Source of the DNA: Methanosarcinaceae archaeon
Lineage (GTDB): Archaea; Halobacteriota; Methanosarcinia; Methanosarcinales; Methanosarcinaceae
DNA: 38,704 nucleotides
Direction: 5' to 3'
Assembly (NCBI GenBank): GCA_030611265.1
Contig: JAUWQD010000024.1
Coordinates: 1-38,704, forward strand
The notes under the pieces were generated by a model. That model saw nothing but the letters and a program-made list of their open reading frames with translations, ran no database searches and was not told the origin of the DNA. Below are positions 1 to 38,704 of this stretch, piece after piece (the stretch's first letter is position 1; every line of letters starts with the position of its first letter). The translations under genes and the position numbers were made by a program.

Positions 1-243
1 GTTATTTGTTGTTCCCGGAATTTCATTGGAAAAAATCATCGAACCTCTTTCTCTGATCTCATCAGGAAATTCAAATGAATTTGTTCTGTCAATGTAACCC
101 AGGGTCAGATCTTCAGGGGATGATAAACCTGTAAGCATTAATGGAACTAATATGATGAGGATAAAAAAAAGCGGGAAGCCTAATGTCATCAATATGAATT
201 CTTTTCTCTTTACTGTTTTCAAGAACTCGTATTTTGCTATCAT
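1..243 (-). CDS. ABC-2 type transporter permease, N-terminal part (runs off the window)
   Basis: This is the first 81 codons of a membrane permease; the gene continues beyond position 1. The protein begins MIAKYEFLKTVKRKEF, which is typical of NatB-like ABC-2 permeases. One strong transmembrane segment (about residues 20-40) follows, then a soluble extracytoplasmic stretch. It starts 11 bases after the stop of the ATPase gene at 255-1157, so the two are almost certainly co-transcribed and form one exporter. The substrate cannot be read from this part; NatAB relatives export Na+ or drugs. The start at 243 is the first ATG after the ATPase stop. Confidence 0.8.
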   Translation of the reverse strand, partial: MIAKYEFLKTVKRKEFILMTLGFPLFFILIILVPLMLTGLSSPEDLTLGYIDRTNSFEFPDEIRERGSMIFSNEIPGTTNN

Positions 244-254
244 TATGGTTTTAT

Positions 255-1157
255 TCAACTGGAGGCCCCCTTGGCAATTTTAATGAAGATCTCATTCAGG
301 GATGGGGTTGATTGTTCAAGGCGCAGGATCCTGACCCTTGGTACAATGTCTTCGATCAGGGATTGGACATCATGTCCCTCTTTTATGAATATCTCAATAT
401 AAGTTCCATGCTTGATGATATTTTCAATCTGGTCGAGTTCTTCAAATGAGCTTATGTTCCCCTCAAATTCCAGGAAAATTGAATTATTGCGGTGTTCATT
501 TTTGATATCCCCGACCTTCCCATAAAGGACGATCATGCCTTTATTGATCATAAGTATGCGATCGCACATGGCTTCTGCCTGTTCCATCATGTGGGTGGAG
601 AGTATGATCGTCTTACCAGCTTTTTTTTGTTGGAGAAGAATGTTCTTGATGATCTGGGTATTTACCGGATCAAGACCTGAGAATGGTTCATCCACGACTA
701 TAAGATCCGGATCATGAATTATGGTGGCAATGAACTGTATCTTTTGCTGCATTCCCTTGGAAAGCTCTTCGATCTTTTTGTCTTTATGCTCCAGCATTTC
801 AACTGACTGCAAGAGACTTTCAGCATTTTCCATGGCCCGGGTTTTTGTCATTCCTTTAAGTTGGGCCAGGTAAACCAGAAGTTCAATGACCTTAGACTTT
901 TTGTAAAGACCGCGCTCTTCTGGTAAATAGCCGATCCTGTCCTTTGAACCAGGATTAAGATTTTTTCCGAATACCTTGATATTTCCTGATTCAGGTTTTA
1001 TGATATCAAGCATCATTCGCAGGGTTGTGGTTTTACCTGCGCCATTGGGACCGAGAAGTCCAAATATTTCTCCTTGATTTACTGAAAACGATATGTTGTC
1101 AATAATCTGTTTATTACTGTATGATTTTGATACGTTTTCGAGTTCTAATATTTTCAT
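255..1157 (-). CDS. ABC transporter ATP-binding protein (NatA-like)
   Basis: This cytoplasmic ATPase subunit powers the permease encoded immediately downstream. Visible motifs are the Walker A GPNGAGKTT near residue 40, the signature ELSKGMQQK near 135, the Walker B LIVVDEPFSGLDP near 155 and the H-loop STHMMEQAE near 190. A C-terminal domain of about 90 residues (DUF4162-like) follows, as in the NatA/CcmA branch. I prefer the ATG at 1157 (protein MKILELENV) over an in-frame TTG at 1166. A gap of about 100 bp separates it from the regulator gene at 1265-1468. That gap is AT-rich and might hold a second promoter. Regulation by the upstream XRE protein is an inference from gene order. Confidence 0.93.
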   Translation of the reverse strand: MKILELENVSKSYSNKQIIDNISFSVNQGEIFGLLGPNGAGKTTTLRMMLDIIKPESGNIKVFGKNLNPGSKDRIGYLPEERGLYKKSKVIELLVYLAQLKGMTKTRAMENAESLLQSVEMLEHKDKKIEELSKGMQQKIQFIATIIHDPDLIVVDEPFSGLDPVNTQIIKNILLQQKKAGKTIILSTHMMEQAEAMCDRILMINKGMIVLYGKVGDIKNEHRNNSIFLEFEGNISSFEELDQIENIIKHGTYIEIFIKEGHDVQSLIEDIVPRVRILRLEQSTPSLNEIFIKIAKGASS

Positions 1158-1264
1158 TGAGATCAATCCATATGCCTTACATGTGTGTTTTTAATTGAAA
1201 TACTTGCGCCAATTAGATTATAATTTAATTTATGTTCACTGACCATAATACTATGAAACAAAAC

Positions 1265-1468
1265 TTAATCGTCGAAGAAAAAGACCTCTTCTATCGTTGA
1301 TTCGAACACTTTCGCTATGTCATATGCAAGTTTCAATGATGGATTATATTTTCCCTTCTCCAAAAAGACAATGGTCTCCCTTCTCACCCCTACTTTATCT
1401 GCAAGATCCTTTTGAGTCAGATCGAACTTTGTCCTTAACTCCTTAATTATAGTTCTCAGCTTATTCAC
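1265..1468 (-). CDS. XRE-family helix-turn-helix transcriptional regulator
   Basis: This 67-residue protein is essentially one DNA-binding domain of the lambda Cro/XRE type. The helix-turn-helix is at about residues 17-38 ([20 protein letters not shown]), followed by the conserved [19 protein letters not shown] segment. It starts with GTG at 1468, and its first eight bases overlap the end of the preceding membrane-protein gene, so translation is probably coupled. Stand-alone regulators of this kind next to DUF2178 proteins and ABC exporters commonly repress their own operon. A 7-bp inverted repeat around the operon TATA box (3957-3995) is a candidate binding site. The fold is certain; the target is inferred. 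Confidence 0.92.
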
Positions 1469-1868
1469 CCGTCTTATTGTAGTACCATTTGAGGGCCAGG
1501 AAAGTGTACAATCCGATAACCCACATTAAAAGGACTCCCTTTACAAATTCATGGGGTGGTGTTAATGAGGGAGATATATTCAATATCCCAAGAAGCATTA
1601 TTATTACAGCCACAAACGTCATTATTCCGTACGCATTATACCCTGCTTTTTCATTGATCCTCACACTTCGCTCATCTTCGATGAAATGATTGACAGGTTT
1701 TGAAGCTATACGCAAACCAACCATAAGCCCCACCAAACCACACGAAATTAAAATAATTCCGATAATAGCAATCTGTTGAACAAATTGTAATATAAATATT
1801 CCAATCAGGATAACTCCTAAGCTGACGCCCATAAATTTTAAGATCCGTCCATCTTTTCTGAATTTCAT
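1461..1868 (-). CDS. DUF2178-like small membrane protein (copy 6 of the tandem array)
   Basis: This is a 135-residue protein with four predicted transmembrane segments. Two are at about residues 11-29 and 33-53, then comes a cytoplasmic loop with the family motif ([20 protein letters not shown]), and two more lie at about 80-98 and 110-128. It ends in WYYNKTGE, like its tandem neighbours. It is the most diverged of the MKFRKD-type copies and lies directly before the XRE regulator, whose GTG start overlaps its end. Its ATG overlaps the upstream gene's stop as ATGA. The function of the family is unknown. Co-occurrence with a regulator and an ABC exporter suggests a membrane stress or export system. 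Confidence 0.85.
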
Positions 1869-2263
1869 TCCAGACCACCTTTTTTGTTATAGTACCATCT
1901 GAGTGACAAAAAAGAGTATACACCAACGAGCATTATCACGGTACTTGCATCAAGATATTTCACAGACGATGGAGAGGACATTTCAATCATATTAAAAATA
2001 GTAATTATCAAAAGTACCAACCAAAACGCATGATATCCTGCTATAGCGGTATTTTTTTTAATTCTCTCGTCAGGCATAAAATATTCTATGGGTTTTGTGG
2101 AGACGTACAAACCGCTTACTAACAGAACAAATCCCCCAAGAATAAGTCCGCCTCCAATGAAAAACATTGACTTGATAAAAATGGATATAATTGTACCTAA
2201 TAAAATCATACTCAAACTCATTCCAAAGAAGCGTAAAATGTATTTATCTTTTCTGAATTTCAT
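1865..2263 (-). CDS. DUF2178-like small membrane protein (copy 5)
   Basis: This is a 132-residue, four-TM protein starting MKFRKDKYILRFFGM. The open frame extends ten codons further upstream, but the matching start of its paralogs and the TAATG overlap with the preceding stop favour ATG 2263. The central loop carries the shared motif KPIEYFMPDERIKKNT followed by AGYHAFW. It resembles the copies at 2263-2655 and 3107-3505 closely enough that recent tandem duplication is the simplest explanation. No catalytic residues are evident. It is translated within the chain of overlapping genes of this operon. Confidence 0.85.
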   Translation of the reverse strand: MKFRKDKYILRFFGMSLSMILLGTIISIFIKSMFFIGGGLILGGFVLLVSGLYVSTKPIEYFMPDERIKKNTAIAGYHAFWLVLLIITIFNMIEMSSPSSVKYLDASTVIMLVGVYSFLSLRWYYNKKGGLE

Positions 2264-2655
2264 TACAGACCACCTTTTTTGTTGTAGTACCATCGAAGAG
2301 TGTAAAGTGAAAAGATACCTATTATGAAAATCAAAAGGCCTGCATACTTATATTCAATAGATACTGAAGTAAACATGTCAATCAGATTAAGGATAATAAC
2401 AACATTTACCATTATCCAGAATGCATGATAACCTGCCTTGTCCGTATTTTTATTAGTTCTTTCATCAGGCATAAAATATTCTATCGGTTTTGTTGCTACA
2501 TAGACACCAGTAACACTCAACATTGTGCCAACTATAATAAGAATTCTTGCAAAAAATAAAGACGGCATAAAATAACTCAAAAGTATGCCAGTAATTAACA
2601 TCCCTATGGCCATTGACATGGGTATCAAAATATATTTATCTGTCCTAAATTTCAT
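2263..2655 (-). CDS. DUF2178-like small membrane protein (copy 4)
   Basis: This 130-residue protein has four transmembrane helices and the loop motif KPIEYFMPDERTNKNTDK. Its C-terminal half, from the DER loop onward, is nearly identical to copy 2 (3107-3505), including the stretch AGYHAFWIMVNVVIILNL against AGHHAFWIMVNVVIILNL. The two copies are not adjacent: a different paralog (copy 3) lies between them. This points to duplication of a two-gene unit or to gene conversion. Its ATG overlaps the previous stop as ATGA. The function is unknown. Confidence 0.86.
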   Translation of the reverse strand: MKFRTDKYILIPMSMAIGMLITGILLSYFMPSLFFARILIIVGTMLSVTGVYVATKPIEYFMPDERTNKNTDKAGYHAFWIMVNVVIILNLIDMFTSVSIEYKYAGLLIFIIGIFSLYTLRWYYNKKGGL

Positions 2656-3110
2656 TTCATATCACCTTTTTTGTTATAATAAAACGTAAGAGCAACTATA
2701 GAGATTATTGCCACAAATATAATCGACATGTATCTTGAGAAAAGAACAGACATATCTTCGGGACGGCTAAAGATCAAGAAAAAATCACCCATATTAATAG
2801 AATTCGAAGACCAACTCACATCCATCAGCAAAAGCAATGTCACGTAGGCAAGAATTATTCCAAATGTACTTGACTGAACTTTCATGTCGCGTTTCATTGT
2901 ACGCTCATCGGGCATTGACTCTGATTCAGGGGTTCTTGATAGATATAACCCTATTATAAGAATTATTATCCCCGCCCCCATCATCGAAACACCGGGGGTC
3001 GCCGTCCCCGAATATGGAATTATCTTCAACATTTCAGCTAAGCCAATCATGATGTTGACAAGCCCCAGCACCACCAAAACCGTATACCTTTTATTGTTGA
3101 TCAATTTCAT
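2652..3110 (-). CDS. DUF2178-like small membrane protein (copy 3, diverged)
   Basis: This 152-residue protein has four predicted transmembrane segments. It keeps the general layout and the loop motif (SESMPDERTMKRDMK) but not the MKFRKDKYIL start; it begins MKLINNKRYTVLVVLG. The third and fourth helices are separated by a longer external loop (about residues 96-120) than in the neighbours. It ends FYYNKKGDMK, matching the array consensus YYNKKG. ATGA overlaps link it to the genes on both sides. The function is unknown. Confidence 0.84.
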   Translation of the reverse strand: MKLINNKRYTVLVVLGLVNIMIGLAEMLKIIPYSGTATPGVSMMGAGIIILIIGLYLSRTPESESMPDERTMKRDMKVQSSTFGIILAYVTLLLLMDVSWSSNSINMGDFFLIFSRPEDMSVLFSRYMSIIFVAIISIVALTFYYNKKGDMK

Positions 3111-3505
3111 TCCAGATCACCTTTTTTGCCATAAAACCATCCAAGAATCCAAAATGAATAGATACCTATAAAGAGAATCAAAAGACCTGCAATATTATAT
3201 TCAATAGATACTGAAGTAAACATGTCAATCAGATTAAGGATAATAACAACATTTACCATTATCCAGAATGCATGATGGCCTGCCTTATCCGTATTTTTAT
3301 TAATCCTCTCATCAGGCATAAAATATTCTATCGGTTTTGTTGCTGCATAAACACCCATAACACTCAATATCATGCCAGCCATGATAAGGCCAACTCCGGC
3401 AAAAAATAAAGACGGCATAAGATAACTCAAAAGTATGCCAGCAATTACCATCCCTATACTCATTAACATGGGTCTCAAAATGTATTTATCTCTCCTAAAT
3501 TTCAT
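3107..3505 (-). CDS. DUF2178-like small membrane protein (copy 2)
   Basis: This 132-residue, four-TM protein starts MKFRRDKYILRPMLMSIGM and carries KPIEYFMPDERINKNTDK in the central loop. It is a close paralog of copy 4 (2263-2655). It follows copy 1 after a gap of 18 bases and overlaps copy 3 by ATGA at its end. Strong identity with a non-neighbouring copy makes this stretch prone to recombination. The function is unknown. Confidence 0.85.
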   Translation of the reverse strand: MKFRRDKYILRPMLMSIGMVIAGILLSYLMPSLFFAGVGLIMAGMILSVMGVYAATKPIEYFMPDERINKNTDKAGHHAFWIMVNVVIILNLIDMFTSVSIEYNIAGLLILFIGIYSFWILGWFYGKKGDLE

Positions 3506-3523
3506 TCCAGATCACCTTTTTAG

Positions 3524-3910
3524 TTAGAAACCAATTTCGTCTTTCATTTTCGTATAATAGATTTGAAGTGCGATCTTTGATACTAACATGACAGCCAGTA
3601 AAATAGCTAATACTTCGAAAACATCAAAAAGTGTTGGAAGAAAATGCAACAATATTGTCAATACTCCAATTGATATGATAGAAAGATACAATGCAATATC
3701 CGAAGACATGCCGGAAATTTTCTTGACCATTTCGTCTTTTATGGGGTCATCTTTTATTATTGTTTTTCGCATAATGTAACTTATAGATAATCCAATTACA
3801 GCAGCAGCCATCATACCTCCCCCGACGATATCACCATAAGAATATAGGACAACGGCAGCAAATCCAAAAATTGCACCCAATATCAAATGTATCTTGTTAA
3901 ATTTCTTCAT
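3524..3910 (-). CDS. DUF2178-like small membrane protein (copy 1, first gene of the operon)
   Basis: This is a 128-residue membrane protein with two N-terminal and two C-terminal hydrophobic helices around a charged loop (KDDPIKDEMVKKISG). The loop matches the position but not the exact sequence of the DER loop in the other copies. It is therefore the most distant member of the array, and DUF2178 membership is tentative here. A strong ribosome-binding site (AAGGGGG, about seven bases from the ATG) precedes it. That fits its place as the first gene after the promoter at 3945-3998. Confidence 0.8.
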   Translation of the reverse strand: MKKFNKIHLILGAIFGFAAVVLYSYGDIVGGGMMAAAVIGLSISYIMRKTIIKDDPIKDEMVKKISGMSSDIALYLSIISIGVLTILLHFLPTLFDVFEVLAILLAVMLVSKIALQIYYTKMKDEIGF

Positions 3911-3944
3911 TATTAATCCCCCTTGTTTAATTTACTCTAAGTGT

Positions 3945-3998
3945 ATGTTAACTATATCTAACACCAAACTATTTAAAATGACCGATTTTGTTAGAAAT
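3945..3998 (-). promoter_or_regulatory. Promoter of the DUF2178/XRE/ABC operon with a possible operator
   Basis: On the minus strand a TATA-like ATTTTAAATAG lies at about 3980-3970, placing transcription start near 3948. It is bracketed by a perfect 7-bp inverted repeat, TCTAACA at 3957-3963 and TGTTAGA at 3989-3995. A repressor bound there would cover both the BRE/TATA region and the start site. The XRE protein of the same operon is the obvious candidate, but this is inference. Confidence 0.55.
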
Positions 3999-4105
3999 AT
4001 GCAACATACCATGAGTATATGCACAGTCGCAATACACAAAACAGCCACATTCTGCAACATCAACAGCATAAAATAGGATTAAATCATCCATCACACCCGA
4101 TACAA

Positions 4106-5512
4106 ATGGAAAACAACCCTGACCCAAAATACAAATGGAGAGCCATGCTGACAGTGTCGATCGGCATATTCATGGCAACCCTTGACGGCAGCATCGTAAA
4201 CATTGCACTGCCCACACTGACCAGATTATTCGACACCGATATCCCCACCGCTTCATGGGTCATACTTTCCTACCTGCTCACCATAACAATATTTCTCCTG
4301 ACACTTGGACGGCTTTCAGACATGTATGGCCGTAAAAAAGTGTTTGCAGGAGGCTTATTGGTATTCAGTTTCGGATCAGCTCTTTGCAGTCTGTCCACAT
4401 CAGTCGGGCAGTTGGTAGCCTTCAGGGTTGTACAGGGCTTTGGTGCCGCCATGATAATGGCTACGAGTACTGCAATTGTCACATTCGCATTCCCACATAC
4501 CGAAAGAGGAAAAGCAATGGGGATCATCGGTACTGTGGTAAGCATAGGTTCCATGGCAGGTCCTGCCCTTGGAGGATTCCTGATCGACCTGATCGGATGG
4601 CAGAGTATATTCTACATCAATGTCCCGATCGGCATTTTCGCAGCTGCATATTCATGGAAAGTACTCGAATCCGAAGAAGTTCACAAAGGACAGAAATTCG
4701 ACATACCAGGTGCATTTTTCATGTTCATAAGTGTGACATCATTGATGCTCGCCATAACACAGGGACAGGGAATGGGCTGGAACTCACCCCTGATAATTGG
4801 CCTGTTCACCATTTTTGCATTCGCTCTGATAATATTCCTGTACATAGAAAACAAAGCTATCCAACCGATGGTAGAACTTCACCTGTTCAAGAATCGCCCA
4901 TTCTCAGCATCCAATACAAGCAGTTTTTTGAGTTTTGTGGCAATGTTTGTGATAATACTTATGATGCCATATTACCTGGAAGAGGTCTTGAATTACAGCA
5001 CCATCCATGTTGGAATGACCCTCATAGCGATCCCGCTTGTAATGGCAGTTGTGGCACCCGTTAGCGGGTGGCTATCCGATAAAACAAATTCGTTCACACT
5101 AAGCAGTCTGGGCATGGTAATCACCTGTATTGCCCTTTACATGCTTGGCAATCTTAATCAGAATTCGACCCAGCTTGACATTGTTATCGGTCTTGGTCTG
5201 GTAGGATTGGGCATGGGCTTGTTCCATTCACCCAACAACAGCATCGTTATGGGCTCCGTTCCGGTTAACCGACTGGGGATTGCAGGCAGTTTGCTCGCAA
5301 TTATGCGTAACCTTGGCATGGTCACCGGAATAGCCATATCCAGTGCCGTATTCACAAGAGGACTCCAATTGAACGAGGCACTGGGAATATCATACATTCC
5401 TGCGTTTTTGAGTGGATATCACGATGCATTCATGGTTGCTGTGGCAATCTGTGCCCTGGGTGTTCTGACCTCGCTAGTGCGAGGGGACGGGCATGGAACT
5501 AATGAGGATTGA
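4106..5512 (+). CDS. MFS transporter, DHA2 (EmrB/QacA-like) family, 14 TM segments
   Basis: This is a 468-residue integral membrane exporter driven by the proton gradient. Motif A is GRLSDMYGRKK near residue 70. Motif C (GPALGGFLID) lies near residue 150 at the end of TM5, as in drug:H+ antiporters. The early DGSIVNIALPTL segment in TM1 is the DHA2-type motif D. The open frame extends 29 codons upstream, but that extension is polar and unlike the family, so ATG 4106 is preferred. It is transcribed away from the DUF2178 operon. Export of toxic compounds or antibiotics is likely from the family; the substrate is unknown. Confidence 0.92.
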   Translation: MENNPDPKYKWRAMLTVSIGIFMATLDGSIVNIALPTLTRLFDTDIPTASWVILSYLLTITIFLLTLGRLSDMYGRKKVFAGGLLVFSFGSALCSLSTSVGQLVAFRVVQGFGAAMIMATSTAIVTFAFPHTERGKAMGIIGTVVSIGSMAGPALGGFLIDLIGWQSIFYINVPIGIFAAAYSWKVLESEEVHKGQKFDIPGAFFMFISVTSLMLAITQGQGMGWNSPLIIGLFTIFAFALIIFLYIENKAIQPMVELHLFKNRPFSASNTSSFLSFVAMFVIILMMPYYLEEVLNYSTIHVGMTLIAIPLVMAVVAPVSGWLSDKTNSFTLSSLGMVITCIALYMLGNLNQNSTQLDIVIGLGLVGLGMGLFHSPNNSIVMGSVPVNRLGIAGSLLAIMRNLGMVTGIAISSAVFTRGLQLNEALGISYIPAFLSGYHDAFMVAVAICALGVLTSLVRGDGHGTNED

Positions 5513-5547
5513 AAAAAATATGCAAGCCCATGTTGGAAATGATCTGA

Positions 5548-6107
5548 TTATCTATCAAGGTCTTTAGTTTCACTTTGTTCCATCATTTTAAATATCGGAT
5601 GCATATCAAGATACATTTTTGGGTAATCATTGGATCGATACTTTTCAACAACTCCAAAACCAAGTTTCTCGTAAAAGGTTATTGATTCAAGTTTGGAATC
5701 CACTGTGAGATATCGGCATCCTATTATCTCAGAAACAGACATGGCTATACCAATCGCCGCTAAAACTGAAAATCGCCCAAAGCCATTTCGTTCATATTCC
5801 TTATCAACCGCAAGTCTTGCAATCTTAATACTGGGATATTTTCGATAGGGATAGCCATCAACACTATCATATTCATTGATTGCCTGAACCTCAATAGTAT
5901 CAGCAACCATCGAAAAATATCCAATGATATTCCCATCGGAAAGACACAGGTATGTTCTGCTTATTAGATTCGCCTGATCCCTCAATGAATCGTTTTTCAA
6001 AAATCATTTAGGTCGGCATTTGTAGATTTAAAAGAAACAAGGTCATGCCCCTCGCTCAAGGACACAATTTCAGGTTCATCTCGAAAAATTGGTACAACCC
6101 CTATCAA
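5548..6107 (-). pseudogene. GNAT N-acetyltransferase (TacT-like toxin type), split by a one-base frameshift
   Basis: Two adjacent reading frames together make one GNAT-family protein. The first runs from a TTG at 6107 to a TGA at 5997 (36 residues, ending NADLNDF). The second continues in the next frame from 6000 to 5548 (LKNDSLRDQANLISRTYL onward). The join falls in a run of five T; six would give the family's LNDFLKND. The second part has the acetyl-CoA site (VDKEYERNGFG, near residue 67 of that part) and the C-terminal FYEKLGF. Its TTG overlaps the stop of the small gene at 6104-6253, an arrangement seen in acetyltransferase toxin-antitoxin pairs. It may be inactive, wrongly assembled, or read by a -1 slip. 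Confidence 0.75.
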
Positions 6108-6253
6108 TCTTTAAAATTTGTTTTATAGATACGTCTGGCTTCTTTGAACATTTCGACCTGCTCTTTGGTAACCTTTGGGTGCTTTCTGTCTTCCCAGAAC
6201 CGCTTTGCGTCTTCACCCTCTAAGACCAATCCAAGTTCTATAGGTTTTGCCAT
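6104..6253 (-). CDS. Small protein paired with the GNAT gene (antitoxin-like)
   Basis: This 49-residue open frame (MAKPIELGLVLEGEDAKRFW and onward, ending YKTNFKD) precedes and overlaps the GNAT gene by TTGA. It is charged, with no membrane segment; helices are likely in RFWEDRKHPKVTKEQVEMF. I recall similar short proteins ahead of GNAT genes in archaea, but cannot name a family. The start ATG follows GAGAG by six bases, and a TATA-like element lies about 50 bases upstream. An antitoxin or partner role is inferred from position only. Confidence 0.7.
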   Translation of the reverse strand: MAKPIELGLVLEGEDAKRFWEDRKHPKVTKEQVEMFKEARRIYKTNFKD

Positions 6254-6289
6254 CGTTTATCTCTCAAGTTGTAACAATTAATCTTATGG

Positions 6290-6312
6290 TTCTACGCATA
6301 TATTTATTCTTT
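6290..6312 (-). promoter_or_regulatory. Probable promoter of the small gene/GNAT pair
   Basis: On the minus strand AATAAATATATG (about 6308-6297) resembles an archaeal TATA box. A start site about 25 bases on gives a leader of about 25 bases before ATG 6253. Confidence 0.45.
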
Positions 6313-6451
6313 GCCATGATACTTGACAGTCAAAACATTCGGGATTACACAATGCACAATTTGACAAATTTTATATAGTTATGGCGTTTTACGGGTTTAA
6401 GAAGTTTTTCTGCACCCCCCGCTCCGTCTGAATGTTGGTGTTTGGCTATGT

Positions 6452-6724
6452 GTGGCGGCTTTCATTCTATTTGATTTGGCATATCATTTGGGGCGGGATT
6501 TTGTTGGAGCCTTAGATTTAAATGGTGTGAATAAAGGAGTATTCATAACGACATCAAAATTTCCTAAAAATTCAGACGATCTCGTTTCTAGAAGTCATAA
6601 AAGTATAAAATTAGTTGATGGAGGATATTTAGTTCAGTTAATGATCGATCATGATCTGGGTGTTGATACAGAAAAGATATACAAGATTAAAAGAATTGAT
6701 TCTGACTTTTTCCCCGAAGAATGA
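6452..6724 (+). pseudogene. C-terminal remnant of an Mrr-type restriction endonuclease
   Basis: The 90 codons end in a clear Mrr C-terminal segment: FVGALDLNGVNKGVFITTSKF, then an IKLVDGGYLVQLMIDHDLGV segment. This matches the last helices of the Mrr catalytic (PD-(D/E)XK) domain. The catalytic D and ExK residues, which lie N-terminal to this part, are absent. The bases upstream (6360-6450) carry no recognisable coding sequence. The first dozen codons (MAAFILFDLAYHL) look like non-homologous sequence that happens to be open. It is a dead fragment of a methylation-dependent restriction enzyme. It abuts a MntA remnant on the opposite strand. Confidence 0.75.
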
Positions 6725-6738
6725 AATATGACAATTGT

Positions 6739-6813
6739 TCAGACATAAACAACCTCTTTCAGTATCCGCTCGCCAATCCTGAGTCTTAATTTATATTTCA
6801 TGACAAGATCAAT
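6739..6813 (-). pseudogene. Remnant of a MntA nucleotidyltransferase 3' end
   Basis: The 24 codons read IDLVMKYKLRLRIGERILKE and VVYV before the stop. They align with the C-terminus of the intact MntA at 24224-24517 ([20 protein letters not shown], then VVYV). The overlapping ATGTCTGA that begins HepT in the intact pair is also kept here, followed by about five further codons. So a second MntA/HepT pair once stood here and has been almost wholly deleted. Confidence 0.75.
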
Positions 6814-6941
6814 TTAAATTCTGAATCAATTTGCCATATATGATCATGAGTCTATAATTAATTGGCAACGCAGGAACGCGCCGCCTGACGGCGGTTAAAT
6901 TGGATTTATTTTCAACTAAACGAATATTGAAAACAAAAAAC

Positions 6942-7056
6942 GCCGAGGTTGGGATTCGAACCCAAGCATCCCGTCAGGGAAAACAAGTCTCGAGCCTGCC
7001 GCGTATAGACTCCAAGGTGAAATCACCTTTGGATTAGTCCGCTCTGCCACCTCGGC
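6942..7056 (-). tRNA. tRNA-Ser (CGA) with an insertion (possible non-canonical intron) in the D-arm region
   Basis: On the minus strand the acceptor GCCGAGG (7056-7050) pairs with CCTCGGC (6948-6942). The T arm is TTGGG-TTCGAAT-CCCAA. The anticodon arm is GCAGG-CTCGAGA-CTTGT with anticodon CGA, and a long variable arm (TTTTCCCTGACGGGATGC) marks a type II tRNA. The gene is 115 bases, about 27-30 more than a type II tRNA needs. The excess lies in the D loop around 7037-7006. It folds as a hairpin with stem CCAA(A)GGTGA / TCACCTTGG, next to GACT/AGTC pairing with a three-base bulge, reminiscent of a splicing-endonuclease site. The exact exon ends are not settled. Confidence 0.75.
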
Positions 7057-7089
7057 AAATGTTTATCTGAGATTTGACTTTTGAAGGTC

Positions 7090-7110
7090 TTAATCTATTA
7101 TATAGGTATC
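7090..7110 (-). promoter_or_regulatory. TATA box of the tRNA-Ser gene
   Basis: On the minus strand CTATATAATAG (about 7104-7094) sits about 42 bases before the tRNA 5' end, a suitable distance for a short-leader precursor. Confidence 0.55.
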
Positions 7111-7267
7111 GAGAATAAATGGTACTGTCAAATAACGTCATGAAGCCTCTTGATTTACATTTATTGCATGTTTTTACTCATGAGTATTTTTGTCATTCGA
7201 TAAATGAAAACCATTTCAATTAACTGGAAGGGGGTCAATACATCGTGAACTCATCGAATAAACCTTT

Positions 7268-7347
7268 CAAATGTTATTTGCATTTTCGGTCAACGTTGTG
7301 ACGGCACACCCAATTTCGGCGGAGTTAAGGTTGCCAAATGTTATTTG
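7268..7347. repeat. Pair of 13-bp near-palindromes CAAATGTTATTTG
   Basis: Two identical copies (7268-7280 and 7335-7347) lie 67 bp apart just downstream of mfnF. The rest of the 7057-7354 intergenic stretch holds only the tRNA promoter. The role is unknown; they may be operator half-sites or transcript-end structures. Confidence 0.5.
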
Positions 7348-7354
7348 GTTTTCA

Positions 7355-8335
7355 TTAGACACATCTGATCTTAGTTTCAAGCATTCGCGCCGCAGCATAA
7401 GCCGGAAACACCTTTGATATCTCGCTTCCCCATTTTTCCGAAACTGATATGAGATCGAATCCAAGTCGTTTTGCAGCCTCCTTGATCATAAATTCACCAA
7501 TTCCCGCAGAAGCAATCGTATTCAATCCATGTTTTTGTGCCACATCAAAGATCGCATCGCACAATAACGACACCTGTTTCTCTTTTACCTGCTTCGCAAT
7601 GCTCATAATGTCTTCTTCTGAAACTTCGGTAAGGTCTGCACAGACCACACGCCCAAGACGGCGAGCCGCATCTGTTTTTGTGTTTCCCGCACCATCGGCG
7701 GTCTCACATGTGTATATCTGCTGTGTAATATCGCCAAGAAGCAGGTATGCATCTGCAGTAGTCGCGAACAGTTCAGATGATAGGCGACATGTGCCGTCCC
7801 TGACCTTTACACTGTCAAGCAATGTCGCAACATTGGTGCGCAAAGTGCCGGCATAGACAAGTTCACTTCGCAAAAGGCGCGAGAAATCTGTATGTCCTGC
7901 TCCGTGTTTACCATCGATTATTGGAATAATGTCACTTGTGGTACTTCCAACATCCACAAAGATGCAGTCCCCGACTTCCGAACCAATCAGGTCTGCAGAT
8001 GCCGCCCAGTTGGCAGCAGCCAGTTTCTGTATGTCGTCAAAGGATGTGTTGAATAAGCCTTCATTGTTCACGTACTTGATCTCGCAATCGAACGCATTTT
8101 CAACAGCATCCATTATGAAACGAATGCCTTCTTCCTTATCCGAAAAGCAGTCTGCAAGTTCACCCGTCATCGCAACACTGAGTTTATCGGGCTGTAACCT
8201 GTCTGCCGCCTCTTTAAGTGCAGTTGGCAACCTTGTATCTTTCCAGAGCGGAATATAGTGCAGCTCAATAATGCTGCCATCCGATGATGCAAGTTTCGTG
8301 TTCGCACCGCCAATATCAATTCCAATTATCTTCAT
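7355..8335 (-). CDS. mfnF: Methanofuran biosynthesis protein MfnF (gamma-glutamyltyramine:aminomethylfuran-PP condensing enzyme)
   Basis: This 326-residue cytoplasmic protein belongs to the H4MPT-linked C1 transfer / hydantoinase-like ASKHA family. It starts MKIIGIDIGGANTKLAS, where the glycine-rich turn is the first phosphate loop. VDVGSTTSDIIPI, near residue 130, is the second. Known MfnF joins (5-aminomethylfuran-3-yl)methyl diphosphate to gamma-glutamyltyramine during methanofuran assembly. The ATG at 8335 overlaps the mfnD stop as ATGA and agrees with family starts, so the nine-codon upstream extension is rejected. The pair mfnD-mfnF gives consecutive pathway steps in one operon. Its product is the cofactor of the Fwd complex encoded at 31755-35933. 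Confidence 0.88.
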   Translation of the reverse strand: MKIIGIDIGGANTKLASSDGSIIELHYIPLWKDTRLPTALKEAADRLQPDKLSVAMTGELADCFSDKEEGIRFIMDAVENAFDCEIKYVNNEGLFNTSFDDIQKLAAANWAASADLIGSEVGDCIFVDVGSTTSDIIPIIDGKHGAGHTDFSRLLRSELVYAGTLRTNVATLLDSVKVRDGTCRLSSELFATTADAYLLLGDITQQIYTCETADGAGNTKTDAARRLGRVVCADLTEVSEEDIMSIAKQVKEKQVSLLCDAIFDVAQKHGLNTIASAGIGEFMIKEAAKRLGFDLISVSEKWGSEISKVFPAYAAARMLETKIRCV

Positions 8336-9243
8336 TTCAGATCCTCTTTTGTGAACATGCATTCTCCGCTGATGTCAACCGAATCGGGAAGTCCCCCCAG
8401 GCGATTTTTGAGCAGCAGATCGGCAATCTCCTGCTTCATTACTTTGCTGATGGAAAACAAGGATGTGGTCGGTCGCGGGTTCACATCAACCACATAGGGC
8501 TTGTCAGCAAGCACGATATCAACACCCACATACCCGCGGCATGAAAGTGCATCAGCAGCAGCAATCGCTGTATCATACAATTCATTTTGCCGTGCTGTTT
8601 TATATGGTGTCAAGTTGCCGTTGTAACCTATGTCCGAATTCTCATTTTCAGGATGAATGTCTATAATCTGTTTATTGACAGTTAATGGAAGCGGCTTTTC
8701 CCCACAGATCAGACTTACGCTCAGGTGCTCGCCTTCGATGTACTCGGTCGCGATAAAACCCTCATGCTCCGTAAAATTAGTGCATATCCGCGTATCCTCC
8801 GAAGCACACCCATAACGTGGTTTAACAACATAACGGCCACCTTCGGCATGATCTACAATTTGCGGAGCAGGTATTCCTGCAGAGTTAAGGACTTCAGTGC
8901 ATCTAACCTTATCCGCACACAATGCCGCCGATTCGGGAGTGCATCCAAAATTGAATGTATTGTTTTCTATAATCGTCGAAAGATCGAAAAGCAACTCATC
9001 CGGTGCGATTACCAGTCCGGCATCACAATTTTTTGCTTCACGTTCCAGCACGGTCTCAAAGTTACCCTCATTCGACTCGATAAGTGTACCGTTCGCGAGG
9101 GTTGTGCCGGCTGTTAGATACACAACGTTGTGCCCGAGTTTAGTGAAACTATCGGCAATTGTTTGCAACATTGCCCTTCCTTCGAGAAGAAATGTGCCAC
9201 CCATTCCAATGCCGACAGCGTACTCTGCGAGTAGGATTTTCAT
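8332..9243 (-). CDS. mfnD: Tyramine--L-glutamate ligase MfnD (ATP-grasp)
   Basis: This 303-residue ATP-grasp enzyme couples glutamate through its gamma-carboxyl to tyramine, an early step of methanofuran synthesis. The N-terminal pre-ATP-grasp domain holds the GMGGTFLLEGRAML segment. The nucleotide-binding lysine is in RYVVKPRYGC near residue 150. The metal-binding acidic patch is VGVDIVLADKPYVVDVNPRPTTS near residue 255. ATG 9243 is preferred over the ATG at 9276 because a TATA box is centred 28 bases before 9243, implying a leaderless mRNA. It overlaps mfnF by four bases. Confidence 0.9.
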   Translation of the reverse strand: MKILLAEYAVGIGMGGTFLLEGRAMLQTIADSFTKLGHNVVYLTAGTTLANGTLIESNEGNFETVLEREAKNCDAGLVIAPDELLFDLSTIIENNTFNFGCTPESAALCADKVRCTEVLNSAGIPAPQIVDHAEGGRYVVKPRYGCASEDTRICTNFTEHEGFIATEYIEGEHLSVSLICGEKPLPLTVNKQIIDIHPENENSDIGYNGNLTPYKTARQNELYDTAIAAADALSCRGYVGVDIVLADKPYVVDVNPRPTTSLFSISKVMKQEIADLLLKNRLGGLPDSVDISGECMFTKEDLK

Positions 9244-9263
9244 GAAAGATGCAAGTGCATTAT

Positions 9264-9278
9264 TGGATATATACATTT
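9264..9278 (-). promoter_or_regulatory. TATA box of mfnD-mfnF (leaderless transcript)
   Basis: On the minus strand TGTATATATCC (9276-9266) lies 28 bases before ATG 9243, so transcription should start at or next to the start codon. Confidence 0.6.
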
Positions 9279-9367
9279 GTTATTATGCGGGGGGCGGAAT
9301 GATTGTTGCGTGTTTGTGGGATCTATTGAATAACTAGTGTATCGATTCCAAAATAACATATCACAAG

Positions 9368-9649
9368 TCATGCATCAATTCCACCAGGCATTTCATCTAT
9401 TTTGTATTTCCACTTAAATATCACTGGTGTTTCATTTATGCCGTCAAAATACCGACTCGTACGATCAATCAGTTCTTCTTTTGACGATACCCTCATTCTC
9501 CCTGACTCCTCCACAAGTCGCCTAAGGCTCAAACGAAGATGTTTACATTTCCATGCCAAATGTCTGTAGAAAATCATCCCTATGATGCACAGGAAAATAT
9601 GTGCCCTGATGTTGAAATCATTGTGGTGGTTGAATGGTCCTACTCTCAT
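9368..9649 (-). pseudogene. Remnant of a DDE transposase (IS1634/IS4-like), C-terminal part
   Basis: The 93 codons contain GPFNHHNDFNIRAHIFLCII and GMIFYRHLAWKCKHLRLSLR. These match the conserved region after the catalytic glutamate in IS1634-type transposases, where R-x-HIF is followed by a hydrophobic helix and a basic helix. The rest of the transposase and the insertion-sequence ends are not seen. The fragment begins within about ten bases of the stop of the secretion gene at 9659, so an insertion followed by deletion probably set this boundary. Confidence 0.65.
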
Positions 9650-9658
9650 CCCCCATAT

Positions 9659-11614
9659 TTAGATCAATCCCCTGAATATCAACCTGGAAGCAATCGCAGA
9701 CACCGTAAACACAATCACCGAAACCGGCAGCATCTGCCCGAGGTCATACATCAACTGTGGCTTGTCGCCCCCATATTCGATAGTCCCCGAAAAACGCGTA
9801 AGTATCGCCGTAACCAGCATGAGATATATCCCGACCGCGAGCATGAACAGGTCAGGCGAGATGGATTGGTTCAGGTTTTCGGGATTGATCTGCGCAGGTC
9901 CCGGGATCATGTTCGGAGGAAGGCGCGCGAGACCTTCTGCCACATTCTGCAAAATCTTCTGGATAACTTCGGAAAGCGCGATTGTCACACCACCGATAAG
10001 CGGCGCAAAGATCGCTGCAGTTGAGCGCATTGTGGAAGTCATATCATAAAGAGATCGCTTGATGTTCAATTCGACCTCCTGCAACTCTTTTAAGTGGTCA
10101 GCCAGTTTGATGATCGCAACGCCTGCAGCCTCGTGGCTCTTGTGGACACTCTCTGCAAAGAGCAACATCGTTGTCGTGATCCTGTCTGAATATATGTCTT
10201 TGAACGCACCAAAATCCTCATCGAATATCGCAGACAAAATCGTTGCCCGCATACTGATAAGATTGGTCGATATCTTTCCAAACGCATTCCCGATGGACGA
10301 ACCTTTCATTGTCATTGCAGTATGCGCAAACGCTTCTTCTGCCGACCTGCCTTCTGAAATGCGCCTGCCGAGTATGAAAAGCGCATCTGCGAACTCATGC
10401 TCCATCTTCCGGATGTTGTCACGTATCTTCTTGTATGGGGCGTATGCCGCATTGAGATATATCGCAATTGCAACAACCATTCCCAGTAAAACAAGGAGTG
10501 TTGGAGGCAATAATCCCTCAAGAGTACCCGTGGAAATTATCCCGTGAGGATTTCCAAGATACACCATAACATAGCCGGAAATGGAGATCGCAGTCCCGAT
10601 AACCAAAGCCACGACCAGCGCCACCCGTCTTTTCATTTTAATGTTGGCAAGCCCGGGATGAGTATCGGGAATGGACTGCGGAGTGAATGCAGCCGGACGT
10701 TGCATCAATATATACTCAGCATATACAAATGTAAGAAGCGGGAGCGCAATGTCATACACAATAACGAGCGTCAGGATGTTGAACCGCAAGCCTACAACCG
10801 TAACGGCAGGGAGGAGTGCCACAAGCGCGAGCGGAATGAGGATGAAGATCGAATACAGGACATAGGTCGGAGTCTTGAGTTTTGCCGCGAATCCGTCCAT
10901 GAGAACCTTCGTACCATCAAGAACAATGTCAAGCGAGCGGTTGAGTGTGATGATGCGCTGCGCATCATCAGGTTCGCTCGTGGAACTCTTGATAAGGTGC
11001 AATGCCCGTTTGAAATATTCACTGTCCTTACCCCACAGATTTGCAAAATCCACAACAGCATCGTCCATGCTGCTGTAAGCACGGATCTGGAGGTTCCACA
11101 TCATCTTCTTGAGATCCCTCGCGAGCGGGCGGGTTGAGTTCTTTGCAGCAAACAGTACCGCACGCTCCATATTTGGAACGAGTTTCATTGCCATCACGAT
11201 GTAACTCAAAACCTCGGGAATATCGCCAAGTGACTGTACTTTCATAAATTTGGCATGTATCTTTACATACTCGCTCAGGTATACAAGCACAATGACAGGG
11301 ATTGCCACTGTGATAACAGCAAACATGACCAATACATTGGATTCAAAGGTTGTTATTTGGAACAGCAGTGCATCAATAAGCAGCGTAGCAACCAGTGCAC
11401 CAAGTGCACCCACGTATGAAAACAAGGCTGTCTCGAACGGTTCCACATCAAAACCAGTAAAACTTAAGGCATCCTTGTATTCCTGACTAACCGCCTGCTC
11501 GGACTTTTTGGCGAAAGAATCGACATCCCCAACAAGCCATCTAAATATTACAATGTTGCGGGATGTGAACTTACACGCCCTCAAGTACCAATTCCCATTG
11601 TAGTCATTCTCCAA
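9659..11614 (-). CDS. Type II/IV secretion (pilus) system integral membrane protein, TadC/ArlJ-like
   Basis: This 651-residue polytopic protein has two T2SSF-type domains. One is at about residues 130-260 (QSLGDIPEVLSYIVMAMKLV) and the second at about 430-560 (EFADALFILGRRISEGRSAE). Paired transmembrane helices surround them (about 60-110, 260-320, 340-420, 550-650). It is the membrane platform that couples the ATPase encoded just upstream (14 bases away) to pilin assembly. Duplicated T2SSF domains are typical of archaeal type IV pilus platforms. No pilin, prepilin peptidase or archaellum accessory gene (arlH, arlG) is in the window. An adhesion pilus or secretion role is therefore more likely than motility. 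Confidence 0.88.
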   Translation of the reverse strand: MENDYNGNWYLRACKFTSRNIVIFRWLVGDVDSFAKKSEQAVSQEYKDALSFTGFDVEPFETALFSYVGALGALVATLLIDALLFQITTFESNVLVMFAVITVAIPVIVLVYLSEYVKIHAKFMKVQSLGDIPEVLSYIVMAMKLVPNMERAVLFAAKNSTRPLARDLKKMMWNLQIRAYSSMDDAVVDFANLWGKDSEYFKRALHLIKSSTSEPDDAQRIITLNRSLDIVLDGTKVLMDGFAAKLKTPTYVLYSIFILIPLALVALLPAVTVVGLRFNILTLVIVYDIALPLLTFVYAEYILMQRPAAFTPQSIPDTHPGLANIKMKRRVALVVALVIGTAISISGYVMVYLGNPHGIISTGTLEGLLPPTLLVLLGMVVAIAIYLNAAYAPYKKIRDNIRKMEHEFADALFILGRRISEGRSAEEAFAHTAMTMKGSSIGNAFGKISTNLISMRATILSAIFDEDFGAFKDIYSDRITTTMLLFAESVHKSHEAAGVAIIKLADHLKELQEVELNIKRSLYDMTSTMRSTAAIFAPLIGGVTIALSEVIQKILQNVAEGLARLPPNMIPGPAQINPENLNQSISPDLFMLAVGIYLMLVTAILTRFSGTIEYGGDKPQLMYDLGQMLPVSVIVFTVSAIASRLIFRGLI

Positions 11615-11628
11615 CCTGTCTCACCCCC

Positions 11629-13968
11629 TCATTTAGACGATATCATGTACCCTGACGAAAAGTCATCAAACCACTCGGACCATCGGTTGTAAATATTCTG
11701 GTAATCAGGTCCATGCGAGTTTGTTTTCTCGTTATCCATGAACAGCCAGAACATGTTATTTGACATACTCACAACATCGGCTTCAACAAGTGCCGGATTG
11801 ATTACCCCTGCCTCAGCCATTCTTCCCTTTATCTTTGCCCGCATCCTGATGTTACGTGATGCGGCATCGATCGAGATTCCCCATTTCTTTGCAACCTTGC
11901 CGATCAACTCTGACTGGCCGCGGTCTAAAATATCTGTGGAAACAAGTGAATCTATTGATGCATCGAATGAGAGAATGTCAGTGAACACTTCTGTGTGATC
12001 TGCACCATCATCCCATGTACTGTTGACCTCTGAGACTTGAACCACCCTTTTTGTTTTTGTCATGCTGCCGCCCAGTCTGGTATTGGAGCATACGACAACG
12101 GCGTCCGTGCCTTTGAACGATGCCGACGGCACACCAAGGGTATGAACTATTCGCTCATAGACCGCTTTTGTTGACGCACCGTGTATCGTGCCGATGACAG
12201 AATTTCCGGCGGTTCCGATTTGCATTGCTTCATACAGCACTGCAACTTCGGGTCCGCGCACTTCACCTATCACAAGAGAAGAGTTTCCGAGCCGAAGCGC
12301 TGCACGCAAAGCAACATCGGGCGCAATCTCCACACTTGATTTGATGATCGCGGATTGTGAGTTCATGCCCTGCACTTTCCAGCCAAGTTGCTGGAGGTCA
12401 CTGATCGGTATCTCGCGCGTGTCCTCGATAGTCAGTATCCTGTACTTTTGCGGTATTTCGAGGAGCATGGCGCAGAGCAGTGATGTTTTTCCTGCACCCA
12501 CATCTCCTGCAACAAGCACGGACGACTGCCCATCCATCATAAAACTCAATAGGCCCGCAGCCAGTGGAGTGATCGATCCAGTGTTTATCAACCTTGGAAG
12601 CGTCCATGGGGTGCGTGCGTGTTTACGAAACGCATACGCCAGCCCGTTGGCACTGAGTGGGTCGCCGATGACCGAGACCCGCACCCCGTAATCCTTTAGT
12701 TCCATCTCAAGCACAGGCGTTGCCTCTCCAAATGGGCGGCCACTGATGGCGCGGAACCTTGATACCATTGAATCAAGGTCGTCCTGTGAGAGGAATATGT
12801 TTGTGGCACATTCGTCGCCATCCATTACCACGTGCACAGGATTCAGGTCGGCAGGGGCGTTGATGTAAACATCTGTTACCCGCTCATCAGAGAGCAGGTC
12901 TTCAAGTATCCCCAACCCTGTGGTGTATTTTGCCAGCAGGTCGGAATATGTGTTTATCTGGTAAGGTGTCAACGCACTACTATGCACTTTGGCATCGTCT
13001 ACCAGCATTTGTTTTCCCATGCGCCTGAAGTATTCCCTTGAATTTGAAGGGTCAGCGAAGTTCAGATCGGCAGGGCGGTGGCGTATCATCTTTTTGCGCA
13101 CCCTCTCGATGAGTTTCAGTTCCAGTGGTTTGAGATTATATTCAAGAGGCGTTATGACATACAGTTTTTCGGGTCTGTCCGTGAGTTCGTATATCGACAC
13201 TTCCAGACTTCGCCCATCATTGTGCCTGACATCATAGCATTCCAGAAATGTCGTGTTTTCGGGAAGTTCGGTATAGATGCGTGATGTCGAGAATGCAGGT
13301 CTGACATGGGATTTAATATGTTTGTCATAGTCAAATGTGGTTGTGTCAGGGTTGAGGGAGGGGTTAAGATATAAGTTCATAAAACTGCTTTTGAGTCCTG
13401 ATGCCGTATCTCCCATCTCATCCAAAATTGCAGCGAATTCCTCAACACAGTTGATACATTCGGGATTGTCCGATCGATCGGTTGGTTGAAGTTCTGCCGG
13501 ATCGACCGACTGCATGAGAGAATGATATGCCTTTACAGGATCCTTTCGGGCAATTTCGATGATAGAATCGATCAACTCTTTTCGCTTGTCCACACACTCC
13601 TGCCGCATGGGCTGTGTGCAGTCGCCTGCGGCGACTTCCACACTGCTGAAAGAGTTCAGGTAGTCCTGGAATCGCGCGAACGCATAGAGCAGTTTGAGGT
13701 CACTGCCCTCATAATCCCTCTCATATAGATGGGATAGCACGACCCTGTCAACTCGGGGTTCTGCCAGAAGGATTGAAAAAATATTCCTGCGACATGTTTC
13801 ATTGTTCAATGTCGAGTCGATGTCACAATCCCTGCAATTTATCAATATTGACTTTTGGTTCTTGGTGTGCTTTGCTTTATAAGTGCACAATTTTTGTTCG
13901 TTGTCGTTTCGTTTGAATAATGAAAATGGAAATTTTGTTTTTCGCACCACGTTTTTCTGCCCATCCAT
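11629..13968 (-). CDS. Type II/IV secretion system ATPase (TadA/GspE/ArlI-like)
   Basis: This is a 779-residue cytoplasmic hexameric motor for pilus assembly or secretion. The Walker A motif AGDVGAGKTS is at residues 487-496. The acidic segment LTIEDTREI is at about 512-520, the Walker B-like SLVIGEVRG at 564-572, and the His box TIHG at 594-597. The N-terminal 300 residues are long and poorly conserved. They hold cysteine pairs C45/C48 with C59, and C171/C174, which may bind zinc or iron. It precedes the TadC-like platform gene by 14 bases. ATG 13968 is the first start; no clear ribosome site is seen. Confidence 0.9.
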   Translation of the reverse strand: MDGQKNVVRKTKFPFSLFKRNDNEQKLCTYKAKHTKNQKSILINCRDCDIDSTLNNETCRRNIFSILLAEPRVDRVVLSHLYERDYEGSDLKLLYAFARFQDYLNSFSSVEVAAGDCTQPMRQECVDKRKELIDSIIEIARKDPVKAYHSLMQSVDPAELQPTDRSDNPECINCVEEFAAILDEMGDTASGLKSSFMNLYLNPSLNPDTTTFDYDKHIKSHVRPAFSTSRIYTELPENTTFLECYDVRHNDGRSLEVSIYELTDRPEKLYVITPLEYNLKPLELKLIERVRKKMIRHRPADLNFADPSNSREYFRRMGKQMLVDDAKVHSSALTPYQINTYSDLLAKYTTGLGILEDLLSDERVTDVYINAPADLNPVHVVMDGDECATNIFLSQDDLDSMVSRFRAISGRPFGEATPVLEMELKDYGVRVSVIGDPLSANGLAYAFRKHARTPWTLPRLINTGSITPLAAGLLSFMMDGQSSVLVAGDVGAGKTSLLCAMLLEIPQKYRILTIEDTREIPISDLQQLGWKVQGMNSQSAIIKSSVEIAPDVALRAALRLGNSSLVIGEVRGPEVAVLYEAMQIGTAGNSVIGTIHGASTKAVYERIVHTLGVPSASFKGTDAVVVCSNTRLGGSMTKTKRVVQVSEVNSTWDDGADHTEVFTDILSFDASIDSLVSTDILDRGQSELIGKVAKKWGISIDAASRNIRMRAKIKGRMAEAGVINPALVEADVVSMSNNMFWLFMDNEKTNSHGPDYQNIYNRWSEWFDDFSSGYMISSK

Positions 13969-14265
13969 AAATTTTTGTGGTACTATTGGTGTTAACTACT
14001 AAAACATTCCGATGTTGTTTTTGGGAGGGGTGGAAGTTGAAAAGATAGAAGTTAGGCGTATACGACACGTGAACTGATAAGCCTCAAAGCATAACAAACG
14101 GTCTAATTACAGTTACAGGAATTTCCACGTAAATGTATATTTCCAAAATATTCCATCTACATAATCCCTATTCTGCAAATGATTTTATTGACTACGGTAA
14201 TTGTTAGACAGCCTCAAAACCGACAATCTCCATTTAGTGCTTTATAGAATTTCAGGAAACTATTA
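13969..14265. other. Intergenic stretch without recognisable gene
   Basis: This AT-rich sequence lies between the divergent secretion ATPase and UbiA genes. I see no conserved ORF, RNA gene or repeat before the near-palindrome array that starts at about 14266. Confidence 0.5.
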
Positions 14266-14349
14266 TGTTCACATTTTTAATATTACGCATATATTATCAA
14301 TATAATGCCCATATTATTAATATTATGGCCATACTATCAAAATCATGAA
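14266..14349. promoter_or_regulatory. Tandem array of about 20-bp near-palindromes before the UbiA gene
   Basis: Consecutive units follow a CATATTATNAATATTATG-like pattern. They are GCATATATTATCAATATAAT (14287-14306, extended by GC), CCATATTATTAATATTATGG (14309-14328) and CCATACTATCAAAATCATGA (14329-14348), with a weaker unit before them (14266-14286). The 20-22 bp spacing puts each site on the same face of the helix. Such arrays usually bind an oligomerising regulator. Confidence 0.6.
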
Positions 14350-14364
14350 CATAATATATAAGTA
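14350..14364 (+). promoter_or_regulatory. TATA box of the UbiA-family gene
   Basis: ATAATATATAAG at about 14351-14361 lies some 30 bases before ATG 14388, giving a leader of only a few bases. The near-palindrome array ends directly at this box. Confidence 0.55.
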
Positions 14365-14387
14365 GGTGCGCACATATTGAGAATTGT

Positions 14388-15299
14388 ATGAATGTGAACT
14401 ACGGATACTATGAAAAAAATGAGACTAACGGATTCGCTGTTGAACAACTTCTCAATCCAATTTGGAATGAGTTTATTTATAGTGGGCATTTATTTGCCCT
14501 GGGTGCAATTAGTGTTGTTGCCATGTGCGCCATTCTTTTTAATATCCCCGTCACCTGGGATTTTTTAGCACTCATCTATTTTATATTTTATCCAATTTAT
14601 TTTTATGATTATTCCAGAGGTGCAAGTGACGACTTATTAACAAATTCAAAAAGAGCGGAACATTTCAAGAATAAAAAGAAAACATCTTTTATTATTTATG
14701 GTTCATTTTTAATTACCGGAATCATTTCACTCTATTTCAGCAATTTTCTTACGATGTGTATCAGCTTCACAATCCTTGTATTTGGTTTGCTTTACGGCTC
14801 TTATTTTAAATTGCTGACCAAAAAAATTGTCGCATTTAAAAACATTTATGTTTCATCTGTTTGGGCATTGCTGGTAGTATTTTTATTTTATTACTATTCC
14901 TTTCCGTTGACGTCCGCGGCAATACTGATCACTACATTTATTTTTATGAGAATATTTATTATTCAAATCCTATTTGACGTAAGGGATGTGGAAGGAGACA
15001 CGAAAAAGGGACTGCGAACCATTCCGGTTGTGTTGGGAAATCAAAAAGAGTTCAATCTTTTAAAGAATCTGAATATCATCACAATACTAATGATATGTTA
15101 TGGCATATACTTTAATCTGATTCCCATAATTTCATTCGTGATTCTTTTAGCAATTCTTTATAGCTTTTATTATATTGAAAAGATCAGGGCATGTAAGAAA
15201 GATCATTCCTGCTATTTGCTTGCAGCCGTGGAACCAACACTCTGTTTTGCTCTTATTTTCTGCAGCAATTGCTTTTTTACCATATTTAGTGCGATTTAA
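14388..15299 (+). CDS. UbiA-superfamily prenyltransferase
   Basis: This is a 303-residue protein with eight or nine transmembrane helices. The second aspartate-rich motif DVRDVEGDTKKG (near residue 197), followed by RTIPVVLG, is diagnostic of UbiA prenyltransferases. The first motif, normally NDxxDxxxD, appears as YDYSRGASDD near residue 75, so the diphosphate-binding site is atypical. Members attach polyprenyl chains to aromatic or glycerol acceptors in quinone, heme or archaeal lipid synthesis. No pathway neighbour shows which product is made here. The gene has its own promoter with an array of operator-like palindromes, so specific control is likely. Confidence 0.85.
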   Translation: MNVNYGYYEKNETNGFAVEQLLNPIWNEFIYSGHLFALGAISVVAMCAILFNIPVTWDFLALIYFIFYPIYFYDYSRGASDDLLTNSKRAEHFKNKKKTSFIIYGSFLITGIISLYFSNFLTMCISFTILVFGLLYGSYFKLLTKKIVAFKNIYVSSVWALLVVFLFYYYSFPLTSAAILITTFIFMRIFIIQILFDVRDVEGDTKKGLRTIPVVLGNQKEFNLLKNLNIITILMICYGIYFNLIPIISFVILLAILYSFYYIEKIRACKKDHSCYLLAAVEPTLCFALIFCSNCFFTIFSAI

Positions 15300-15374
15300 A
15301 CTTGAGCATTCAAAGATTCACTAAAAACCAATAGCAACAGAACCAATCGCCATAGTCCCTACTAAAAGATTAAT

Positions 15375-15531
15375 GGATCTCCCCAACATTGAGTGGGTAA
15401 ATATTCGACGGGATGAACAGGATTTTCAGGATGGGGCGGACCACTCATATCCTGTCAATCCTGTTCATCCTGTCTATTAATTCAGGAAATATGATATCCA
15501 TGTTTGAAAACATATCCGGAATAGTGATGTT
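15375..15531. repeat. Dispersed repeat R1, copy 1 (long inverted repeat)
   Basis: The core is a 21-bp inverted repeat. The left arm GATGAACAGGATTTTCAGGA(T) is at 15412-15432 and the complementary arm ends at 15469, separated by a GC-rich loop. Flanks GGATCTCCCCAACATT and AATAGTGATGT recur in copy 3 (38570-38698), and the core recurs in copy 2 (28396-28518). It is non-coding and intergenic. Confidence 0.85.
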
Positions 15532-15590
15532 GCCCACACAATGTTAAAGAGAACCAGATTAATCTGCCAGTCATGGTAAAAAATATTCAT

Positions 15591-15660
15591 CGCAGGGGAC
15601 ACTCACATCCTGCGGAGTTGAGTGCCTGCTCCGCCCGTGGGGCGTGCAGGTCGCAGAAGG
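15591..15660. repeat. Dispersed repeat R2, copy 1
   Basis: The shared pattern is ACACTCAC..CCT.CGGAGTT, then GTGCCTGCT.CGCCCG and CGTGCAGGTC. The second half can fold as a hairpin (CTGC...GCAG). A second copy is at 31568-31648. It is GC-rich compared with its surroundings. Confidence 0.75.
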
Positions 15661-15666
15661 TCGTTG

Positions 15667-15695
15667 TTTTTCCCTGTGTCTCCCTGTGGTTTTCC
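15667..15695. repeat. Inverted partner of the repeat at 16893-16920
   Basis: The reverse complement reads GAAAACCACAGGGAGACACA, then GGGAAAAA. It matches the element on the other side of the histidine kinase gene in opposite orientation. Confidence 0.6.
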
Positions 15696-15758
15696 GAACC
15701 ATTCCAGAAGATAATAAAAAGCCTCTAAAAGATAGACAAAAAAAATGAAATACTGGTT

Positions 15759-16874
15759 TCATGCACTTTGACATGGCAAGCTCACATGAATTGTCGTTCC
15801 GACGCCCTCCGTACTATCCACCCATATACTTCCCTTATGTGCCTCAACAATTTTTTCACAGAGATACAACCCCACTCCTGTCCCCTGATACCTGCGCTTC
15901 ATTGAGCCATCGATCTGGTAGAACAGCTTGAACACATCTGGTATTGCCTCTTTCGGAATACCGATTCCATTATCACTCACCATAATATGTATGTCGTTCT
16001 CTTCCTCGCGTACCGTTACTGTTATCAAACCACCCGAAGGTGTGAATTTAACCGCATTATCGATGAAATTGATTATAAGTTGTATTAAGTGATCTTTATC
16101 TCCATTTATCAAAGGTAGATTGGCAGGTATATTTTTTTCAATAATAATTTGTTTTTTCTCTACCTGTGCAGAAATATCTAAAATCGCACTGTCGATGATC
16201 TCGTTGATCTGAAGTGGGTCAAATCTATATTTGGCCCTTTCGTCCTGTACAATACTCAAATCTAAAAGGGAGTTGATCAAACGCTTTAACCGTTCAGAGT
16301 TGCGAACAACTGTTTCCATAGCTTTTGTCTGCTGTTCATTAAGCACTCCTAACGTTCCATCAGACATAAGTTCGCTGTAACCCATGATGGAAATAAGTGG
16401 TGTCTTAAACTCGTGACTCACATTTGATAAGAACTCGTTTTTCATTATATCAAGCGATTTAAGTTCCTCATATGCTTTTGAAAGTTTTTCCTCTGCCAGC
16501 TTACGTTCGGTGATATCTTCACCGGAACTGATAGTACCGATAATGTTATCATTATCATCCCTTAAAATAACATCATGCCAGTAGATTATTCTTTCTTCGC
16601 CGTTTTTGGTTAAAAGTTGATTTTCGAAAAATTCAGGTGGCTCAAGCTCTCCAGCCATATACATTACATAACCAGCCCTTATATTTTCTTTAATTTGTGC
16701 CGGGAGTAATATATCAAAATAATTTTTTCCAAGAAGATCCTCTGCATCATATCCTGAAACTTCACATGTTTTCTTATTGGCAAAAATGATTCTTTGTTCT
16801 CTATCAACAATACCAATTAAAGACCCAACAATATCAAGATAATTTTGCAATTTGCTGCTTTCTTCTGGCGACAT
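15759..16874 (-). CDS. Soluble PAS-domain sensor histidine kinase
   Basis: This 371-residue cytoplasmic kinase has no transmembrane segment. A PAS domain spans about residues 8-125 and ends SSGEDITERK, the usual PAS/PAC end. A HisKA dimerisation domain has the phospho-acceptor in NVSHEFKTPL (H154). The HATPase domain shows the N box NFIDNAVKFTPSGG, the G1 box DNGIGIP and the G2 box GTGVGLYL. GGGAG six bases before ATG 16874 is a good ribosome-binding site. No response regulator is adjacent, so it is an orphan kinase, common in Methanosarcinales. The signal is unknown; PAS domains often sense redox state, gases or small ligands. It is bracketed by an inverted pair of short repeats. Confidence 0.93.
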   Translation of the reverse strand: MSPEESSKLQNYLDIVGSLIGIVDREQRIIFANKKTCEVSGYDAEDLLGKNYFDILLPAQIKENIRAGYVMYMAGELEPPEFFENQLLTKNGEERIIYWHDVILRDDNDNIIGTISSGEDITERKLAEEKLSKAYEELKSLDIMKNEFLSNVSHEFKTPLISIMGYSELMSDGTLGVLNEQQTKAMETVVRNSERLKRLINSLLDLSIVQDERAKYRFDPLQINEIIDSAILDISAQVEKKQIIIEKNIPANLPLINGDKDHLIQLIINFIDNAVKFTPSGGLITVTVREEENDIHIMVSDNGIGIPKEAIPDVFKLFYQIDGSMKRRYQGTGVGLYLCEKIVEAHKGSIWVDSTEGVGTTIHVSLPCQSA

Positions 16875-16892
16875 TAATTCTCCCTTCGCTTC

Positions 16893-16920
16893 AAAAAACC
16901 ACAGAGGGATACAGAGAAAA
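16893..16920. repeat. ACCACAG-type repeat, inverted relative to 15667-15695
   Basis: AAAAAACCACAGAGGGATAC followed by AGAGAAAA. It lies 18 bases upstream of the histidine kinase start and pairs in inverted orientation with the copy beyond its 3' end. Confidence 0.55.
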
Positions 16921-17340
16921 TCAATGATTCTCTATGGTTAATCTTCTTGCCATGAACAATTTATCCGGAATAAAATAAAAAGTCATTGGTATGGGTAACT
17001 AAGTGATTTGAATTTCTATATTCAGCATAATTGGTTATTGATCTGCTCTTCATATATTTATTCCTCGCCTCAATTCAAATTATCCAATATTTTTGGCAAT
17101 TCTTTCAGATGATTAAATATACCCCATTCTATATAAAAGATTCATAAAATTAGGCTTTGGAACAAAAATGCCGACGCATAGCGGTTAGTTTTTGTAATAA
17201 ATACCCCACAAAATGCCACTGCATATCGATTCCGAAAATAATTTTGTCCCAAGGCCGATGTTATAGAAAAGATTAAATGTAGAATAACCTTTAACTTAAA
17301 ATTAATCTTAATTTCAACCTTAACAAATAGAGGTGCATTT
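16921..17340. other. Intergenic stretch between the kinase and the small unknown gene
   Basis: No gene is recognised. A TATA-like AATAAATATATG on the minus strand near 17065-17055 could drive the kinase with a leader of about 160 bases. TTTAACTTAAAATTAA near 17291-17306 could serve the small gene. AGAGGTG at 17329-17335 is the ribosome site of that gene. Confidence 0.4.
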
Positions 17341-17652
17341 ATTCATATTAATATCGAACCTATTGGCATAATCAAAAAAGCTGGTAAATATTCAGAAATA
17401 TTGATATATTCTGATTTTGAGCAAATCGTCAAAAACACGGTCGCTCAACTTGACAAGAATATTAAAAGTAGTCAAAACCTGCTGATAATTCACAAGAACA
17501 ATGACCAAAATGATGGTCATCAGGTACAAGTGACAAAAACAGCACTCATTAAACGTGCGGGAAATGTGCTTAAAGTGGGAAAGATTGAGGCAAACGAAGA
17601 CTCAGTCATTGATGTCAGACTTGACATCGATGAATCGATAACAGCTCATTGA
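17341..17652 (+). CDS. Uncharacterised 103-residue protein with apparent ATT start
   Basis: The open frame from 17341 reads IHINIEPIGIIKKAGKYSEI and LIYSDFEQIVKN, ending DVRLDIDESITAH. A strong Shine-Dalgarno GAGGTG ends five bases before an ATT at 17341, where ATG would be expected. The first ordinary start in frame is TTG at 17401, which lies inside what looks like folded protein and has no ribosome site. So either ATT is used, or the start codon has been lost. The protein is mixed alpha/beta, soluble and charged. I do not recognise the family; the opening PIGIIKKAGKYSEI faintly recalls TsaA-like proteins, which is not enough for a call. Confidence 0.6.
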   Translation: MHINIEPIGIIKKAGKYSEILIYSDFEQIVKNTVAQLDKNIKSSQNLLIIHKNNDQNDGHQVQVTKTALIKRAGNVLKVGKIEANEDSVIDVRLDIDESITAH

Positions 17653-17975
17653 ATCATTCCTCTCTGCCGCTATACGGTGAGGAAGAGCTTCCGGTTTTCA
17701 TTCTCCCAACCAACGACAGTGAGTCCACAGGTTTTATCCGTAGTTCCTCGGGACTAAGATATTGATCTTAATTATGGAAATCGCCACATTGCCATTACAA
17801 AAATCGATTCAGGAGAGCACATTTATAATTGACCAAGTGACAATACAAATCTCATGTTGAACGAGAAAATCCTCGCTATGCTCGGATTAACTCGCACTAC
17901 ATATTTATAAAATATATACTAAAACAAAAGATGGTTTTGACATAAAAATCCAAATGGCATTCAAGAGATCACCAA
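17653..17975. other. Intergenic stretch without recognisable gene
   Basis: No conserved ORF, RNA gene or long repeat is seen between the small unknown gene and the promoter of the PAPS-reductase-like gene. Confidence 0.4.
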
Positions 17976-17978
17976 AAG

Positions 17979-17992
17979 CCTATTTAAGTATG
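17979..17992 (+). promoter_or_regulatory. TATA box of the PAPS-reductase-like gene (leaderless)
   Basis: CCTATTTAAGTA is centred about 25 bases before ATG 18010, the spacing of a leaderless archaeal mRNA. Confidence 0.6.
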
Positions 17993-18009
17993 CAACTATT
18001 CTGCCTGCC

Positions 18010-19911
18010 ATGTCAAAACCTGTTTATCTTGGAGAAATGCTCCTGCACTGGTGCAAGTCCTGCAATGTTCCCGTACTTGGAAAGAAATGCGGATGCGGTG
18101 CGAAGACAAAGAAAGTTACTGTTACCCCGCCGGGCGACATTCGTCCGGCTTTTGAGCATGATATCGAACATATCAATTCCATTTCTATCAAACAATTCAA
18201 TGTTCCCCTCATTTCGCAAGACCATTTGGTCGTGCTCAACAAGGCTCCGTATGATGACAGGATGGACGAGATCATAGTTGACGGCGAGGTTGTTGCAAGT
18301 ATCAGGTTCGAGATCGACGGGCTGAGATGGGTACTTCTCACAAGGGCTGGCGGGGCACGCCGCATTTTTGGTGACAAGGATAAAACCAAGATGCGAAATT
18401 GGGTTGAGATCGATAATGATGCTATAAAATTCATAGTTAAAGGAGCAAACGTACTGGCTCCGGGGATTTCTGATGCCGATCCTGATATTCAGGAAGGCGA
18501 CGAGGTTGTTGTGCTGACTCCCGAGGGCGAGGCTGTGGCTGCCGGACGTGCACGGATGGATGGTGCGACAATGCTCAAACGCGAGCGAGGTATGGCTGTC
18601 AAGTGTCGATGGAGTGAGGCGGCTTGTGATGTCGAGGTTCCGGCAGGTGGGCAGACATGGGACGATGCGGTGACTGCAAATTCCGATATTCTGGATGGGT
18701 TTATTGAAAGGTCACACAAGTTCATCAAGAATGTCGCAGAGACTACCAACCGGCCTGTGACGGTTTCATATTCGGGCGGTAAGGACAGTCTTGCAACACT
18801 TCAACTTGTGAGTGAATGTATGGATGATTATGAATTGATGTTCGCAGATACCGGACTTGAATTCCCTGAAACGGTTGAGAATGTGGAGGTCGCTGCTAAA
18901 CGATACGGTCACCCTTTGCACACGATCAGTGTGGGAGATGCGTTCTGGGAATCTGTGGATGATTTTGGACCGCCGAGCGTTGAGGTTCGATGGTGCTGCA
19001 AGGTCTGCAAACTTGGTCCGATCACGCAACTTATTGAGGATAATTACGATAATGGATGCCTTACCTACATTGGCCAGCGCAAGTATGAATCCAGTGCCCG
19101 TGCAAAGAGTGAGCGGGTGTGGAAGAATCCATGGGTTGGGAATCAGGTCGGTGCTGCACCGATTCAGGACTGGACTGCTCTGCACGTTTGGTTGTACCTT
19201 TTCAGGACAGGGGCACCTTATAATCCGCTCTACGAGCAGGGTTTTGACAGGATAGGATGCTGGCTTTGCCCTTCTTCGTCACTTTCGGATATTGTGCGTC
19301 TCAAAGAGACTCATCCCGAAATGGAGAAGCGGCTCACTGACTACCTGTATGGATACGCAGAGCGCATGGGCTTGTCAAAAGAGTGGGTGGGACACGGATT
19401 CTGGCGCTGGCAGACACTGCCGTCGCACATTGCAACCATTGCGGAGAGGAAAGGCATCAATACCGTTCCGAAAAGTGAGGGAAAGGATGTGCTCATTTTC
19501 ACGATGACATCGGGATACCAACCATGTAAGGCTGGTGGCATGTCGGCAGAAGGTGGGTTCGGCACTGCGCTAGACCTTGTGCATCTTGAAGATTCACAAA
19601 TGCTACGCGCTGCTGGTGATGTGTCGTATATGGCTGGTGTGATATCTATTCTGAATGGCGAAGACCGCGCGCAGGTGTTTGCATCGGGGAATGTGACTGC
19701 ACGAAGCGATACGGAAAAGAGCGCACGCAGGTTGATGCACAGGGTTGAATTATCCATTCGGCGTGCTCTTAAGTGTCACGGGTGCGGGGTCTGCGTTGGA
19801 AACTGTCCGAATGATGTGATAGTTATTGAGGATGGGGTGGCTGTTATCGGGGACGGGTGTGTGCATTGTGGGAAATGTATTGAGGTCTGTCCGGTTGTGA
19901 AGTTTGGGTGA
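18010..19911 (+). CDS. PAPS-reductase-like PP-loop protein with zinc ribbon, PUA and ferredoxin domains
   Basis: This is a 633-residue cytoplasmic protein with four parts. Residues 15-29 form a zinc ribbon (C15, C18, C27, C29). Residues about 138-200 are a PUA domain ([10 protein letters not shown]). A PAPS-reductase/ATP-pyrophosphatase domain carries the PP-loop SGGKDS at 255-260 and [11 protein letters not shown], plus cysteines in RWCCKVCK and GCWLCP. Residues 586-633 hold two [4Fe-4S] sites (C589, C592, C595, C599 and C617, C620, C623, C627). This layout is known from methanogens. A PUA domain suggests RNA binding, so RNA sulfuration is as likely as sulfate or sulfonucleotide reduction. 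Degenerate copies of its 3' end recur at 20481, 23609 and 24576. Confidence 0.88.
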
Positions 19912-19996
19912 AGGTGCGAATTTTTTTGTACTTGTGGATTTAACTAAAAACAATGTGACAAACGGCGCACTGTGGCAAGAAGGGGGTAGTTCACAA

Positions 19997-20308
19997 TTAC
20001 ACATACATGATATTCATAGCTTCATTCTCTCTTTGTTTTTGCTCTCTTATTATTTGCCACATCTTTTCTTGGTTCTTTCTTCGCATAACATTTCTTGGTT
20101 CATTGTCTAGATCATATTGTTTCCGCTTGCTTGGGTCTGATAATACTGAATAAGCCTCTGCGATTTCTTTAAACATTTCTTCAGCTTCCGGTAACTTGTT
20201 TTTGTCGGGATGATATAGCATAACCAGCCTGCGGTAAGCGGACTTAATATCATTTTGGGATGCTTTCTTATCAACTTCCAATATTTCGTAATATATTTTT
20301 TTAGCCAT
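19997..20308 (-). CDS. Short J-domain (DnaJ-like) protein
   Basis: This 103-residue protein is one J-domain plus a charged tail. [20 protein letters not shown] is followed by [12 protein letters not shown], with the HPD motif at residues 33-35, and then [14 protein letters not shown]. There is no Gly/Phe or zinc-finger region and no C-terminal substrate domain. It can stimulate Hsp70 ATPase but must get its specificity elsewhere. No dnaK is nearby. It is convergent with the PAPS-reductase-like gene and is the first of the genes inserted between copies of that gene's 3' end. Confidence 0.9.
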
Positions 20309-20480
20309 GGGTTATTGATGTTGCTTTTTTTTGGTTTCGTGCATGTGATGTGTTCTTGTTCCGGACTCAAAAGATTTCAAAACACGCGGCGATGCATTCC
20401 GATGTACATATTGTGCGGGATTCTATAACTGTTATGGCTAACAGATATTTTCATGTGGTATTTGATGAGATGGAAGGGGG

Positions 20481-20513
20481 ATTGAGGTCTGTTCGGTTGT
20501 GAAGTTTGGGTAG
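20481..20513 (+). repeat. Degenerate copy A of the 3' end of the PAPS-reductase-like gene
   Basis: ATTGAGGTCTGTTCGGTTGT is followed by GAAGTTTGGGTAG, matching the gene's last 11 codons (19881-19913) with few changes. The sequence just after it, up to the palindrome at 20531, resembles that after copy C. Confidence 0.85.
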
Positions 20514-20530
20514 ATTCGCTGCAGGGAATG

Positions 20531-20572
20531 AAAAGTATACCAGATGGGATATATTCCATGTGGGATACTTTT
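20531..20572. repeat. 42-bp palindrome P, copy 1 (relic ATPase promoter/start)
   Basis: It begins AAAAGTATACCAGATGGGAT and ends CCATGTGGGATACTTTT; about 36 of 42 positions are self-complementary. Read on the plus strand it holds a TATA-like box and an ATG followed by WDTFQEYYF, which looks like the decayed start of another ATPase gene. Related copies are at 22178-22218 and 24730-24771. Confidence 0.7.
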
Positions 20573-20580
20573 CAAGAGTA

Positions 20581-22191
20581 TTATTTTAGAAGACTCTTTA
20601 TCTTTGGAATTTGCTTTTCTGTAACAAGAACGATATTTTCATTTTTTGCGTATTCGATTGCCTGTTTAGTGAATCCGCGTCTGCTTATAAAAATGAGTTT
20701 TTTGGATTTTTCTGAAAATTCCGATCTTGCTATTTTTGCCGAAAATTTTTCGAACTCCTTGTAATCAGTCTCTTTTGCGCGCCATTTGATCTCAAATATA
20801 TAAAAAATATCTTCTTTTTCACCTACAAGATCGAATTCGATTCCGTTTTCCAGATATTTATTAAAATGGATTCCAAGAGACTTTTCAAGAACATACTTTA
20901 ATTCGTATTCCTTCGCAATGCCCAGTTCAGTCGAGGCTTTTTCGAATTTTGCCTCAATATCGCGCACCATATCCTCTATGACTCTTTTTCCAGGCATGGA
21001 ATCGAACTCTACTCCTTCATATACATTCATGATCCAGTATCGGAAAACAGGGTCCCTGAAATAATAAAGATTGTTTTCTTTCACTATGAGGTCAATGTCA
21101 ACGAGGCGTTCGAGCATGTTTCTTGTGACCCCATTCTCGCGTTTGATGGAATGTGCAATTTCTGAAAGCCTGCGACCGTCTTCTTTTGCTAGTACCCGCA
21201 GTATTGTTTTCATAAGTGCATCTCCGCGTACTCTGGACATGCTGCTCTCAAAAAAGTACCTGCACATCAGGTTTATGCTTCCGTTTCGAAGCAATGTTTC
21301 AAGTGCAAATGCTTTCTTTACGCCGGCGGAATTTGTTTCACCGAGTTCGTTCATACGTTCGCAGATCGAATATATGTAAAATGGGTGTCCAAAAGACAAT
21401 TCATGGATTTTACCAAGCGCGATTTGGTTCTCGATTCCCGTTATCTTCTGTGCAAGTTCAATACTCGCCTTTTTCTCAAAACACGCTACTCTTTCAACCC
21501 TGAACTGTGCAAAAAGAGGGGAATCTGCCTCGCCGAATATTTTTTCAAGCATCCGTATGGCAGACCCTGCAACCACGTAATGCGTTTTTGATTGGGTTTG
21601 CAGAACAGAGCGGAACAATCCAATGGTGTCCCGTATTTGTGGAAAATTGTCAATGTCTTTTATTCGCTGGAATTCATCCAGCATAAGTATTATTTCAAAA
21701 TCTTGCTCTTTTGCAAGTTTTTCAGGAAAATCGAATGCCAATTCGAGCAATAACCTTTGGTTTGGTTTTGCTTTGTCAAGTTCATCAAACATCGTGTGTA
21801 CGGTGTCTCTCACAGCCGTACTTTCTACATCAGCGATAATTTTTATGAGGTTGTTAATATCGAGATAAGGCGCAATGTTCTCATCATTTCTTAACCAGCG
21901 CACGATCTGCCCTACATATTGAACAGCGAAAAATTCAGGTGTAGTGTCCAGACGTTCAAAATCCATATAGACTGCAAACACTTTGTCGCGATCAATCCTT
22001 GAAACGTATTCTTTCAGAATAAGACTTTTGCCAATTCTACGCAACCCTATAAAACATATATTTTTGCCAAAACCGTCTATTATCTGCTCGGTATTTCTTT
22101 CAAGCAAAGCAAGTTCAACTGTCCGGTCAGTAAAAAGTTTGCGCTCTTTTGTGGGATATATCGTTTCAACTGTTCTGGTAGTATTCCGCAT
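20581..22191 (-). CDS. Archaeal AAA (STAND-like) ATPase fused to a PD-(D/E)XK nuclease-like domain
   Basis: This 536-residue protein has the Walker A GLRRIGKS at 49-56, the Walker B IILMLDEFQ (D172, E173) and the sensor segment HYVVAGSA near 210. A winged-helix region follows at about 320-385 (LSEIAHSIKRENGVTRNMLE). The C-terminal 87 residues contain GIEFDLV and FEIKW (E452, D454, E467, K469), the layout of a PD-(D/E)XK nuclease. These archaeal ATPases are multicopy and lineage-variable; defence or mobile-element roles are suspected. A TATA box about 25 bases upstream implies a leaderless mRNA. A palindrome covers both promoter and start codon, suggesting self-repression. Confidence 0.88.
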   Translation of the reverse strand: MRNTTRTVETIYPTKERKLFTDRTVELALLERNTEQIIDGFGKNICFIGLRRIGKSLILKEYVSRIDRDKVFAVYMDFERLDTTPEFFAVQYVGQIVRWLRNDENIAPYLDINNLIKIIADVESTAVRDTVHTMFDELDKAKPNQRLLLELAFDFPEKLAKEQDFEIILMLDEFQRIKDIDNFPQIRDTIGLFRSVLQTQSKTHYVVAGSAIRMLEKIFGEADSPLFAQFRVERVACFEKKASIELAQKITGIENQIALGKIHELSFGHPFYIYSICERMNELGETNSAGVKKAFALETLLRNGSINLMCRYFFESSMSRVRGDALMKTILRVLAKEDGRRLSEIAHSIKRENGVTRNMLERLVDIDLIVKENNLYYFRDPVFRYWIMNVYEGVEFDSMPGKRVIEDMVRDIEAKFEKASTELGIAKEYELKYVLEKSLGIHFNKYLENGIEFDLVGEKEDIFYIFEIKWRAKETDYKEFEKFSAKIARSEFSEKSKKLIFISRRGFTKQAIEYAKNENIVLVTEKQIPKIKSLLK

Positions 22192-22218
22192 AGAATATAT
22201 CCTATGTGGTATACTTTT
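22178..22218. promoter_or_regulatory. Palindrome P, copy 2: promoter and start region of the first AAA ATPase
   Basis: AGTATTCCGCATAGAATATA is followed by TCCTATGTGGTATACTTTT, mostly self-complementary around its centre. On the minus strand the TATA-like TTAAAAGTATA lies about 25 bases before ATG 22191, and the other arm runs into codons 1-4. A bound protein would block both transcription and the start codon. Confidence 0.65.
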
Positions 22219-22344
22219 AAGTAATTTGCTGTTCGCAGTATCTGCATTTTATTTTTTATAAAGTTACCCTACTGTGGGATGCTCTAATTGCAATGTTGGG
22301 TGTATAGTTTGCATAATAACGTGGTAAAATTTAAAAGTACAATT

Positions 22345-23511
22345 TCACCCACTGATATTTCTCTTAAGCCAGATCCTGAAAACATTGTCGATTATTCTAT
22401 ATACTCCATCTTTTGACTTTTCAATTGTCATGGTATTTTGAAGATCACTCATTGATGACGTGAGAGATGATGCAGGTGTTTGCATATCTTTTGCGATATG
22501 ACTCAACCGTCTGAATTTTTCTTTGGATAAGTGTTTTAGTATATTTTTTTGCTGTTCGCTGAACTTGTCAATGTAGCGTGATTCAAATTCACTGTCAAAT
22601 TCAGCAAGCATAGCACAAAAACTTGCATCAACATCAGTACTCTCTATTTTTTCTTTATTTTCCAGTACTGCATCCTGGTAAACCATGAATCCAAGTTTTT
22701 GGAAATAAAATGGAAAGCCGCCCGTGACTGTACATATATTGTTCAGTGCCTGGTCGGATATTTGTATATTTTGTATTCCAAGACGTTGTCTTATGTACTT
22801 CCCAATATATTCTTCCTTTATTGGCTTAAGCTGCATTTTGGCAGCCATAAGATAGAGTGGTGAATCGGGTTTCAAAAACACATCATGTAAGAGTGATATT
22901 GATGAACCGGAAAAAATGTAACGAACATTTGGTTGGCTGTCCATTCGACTTTTTAGTACGTTAAATATGCTGCCATTGAATTTGCGTAGTTCTTGAAATT
23001 CATCAAAACAGAGTACGATCGGCACTTCTTTTTCTTTTGAAAAATGATCTATAAATTCGAATGTTTCTGCTATTAGATCCTGTTCATTTAGGTTATCGTC
23101 ACGAAATTTGAGATAGATGCCACCAACATGTTCAATGCTGCCGCCAATTTCAGAAAGTGAACCATATGCAGCCGTTATTTTTCCTTTAAATATCTGAGCA
23201 AATTTTTTGGATATTCCTTTTATTTTATGTTTTTCTTCATACGCCTCTAATAGCTGTTTGGTAGTTATCCTGAAAAAATCGCTTATGCTTACCATTCCCC
23301 TGCAGTTTATAAGTGTAAAAATAACATCATCCTTTACACTTAACTTGAGGTTTCGAAGAAGTGATGTTTTACCAATTCGGCGTGGCCCAATTATCACATT
23401 GTTTTGTGCTGATGTTAATATATCGAGTTTAATTTTTTCAATCTCTTCATCCCTGCCTATAAAGAAAGGAGGTTCTACTTCGCCACCAACCATGAAGATC
23501 TTTTGTATCAT
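22345..23511 (-). CDS. Archaeal AAA ATPase (AAA_14/ATPase_2 type) with C-terminal winged helix
   Basis: This 388-residue protein has the Walker A IGPRRIGKTS at residues 41-50, the Walker B VLCFDEFQ (D170, E171) and the sensor YIFSGSS near 205. A C-terminal winged-helix part (about 315-388) contains LSHIAKDMQTPASSLTSSM and ends RIWLKRNISG. It is related to the neighbouring ATPase (20581-22191) but lacks the nuclease-like tail. The two are separated by about 150 bp and read in the same direction, each with its own leaderless promoter. Its role is unknown; such ATPases are expanded in archaeal accessory regions. Confidence 0.88.
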   Translation of the reverse strand: MIQKIFMVGGEVEPPFFIGRDEEIEKIKLDILTSAQNNVIIGPRRIGKTSLLRNLKLSVKDDVIFTLINCRGMVSISDFFRITTKQLLEAYEEKHKIKGISKKFAQIFKGKITAAYGSLSEIGGSIEHVGGIYLKFRDDNLNEQDLIAETFEFIDHFSKEKEVPIVLCFDEFQELRKFNGSIFNVLKSRMDSQPNVRYIFSGSSISLLHDVFLKPDSPLYLMAAKMQLKPIKEEYIGKYIRQRLGIQNIQISDQALNNICTVTGGFPFYFQKLGFMVYQDAVLENKEKIESTDVDASFCAMLAEFDSEFESRYIDKFSEQQKNILKHLSKEKFRRLSHIAKDMQTPASSLTSSMSDLQNTMTIEKSKDGVYRIIDNVFRIWLKRNISG

Positions 23512-23543
23512 AGATTATAGTTGAAATCAACTATATTTAAAAT
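23512..23543 (-). promoter_or_regulatory. Promoter with a 20-bp palindrome before the second AAA ATPase
   Basis: TATAGTTGAAATCAACTATA (23516-23535) is a 9-bp inverted repeat around AA. On the minus strand it overlaps TTTAAATATAG (23541-23531), a TATA box centred about 26 bases before ATG 23511. This indicates a leaderless mRNA controlled by an operator between TATA and start. Confidence 0.65.
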
Positions 23544-23608
23544 TGACGACTAATTTAGTAGTTGAAACCCAATACACCCATATTTGACGATAAGACAAGC
23601 GACCGGAT

Positions 23609-23740
23609 GTTACCGGGGACGTGTGTGTTCATTGCGGGAAATGTATTGAGGCCTGTCCGGTTGTGATGTTCGGGTAGGGCGAAAGCTGTTTTTTGTTTGT
23701 GTATTGAACTAAAAACGATGCGGCCAACGCCGCAGGCGGC
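23609..23740 (+). repeat. Degenerate copy B of the 3' end and flank of the PAPS-reductase-like gene
   Basis: The part 23609-23677 matches the last 23 codons of the gene, including the final ferredoxin motif (TGTGTTCATTGCGGGAAATG). The part 23678-23740 still resembles the gene's downstream flank (GAACTAAAAACGATG against TTAACTAAAAACAATG). Homology therefore extends beyond the coding region. Confidence 0.85.
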
Positions 23741-23805
23741 ACATTCCGCCATTAACGAACAGATGAGCGCATACTATCGGTTGTTTATGTCTGTCTCATG
23801 CATGT

Positions 23806-23868
23806 AAACGGTTACATTTTGTAACCGTTTCACTGCCTCCAATTTTCAGCAGGTGACAATTTGTCACC
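23806..23868. other. Two consecutive perfect inverted repeats after hepT
   Basis: AAACGGTTAC and GTAACCGTTT around ATTTT (23806-23830), then GGTGACA and TGTCACC around ATT (23852-23868). They lie directly downstream of hepT on its transcript. No long T run follows on the minus strand, so they may be mRNA-end structures or protein-binding sites rather than ordinary terminators. Confidence 0.55.
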
Positions 23869-23871
23869 GAC

Positions 23872-24231
23872 TCATTCCCTTCTTTCTTCAATGTCTTCCA
23901 AGACCTTTTGAATAAATGGCTTTGTTTCAGGAATATCAACATTCACTGTTTGCCAAACAGTTTGCAGATTTACTCCAAAATAATCATGAATTAGGACATC
24001 TCGCATTCCTGCGATTTCTCTCCATGGAACATCCGGATATTTGTCCCGAACATCAGTCGGAACATGTTTTGCGGCTTCCCCTATAATTTCTATGGCTCTT
24101 ATGACTGCATAAGCAGTCTTTTTGTCACCGATAAAATCATCAAATGTCATTCCGTCAACAAAACTTTCGGCTTCATCCATAGCATCTATAATGTCTTCCA
24201 AAAAATCCAGATAATCCCTTTCTTCAGACAT
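23872..24231 (-). CDS. hepT: HepT-type HEPN ribonuclease toxin (DUF86)
   Basis: This 119-residue helical protein carries the RX4HXY signature in [11 protein letters not shown] (R77, H82, Y84), the HEPN RNase active site of HepT toxins. The start ATG 24231 ([10 protein letters not shown]) overlaps the end of mntA by eight bases (ATGTCTGA). The ten-codon upstream extension lies inside mntA and is rejected. In characterised MntA/HepT pairs the antitoxin attaches AMP groups to the tyrosine of the RX4HXY motif, and that tyrosine is present. The pair sits between copies B and C of the PAPS-reductase-like gene end. A second, nearly deleted pair is at 6723-6813. Confidence 0.92.
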
Positions 24232-24517
24232 AAACGACCTCTTTGAGTATCCGCTTGCCAATTCGAGGTCTTAATGCATCCTTCATTACAAGATCGACTT
24301 CAACTCCCAAAAGATCGGAAAGATAATTTTTTAGCCCCACAAACGATATGAGTCCAATGGGTTCATCGAACTCAACCAAAATATCAACATCGCTCGACTC
24401 GTTTTGTTGATCTCTGACATACGACCCAAATAATCCAATCTCTTGAACTTTGAATAACTTCTTCAACTCAGCTCTATGCTCAGTGAGTGTTTCCTTTATA
24501 CTTTCAGTTGTTTTCAT
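24224..24517 (-). CDS. mntA: MntA-type minimal nucleotidyltransferase antitoxin
   Basis: This 97-residue nucleotidyltransferase has the motif GSX10DXD as [16 protein letters not shown] (G31, S32, D43, D45). A third acidic position lies in EVDLVMKD. It transfers AMP from ATP to its partner HepT, neutralising it. ATG 24517 (MKTTESIKE) is chosen because a TATA-like TTAAGTATATTAAAG lies about 25-30 bases upstream. The 13-codon extension to 24556 would begin inside that promoter. It is co-transcribed with hepT through an eight-base overlap. Confidence 0.92.
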
Positions 24518-24575
24518 GTTCTTCAATTTATCTCTAATCTTTAATATACTTAACATATCCGCAAAAAATTCAGAC

Positions 24576-24713
24576 GTGATCTCTGTCCTGAATGGAGAAG
24601 ACCGCGCGCAGGTTGATGCACAGGGTTGAATTATCCATTCGGCGCGCCCTCAAGTGTCATGGGTGCGGGGTCTGTGTTGGGATAAGGTATCTCCGTTTGT
24701 GAAGTTTAGGTAG
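24576..24713 (+). repeat. Degenerate copy C of the 3' end of the PAPS-reductase-like gene, with internal deletions
   Basis: It corresponds to 19639-19913. One deletion joins the two CGCAGGT repeats of the gene, giving GCGCGCAGGTTGATGCACAG. A second deletion removes the middle of the ferredoxin domain. It ends GTTTGTGAAGTTTAGGTAG. Retained parts are about 90% identical by eye. Confidence 0.88.
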
Positions 24714-24729
24714 ATGCATTGCGGTGATA

Positions 24730-24771
24730 AAAAGTATCCAAGATGGGATATATCCTATGTGGAATGCTTTT
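24730..24771. repeat. 42-bp palindrome P, copy 3
   Basis: AAAAGTATCCAAGATGGGAT, then ATATCCTATGTGGAATGCTTTT. It follows copy C at the same distance as palindrome copy 1 follows copy A. The ATG is followed by WNAF and a stop, so no gene remains. Confidence 0.7.
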
Positions 24772-24899
24772 TGAAAATAAATTTGTGGGGGAATATCCTC
24801 CAAAACCAGATTATGCCCCTACTTTTTACACAGACTCCTTAGTTTCTACATATTAGCGATTTTATACATAAAAAAGTGAATACCTAAACTATATATTTT

Positions 24900-25058
24900 A
24901 TGACTTATATGGTAATATCAACTTATGCAAGTATTGAGTATTGTTACTATATTGCTGAAATATACATTGACAGACAAGATAGGGGATTTATGCTTGGAGT
25001 GGTGGAAAGAAAAGTCCTAATTAAAAACGAATATTTCACTACGTGCAAAAGATACTGA
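24900..25058 (+). CDS. Possible small protein, 52 residues
   Basis: This short open frame (MTYMVISTYASIEYCYYIAE and onward, ending TTCKRY) lies upstream of the frameshifted HEPN-type gene. It has no clear ribosome-binding site. A TATA-like CTATATATTTTA lies only about ten bases before its ATG, which suggests it may instead be part of a long leader. It is listed as doubtful. Confidence 0.2.
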   Translation: MTYMVISTYASIEYCYYIAEIYIDRQDRGFMLGVVERKVLIKNEYFTTCKRY

Positions 25059-25089
25059 TGTTGTACTTATTGAACAGGAGGTAGGTAGA

Positions 25090-26492
25090 ATGGGTGAACC
25101 TGTAGATGATTTCGATAAAATATTTAAAAGTGTGTTTTCTCGAAGACCTGGAAATTATGATAATAGAAGGGGGGCGGAAAGACCACCAATATTAAATTCA
25201 GATGAAATTGAACAAATTTGCACATATCTTGAAAATCCAACAAAATCAGGAATTTGGTACTTAAATGGTAAATGGGGAAAAAATGAAGGCATTTCTAAAT
25301 ATATTCGAGATGAACTGAATCGAGAATTTGAAGATAAAGAGGATTTCCAAATTCAATCTGGTAAGAGAGAAATTAAGATTAATATAAAAGACGAAAATAG
25401 AGATAGTTTTTTTGATACTATCAATAGAATGACATTCATCTTGAGCTATTTACTTACTTGTACTATTTGGAAAATAAACCAATCGAAACTTTTTCCCTAC
25501 ATTATGATATAGATGAAACTATCATTAAAATTATTGATACAAAAAAATTGCAAGAAAAATACGAAGACGCTTATACCTATTTTAAGAATTCCATTTATTT
25601 TGATGGATTTAATCCAAGTATTATAGTTGAAGATATTATACGAATGAAAGATGGATTTTTCATCGTCACAAATTCATTGCGAAATTCGGATAATTTATCT
25701 ATTATGTCAATATATCCGTCTTGTTTGGAAAAAATCGAGATATTTTTTAAAAAGGTGGACAAAGTATCAGATTCCTCTATAACTCCAATTTTCTCTCCTG
25801 AAGAAAAAGTATTTGGTCCTTATTTTTCATTATTAGGTGAAACATATCCTTATTTTATTGACTATGAAAATATCAGAAGACTTTTTAAAAAATCGATCGA
25901 GGAGTATAGGAATAAGAATTATAATTATTGTGTTAGCACTATAGGTTTAATTGCAGAAGATTCCCTCACTCAAATCTATGAAACTTTTTATAGAGACATA
26001 TGTCCAAAAGGGCTAACTTTGGGGCAAATATATGATTTGATTCATAGCAAAATACGACAAACATTTAAAGTTAAATCCACACCTGTTCCAGATATAAATC
26101 CATTGTACGATAATATAAACAAATTAATTGATGATGATTGTAATGACAACATTGAAGTTACAAAATTATTCAGAGATTTATTGAATTATGTTAAAGATGA
26201 TAAAAAACATACAAAATCTATGATTAATTCTCTGGAAAAAAAAGAGATGATTTATTCAATTTTTCCTAAAAATTTAAGAGAAAACATCAACGAATTAATC
26301 CGATATAGAAATGCAACATCTCATAAATCCAGAATTCCAATTGGTAATTATGAAGCATTAAGAACAGTCTATTGTTGCATAACTCTTTTGATGTGGTGGA
26401 TTAATGAAAAGAAGACAATAGAGTGGAAAGATGAACAAGAAATTATATTAAAAAAATCAATCGAAAGGAATACTGGCATCAATTTAGATTAA
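25090..26492 (+). pseudogene. Large HEPN-type protein (Abi-like), split by a frameshift
   Basis: Two overlapping frames, 25090-25512 and 25428-26492, make one protein of about 460 residues if a single base is restored near 25455 (LSYLL... continuing as LYYLENKPIETFSLHYD). AGGAGG eight bases before ATG 25090 is a strong ribosome site, so the N-terminal part is translated. The C-terminal part has a helical HEPN-like region with IRYRNATSHKSR, an RX4H motif (R284, H289 of the second frame), as in HEPN RNases of abortive-infection systems. The N-terminal 110 residues (ILNSDEIEQICTYLENPTKS region) are not recognised. No canonical slippery heptamer is seen in the overlap, so mutation or sequencing error is likelier than programmed frameshifting. 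Confidence 0.65.
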
Positions 26493-26770
26493 TTTTTCCA
26501 TCTACAATTTTAATAATTTAATAAATTTCCCAATCGTATTAAAAAAGTGAGATTATGAAATAAATCTTGAGTATCAACATAGATGCCTCCGACCTCTGGT
26601 TAGAGGTCCGTGACGAATTATAATTGCACAATTCAAAGATTTGATTTCAAAAGTCCTATTATATATCGACTTAACACCCTCAATCATTACTTTTCACACT
26701 AAGGTGACTTCCCCCACAAATCCCCCATCCAAACCATAACACTTATACCAAATACACCCCAACTTACTCC
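26493..26770. other. Intergenic stretch before purH, with one perfect hairpin
   Basis: GACCTCT-GGTT-AGAGGTC (26591-26608) is a perfect 7-bp stem with a four-base loop. It is not followed by a T run. AACACTTATA near 26737-26746 may be the purH TATA box. Nothing else is recognised. Confidence 0.5.
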
Positions 26771-26780
26771 GGTGATTTTT

Positions 26781-28397
26781 ATGGTTAAAAGGGCACTCCT
26801 CAGCGTATCGGACAAAACAGGAATAGTGGATTTAGCGCGTGGACTCGCGAAACTTGGAATAGAGATCATATCGACAGGCGGAACGGCAAAGATAATTCGT
26901 GATGCCGATATTGAAGTTGTTGATGTTTCAGAAGTAACCGGTTTTCCCGAAATGATGGGCGGAAGGGTCAAGACCTTGCACCCAAGGATACACGGCGGAT
27001 TGTTGTGTGTTCGTGACAACAGCGTTCATATTGAAGAAGCCGAGCGGGAGAGTATCGAACTTATCGATATGGTGGTCGTTAACCTGTATCCATTCGAGAT
27101 CACAGTTTCAAAAGTAGGGGTTGACCTTGAAGAAGCCATCGAGAACATCGATATTGGCGGACCAACTCTCATCCGTGCGGCTGCAAAGAACTATACTGCG
27201 GTTACTGTGCTTTGCGACCCTAACGACTACGGTCATATTTTAAAGGAACTGCGGTCAAGCGGAGTTGTTTCAAAGGAGACTCGCGAAGAGTTGGCTGTCA
27301 AAGCATTCAGACATACGGCTGATTATGACAGTACGATCGACACATACCTTAGCAAAGCACTGCTGGGCGAGGATATCATGCGGTTGAACTTTACCGAAGG
27401 CACAACACTTCGCTACGGTGAGAACTGGCATCAGGATGCCAAATTCTACACCGAACCTGGCGTAGAGGGACCATCACTTGCAAACGCAAAACAGTTGCAT
27501 GGCAAAGAACTTTCATATAACAACTATGTTGACGCAGACAATGCGCTCCAGACCGTCAAGGAACTTGGACACGAAAAACCTGCCGTCGCAATCGTAAAAC
27601 ACAACAACCCCTGCGGACTCGCAACCGGAAACACGCTTAAAAGTGCACTTGTGGCAGCATGGGACGGAGACCCCGTATCTGCTTTTGGCAGCATCATCTG
27701 CACGAATACAACCTTTGATCTTGAAACTGCAGAGTTCCTAAAAGGCAGGTTCGTTGAAATTATAATTGCACCCGGATTTGAGCATGATGCGCTCGAATAC
27801 CTTAAAAACAAGAGCAAAGACCTCAGACTTCTGGAACTCCCTGAATTCAACGACGCTTTTGGCGTGGATCACACTTACAAATATGTGGTCGGTGGGATGC
27901 TCAAACAGTCACGCAATGTTGGCATCTATGAAAAATGGGACATTGTTACGGAAACAACATTCCCCGAAGAAAAACGCCAACTGGCAGAGTTCTGCCTATA
28001 TGCGTGCAAGAGCACCAAATCCAATTCCGTTACACTTGCGTATGAATATGAGGACGGATGCTTCATGCTGCTCGCAATGGGTGCAGGACAGCCGAACCGT
28101 GTGGATTCTATCCGCAAACTCGCAGTCACAAAAGCGCGCGAGAATCTGAAAATAATCCACGAGCGCGAGGGGTCGGACGTACCGTTCGATGAATATTGCG
28201 ACAAGGTGTTCTCTGAATGTGTGATGGCATCCGATGCGTTCTTCCCGTTCGATGACAGTATTATTTACGCAGATGAGAGCAACATCAGGTATATCGTGTC
28301 TCCAGGCGGTTCCATCAGGGATAATGAGGTAATCGCGACAGCGAACAGGCTTGGTGTGTCACTTGTATTTACGGGTATGAGGCACTTTTTACATTAG
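26781..28397 (+). CDS. purH: Bifunctional AICAR transformylase/IMP cyclohydrolase PurH
   Basis: This 538-residue cytoplasmic enzyme performs the last two steps of purine synthesis: formylation of AICAR, then ring closure to IMP. The N-terminal IMPCH domain (1-200) is an MGS-like fold with the SVSDKTG start, STGGTAK and FPEMMGGRVKTLHPRIHGG. The C-terminal AICARFT domain carries the catalytic KHNNPCG and ends with DAFFPFDD, SPGGSIRD and FTGMRHFLH. It is full length with all key motifs. GGTGA five bases before ATG 26781 fixes the start over the in-frame codon at 26772. Many archaea use PurP and PurO instead, so this bacterial-type fused enzyme is probably an old transfer. The C1 donor in a tetrahydromethanopterin-using cell is an open question. 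Confidence 0.95.
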   Translation: MVKRALLSVSDKTGIVDLARGLAKLGIEIISTGGTAKIIRDADIEVVDVSEVTGFPEMMGGRVKTLHPRIHGGLLCVRDNSVHIEEAERESIELIDMVVVNLYPFEITVSKVGVDLEEAIENIDIGGPTLIRAAAKNYTAVTVLCDPNDYGHILKELRSSGVVSKETREELAVKAFRHTADYDSTIDTYLSKALLGEDIMRLNFTEGTTLRYGENWHQDAKFYTEPGVEGPSLANAKQLHGKELSYNNYVDADNALQTVKELGHEKPAVAIVKHNNPCGLATGNTLKSALVAAWDGDPVSAFGSIICTNTTFDLETAEFLKGRFVEIIIAPGFEHDALEYLKNKSKDLRLLELPEFNDAFGVDHTYKYVVGGMLKQSRNVGIYEKWDIVTETTFPEEKRQLAEFCLYACKSTKSNSVTLAYEYEDGCFMLLAMGAGQPNRVDSIRKLAVTKARENLKIIHEREGSDVPFDEYCDKVFSECVMASDAFFPFDDSIIYADESNIRYIVSPGGSIRDNEVIATANRLGVSLVFTGMRHFLH

Positions 28398-28518
28398 TGG
28401 GATATATTGGACAAATATTCGACGGGATGAACAGGATTTACAGGATGGTGCGGACCACTTGTATCCTGTCAATCCTGTTCATCCTGTCCATAAATTAAAG
28501 CAATGCATTTGGATATAT
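28396..28518. repeat. Dispersed repeat R1, copy 2
   Basis: GATGAACAGGATTTACAGGA(T) and its complement (ending near 28490) form a 21-bp inverted repeat with 20 matches. The flank AAATATTCGACGGG is shared with copy 1. It fills the space between purH and the HicB-like gene, and its right flank (AAAGCAATGCATTTGGATAT) resembles copy 3. Confidence 0.85.
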
Positions 28519-28526
28519 TAATTAAT

Positions 28527-28697
28527 ATGGATTTGACAGCAGTTATTAAAAAAGGGGATAAGCAATTTGTAGCGTTATGCCCAGAACTTGATATCGTCAG
28601 TCAGGGTTACAGCATTGAAGAAGCATTAGATAACTTGAAAGAGGCATCTGATTTGTTCATTGAAACAATGGGTTTGCCTGACGATGTTAAGATGTAA
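28527..28697 (+). CDS. HicB-like antitoxin domain protein without HicA partner
   Basis: This 56-residue protein (MDLTAVIKKGDKQFVALCPE, then the YSIEEALDNLKEASDLFIE helix) is the HicB/UPF0150 fold: a partial RNase-H-like sheet and one helix. HicB proteins bind the HicA mRNA interferase. No HicA (a 60-80 residue dsRBD-like protein) is present on either side, and no C-terminal DNA-binding domain follows, so it is an orphan. The ATG at 28503 lies within the flank of repeat R1, so ATG 28527 is preferred. Confidence 0.82.
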   Translation: MDLTAVIKKGDKQFVALCPELDIVSQGYSIEEALDNLKEASDLFIETMGLPDDVKM

Positions 28698-28767
28698 ACT
28701 GACATAATTCCCCTTCTTTTACTTTACGAACAACGCATTTAATAAGAATCACCCCATTCTATCTTTC

Positions 28768-30309
28768 ATGACAGAAGTAAAACGACCTCTGCTGCTCATG
28801 ATACTTGATGGCTGGGGCTATCTGGCGTCAAACGGTGGCAATGCAGTATTGGCTGCAAACACTCCCAACGTTGACAGTTTGATAGAAACCTATCCAACGT
28901 CTATTCTTGAAGCATCAGGCGAAGCCGTAGGGCTTCCCGACGGTCAGATGGGCAATTCCGAGGTAGGTCACCTCAACATCGGTGCAGGACGTGTTGTGTA
29001 TCAGGATCTCACAAGAATAAATCATGACATCGAGACCGGTGATTTTTACAAAAATCCCGTATTTCTGGATGCCATCAAAAACGCAAAGGACCACGATTCT
29101 GCCCTGCACCTTATGGGGTTGTTGTCAGGGGGCGGCGTGCACAGTCATGTCAACCACCTTCGCGCACTAATCGAACTTGCCGCACAGCAAGGTCTTGAGA
29201 AGGTGTATATCCATGCATTTCTGGATGGGCGTGATGTCCCTCCTGCCTGTGCCATTAAAGATATTAAAAAGAATGAGAAGACATGCGGTGATTTCGGAAT
29301 TGGGAACATTGCGACCGTTTCGGGCAGGTATTATGCCATGGACAGGGACAAGCGATGGGAACGTGTCAAACTTGCGTATGATGCACTGACACAGGGTGTC
29401 GGCCTTCATGCAAATGATGCCGAAACGGCTGTAGGTGAGAGTTACGCACGCAACGAGACTGACGAATTTGTCAAACCGACTGTTATAGTTGATGAAAATG
29501 GGGAGCCTACAGCGACCATAAAAGACAACGATTCGGTCATATTTTTCAATTTCCGACCTGATCGTGCGCGTCAGTTGACATACGCTTTTGTTGAAGACGA
29601 TTTTGACGGCTTTGAGAGGGAAGTGCGTCCAAAGGTGCATTTTGTCTGTATGACTCAGTATGACGAAAAACTCGATGTACCGATCGCATATCCGCAGGAA
29701 GAGATCAAGAACACGCTCGGGGAAGTGCTCAGCAAGAATCACTTAAAGCAACTTCGCATCGCTGAGACGGAAAAGTATGCACATGTGACATTTTTCTTTA
29801 ATGGCGGTGTTGAGGCGGTATATGAAGGGGGCGACAGGTGTCTTATCCCGTCTCCAAAGGTTGCCACCTATGATCTTAAACCGCAAATGAGTGCGTATGA
29901 GGTCACGGAAGAATTGATCGAGAGGATAAGATCCGACAAATATGATGTAATTATCCTCAACTATGCAAATCTTGATATGGTTGGACACACCGGTATTTTT
30001 GATGCTGCGGTGGAGGCTGTTGAGACTGTGGACGAATGCGTTGGAAAAGTCATAGATGTATTGATAAAAGCGGGCGGGGCTGCGATTATCACGGCAGACC
30101 ACGGCAATGCCGAACAGATGTCAGATTATACTACCAAAGAGCCGCATACTGCCCATACTTGCAACCCGGTGCGGTGTATCTATGTAACCGACGAGAGTGG
30201 TGTATCACTTCGTGATGGCAAACTTTCGGATGTTGCACCTACTATGCTTAAGTTGTTGGGAATTGAGAAGCCTGTGGAGATGACGGGTGAATCGCTGATC
30301 GTTTCATAG
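28768..30309 (+). CDS. gpmI: 2,3-bisphosphoglycerate-independent phosphoglycerate mutase
   Basis: This 513-residue cytoplasmic enzyme interconverts 3- and 2-phosphoglycerate in glycolysis and gluconeogenesis using two Mn ions. D14 in ILDGWG and the nucleophile S64 in [10 protein letters not shown] are present. So are the [11 protein letters not shown] and GRYYAMDRD substrate loops and the C-terminal metal ligands in [12 protein letters not shown] and [11 protein letters not shown]. The length is that of the bacterial-type GpmI, not the shorter archaeal ApgM (about 400 residues). TTTAATAAG lies about 27 bases before ATG 28768, implying a leaderless mRNA. It converges on fen. Confidence 0.96.
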
Positions 30310-30446
30310 ATCAATATCAATTGCAACTGTAAAGGCTCGTTTCTTTATTTGGAGGTACATTCGATGATCATATCTCAGAGTGGGTGGATACTTTAGATCT
30401 TTAGGTATCATCGTGTGCCAATATTTGATGCGAGATTGTTCTAGTT

Positions 30447-31466
30447 TCAAAACCACTGGTCCAGTGTCTTTTGCCGCCGACTGCCGGATGCCGCGTCAAG
30501 CCGATCGGCTGCTTTACTGATACGTTCTTCTAAAAAATCGTGTTCGCCGCACAAAAACTCGATCAACTTTTCCTTGTTCGGATCCTTCCATTCAAGAGTG
30601 TATTCATCCGTCACAGATGGGTGTAGGAAAAGCTCTTTTACCTCATCGAGGTTATCAATAGATTTGTCAATGTCTTCAAGTGCGACTTCAATGTTTTCGT
30701 GTTCTTTGATCAGTTTGATCGCTCTTTTAGGACCGATCCCATCAAGTCCTGAATTATAATCCGTGCCCACACAAATAGCAATATCGATCAACTGTGACCT
30801 CTCAACCCCAAGTGCCTGCAAACTTTCGTCCAGATTGACAACTTCGGGTTTCACATCCACATAGATGTTTTTGCGCGGCATTTTTCTCTTTCCTGTTATT
30901 GTAAGATTTCTCACAACATCAGGCGCACCAAAGAGCATTGCATCATAGTCCTGCGAGCCCACAAGGTCCGCATCTCCCTTTTGCACCATATAGGCAGCCT
31001 GCGCCTCGCCTTCGGAAGGTGCCTGAACATATGGGATGCCCATAAGTTGCAGCAGGTGTTTTGCATCATTTACGATATCATCATTTACCTTTGCAGATGC
31101 CTGTGCATATTTGAATGCTTCTTCGGCAAGACCTTTTTCTTTTGCCTCATCCCACTTTACATGAGCATTTTCTCGTACCTCTTTACGTTTTCCGAGTGTC
31201 CGCAATTTCATCTCAGGAGGTTTGCCGTCGAATACAAAAACAGGTTTGATACCACTTTCAACCAGATTGGTCATGCGATATAATATTCCGGAGAGGTGGG
31301 ATGTAATATTGCCGTGTGAATCCGTAAGCGGCGTTCCGTCACGCTGGCGTATGATGCTCAGGAACTGGTAAAGTATGTTGTATGCGTCAATAGCTACCAC
31401 TTTATGTGACAGGTCTGATAACTCAACAGTTCTTTTTTCAAGCAGATCTCCAATATCGGCACCCAT
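30447..31466 (-). CDS. fen: Flap endonuclease 1 (FEN-1)
   Basis: This 339-residue structure-specific nuclease removes 5' flaps in Okazaki-fragment maturation and repair. The N domain ([22 protein letters not shown]) carries the first metal aspartate and VFVFDGKPP. The I domain has [24 protein letters not shown] and [17 protein letters not shown], with the other acidic ligands and the helix-hairpin-helix. The C-terminus QKTLDQWF is a PCNA-binding PIP box. It is full length. A TATA-like ATTTATACG about 50 bases upstream suggests a short leader. Confidence 0.97.
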
Positions 31467-31567
31467 AATTATTGAAAAGGAACGTTATGTGTGAAATACG
31501 TTATTGATATTTGTTCGTATAAATGTTGACTAATATCATGCAAATTACAATAAAACATAATACAAAA

Positions 31568-31648
31568 CCGCGGAGAACACTCACCACCTACGGAGTTAGG
31601 TGCCTGCTACGCCCGCAAAGCGTGCAGGTCATGCGGAGAAAAAGGAGA
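31568..31648. repeat. Dispersed repeat R2, copy 2
   Basis: It matches copy 1 at 15591-15660 (ACACTCACCACCTACGGAGT, then GTGCCTGCTACGCCCG and CGTGCAGGTC). The CTGC-ACGC and GCGT-GCAG parts can form a hairpin. It lies in the gap between the fen promoter and the fwd terminator. Confidence 0.75.
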
Positions 31649-31703
31649 GTTACAAAACAGTCAACAACTCTGCGCTCGTATATACCCTTTATTGCAAGAG
31701 CAA

Positions 31704-31742
31704 CAAAAAAAATAAAAAAAGCGGCGCACCCCACGCGCGCCC
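31704..31742 (-). terminator. Terminator of the fwd operon
   Basis: On the minus strand, shortly after the fwdC stop, a GC-rich stem (GGCGCGCGTGGGGTGCGCC, 31741-31723) is followed by T7-A-T8 (about 31720-31704). Poly-T tracts end transcription in archaea. Confidence 0.7.
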
Positions 31743-31754
31743 GGATAGAAAAAC

Positions 31755-32513
31755 TTACTTAACCAGCAGTACACCCTTGCCGTTAGCATTGACATCACCC
31801 GCAAACTTGCGGTAGGTCACGCCATCGACATCTTCGGTGCCATCTTCAGCGAATGAGGGCATAAGTTCTGCAGCCTCACCTTTAATGATTATTGTACCGG
31901 CTTTCATCTCGCTGGCAGGCATTGTTGTGCTGCCCTCGATGATAATCGAACCACCGTTATTGGAGATTCCCGGAAGGAGTCCTGCATCGCCCTTGACCAC
32001 GATCTCGCCGCCGCACATGTGCTCGCCAAGGTAATCACGGACATTGCCCGTAACTGTGATCTTGCCGCCCTTCATGCCGCAGGCTTCACCACGGTATCCG
32101 CCGCCTACATAATAACTGCCGTTACCGTTCACAACGATCTCGCCGCCCTTCATCTCGCAACCGACCCAACTGTCAGCATCACCGTTGATGGTGATCTTGC
32201 CGCCGGTCATATTCGAACCGCAGTGCATGTCAACATTGCTGTTGATCTCGATCTCGCCCGCGGACATTTCCTGACCTATGCGCTTGACACGTGACACATC
32301 ACCATTGATGACGATCTTCGTGTTCTCTGTACTGTCCGATCCGTCAACAGCCACATCAAAAACCTCTCCGATAGTCACCTGTGCGTTACCGTACCATACA
32401 AGTATTGCCCCGATCTCATCCTTTGACTTTGAGGCAAAATTATCAGGGTTGATAGTATCCGCCTCGATCGGTATTGCGTTCTTCTCCTTCAATGAAAGTG
32501 TAACTGTCTGCAT
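31755..32513 (-). CDS. fwdC: Formylmethanofuran dehydrogenase subunit C
   Basis: This 252-residue subunit is built of a right-handed beta-helix. Repeated GGXIXVXG turns run from about residue 85 to 215 (KMTGGKITING-like units), related to the GXGXG domain of glutamate synthase. It scaffolds subunits A, B and D and lines the formate channel between the two active sites. Its ATG follows the fwdA stop (TAA) with no spacing, and a poly-T terminator lies after it, so it is the last gene of the operon. Confidence 0.95.
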   Translation of the reverse strand: MQTVTLSLKEKNAIPIEADTINPDNFASKSKDEIGAILVWYGNAQVTIGEVFDVAVDGSDSTENTKIVINGDVSRVKRIGQEMSAGEIEINSNVDMHCGSNMTGGKITINGDADSWVGCEMKGGEIVVNGNGSYYVGGGYRGEACGMKGGKITVTGNVRDYLGEHMCGGEIVVKGDAGLLPGISNNGGSIIIEGSTTMPASEMKAGTIIIKGEAAELMPSFAEDGTEDVDGVTYRKFAGDVNANGKGVLLVK

Positions 32514-34229
32514 TTATAACGCCTCCGTAGTGATCTCAACAGGGTGCGGAAGATATGCATCCTCCACCATGTAATTTGCCTGGCTCACAGTGTAGTATTT
32601 CTTGAACTTCTTTGCAACATCAACCTGCATAGCGTCAACAGTTGCCTGTGGCATTTTAGCATTTACCCAGTATGTTCTACCCTCTGGAGTCATTGCGATT
32701 TCGCCGTCCTTAACAACTACCTCACCGCTCTTGATGGTGTATGCTGCACCACTGAACGCCTTCTTGACAGCTACATATTCAACTGTTGTATCCACAGAAT
32801 CAGGCTTGATGTCATATATCGCGATATCCGCATCCGCGCCGACACCAAGGTGTCCCTTAGTATCCATGCAGTACATCTTTGACTGCATAGCGCGTGTCAT
32901 AATCGCAAGTTCATACAGATCAAGCTCACGGTCAATTCCAGGTATGTTCATGCGACCAAGTGCCATCTCCGGAAGAGTCTCGATAATCTCTGCACGTCTC
33001 TTTGCACTCATCAGGTATGTGTATGCTTCAGGATAGTTCACGAACGAACCGCCGTTCGGGCTATCGGTTGTAAACATTACCTTCCATGGATCATCCACAA
33101 GCAGTGCAAGTTCCAATCCAATTGCCCACTGTACAGCATTCACGAAGTTCTTTGGTGAATACGTGATCGGCACGACACCGGATGCATCCTCAAGTTCAAC
33201 ATCCATATTGCTCCATTTTGCGTTAAGCATTCGTGAGTTCGCATACTCCACAGGACCGTCTGCCGTCATTGTCATTGCAGGACCGAATATCGCCTGTCCA
33301 AGATCGAATGTCATATGGTCTGTAGAATTGATATAATCCGAAACTTGCGGAGCAGCACTTTCAAAGTCTCTCCACGATGTACCGCCATATGCATTGAACT
33401 GCACATGTGTCACATGCAATACTTGCCTGTCACGATTGGACTTAAGATTCTCAAGCAGTTTCATTGACGCAATTGTGGTCTCGTAGTTCCCTGGTTTACC
33501 AAGGTTGTTGCAGTGCAAATGGATCGAGTGTGGAAGGTTCAGTTTCTCGTTCGCCTCTGCAAGTCCCATAATGATCTGTGCAGGTGTAACATCGAAATTT
33601 GGCACCGGATCATCCAGTCCCGAAACGTTCTTACCCCAGCCCCACGCTTCTCCACCGCCAGGATTTACGATCTTGATACCATAACCGCGTGAAGCCTTGA
33701 GTCCCCATGCAACGTATGCTGCAAGTTTTTCCGGCTCATCGTCGCGGATATACTCCATAACCTGCCAGTTGCTTCCGAACAGTGTCAAACCGAACTTGTC
33801 CAGAATTGGGATTGCTTCAAACTCCTCATGAGTGTGGCGCGCTCCTATGATAGGGATCGCTGCCTCACCAATAGTCGTGTAACCCATCTTCGCATACCGA
33901 TATCCGATAGCAAATGCATTTGGTGTGTTATATCCGACCTGTGCTCTTGTAGTTGCAGTCGGTGCTTCTTTCCCTGAGAGTCCCGGCACATTGGTCATGC
34001 GCATATCATGAGGGCTCATAAAACGTCCTACATTTATCTTTCCTGCGCAGTGAGTGTGACCATCCACGCCGCCGGCCATTGTGAGTTTTCCGCCTGCATC
34101 GATGACCTTTGCACCGGATGAGACGCTCTCAACGATCTTGCCGTCTTTGACGGATATATCCATCTTCTCACAATTGACGTTATTGATAGGATCGCAGACA
34201 ACTGCGTTCTTGATTAATAATTCTGACAT
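32514..34229 (-). CDS. fwdA: Formylmethanofuran dehydrogenase subunit A (formyltransferase/amidohydrolase)
   Basis: This 571-residue subunit condenses formate with methanofuran at a binuclear zinc site of the dihydroorotase/urease type. Visible ligands are H58 and H60 in GVDGHTHCAG and the lysine to be carboxylated, K178 in WGLKASRGYG. Histidines in SIHLHCNN and HVTHVQF, and the catalytic aspartate of FTTDSPNGG, are also present. ATG 34229 is chosen because GGGAGGTG lies seven bases before it, spanning the end of fwdB. In the complex, formate produced at the tungsten site of FwdB travels through an internal tunnel to this site. Confidence 0.97.
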   Translation of the reverse strand: MSELLIKNAVVCDPINNVNCEKMDISVKDGKIVESVSSGAKVIDAGGKLTMAGGVDGHTHCAGKINVGRFMSPHDMRMTNVPGLSGKEAPTATTRAQVGYNTPNAFAIGYRYAKMGYTTIGEAAIPIIGARHTHEEFEAIPILDKFGLTLFGSNWQVMEYIRDDEPEKLAAYVAWGLKASRGYGIKIVNPGGGEAWGWGKNVSGLDDPVPNFDVTPAQIIMGLAEANEKLNLPHSIHLHCNNLGKPGNYETTIASMKLLENLKSNRDRQVLHVTHVQFNAYGGTSWRDFESAAPQVSDYINSTDHMTFDLGQAIFGPAMTMTADGPVEYANSRMLNAKWSNMDVELEDASGVVPITYSPKNFVNAVQWAIGLELALLVDDPWKVMFTTDSPNGGSFVNYPEAYTYLMSAKRRAEIIETLPEMALGRMNIPGIDRELDLYELAIMTRAMQSKMYCMDTKGHLGVGADADIAIYDIKPDSVDTTVEYVAVKKAFSGAAYTIKSGEVVVKDGEIAMTPEGRTYWVNAKMPQATVDAMQVDVAKKFKKYYTVSQANYMVEDAYLPHPVEITTEAL

Positions 34230-34230
34230 T

Positions 34231-35535
34231 TCACGCACCTCCCTTAAGTTCCCTTACCTTATTGATCAGGTCAACCGCAATCTCTTCATCGGTCTTGAAC
34301 TTCGTATCGATCAGTTTCTTCATTCGCAAGGATATGCCGTCCATCCTGTATGCCGTACCCTCAGCCTCAACTCCAACGACTGCCGCAGGGAATACCACAT
34401 CTGACAGTTCGGTTGTCGGGTTTGCGTAAGGATCGATCTGGATGACCGGTATCTTTGCCAGATACTTAAGTGAATCCTGTGGGAAGTGTGCGCCTGGATC
34501 TGCTGCTGAAATTATAGCAGCGTCAACGTCACCTCGTGTCAGCACATCGTTAGCACCTGTTTCGCCAGGGTTGTAATATGGTGCGCCGCGCGTGAAGTCA
34601 ATTGCCATCGGGAAACCGGTTTCCCATGTTGCGACCTGTCCGAATCCTGTTACATTATAGTGACCGCGCATTCCTATCATCACAGCCTTTGAGTGCTGGT
34701 TGATGTCTGAGATCAGTGATGAAACACCGTCGCCGTTCTTGTATTTGGAACGTGATTGTGTGACTCCCATACCGTAGAACACACAGGTATACTTCGCTTC
34801 CTTGAGCACGTTTGCAAGTTCGAGAACGTCTTCTTTCGAAACACCTGCAACAGTATCAGGAATGACATCCTCATGACCGTTGATAGCTGAACGAAGTGCT
34901 GTCACAAGCAAGTAATCGCTACCTTGATCGATCTCAACATACGTGTCAGCCAACTTTGCAGTATCTGTCTTTCGTACATCGATAACGATCATCTTGCGGT
35001 CCTTTCGTCCCTTCTGGGTAAAGAACCCTTTTGAAAATGATGAGTATCTGCTCATGTGTCTTGGATGGGCATGTGCCGGGTTGCAGCCCCAGAAAATAAC
35101 TACATCAGCCCTGTTCTTGACCGCGCCAAGTGTTGCGGATGGTCCTCCCTTCTCCTGCACTGCGAGTGCGGATGGTCCGTGACACACGTTTGCGGTTGAA
35201 TCTATCAAAGAGCCGGTCTCCTCAGCCAACTGGATTGCCTTGCTGATGGCCTCGCATGAGGTTGAGCACCAGCCGTAGGAGAGTGTTCTCTTTGAGTTGA
35301 CCAGTATCTTTGCTGCCTCGTCAATTGCTTCTTCGTATGAAACATCAACGAGTTCTCCGTTCTTACGGATCATTGGTGATTCTATCCTGTCGTGCAGGAA
35401 CATACCCACGAACTTGTTGCGTCCGAGAATACATGCACGCTCTACATCTGTGATCACATTGTCTTCGACCGTTACTGTGATGTCGTCGCATAGCGACCCA
35501 CACAGTGAACAGATCGCATCTGTTATTACTGCCAT
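34231..35535 (-). CDS. fwdB: Formylmethanofuran dehydrogenase subunit B (W/Mo catalytic subunit)
   Basis: This 434-residue subunit reduces CO2 to formate at a bis-pterin tungsten or molybdenum centre. The N-terminal cysteines C9, C12, C16 and C35 bind a [4Fe-4S] cluster. The metal ligand is C118 in STANVCHGPSAL, an ordinary cysteine rather than selenocysteine. It is full length and has the formate-dehydrogenase-like domains. GAGGGAT just before ATG 35535 is the ribosome site. The gene order D-B-A-C is that of the tungsten-type fwd operon of Methanosarcina rather than fmdEFACDB, so W is the likelier metal. That is an inference from order only. Confidence 0.96.
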   Translation of the reverse strand: MAVITDAICSLCGSLCDDITVTVEDNVITDVERACILGRNKFVGMFLHDRIESPMIRKNGELVDVSYEEAIDEAAKILVNSKRTLSYGWCSTSCEAISKAIQLAEETGSLIDSTANVCHGPSALAVQEKGGPSATLGAVKNRADVVIFWGCNPAHAHPRHMSRYSSFSKGFFTQKGRKDRKMIVIDVRKTDTAKLADTYVEIDQGSDYLLVTALRSAINGHEDVIPDTVAGVSKEDVLELANVLKEAKYTCVFYGMGVTQSRSKYKNGDGVSSLISDINQHSKAVMIGMRGHYNVTGFGQVATWETGFPMAIDFTRGAPYYNPGETGANDVLTRGDVDAAIISAADPGAHFPQDSLKYLAKIPVIQIDPYANPTTELSDVVFPAAVVGVEAEGTAYRMDGISLRMKKLIDTKFKTDEEIAVDLINKVRELKGGA

Positions 35536-35552
35536 TGTATCCCTCTTCCCCC

Positions 35553-35933
35553 TTATTCGTAATACCGTCTCATAAGCACTTTCATCTCAAGCGGCGCTTC
35601 ACCAGTCTTTTCGATCTGTGCCGGAACACCTTTGAACCCGGGCATTCCACACCCGTGTGTGTCCGGGCTGAGAACCGCGTTTGCCCACGGTCCCATTGGG
35701 ATGAATGCCAGCCCGTCAGGGTTGCCGTCGTTTGCCTTTGCGAATACCGAAACATCGCCAAATTCTGTCGTGACTGAAAGATTATCTCCTTCCGACACTC
35801 CTAATTTGGCAAGATCGCTTGAATTGAGTTCGCAGTACGAACAGGCGTCAAAATACTCCTTATGAGTCTTTGCTTCCAGGTATGCTCCCTGGTAAGCAGT
35901 CCGTCCTGATATCAGGTTTGCTTCTAATTTCAT
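35553..35933 (-). CDS. fwdD: Formylmethanofuran dehydrogenase subunit D (pterin-binding)
   Basis: This 126-residue double-psi beta-barrel corresponds to the C-terminal dinucleotide-binding domain of molybdopterin oxidoreductases, here a separate subunit. GISEGD-type turns (LGVSEGDNLSVTT), GLAFIPMGPWANAV and the cofactor-facing DTHGCGMPGFKG are present. It is the first gene of the operon, with GAGGT seven bases before ATG 35933. No fwdE/F/G ferredoxin-type genes are adjacent, so electron-delivery subunits must be encoded elsewhere. Confidence 0.95.
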   Translation of the reverse strand: MKLEANLISGRTAYQGAYLEAKTHKEYFDACSYCELNSSDLAKLGVSEGDNLSVTTEFGDVSVFAKANDGNPDGLAFIPMGPWANAVLSPDTHGCGMPGFKGVPAQIEKTGEAPLEMKVLMRRYYE

Positions 35934-36004
35934 TGACTTACCTCACATTAATAGTCCATTCATTGAAATGATATAATTTCATATACTTCCACACTTAAAA
36001 ACTA

Positions 36005-36048
36005 TCGGTTTTTGTTTTTGTATATAATTTGTAGAATTATATAGTGCG
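36005..36048 (-). promoter_or_regulatory. Promoter region of fwdDBAC
   Basis: Two TATA-like boxes stand on the minus strand: CTATATAATTC near 36045-36035 and AATTATATAC near 36030-36020. This leaves a leader of about 65-85 bases before fwdD, long enough for regulation at the mRNA level. Confidence 0.5.
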
Positions 36049-36059
36049 AGTAAATTCGA

Positions 36060-36300
36060 CCGGAGGGAGAATTTTCTCGTTTGGATGCTTCACTTGTTAA
36101 CCACTGTGGATGTGTATAGATCCGGTCTTAAAAAACAACTGTAAAATGGTCACATGTATTCGTTTTTGGTTGGTGGTGGCGGGATACGCTGCATGCGGCG
36201 GGTTGTGTTGGGTTTTGATCCAATTGCCGGATAGGTTTGGTTCCTGTTTTTTGATGTTAATTTCGGTACGCTGAAAAACGTTTATTCGTTCAATCGATAT
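36060..36300. other. Intergenic stretch between the fwd promoter and tRNA-Met
   Basis: No gene, RNA or repeat is recognised in this stretch. Confidence 0.4.
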
Positions 36301-36301
36301 G

Positions 36302-36314
36302 CTTTAATATATCT
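36302..36314 (+). promoter_or_regulatory. TATA box of the tRNA-Met gene
   Basis: CTTTAATATATC is centred about 29 bases before the tRNA 5' end. Confidence 0.55.
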
Positions 36315-36336
36315 ATGTACTTCTAAGTGCTGCATT

Positions 36337-36446
36337 GCCCGGGTAGCCTAGTTGGTTGGGGCGCCAGACTCATAGGGAAAATTTAACCGTGCGTCCAAAT
36401 CTCCTGAGAAATCTGGAGGTCGCGTGTTCGAGTCACGCTCCGGGCA
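36337..36446 (+). tRNA. tRNA-Met (CAT), elongator type, with a 36-base intron
   Basis: The acceptor GCCCGGG pairs with TCCGGGC (36439-36445, one G-U). The anticodon stem CCAGA/TCTGG brackets a loop with CAT at 36371-36373. The T arm GCGTG-TTCGAGT-CACGC is complete. The intron spans about 36375-36410, after position 37, the canonical archaeal site; removing it leaves a normal loop CTCATAA. Elongator tRNA-Met genes often carry this intron in Methanosarcinales. A tRNA-Ile2 identity (CAT modified to agmatidine) is less likely. Confidence 0.9.
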
Positions 36447-36598
36447 TATTGCTCTTATTTTTGCTTTATTTTTATGGCACAATGCCAAAATCCGGTCATT
36501 TCATTGAATGTATTAGACGCAGATGCAACTATAAATCTGAATCAAGCAATGTCAAAAAATGAAAAGTGTTAAATTATACACAATGCTGCATCTTGCAA

Positions 36599-37525
36599 CT
36601 ATGCTTTTTGCATCATGCGCTCAAATTCGTTGACGGTTCGGCTTGTCGCTGCCAGTTTCAAAAGTTTGTCAAGCCGGGATTGGTTTTTAGTATGGTATAT
36701 AACATCAGTCAAATTGGCAGGAATATCTCCAAATCGGGCAGACAGCACTGAAAGAATGCTTTTCTCCATACCTTCCTCCCGTCCTTTCTGTATTCCTTTC
36801 TGCATTCCTTTCTGCATTCCTTCGTCAAGAATGTCTTGATATATCACAGATTCTTGCATTATCTCCACCTTCATTAGACTTTTAATTAGTTCTTTTGGAT
36901 ATTTTAATCCTGCCAGCACGCCTGTGCACACAGAAATGTCTGATTTTAATACATTATCTTCAAGATCAATATTCTGTATGAGATCAAAGCATTTTGCCAG
37001 ACATTTTTCATCGTGGATTGATCGATGTTTTGTTAATGGAATTATTGGATACAAGCCATATAAATTGTTATCGATGAATATCTTTGGATCAACTTCCCAC
37101 ATTTTTAAGACTTTGTACTTAAATCTTATAATGTTATCTCCATATATTGAATTCTCATATGTGTCCCTGATATTGCATCCATGATCATCCTGATTTAGGT
37201 ATACTACCACGGGATAAACAGGTAGATTGTATTTATCACGTATCCTGGTATAGTACGATAACATCCTATTTGGCATGTCTGCATCATGCGAACTCTGGAA
37301 TTCTATATGCAAGATGAAATTTCCATCATGGCAGTTGCTGTCTTGAATTTTCACGACATAGTCGGATTTACGCATATTGGTTGGAAGTTCTCTATCCAGC
37401 AGCACTACGTTTCCTTCAAACTGTTCAAAAATCAGGTTTACGAAATGTTCAGGGAACCTATCTGAAAGATACTTTAGGGTTGTGTCATAGTTGTGCAAAC
37501 GTACCACCTGTTCATTGTCATCCAC
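36599..37525 (-). CDS. Rpn-family PD-(D/E)XK nuclease (putative transposase/recombination-promoting nuclease)
   Basis: This 308-residue protein has the nuclease fold near the N-terminus. KSDYVVKI (D55) and FILHIEFQSSHD (E77-x-Q79) give the D...ExQ active site of Rpn/YhgA proteins, followed by RMLSYYTRIRDKYNLPVYPVV. The C-terminal DUF4351-like region is preceded by repeated GMQKGMQKGIQKGREEG. These repeats are encoded by tandem 12-base units at about 36785-36830, prone to slippage. Rpn relatives act as DNA nucleases in recombination and phage defence. It has no partner gene here and sits just after a tRNA gene. Confidence 0.9.
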   Translation of the reverse strand: MDDNEQVVRLHNYDTTLKYLSDRFPEHFVNLIFEQFEGNVVLLDRELPTNMRKSDYVVKIQDSNCHDGNFILHIEFQSSHDADMPNRMLSYYTRIRDKYNLPVYPVVVYLNQDDHGCNIRDTYENSIYGDNIIRFKYKVLKMWEVDPKIFIDNNLYGLYPIIPLTKHRSIHDEKCLAKCFDLIQNIDLEDNVLKSDISVCTGVLAGLKYPKELIKSLMKVEIMQESVIYQDILDEGMQKGMQKGIQKGREEGMEKSILSVLSARFGDIPANLTDVIYHTKNQSRLDKLLKLAATSRTVNEFERMMQKA

Positions 37526-37960
37526 AATAACATTCTAACTGTTATTAAGGATTAGCCAAGCGGGGTGAAAGTGTTTGGTTTTGTTTGAATGAAGCAGAAG
37601 ACTCCCCCTCTCAGTATAGCGGTAGGTGGGAGTGGGTCATTGTGTCGGTATTTGAGATGACTGGAATAATGAGACAATAATGGCAATCCAATCGTTTTTA
37701 AAAAAGATGTTTCATTTGTGCTCTTTGCCGGTTGACAAGCATAAAAAGTGTATGAATTTTGAATCAAAACAAATCGACTTGGAGCGTATTTGCGGTTAAT
37801 CTTAATCATTATACCCCACAGCTCTGCTGCGGTTGGGTGTGCCATCGCAACGTTTGACCATCATTTATTTTATATATGTGTATGTCTTTTGCATCATGAG
37901 TAATTATTTGCACTTCTTTTCGATCAAAAGTCAAATCTCTTGGCAATATCATTGTTTTCT
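37526..37960. other. Non-coding stretch with a possible IS200/IS605-type right-end relic
   Basis: An open frame on the minus strand here is proline-rich and low in coding character, and is not accepted. CCCCCTCTCAGTATAGCGGT followed by AGGTGGGAGT (37603-37632) resembles the structured right ends of TnpB-carrying elements. No tnpB coding sequence is visible, so this is only a suggestion. Confidence 0.3.
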
Positions 37961-37964
37961 CCAT

Positions 37965-38261
37965 TTATTTGGTATCTTCCTCAGATTTAACGAATTGTGG
38001 AGAAAACGTATAGGTAAATCCGCAATTTGTACACTGAAGAAAAAATACAGGCATAGAAGGCGATGGAATTGACATTCCATTTTCTTGTGCAATTTGAATT
38101 AAAAATTTTTCTTTAGGTATATTAAAATCAGTAGAACTGCAAAAAAGACATCCTGCCTTCATATTTTTTATAATATTTTTTTTTAAATTTTCATACTCTT
38201 TTGGTGACATTACACTTAACGAGGGTTTTTTCTCATTCATTGCTTTATTTTCTTCGGTCAT
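37965..38261 (-). CDS. Small zinc-ribbon protein, uncharacterised
   Basis: This 98-residue protein has two CXXC knuckles, CLFC (about residues 38-41) and CTNC (about 77-80), likely one zinc ribbon. Between them is KEKFLIQIAQENGMSIPSPS, and after them an FTYTFSP strand. The N-terminal 30 residues are charged and probably disordered. The start at 38261 (MTEENKAMNE) fits a TATA-like TTTAATAG about 35 bases upstream; an in-frame ATG three codons earlier is possible. I do not recognise a family. Confidence 0.7.
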   Translation of the reverse strand: MTEENKAMNEKKPSLSVMSPKEYENLKKNIIKNMKAGCLFCSSTDFNIPKEKFLIQIAQENGMSIPSPSMPVFFLQCTNCGFTYTFSPQFVKSEEDTK

Positions 38262-38317
38262 TTTTTTCACTAATCAATGGATAATTCTATTAAAGATAAA
38301 CTTGTCTATTTTAGAGA

Positions 38318-38542
38318 CTATTGTTTTTCCACTTTTTTATTACTAAGTTTTATTAAGTACATGACAACAATAGACAAAAATAAATAGTATATAGAATATA
38401 ATAAATATTTAATAAGCAGAGTGGAAATAATTAGGTTGAGATTTAAACTATATGATTTACTCCCATCCTCAGCGTATTCTTTTTTTTGTTTTTTTTGTTT
38501 TAGTTTGAGAGAGGGTTCAAAAAACGGTTGCGGTTGATGCAA
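38318..38542 (-). CDS. Possible small membrane protein
   Basis: This 74-residue open frame has a basic, lysine-rich first half and one or two hydrophobic helices (about residues 36-66, ISTLLIKYLLYSIYYLFLSI). It ends in a basic tail. It lies 50-60 bases before the zinc-ribbon gene on the same strand, but the latter seems to have its own promoter. No ribosome site or homolog is recognised. AT-rich DNA can give such frames by chance. Confidence 0.3.
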   Translation of the reverse strand: MHQPQPFFEPSLKLKQKKQKKEYAEDGSKSYSLNLNLIISTLLIKYLLYSIYYLFLSIVVMYLIKLSNKKVEKQ

Positions 38543-38569
38543 ATATCAAATGCAAGGATAAAACAATAA

Positions 38570-38698
38570 GGATCTCCCCAACATTAAGTGGGTAAATATT
38601 AGACGGGATAAACAGGATGGGGCGAGCCACTTGTATCCTGTCTATAGATTCAAGCAATGTGATTGCATATCCGGCGATATATCCTGGATAGTGATGTG
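38570..38698. repeat. Dispersed repeat R1, copy 3 (shortened core)
   Basis: GGATCTCCCCAACATTAAGT, GGGTAAATATTAGACGGG and the end ATAGTGATGTG match copy 1. The inverted repeat core is reduced to GATAAACAGGAT / ATCCTGTCTAT by an internal deletion. Confidence 0.82.
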
Positions 38699-38704
38699 TC
38701 GAAT

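Follow-up and report, generated by a model that had tools for sequence, protein, structure and literature searches.

Palindromic operators that lie over the core promoter and act in autoregulation are described in two reviews of type II toxin-antitoxin systems (PMC4803016, PMC7167474), and autoregulatory palindromes are in this sense already known in kind. The archaeal STAND-type ATPases of the ATPase_2 (PF01637)/DUF234 type (PDB 2fna, 2qen), in which a P-loop ATPase is joined to a winged helix and often to a DUF234 or nuclease C-terminus, are the proteins that the ATPase treated here resembles. There are 46 ATPase_2/DUF234 matches in the genome of this Methanosarcinaceae archaeon alone. Although such proteins are numerous in archaea, we know of no clear role for them. 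A survey of open-access titles and abstracts, a scope outside which most subscription papers fall, turned up no description of gene-specific palindromes at ATPase_2 promoters together with their stubs and co-transfer.

The palindrome P and the ATPase gene it overlaps

The window analysed, by which we mean the whole 38,704-nucleotide stretch, contains three copies of a 42-bp palindrome, P: P1 (20531-20572), self-complementary at 36 of 42 positions, P2 (22177-22218, minus strand; 30/42) and P3 (24730-24771; 32/42). All three had been recognised in the sequence-only reading, which placed the start of the middle copy one nucleotide off, at 22178. Counted by arm, matches number 18 of 21 in P1, 16 in P3 and 15 in P2, while no 42-nt palindrome exceeded 16 in any of 60 windows drawn from a first-order Markov model, in which 0.6 sites per window attained 15/21. 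The other copies match P1 at 36/42 and 31/42 (34/42 inverted), and the closest look-alike of P1 among the simulated windows, which had the composition of the real one, matched at 27/42. The three-copy palindrome is real and beyond chance. Covariation between its arms, looked for in seven sequences, did not rise above that in shuffles.

P2 spans both the TATA-like box AAAAGTATA and the start codon, ATG, of ATPase1 (20581-22191, minus strand), as had been claimed for the middle copy; its palindrome z is 6.4, and it is a putative operator and core promoter. For P2, columns 4-45 of alignment A3 are unchanged in the G111 orthologue. P1 lies 8 bp beyond the ATPase1 stop codon and P2 lies at its start, so that P brackets the gene, and these two copies are mutually inverted near-copies (34/39; 87% over 39 bp). 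P3 is solo, and no ATPase comes after it. P1 and P3, the copies outside the gene, both rank above P2 in symmetry. In each of them the ATG is followed by TGG xAT ACT TTT, because the right arm mirrors the TATA-like left arm, and comparison of the sequence past P found no resemblance to the ATPase N-terminus outside the palindrome. The ATG and few codons with no gene behind them, which had earlier been pointed out, are therefore present, but since the palindrome dictates the codons they do not alone prove a lost gene.

ATPase1 is a protein of 536 aa that combines an ATPase_2/AAA_14 domain with a winged helix-turn-helix and an Mrr-like PD-(D/E)XK nuclease. Its match to the ATPase_2 profile (1.7e-6, 28.4 bits) is under the cut-off of 33.2, while that to AAA_14 is above its own, and the Walker A and B motifs read GLRRIGKS and MLDEFQ. 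The winged-helix region (21082-21216, minus strand; approximately residues 326-370) is placed by profile matches to PDB 2fna (2e-16) and to the MarR protein 4xrf (0.005), and homologues gave weak HTH_45, MarR and TrmB matches. A domain match locates the Mrr_cat nuclease at 20608-20832 on the minus strand (residues 454-528), in the place of DUF234, which a profile search did not find in ATPase1 and which is present in three other loci (L042, L050, L054). The EFD...EIK motif of PD-(D/E)XK nucleases is present, and is kept with variations in those homologues that extend so far. PADLOC and NCBIfam gave no matches for ATPase1, and its AlphaFold single-sequence model (pLDDT 45) was too poor for use. 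None of 59 pattern matches on viral contigs encodes a relative, and P is absent there.

The island between the PAPS reductase gene and purH

ATPase1 belongs to an island bounded by a PAPS reductase/PUA/4Fe-4S gene (18010-19911, plus strand) and by purH (26772-28397, plus strand) on the right. The island contains a DnaJ-domain gene cassette (19997-20308, minus strand; domain match), ATPase1, a second and more distant ATPase_2 gene (22345-23511, minus strand), a HepT/MNT nucleotidyltransferase pair of toxin-antitoxin type (23872-24556, minus strand) and one further gene. Its cassettes are spaced by duplicates of the PAPS reductase 3' gene end, which repeat comparison located on the plus strand before P1 (20481-20511), between the second ATPase and HepT/MNT (23605-23675) and, with an internal deletion, before P3 (24576-24711). 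The second ATPase, which forms a separate cassette of its own in G106 (L031), has its own palindrome, TATAGTTGATTTCAACTATA (23516-23535, minus strand; z 3.2), immediately upstream of its ATG.

P1 and P3 each lie behind a gene-end copy and a common spacer, an arrangement that had been noticed from the sequence alone and that amounts to a repeat of 95 bp with 79% identity (20478-20572 against 24679-24771). It had been suggested from this that units of gene end plus ATPase promoter had multiplied. The repeated unit exists, but P is no inherent part of the repeated gene end: cassettes in G106 and G108 sit at gene ends without P, which is also missing where the native PAPS reductase gene ends in G106, G108 and G111. 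Related genomes hold subsets of the island, namely the second ATPase in G106, an MNT cassette followed by a DnaJ remnant in G108, and ATPase1, RhuM, MNT and DnaJ in G111. In nearly all of the other genera examined purH follows the PAPS reductase gene at about 50-150 bp and P is absent, so the cassette island is genus-specific and P arrived with it.

Gene-specific palindromes at ATPase_2 genes

With up to three mismatches allowed, only P1 and P3 are recovered from the archaeon's own genome, and a looser pattern recovers all three copies. An indel-tolerant covariance model found P in 3 of 112 family genomes, representing three species of the same genus and only at this locus, with three copies in G000, three in G111 and a single degenerate one in G107, about 25 bp behind the native PAPS reductase stop. 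The G111 copies are on the same contig as L003, and the P1-P2 spacing of 1646 bp is equal to that here. A genome-wide search, proposed when P was first read from the sequence, thus confines P to the ATPase1 locus, and each of the other ATPase_2 palindromes scanned is likewise found at its cognate or close-homologue ATPase and nearby.

The start regions of other ATPase_2 genes revealed counterparts of P. Palindromes were scored across -60 to +30 of the ATG, and in the archaeon's own genome the mean z is 3.25 for 23 ATPase_2 genes against 0.20 for 248 control genes (p=8e-9), a z above 3 over the promoter and start being reached by 61% of the former and 5% of the latter. The start codon and scoring behind these values were chosen after the sequences had been seen: a first version anchored on the most 5' start codon gave a weaker result (p=1.5e-6) and made way for the present one, which is anchored on the ATG and penalises mismatches more mildly. 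The phylum set was scored later with the scoring unchanged, and the score of its 57 ATPase_2 genes is 7.78, that of 200 controls 5.13 (p=3e-14). Since some controls with high scores proved to be ATPases of this kind, genes carrying a P-loop motif were kept out of the control sets.

The inverted repeat near the ATG (or direct repeat of 15 bp) is distinct for each ATPase_2 gene or group of close homologues, as in TTTCCACACGATTATAATAATCATGTGGAAA, GTTGCAACACGATTAGTATAATCATGTTGCAAC and CTAATCTACATTAGTACTAATCATGGTTAG. A clear palindrome is missing in about one third of these genes, some of which have the 15-bp direct repeats instead, and it is weak in many haloarchaeal-type members. When 674 kb of the archaeon's genome was searched with 20 palindromes, sites were found only at the cognate or close-homologue ATPase, with extra copies nearby, within about 3 kb, at six loci; the few matches of the shortest palindromes at the 72-75% threshold are at chance level. 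Of 79 genes, 6 possess another strong site at a distance above 300 bp, against 1 of 623 non-cognate scans. Although P1 and P2 bracket ATPase1, most ATPase_2 loci in the 79-gene and 674-kb scans hold one site only.

Some of the additional sites take the form of stubs, in which the palindrome is followed by an ATG and 4-10 gene-like codons and the gene is missing. At L253, from another family of the phylum, a second palindrome-ATG copy reads MIRYFIDRE* where the living gene has MIRDFIDREK, and the stubs at L245 and L054 are shorter. In G111 (C70) palindrome and start are joined to an ATPase 3' end, and G106 (C190) has a site standing alone, the orthologue of one in G000, at a place where G110 has the whole gene. 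Copies past the stop codon lie at 16 bp in C79 and at about 340 bp in L253. The layout closest to that of P is in C46, where there are three sites, the second of them 93 bp past the ATPase stop, and where the second and third have a common spacer and flank a RelBE-like pair.

Near-identical ATPases also occur at unrelated sites (L242/L247, L240/L241, L221/L228), which is not so for P itself. L242 and L247, both in one complete genome, have in common only the part from 22 bp before the start to 17 bp past the stop, and in further near-identical pairs of differing context it is -30 to 0 or -93 to +7. L246/L251 and L230/L237 have far longer common flanks, as expected of inherited positions. Since near-identical ATPases often share only the part from palindrome to stop, the gene travels with its palindrome. 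Taken together, the gene-specific palindromes and the stubs suggest that there exists a large and so far unstudied set of single-gene units that regulate themselves and roam.

Proposed autoregulation and mobility, and comparison with known systems

On balance we consider it probable that P is the cognate operator of ATPase1 and serves its autoregulation, with P1 and P3 as additional or residual sites within a hotspot for insertions. Self-regulation of ATPase_2 genes is favoured by the class-wide pattern of their promoters. Judging from sequence, an ATPase dimer would bind the palindrome through its winged helix, and the bound protein could obstruct the leaderless promoter for TBP/TFB or RNA polymerase, so that the gene would repress itself in the fashion of a toxin-antitoxin module. 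In the hotspot between the PAPS reductase gene and purH, the unit of the ATPase, like other cassettes of one gene each, would have been inserted, duplicated and lost, and P1, P3 and the degenerate P of G107 may be the extra or left-over operator copies that such events produced. Because no ATPase codons follow the palindrome in P1 and P3, we infer their left-over nature from the stubs of other loci, whose analogy makes additional or residual sites the best reading of both. P1, next to the stop codon, may still bind ATPase1. The higher symmetry of P1 and P3 relative to P2 is left unaccounted for by autoregulation.

Conservation of the putative ATPase_2 operators is modestly above that of ordinary promoters, the promoter match in pairs of 70-80% protein identity being 19.5 of 22 against 16.9 and 16.7 in controls matched for protein identity. 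Promoter similarity follows whole-protein identity. Co-evolution specific to the winged helix was not found by domain-wise correlation, in which the partial correlation of operator similarity with this domain beyond the others was about 0, and that for the nuclease part 0.33.

The main rival explanation, which we think unlikely, is that P is the recognition and landing site of a mobile ATPase unit whose nuclease cuts or binds P and which inserts beside or between copies. P would then stand at both ends of the unit, as P1 and P2, and P3 would be solo after loss. The inverted near-copies around ATPase1 (34/39) are consistent with this, as are the downstream copies at C79, C46 and L253, the EFD...EIK motif, the sharing of palindrome to stop alone by near-identical ATPases elsewhere, and the resumption of homology between C46 and its relatives only 6 bp beyond the third palindrome. 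However, inspection by eye of P1/P2 and of the unit junctions examined revealed no target-site duplication, a minority of loci are bracketed, and P is undispersed in the genome. To our knowledge, transposase-like residues are not known in the ATPase_2 family. The suggestion in the sequence-only reading of a mobile ATPase element, with P as its recognition end, is partly supported: the palindrome-to-stop sharing speaks for it, and the lack of dispersal, of target-site duplication and of general bracketing against it. A broader scheme, which we consider rather doubtful, would unite both roles: ATPase_2 genes would be minimal selfish units forming a large family, each with a single protein of ATPase, winged helix and nuclease that recognises its own palindrome for self-repression and for targeting or resolving insertion beside it, and stubs such as P1, P3 and the L253 copy would be scars or decoy sites left by earlier rounds.

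Less probable again is that P terminates transcription in both directions as a hairpin behind the PAPS reductase gene, one that the ATPase promoter later came to overlap. The predicted RNA hairpins of P1 (-23.1 kcal/mol, z -6.7) and P3 (-16.9 kcal/mol, z -5.1) are strong and have T runs, and the degenerate P of G107 does lie shortly after a native gene end; however, P is missing after PAPS reductase in other genera and at the native ends of G106, G108 and G111, archaeal termination relies less on hairpins than on U tracts, and both the position of P over the ATPase start and the class of gene-specific start-site palindromes would go unexplained. Finally, it is very improbable that P is a small REP- or MITE-like dispersed repeat that landed at the ATPase start by accident, as, in spite of three palindromic copies of similar length, a dispersed repeat is contradicted by searches of its own and 111 other family genomes, the indel-tolerant model included, which found no copies elsewhere, and each ATPase has its own palindrome.

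The gene-specific palindrome, the stubs and the movement of gene plus palindrome provide a first handle on the role of ATPase_2/DUF234 proteins, and each ATPase comes supplied with a predicted DNA ligand that is directly testable. The pattern suggests self-regulated mobile genes that are toxin-antitoxin- or defence-like.

Comparison with known systems shows partial likenesses. Integron gene cassettes with attC sites likewise come in arrays of one gene per cassette, some of the cassettes being parted by imperfect palindromes, but here the palindromes are at gene starts and the cassette joints are host gene-end copies. Insertion sequences and compact single-gene transposable units similarly occur as near-identical units in unrelated contexts, with ends near a palindrome and the stop codon; unlike insertion sequences, P is confined to one locus and target-site duplication is unseen, and we know of no transposase in ATPase_2 units. 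The type II toxin-antitoxin systems share a gene-specific palindrome on the core promoter, the character of mobile, defence-like small units and the self-repression that is proposed here. They differ in that the ATPase, winged helix and nuclease are here a single protein with no separate antitoxin, and in that the ATPase_2 site reaches in many genes from the TATA box to the start codon and has extra solo copies outside the gene.

The interval between the PAPS reductase gene and purH

Copies of the 3'-end sequence of the PAPS-reductase/ferredoxin gene are found in the window at 19639-19911, 20481-20511, 23605-23675 and 24576-24711. Single-gene cassettes are set apart by these gene-end copies, here and at loci L003, L031, L032 and L040, and both the order and the content of the cassettes vary among species of the genus. 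The PAPS reductase-purH interval is an insertion hotspot. Between the third copy of the 42-bp palindrome (24730-24771) and purH lie two overlapping ORFs of 140 and 344 aa (25090-26492), neither with a match in Pfam, which are possibly a single frameshifted gene. Three places in the window (15375-15490, 28389-28504 and 38570-38645) carry a dispersed repeat whose inverted arms read GGATGAACAGGAT...ATCCTGTTCATCC, apparently without relation to the palindrome.

ATPase palindromes on other contigs

On contig C8 of the window's own genome, G000 (L155; 80691 and 81755), a 1-kb insert lies between direct repeats of roughly 130 bp that have an ATPase palindrome as their end. Comparison with L140 and L257 showed that the insert is absent in relatives G110 and G111, where the ATPase is present, and that G106 has a solo palindrome, with no ATPase seen on its contig. 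At the C46 locus (L153), a putative RelBE-like toxin-antitoxin pair, assigned by eye, lies between two spacer-plus-palindrome copies (C46:18474-18973) and adjoins an ATPase_2 gene. Upstream of this ATPase is a repeated sequence of roughly 240 bp (C46:20740-20980), of which genomes of the genus hold dozens of diverged, mostly partial copies.

A duplicated gene piece at a second locus

On contig C79 of G000 (L154), a gene fragment to the left of an ATPase_2 unit (positions 1-211 of L154) is duplicated on its right (about 1868-2080), a 'duplicated gene piece' signature similar to that of the gene-end copies.
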